DNA from: Gemmatimonadota bacterium
GTDB taxonomy: Bacteria > 4572-55 > J002
Assembly (NCBI GenBank): GCA_003697105.1
Contig: RFFQ01000027.1
Location: 1-5,106 of the forward strand
Direction: 5' to 3'
DNA: 5,106 bases
Shown: one piece after another, positions 1 through 5,106 of the stretch
How the letters are laid out: each line of letters starts with the position of its first letter
How positions within the stretch are numbered: the stretch's first letter is position 1
Notes under the pieces: model-generated
The model's input: the letters and a program-made list of their open reading frames with translations, nothing else
Told to the model about the DNA's origin: nothing
The model's database searches: none
Made by a program: the position numbers and the translations under genes

Positions 1-58
1 ACAAACTCATAAACTCACAAACTCATAAACTCACAAACTCATAAACTCACAAACTCAT
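1..58. repeat. 16-bp tandem repeat abutting the yejB start codon
   Basis: The unit ACAAACTCATAAACTC occurs three times exactly (1-16, 17-32, 33-48), followed by its first 10 bases (49-58). Each unit is two 8-mers, A[C/T]AAACTC, that differ at one base, so the array is also an alternating 8-bp repeat. It may extend left beyond the window. The last partial copy supplies the AT of the ATG at 57-59, and the array breaks exactly at the G of that codon, where a perfect repeat would read ATA. Because 16 is not a multiple of 3, the TAA in each unit (10-12, 26-28, 42-44) falls in a different frame, so three copies close all three forward frames before the gene. It resembles the short tandemly repeated repetitive sequences of cyanobacteria and of Beggiatoa-type genomes. 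No function can be assigned. Confidence 0.97.
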
Positions 59-1340
59 GGGAACATATTTTCTACGCCGTATTTTGCTGATGATTCCGAC
101 CTTTTTCGGGTCAACCATTTTGGTGTTTGTGATTTTACAACTGGCACCGGGGGGTCCCTTGGAGCAGACCATTCAACGCATCCAAGCAGGAGCGGCTCAA
201 CAAGGCGAAGCGGGTGGCGGGTCTTCCACCGAGTTAGTCGGGGGTGGCGTGATTACCAAATCCGCAATGGAAGAATTGAAGCGGTTTTATGGTTTCGATA
301 AGCCGGTTCATATCCGCTATTTGATGTGGCTGGGGGTTTGGCCCCGCGAGACCGAACATCGCAATGTCATCTTTCAACCGGAAGAAACGGAAGTCCGCAA
401 AAGCATTGGCGGCGGAAAATTTGTGTGGGTGAAAAAAGAGGGTGAATCGCAGTTCGGAGTGTACCATGAGGATGGTACCCCCCATACCGGGTGGTTTGCC
501 CGGCGTGAGACCGCAAACACAGACACCAACCCGACAGACGAAACCATCAAAGTGACCATTTTCCGCCGCGAATTTTCGGGAATTCTGACCGGTAATCTGG
601 GTAAATCCTACACGTACATGCAACCGGTAACCGACGTGATGAAACCGCGCTTTAAGGTTTCCATCTTTTTTGGATTAAGTGGTTTTTTCATTGCCTACTT
701 GGTTTGTATCCCATTGGGGATCGCCAAAGCATTGCGGCACGGTTCTACCTTCGATTTGATGTCCAGTATGATCGTATTTGTCGGGTATTCTGTCCCCGGG
801 TGGGCACTGGGCGCGGTCTTGCTGATGTTATTGGGAGGCGGGTCGTTCTGGGATATTTTCCCACTGGGGGGGTTTCGCTCCGAAGGGTGGGAATATATGT
901 CGCTGGCAGGTAAGATCATCGACCAGCTCCACCACGCGATACTGCCCCTAATTGCCTGGACTATCGGCGGCTTTGCAACCCTCACCGTACTCATGAAAAA
1001 CAGTATTTTAGAGAACATTTCACAAGATTACGTGCGTACCGCATTCGCTAAAGGACTTTCAGAAAAACGGGTTATCTGGCTCCATACCTTGCGAAATTCT
1101 GTGATCCCGCTGGCATCGTTCATCGGACATTCCATCGGGATTTTAATTGCCGGTTCGTATTTAATCGAGGTAGCATTTAATATCGATGGCTTCGGCAAAA
1201 TGAGTTTTCAGGCAATTTTAGACCGGGATTACCCGATTGTCATGGGCTTTTTAGTGATTGTGGTCTTGCTGCGCCTCGTGGGAAATATTCTCTCGGATAT
1301 AGCACTGGCAACGGTCGATCCCCGGATTCGATTTAAGTAA
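57..1340 (+). CDS. yejB: YejB-like inner-membrane permease subunit of a peptide ABC importer
   Basis: This is one of two membrane subunits forming the peptide translocation path. The N-terminus (residues 1-34, with RRILLMIPTFFG and LAPGGP) and the YGFDKPVHIRY block (78-88) match the YejB branch as I recall it. TM1 spans about 9-29. A long periplasmic loop follows, and the permease core starts near 200 with segments at about 201-222, 235-259, 292-313, 350-372 and 394-416. The EAA-type loop that docks the ATPase is at about 325-352 (YVRTAFAKGLSEK...LRNSVIP). The end, VDPRIRFK, matches the usual VDPRI.F close. At 427 aa it exceeds E. coli YejB (about 364), mostly through extra loop residues 95-171. 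The ATG at 57 is the first start after the in-frame TAA at 42-44 and gives the expected family N-terminus; no Shine-Dalgarno precedes it. The substrate is inferred to be peptides; the exact one is unknown. Confidence 0.94.
   Translation: MGTYFLRRILLMIPTFFGSTILVFVILQLAPGGPLEQTIQRIQAGAAQQGEAGGGSSTELVGGGVITKSAMEELKRFYGFDKPVHIRYLMWLGVWPRETEHRNVIFQPEETEVRKSIGGGKFVWVKKEGESQFGVYHEDGTPHTGWFARRETANTDTNPTDETIKVTIFRREFSGILTGNLGKSYTYMQPVTDVMKPRFKVSIFFGLSGFFIAYLVCIPLGIAKALRHGSTFDLMSSMIVFVGYSVPGWALGAVLLMLLGGGSFWDIFPLGGFRSEGWEYMSLAGKIIDQLHHAILPLIAWTIGGFATLTVLMKNSILENISQDYVRTAFAKGLSEKRVIWLHTLRNSVIPLASFIGHSIGILIAGSYLIEVAFNIDGFGKMSFQAILDRDYPIVMGFLVIVVLLRLVGNILSDIALATVDPRIRFK
339..569 (+). other. yejB: Extra periplasmic segment inside the YejB-like permease
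   Basis: Residues about 95-171 lie between RYLMWLG (87-93) and FSGILTGNLGKSY (173-185). In ordinary OppB/DppB/YejB proteins these two blocks are nearly adjacent. The segment is polar and charged, has no hydrophobic helix, and contains alternating stretches that look like beta strands (KFVWVKKEG, FGVYHEDG, TIKVTIFRR) with turns rich in G, D, N and T. It sits in the loop after TM1, which faces the periplasm. It might form a small domain touching the substrate-binding protein or the ligand, but that is inference. Boundaries are approximate because they were set by eye. Confidence 0.65.
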
Positions 1341-1379
1341 TACGATCTCCTCAATTATATGCTTTAATATTTTCGGAAA
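1341..1379 (+). other. 39-nt spacer between yejB and yejE
   Basis: This is the only non-overlapping gap of any size within the operon. It is A/T-rich (TTATATGCTTTAATATTTTC around 1356-1375) and holds no clear hairpin terminator. The ATG at 1360 is closed immediately by TAA and is not a start. There is no AGGAGG-type ribosome site before the ATG at 1380, only GGAAA directly touching it. Transcription presumably reads through from yejB. Confidence 0.6.
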
Positions 1380-2480
1380 ATGAACCGTACACCCGCATCT
1401 TCACAAACACCATCCGCCGTGGATGAATCTATTTCGCTTTCGATTCTGCAAAAACGGTGGCAAAAATTCAAAACCCTCAAACGGGGATATTATGCGTTTA
1501 TTCTGTTGGTTATCCTCTACGTAACCTCATTCTTCCTACCGTTTTTGGTGAATAACCGGGCACTCGTGGTGAAATACAATGGGCATTTCTACTTTCCGGC
1601 ACTGAAACAGGTGTTCACCAAAGGGATTTATTTAGGGGAAACATTTGGCGTGGATACCCCCGGCGAACCCAATTACCGGCAACTTCAAGCGCAATGGCGT
1701 GAAGAAGGGCAGGGGAATTGGGTGATTATGCCCCCTTACCCCTACGGACCGTTGGAGGACATCAACATTGAGGGCAATAAAATGTATGAGAAGCCCTCAC
1801 GGCACCGCTGGATGGGCACAGACAACGTCGGACGAGATGTATTCGCTCGATTAGCATACGGATTTAACATTTCGATCTCGTTTGCCATTATTTTGCAGTT
1901 GGTCTCGTATGCTATCGGGGTGTCGTTGGGGGCGGCGATGGGCTACTTTGGAGGAAAATTTGACCTGCTTTTCCAACGCTTTATCGAAATCTGGGGGACG
2001 TTACCCCTCCTGTTTGTGGTGATCATCATCAGTTCGCTGGTGCAACCGAATTTCTTCCTGCTGATCCTCATTCTGGCAGCAACCCGTTGGATCGGCATGA
2101 CCTATTTCATGCGAGCCGAATTTTACCGGGAAAAAGCCAAAGATTATGTTGCCGCCGCAATCTCGATGGGTCAAAGCCATGCCAAGATCATCTTCCAGCA
2201 CATCCTGCCCAACTCGCTGGTGCCGATCATCACCTATTTTCCCTTCGGAGTGGTCACTGCCATTGGCTCTTTGGTTTCCTTGGACTTTTTAGGCTTCGGC
2301 TTACCACCGCCCACCCCCAGTTGGGGGCAGATGGTCTCGGTCGGATTGCAGAACATCACCAAGTGGTGGATGGTTCTTGCACCGCTGGGGGCACTGTTTG
2401 GTACGTTGTTGATGATTGTCTTTATCGGGGAAGCTGTGCGCGAAGCATTTGACCCCAAAGTTTACTCACGATTACGATAA
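1380..2480 (+). CDS. yejE: YejE-like inner-membrane permease subunit of a peptide ABC importer
   Basis: This is the second membrane subunit, expected to pair with the YejB-like protein. After a polar cytoplasmic tail (1-37) comes TM1 (about 38-57). The periplasmic loop carries VVKYNGHFYFPALK (63-76) and NWVIMPPYPYG (113-123), blocks typical of YejE and absent from plain OppC. The GTDNVGRDVFARLAYG motif (146-161) shared by OppC-type permeases follows, then core helices near 165-188, 208-234, 280-303 and 332-350. The EAA-type loop that contacts the ATPase is at about 256-282 (YVAAAISMG...HILPNSLVP). LDFLGFGLP (301-309) and the end FIGEAVREAFDPK are family hallmarks. The 366 aa length is slightly above E. 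coli YejE (about 341), mainly at the N-terminus. The ATG at 1380 is the only start that retains the whole tail. The next gene begins 1 nt after its stop. Confidence 0.94.
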   Translation: MNRTPASSQTPSAVDESISLSILQKRWQKFKTLKRGYYAFILLVILYVTSFFLPFLVNNRALVVKYNGHFYFPALKQVFTKGIYLGETFGVDTPGEPNYRQLQAQWREEGQGNWVIMPPYPYGPLEDINIEGNKMYEKPSRHRWMGTDNVGRDVFARLAYGFNISISFAIILQLVSYAIGVSLGAAMGYFGGKFDLLFQRFIEIWGTLPLLFVVIIISSLVQPNFFLLILILAATRWIGMTYFMRAEFYREKAKDYVAAAISMGQSHAKIIFQHILPNSLVPIITYFPFGVVTAIGSLVSLDFLGFGLPPPTPSWGQMVSVGLQNITKWWMVLAPLGALFGTLLMIVFIGEAVREAFDPKVYSRLR

Positions 2481-2481
2481 A

Positions 2482-3957
2482 ATGGCGATGAGCAAAGAAA
2501 AATTAGTCGAAGTTCGCAACTTAAAAACCTATTTTCAGATCGGAAATCAAACTGCCAAAGCGGTCGATGGTCTGGATTTTGACATTTACAAGGGTGAAGT
2601 TCTCGGTATTGTGGGGGAATCCGGTTCCGGAAAATCGGTCACCTCACTATCGCTGATCCAGCTCATCCCCAATCCCCCGGGAGAAGTCGCGGAAGGTAAA
2701 ATCCGGTTCAAGGGAGAAACGCTGTTTGATGGCAACGAATTAAAAGCGGTTAAAGCGGTTCCCCAATACCTCTATTTTAACGGGTTGACCGGAGCGCGAC
2801 GGCATATAATTGCCGCCCTGTTTTTGGTGCTCTGGTTTAGCATTCATTCGATGTTACCCCTTGCCGGGTTTATTCCCCACGCAACCTCCATCGCTTTGGC
2901 ATTAACCGTTATGATAACCCTTTTTTATGAGTCCCCCCGCGCAAAGGCAATGGAGGACTTCCGGGAGAAACTCTACCGCCGCATCCGGGAGATTCGCGGA
3001 CGCGAGATTGCTATGATCTTCCAAGAGCCGATGACGTCACTCAATCCGGTTTATACCGTCGGCTTGCAGATCATTGAAGCTCTGAAGCCAAAATCCGTTT
3101 TTGACTTTTTGCGTGACGCCGTTATTTCCGGGGCAAACAGCATCCGCACCTCAACGTTTGCCTCCAAATTACGGGTTGTTGCTCTTTTTGGTGGGGTGAT
3201 TCTCTTCTTCTCGCAATTGTTTCAAGGATGGACATTTCAGTCCAGCGCAATGGTTTCAGCATTTGCTACGGGGGCACTGATTCCAGGCGTCTTTTGGGGA
3301 AGCGTTCTCCTGTTAGACCGGTTGATTCCCAAAGCATACCACCAACAATATGAGACCCTATTTGCAGAAGGGGTGCAATTGCTGCGAGCAGTGGGTATAT
3401 CCGATCCGGAAAAGCGAATGCGAGACTATCCCCATCAATTTTCCGGCGGGATGCGCCAACGAGCAATGATTGCCATGGCATTGGCAAAACATCCATCGCT
3501 TTTGATTGCCGATGAACCCACCACGGCCTTGGATGTAACGATCCAAGCCCAAATTTTGGAGTTGATGCTTGAGATCAAAAACAAACAGAACGATTCAGCC
3601 GTCGTGCTGATTACCCACGATCTCGCCGTCGTAGCAGAGACTTGCGAGCGGGTGATGGTGATGTATGGTGGTAAAATTCAGGAAGTTGCCGCCGTGAATA
3701 CGTTGTTTGAAGCTCCCAAACACCCGTACACCAAAGGCTTGTTACACTCCATCCCCCGCCCCACGCAGGAAAAACGAGAGCGTCTGGAGACAATCCGCGG
3801 CATGGTACCAAGTATCCTTAATTTTCCGGCAGGCTGTAAGTTCTGCACCCGGTGTGATGAAAAATTGGAGAAATGTGAAACCATCGAACCGGACTTATTG
3901 GAAGTCGAACCCGGCCATTTTGTCCGGTGCCACCTCTTTTCAGAAGTGAAATCCTAA
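2482..3957 (+). CDS. oppD: OppD-type ATP-binding subunit with two inserted membrane hairpins
   Basis: This ATPase subunit of the importer is 491 aa, against about 330 for ordinary OppD. All ATPase motifs are present in order: Walker A GESGSGKS (45-52), Q-loop [11 protein letters not shown] (179-189), signature FSGGMRQR (320-327), Walker B LLIADEP (340-346), D-loop ALD (349-351) and H-switch ITHD (377-380). The C-terminal OppD/F domain has cysteines at 452, 458, 465 and 483, plus an extra Cys455. Two insertions of about 80 residues, each with two hydrophobic helices, flank the Q-loop. The start is set at 2482, one base after the yejE stop; 2488 (MSKEKLVEV) is equally possible. An in-frame ATG at 2416 would bury 22 unrelated residues inside yejE and is unlikely. 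The gene symbol is a family label; in YejABEF systems this is the first half of YejF. ATPase activity is predicted; the role of the inserts is unknown. Confidence 0.93.
2743..2760 (+). repeat. Perfect 9-bp tandem duplication at the left edge of insertion 1
   Basis: AAAGCGGTT occurs twice back to back (2743-2751, 2752-2760) and encodes Lys-Ala-Val twice (residues 88-93). It sits where the OppD-type sequence stops matching the ordinary family. It may be a trace of local slippage or simply chance; no matching copy was found at the right edge of the insertion. Confidence 0.85.
2743..2976 (+). other. oppD: Insertion 1 in the OppD-type ATPase: predicted two-helix membrane hairpin
   Basis: Residues about 88-165 separate the normal strand region ([10 protein letters not shown], 73-82) from the normal [13 protein letters not shown] (169-181). 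In standard OppD proteins these are about a dozen residues apart. Two hydrophobic helices are visible at about 109-127 and 134-149, joined by a short uncharged turn around AGFIPH. Basic residues precede the first helix (ARR, 105-107). The second helix is followed by a charged, probably helical stretch ([15 protein letters not shown], 153-167). This fits the positive-inside rule for a hairpin with both ends in the cytoplasm, so the ATPase domain can still fold there. Boundaries are estimates. Confidence 0.75.
3091..3342 (+). other. oppD: Insertion 2 in the OppD-type ATPase: predicted two-helix membrane hairpin
   Basis: Residues about 204-287 lie between [11 protein letters not shown] (193-203) and the region before the signature ([12 protein letters not shown], 295-306). 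In E. coli OppD the corresponding Q-to-signature linker is about 80 residues shorter. A polar stretch (204-228) leads to hydrophobic helices at about 230-248 and 256-278, joined by a short uncharged turn (GWTFQSS, 249-255). Flanking basic residues (K229, R231; R280, K284) suggest both ends are cytoplasmic. The site is in the helical subdomain, the part of an ABC ATPase nearest the permeases, so a hairpin emerging there could reach the membrane. Boundaries are estimates. Confidence 0.75.
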
Positions 3958-3959
3958 TG
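3955..3959 (+). promoter_or_regulatory. TAATG stop/start overlap coupling the two ATPase genes
   Basis: The TAA that ends the OppD-type gene (3955-3957) shares its last A with the ATG at 3957 that starts the OppF-type gene. This arrangement commonly couples translation of neighbouring subunits needed in equal amounts. Only a weak purine stretch (CAGAAGTGAAA, 3941-3951) lies upstream, so re-initiation by the terminating ribosome is the likelier mode. Confidence 0.75.
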
Positions 3960-4994
3960 TCATCAAATTCCATCCTCGCCGAAGTTAAAGACCTGAAAGT
4001 CCATTTTCCGGTGTATGGCGGGTTATTTTCTAAAAAAGTAGCAACGGTCAAAGCCGTGGACGGCGTGTCGTTCACCATTGGAAAACAGCAGACAATAGGG
4101 CTAGTGGGCGAATCTGGATGTGGGAAAACCACGGTTGGACGGGCAATGATCAACATTCTGCGCCATATTGCACCGGAAGTGGAGATCAGCGGGCATATCC
4201 GGTATCATTTTGATGGAAAGGTGGTCGATTTTGCCCAGATGTCTTCGGCGGAATCGCGCCCGTATCGCGCCAATGTGCAGATGATTTTCCAAGACCCGTA
4301 TGCCTCACTCAATCCGCGCATGACTGTGGCACAAATTGTCAGCGAGCCGCTTCGGATTCACAAACCGGAGATGAGCAAAAGCGAAATTCAAGATCGGGTG
4401 GGGTGGTTGTTGGAGAAAGTGGGACTGCGCGCCGAACAAGCACATCGCTACCCGCACGAATTTTCCGGCGGACAGCGCCAACGGGTTGGAATTGCCCGGG
4501 CGCTTGCCACCAACCCGGATTTGATCATCTGTGATGAACCGGTATCGGCGCTAGATGTCTCGATTCAGGCGCAGGTGATCAACTTGCTGATGGATTTACA
4601 GGATGAATTTCACATGTCGTATCTGTTTATCGCCCACGATCTATCCGTTGTCGAGCATATTTCCGATTACATTGCGGTGATGTATCTGGGTAATCTGGTG
4701 GAATTTGGCGAGAGCAAAGATGTTTTTTTCAACCCCCGCCATCCGTACAGTCAGGCGTTGCTTTCGGCGGTACCCTTGCCCGATCCCAAGCTGACACGGG
4801 CACAGCGCATCATTTTGGAGGGCGATGTGCCTACACCACTCAATAAACCTTCTGGATGTGGCTTCCGAACCCGGTGCCGGTTGGCAACCCCCGCCTGTGC
4901 GAAGGCGCTGCCACCGCTCGAAGAACATGCTCCCAACCATCAGGTCGCCTGTCCCATTGTCAAGGGCATGGAACCGGTTCACCCGGTGGGCTAA
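3957..4994 (+). CDS. oppF: OppF-type ATP-binding subunit of a peptide ABC importer
   Basis: This second ATPase is expected to form a heterodimer with the OppD-type protein under the permeases. It is 345 aa, normal for OppF/DppF. Motifs: Walker A GESGCGKT (51-58), Q-loop IFQDPYASLNP (110-120), signature FSGGQRQR (169-176), Walker B LIICDEP (189-195), D-loop ALD (198-200) and H-switch IAHD (225-228). The C-terminal peptide-importer domain has RHPYSQALLSAVP (261-273) and cysteines 301, 307, 314 and 332, the same spacing as in its partner. It has no membrane insertions. The start is chosen at 3957 because [18 protein letters not shown] is a normal N-terminus; an in-frame ATG at 3927 would add 10 residues overlapping the upstream gene. 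The gene symbol is a family label; the protein corresponds to the second half of YejF. Confidence 0.95.
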   Translation: MSSNSILAEVKDLKVHFPVYGGLFSKKVATVKAVDGVSFTIGKQQTIGLVGESGCGKTTVGRAMINILRHIAPEVEISGHIRYHFDGKVVDFAQMSSAESRPYRANVQMIFQDPYASLNPRMTVAQIVSEPLRIHKPEMSKSEIQDRVGWLLEKVGLRAEQAHRYPHEFSGGQRQRVGIARALATNPDLIICDEPVSALDVSIQAQVINLLMDLQDEFHMSYLFIAHDLSVVEHISDYIAVMYLGNLVEFGESKDVFFNPRHPYSQALLSAVPLPDPKLTRAQRIILEGDVPTPLNKPSGCGFRTRCRLATPACAKALPPLEEHAPNHQVACPIVKGMEPVHPVG

Positions 4995-5106
4995 CTCAAT
5001 ATTTTCTGACAGCTCTGAAGAATGAGTACATGTATAAAGTTACAGTGCAGATTTGAGGCTAGCCAAAAAAATATTTTTTCGCAGACTGTTGTAATACTTT
5101 CTATGA
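4995..5106. other. A/T-rich downstream region, no assured gene
   Basis: These 112 bases follow the last operon gene. They contain GGCTAGCC (5057-5064, an 8-bp palindrome) directly followed by A7-T-A-T6 (5065-5079), which includes a perfect 14-bp A/T palindrome (5066-5079). A 5-bp inverted pair, ACAGT (5042-5046) and ACTGT (5085-5089), flanks these. None makes a stable G+C stem followed by a T run, so a factor-independent terminator is not supported. A frame opening with ATG at 5022 stays open for 28 codons to the edge, and another ATG lies at 5103. Either could begin a following gene, but neither has a recognisable product or ribosome site. Confidence 0.4.

What the first reader, a model, noticed from the sequence alone, without database searches (positions are those of the whole stretch)
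2482..3957. Peptide-importer ATPase with four predicted membrane helices built into its nucleotide-binding domain
Seen: a continuous 491-codon frame in which every ABC ATPase motif is intact, but two segments of about 80 residues, each with two hydrophobic helices, interrupt it before and after the Q-loop. Known: OppD/DppD/YejF-type ATPases are normally soluble peripheral subunits with no membrane segments. Inferred: because each insert has an even number of helices, the ATPase folds in the cytoplasm yet is anchored, and the inserts may add helices around the YejB/YejE core or fix the docking of the ATPase. I do not know of a described family with this layout.
Basis: partly seen in the sequence, partly recalled or inferred. 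Interest (0 to 1): 0.82.

Follow-up and report, generated by a model that had tools for sequence, protein, structure and literature searches.

The report
Peptide-importer ATPase with built-in membrane hairpins
The motor protein of a bacterial peptide importer, normally a soluble part that clips on from inside the cell, carries in this lineage two extra pairs of hydrophobic helices either side of its docking site, so it is probably bolted into the membrane itself; we found no description of such a design.

Summary
The 491-codon frame is an OppD/DppD-type ATPase with all motifs intact and two inserts (residues ~83-165 and ~203-293), each with two hydrophobic helices, flanking the Q-loop. It is not an assembly artefact: 43 of 245 genomes of the Ca. 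Neomarinimicrobiota (Fidelibacterota) phylum, plus both held genomes of the window's own phylum, encode the same layout with virtually no length variation; none of ~680 sampled genomes from elsewhere do. Inserts evolve under purifying selection, have K/R-rich flanks and K/R-free inter-helix loops (positive-inside pattern), and AlphaFold2 models them as long helical hairpins on an ordinary DppD fold. Insert 2 starts four residues after the residue equivalent to DppD Glu114, which salt-bridges the DppB coupling helix. The operon is lipoprotein SBP-OppB-OppC-OppD(+inserts)-OppF, sometimes followed by an M3 peptidase. Insert-bearing ATPases form one clade, without intermediates. In two genomes close relatives of the same permeases sit with an ATPase pair of the insert-less lineage, so the inserts are probably an accessory anchor/modulator, not an essential part of the pore. 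Membrane insertion itself is inferred, not shown. New variant of a known kind.

The parts
57..1340 (+). OppB/YejB-type permease, 427 aa; six hydrophobic segments; coupling-helix Lys equivalent to DppB K243 conserved; long periplasmic stretch between TM1 and TM2
   Evidence: Pfam PF00528; best NCBIfam model YejB, below cut-off; hydropathy; alignment to DppB 8z1v_A
1380..2480 (+). OppC/YejE-type permease, 366 aa
   Evidence: Pfam PF00528; best NCBIfam model YejE, below cut-off
2482..3957 (+). OppD/DppD-type ATPase with two membrane-hairpin inserts, 491 aa (start possibly the ATG at 2488)
2614..2637 (+). Walker A, GESGSGKS (residues 45-52)
   Evidence: sequence; conserved
2728..2976 (+). Insert 1, residues 83-165, between the last strand of the beta-subdomain and the Q-loop strand
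   Evidence: alignments; constant length in 32 proteins
2791..2850 (+). Predicted membrane helix 1, residues 104-123; one conserved face (R107, A111, F114, W118)
   Evidence: AF2 model; hydropathy; conservation moment p<0.001
2869..2928 (+). Predicted membrane helix 2, residues 130-149
3022..3024 (+). Q-loop glutamine Q181
   Evidence: sequence; invariant
3076..3078 (+). E199, equivalent to DppD E114 that salt-bridges the DppB coupling helix
   Evidence: alignment; structure paper PMC12136057; invariant
3088..3360 (+). Insert 2, residues 203-293, inside the helical subdomain, directly after the coupling-helix contact helix
3157..3222 (+). Predicted membrane helix 3, residues 226-247 (ends in conserved FSQL..GW)
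3241..3324 (+). Predicted membrane helix 4, residues 254-281
3439..3462 (+). ABC signature FSGGMRQR, residues 320-327
   Evidence: sequence; conserved
3499..3516 (+). Walker B LLIADE, residues 340-345
   Evidence: sequence; conserved
3835..3930 (+). Four cysteines C452, C458, C465, C483 aligned with the [4Fe-4S] ligands of DppD
   Evidence: alignment; ligands named in PMC12136057; invariant or nearly so
3957..4994 (+). OppF/DppF-type partner ATPase, 345 aa, no inserts and no hydrophobic segments
   Evidence: Pfam; NCBIfam OppF; hydropathy

Best explanation
It is the D-type ATPase of a cluster-C peptide importer (lipoprotein binding protein, OppB/YejB, OppC/YejE, OppD, OppF) that has become a membrane-anchored subunit. 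Two hairpins of membrane helices have been inserted into the ATPase domain, one before the Q-loop and one after it in the helical subdomain, immediately beside the surface that receives the OppB coupling helix. Each hairpin enters and leaves on the cytoplasmic side, so the ATPase fold stays in the cytoplasm and docks in the usual way, while the hairpins sit in the bilayer next to the permease. They most likely keep OppD, and OppF through the D-F heterodimer, permanently at the membrane and tune how the ATPase moves on the permease. They are an accessory: the same kind of permease is found with an insert-less ATPase pair. Shown: gene structure, conservation, single origin, ATPase motifs, conserved docking residues, charge pattern. 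Inferred: actual membrane insertion, the anchoring role and any effect on the cycle.
For: Hydrophobic segments in all 32 members and none in their cores. Positive-inside pattern: mean K+R in the inter-helix loops 0.0 and 0.09, in the four flanks 3.3-6.1. AF2 model of mean pLDDT 92.6, pTM 0.85 gives helices 104-123, 130-149, 226-247 and 254-281, each hairpin carried by helices of 18-20 residues. The core matches OppD/DppD structures with Z 37-38 over 316-322 residues, leaving about 170 residues unmatched. E199 = DppD E114 and the AKG lysine of OppB = DppB K243 are both kept. Purifying selection on the inserts, dN/dS mostly 0.02-0.28. One conserved face on helix 1. Five-gene operon in 11 further genomes.
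Against: No membrane predictor, fractionation or complex model was available; hydropathy of single helices is moderate in some members. The inserts evolve several times faster than the core. Permeases with an insert-less ATPase differ little from insert-partner permeases, so a specific contact with OppB/OppC is not evident.
Confidence: 0.62

Rival explanations
1. The inserts form a soluble helical lobe packed on the ATPase, hydrophobic because the helices pack against each other or on OppF, and never enter the membrane.
For: Some helices have only moderate hydropathy and approximate insertion energies above zero. The AF2 monomer was predicted without a membrane.
Against: Helices of 20-28 residues, charge-free loops and K/R-rich flanks; helices 2-4 show no significant hydropathy moment, as expected of membrane rather than of amphipathic surface helices; similar hydropathy to the TM helices of OppB and OppC in the same operon.
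Confidence: 0.15
2. The four helices are an obligatory part of the permease, completing or lining the substrate path.
For: They are fixed in length and present in every member of the clade; the insertion points border the coupling interface.
Against: OppB and OppC are full length with their usual helices. In L175 and L176 permeases of the same type stand with an OppD/OppF pair of the insert-less lineage and kept almost all positions invariant in the insert-partner permeases.
Confidence: 0.08
3. The hairpins are a docking or sensing platform for a further membrane protein or for lipid, so that import is regulated, rather than a mechanical anchor.
For: A conserved face on helix 1 (R107, A111, F114, W118) and conserved loop motifs (L125, G129; Q245, G249, W250, F252) point to specific contacts; only one of the two ATPases carries them.
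Against: No additional conserved gene in the operon beyond the five transporter genes, except an M3 peptidase in two genomes. The conserved residues could equally serve hairpin-hairpin or OppB contacts.
Confidence: 0.14
4. Assembly or binning artefact, or a decaying gene.
For: The window is a whole 5106-base contig of a metagenome-type assembly.
Against: The same layout in 45 genomes, including a 2.79-Mb contig, no stops, constant lengths and purifying selection.
Confidence: 0.01

Closest known systems
E. coli DppD in DppABCDF (PDB 8z1v, 8z1y; PMC12136057)
   Same: ABC core, coupling-helix Glu114/E199, four Fe-S cysteines, oligo_HPY C-terminal region, separate F partner
   Different: DppD has 327 residues and no inserts; the window protein has two hairpin inserts at DppD ~76-83 and ~119-129
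E. coli OppD in OppBCDF (PDB 8z21)
   Same: Best structural match of the core, Z 38.1 over 322 residues
   Different: No inserts; soluble peripheral subunit
YejABEF-type (microcin C / peptide) importers
   Same: OppB and OppC score best against the YejB and YejE models among peptide permeases, both below cut-off
   Different: YejF is one fused double ATPase; here two separate ATPases, one with inserts
Insert-less OppD of Ignavibacteriae/Kapaibacterium (L040, L041) and of the same phylum (L171, L174, L181)
   Same: Closest relatives of the core, same operon order; 63-70% identity of core pieces
   Different: 326-337 aa, no inserts

Membership tests
OppD/DppD-type ATPase of cluster-C peptide importers | Complete ABC motifs (Walker A, Q-loop, signature, Walker B, H-loop) | tested here: met
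OppD/DppD-type ATPase of cluster-C peptide importers | oligo_HPY C-terminal region with four Fe-S cysteines | tested here: met
   PF08352 E 1.3e-20; cysteine alignment to DppD
OppD/DppD-type ATPase of cluster-C peptide importers | Operon with SBP_bac_5 binding protein, OppB, OppC, OppF | tested here: met
   OppB, OppC, OppF in the window; SBP_bac_5 upstream in relatives; in the window the contig begins before it
OppD/DppD-type ATPase of cluster-C peptide importers | Core fold of OppD/DppD | tested here: met
   VIA-align Z 36.5-38.1 to 8z1v-8z21 chains C
OppD/DppD-type ATPase of cluster-C peptide importers | Soluble peripheral subunit without hydrophobic membrane-length segments (usual, not strictly defining) | tested here: not met
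   2-4 strong hydrophobic segments in every member against 1 of 56 ordinary OppD with any
OppD/DppD-type ATPase of cluster-C peptide importers | Peptide transport activity | not testable with these tools
   An M3 peptidase gene follows the operon in two genomes, which fits peptides
YejABEF importer | Fused double ATPase YejF | tested here: not met
   Two separate ATPase genes
Integral-membrane insert as transmembrane hairpins | Experimental or predictor-based membrane topology | tested here: inconclusive
   Hydropathy and positive-inside pattern fit; no dedicated predictor or experiment available

The most novel reading that the evidence does not exclude
The two hairpins act as a membrane-coupled lever on one of the two ATPases. 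One is attached to the RecA-like/beta part, the other to the helical subdomain, and these two parts rotate by about 20 degrees relative to each other in the DppABCDF cycle (PMC12136057). Each ATP cycle would then move hairpins in the bilayer, or the state of the bilayer would bias the ATPase, giving an asymmetric importer whose motor is itself an integral membrane protein.
Probability: 0.2. Interest if true: 0.82.

Novelty: new variant of a known kind. Interest (0 to 1): 0.66.

Why it matters
ABC importers are defined by separable cytoplasmic ATPases that dock on the permease only through coupling helices. An ATPase subunit with membrane hairpins spliced in on both sides of the docking site shows that the ATPase fold tolerates integral-membrane inserts at its most constrained surface. 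It gives a natural system to ask whether docking, dissociation and subdomain rotation of the ATPase limit transport. The lineage also offers ready controls: insert-less sister proteins, and two operons in which the same type of permease is paired with insert-less ATPases.

Tried and rejected
Known domain in the inserts: Pfam with E up to 10 gave only chance-level membrane matches (E 0.088 and 0.025); the insert profile matched solved structures only through the Q-loop stretch. Long OppD-like frames of about 600-660 aa that matched profile positions 65-120 looked like a second insert type; L125 is an ordinary fused OppD-OppF without inserts. Intermediates with only one insert: none among the matches in the 245 genomes of the phylum; G277 is cut by a contig end. 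Wider spread: 0 of 384 other genomes in a domain-wide sample, 0 of 294 in the class of L040, 0 of 4 in another phylum. A first AF2 job with five sequences gave a poor model (pLDDT 68) and is not used as evidence; it contained L009, a locus that came from the genome search and not from one of the tools that the job's rule names, which I noticed only afterwards; the second job held only the window and loci of the search for related loci. Permease positions that might mark the insert contact: only eight conservative changes, no pattern. Literature searches found no description of the layout; the library is open-access only. The formal test does not exclude that the insert-partner permeases form a clade of their own (AU p 0.118), although the free tree nests L175/L176 inside with good support.

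Full report
What is there. The window (the whole of a 5106-base contig) holds OppB (57-1340), OppC (1380-2480), the OppD-type ATPase of the finding (2482-3957) and OppF (3957-4994). The ATPase has the ABC_tran and oligo_HPY domains and all catalytic motifs. Compared with ordinary OppD proteins of 326-337 residues it has two extra stretches, residues about 83-165 and 203-293. The start may be the second ATG at 2488, where the homologues begin.

It is not an artefact. The first protein search already returned full-length homologues, 57-61% identical, with both inserts. A profile of the stretch from insert 1 to insert 2 (A2) matched over its whole length in 43 of 245 genomes of the phylum that NCBI record titles call Candidatus Neomarinimicrobiota (now Fidelibacterota), plus one copy cut by a contig end, and in both held genomes of the window's own phylum. 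One of these lies on a 2.79-Mb contig. It was found in 0 of 384 other genomes of a domain-wide sample, 0 of 294 of the class of the Ignavibacteriae relative L040 and 0 of 4 of a further phylum. Of the 78 usable best protein matches in the genome collection, 75 are 319-333 aa and have no inserts.

Nature of the inserts. In 32 aligned members insert 1 is 83 residues in 31 and 84 in one, insert 2 is 92 residues in all. Each has two hydrophobic stretches. All members have two to four 19-residue segments with mean Kyte-Doolittle of at least 1.6; with the inserts cut out none has any, and 1 of 56 ordinary OppD proteins has one. The loops between the two helices carry almost no K or R (means 0.0 and 0.09) while the four flanks carry 3.3-6.1: the positive-inside pattern of two hairpins whose both ends are cytoplasmic. 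The AF2 model built on 60 sequences (mean pLDDT 92.6, pTM 0.85) has helices 104-123 and 130-149, 226-247 and 254-281, carried by helices 152-171, 206-223 and 284-303. No family or solved structure matches the inserts; the rest aligns with OppD and DppD structures at Z 36-38 over 316-322 residues. Substitution analysis of close pairs gives dN/dS mostly 0.02-0.28 in the inserts, above the core (mostly up to 0.05) but well below 1. Helix 1 has a strongly one-sided conservation pattern (R107, A111, F114, W118; p<0.001), and the ends of the hairpins hold near-invariant residues (L125, G129; Q245, G249, W250, F252). That suggests specific contacts and not a mere greasy anchor.

Position relative to docking. 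In E. coli DppBCDF the DppB-DppD contact includes a salt bridge between K243 of the DppB coupling helix and E114 of DppD (PMC12136057). E114 aligns with E199 of the window protein and K243 with the lysine of the AKG motif in the window's OppB; E199 is invariant in 60 sequences. Insert 2 begins four residues after E199. The four [4Fe-4S] cysteines of DppD are also kept. So docking seems normal, with the hairpins next to it. Whether insert 1 also faces the membrane could not be checked, because model coordinates are not exposed.

Operon and substrate. In 11 further genomes the gene order is a ~640-670-aa SBP_bac_5 lipoprotein, OppB, OppC, OppD with inserts, OppF. In two genomes an M3-family peptidase follows directly, which fits peptide uptake. 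OppB and OppC resemble YejB/YejE most but below the cut-offs of those models.

Origin and a natural experiment. On core columns only, the insert-bearing OppD proteins form one clade (support 0.996; 100/100 with OppD plus OppF), next to insert-less OppD from Ignavibacteriae and Kapaibacterium. Insert-less versions of the same operon exist in the same phylum (L171, L172, L174, L181). In L175 and L176 the permeases group inside the clade of insert-partner permeases (98/96 and 96/97; an alternative with the latter as a clade of their own is not rejected, AU p 0.118), while their OppD and OppF group with the insert-less lineage (100/100). The ATPase pair has thus probably been exchanged as a module. 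These permeases changed only 5 of 171 and 3 of 149 positions that are invariant among insert-partner permeases. The hairpins are therefore unlikely to be an obligatory part of the pore.

Mechanism. Most likely the hairpins make OppD an integral membrane subunit that stays at the permease and may modulate the ATPase movement; this is inferred. Rivals are a soluble lobe, an obligatory pore element, and a docking or sensing platform. The tests that would separate them are listed. A reasonable verdict is a real, conserved, lineage-specific architecture of a known transporter type that I have not found described.

Noticed in passing
L175 3634-7894 and L176 3433-7687: Operons in which the permease genes group with insert-partner permeases but the two ATPase genes belong to an insert-less lineage: a likely exchange of the ATPase module of an ABC importer.
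   Followed up: partly
window 57-1340, roughly residues 40-170 of OppB: OppB has a stretch of about 130 residues between its first and second membrane helices, much longer than in DppB or OppB of E. coli; the length varies between lineages (342-512 aa in all).
   Followed up: no
L153 244-2226 and 2334-4352: Two SBP_bac_5 binding proteins in tandem upstream of the insert-bearing operon in the genome nearest to the window.
   Followed up: no
L160 7912-9603 and L164 6631-8322: An M3-family peptidase gene overlaps or directly follows OppF, suggesting import and cleavage of oligopeptides in one operon.
   Followed up: partly
L125 82-2013 (-): Many genomes of the same phylum also carry a fused OppD-OppF double ATPase without inserts (about 600-660 aa open frames).
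   Followed up: partly
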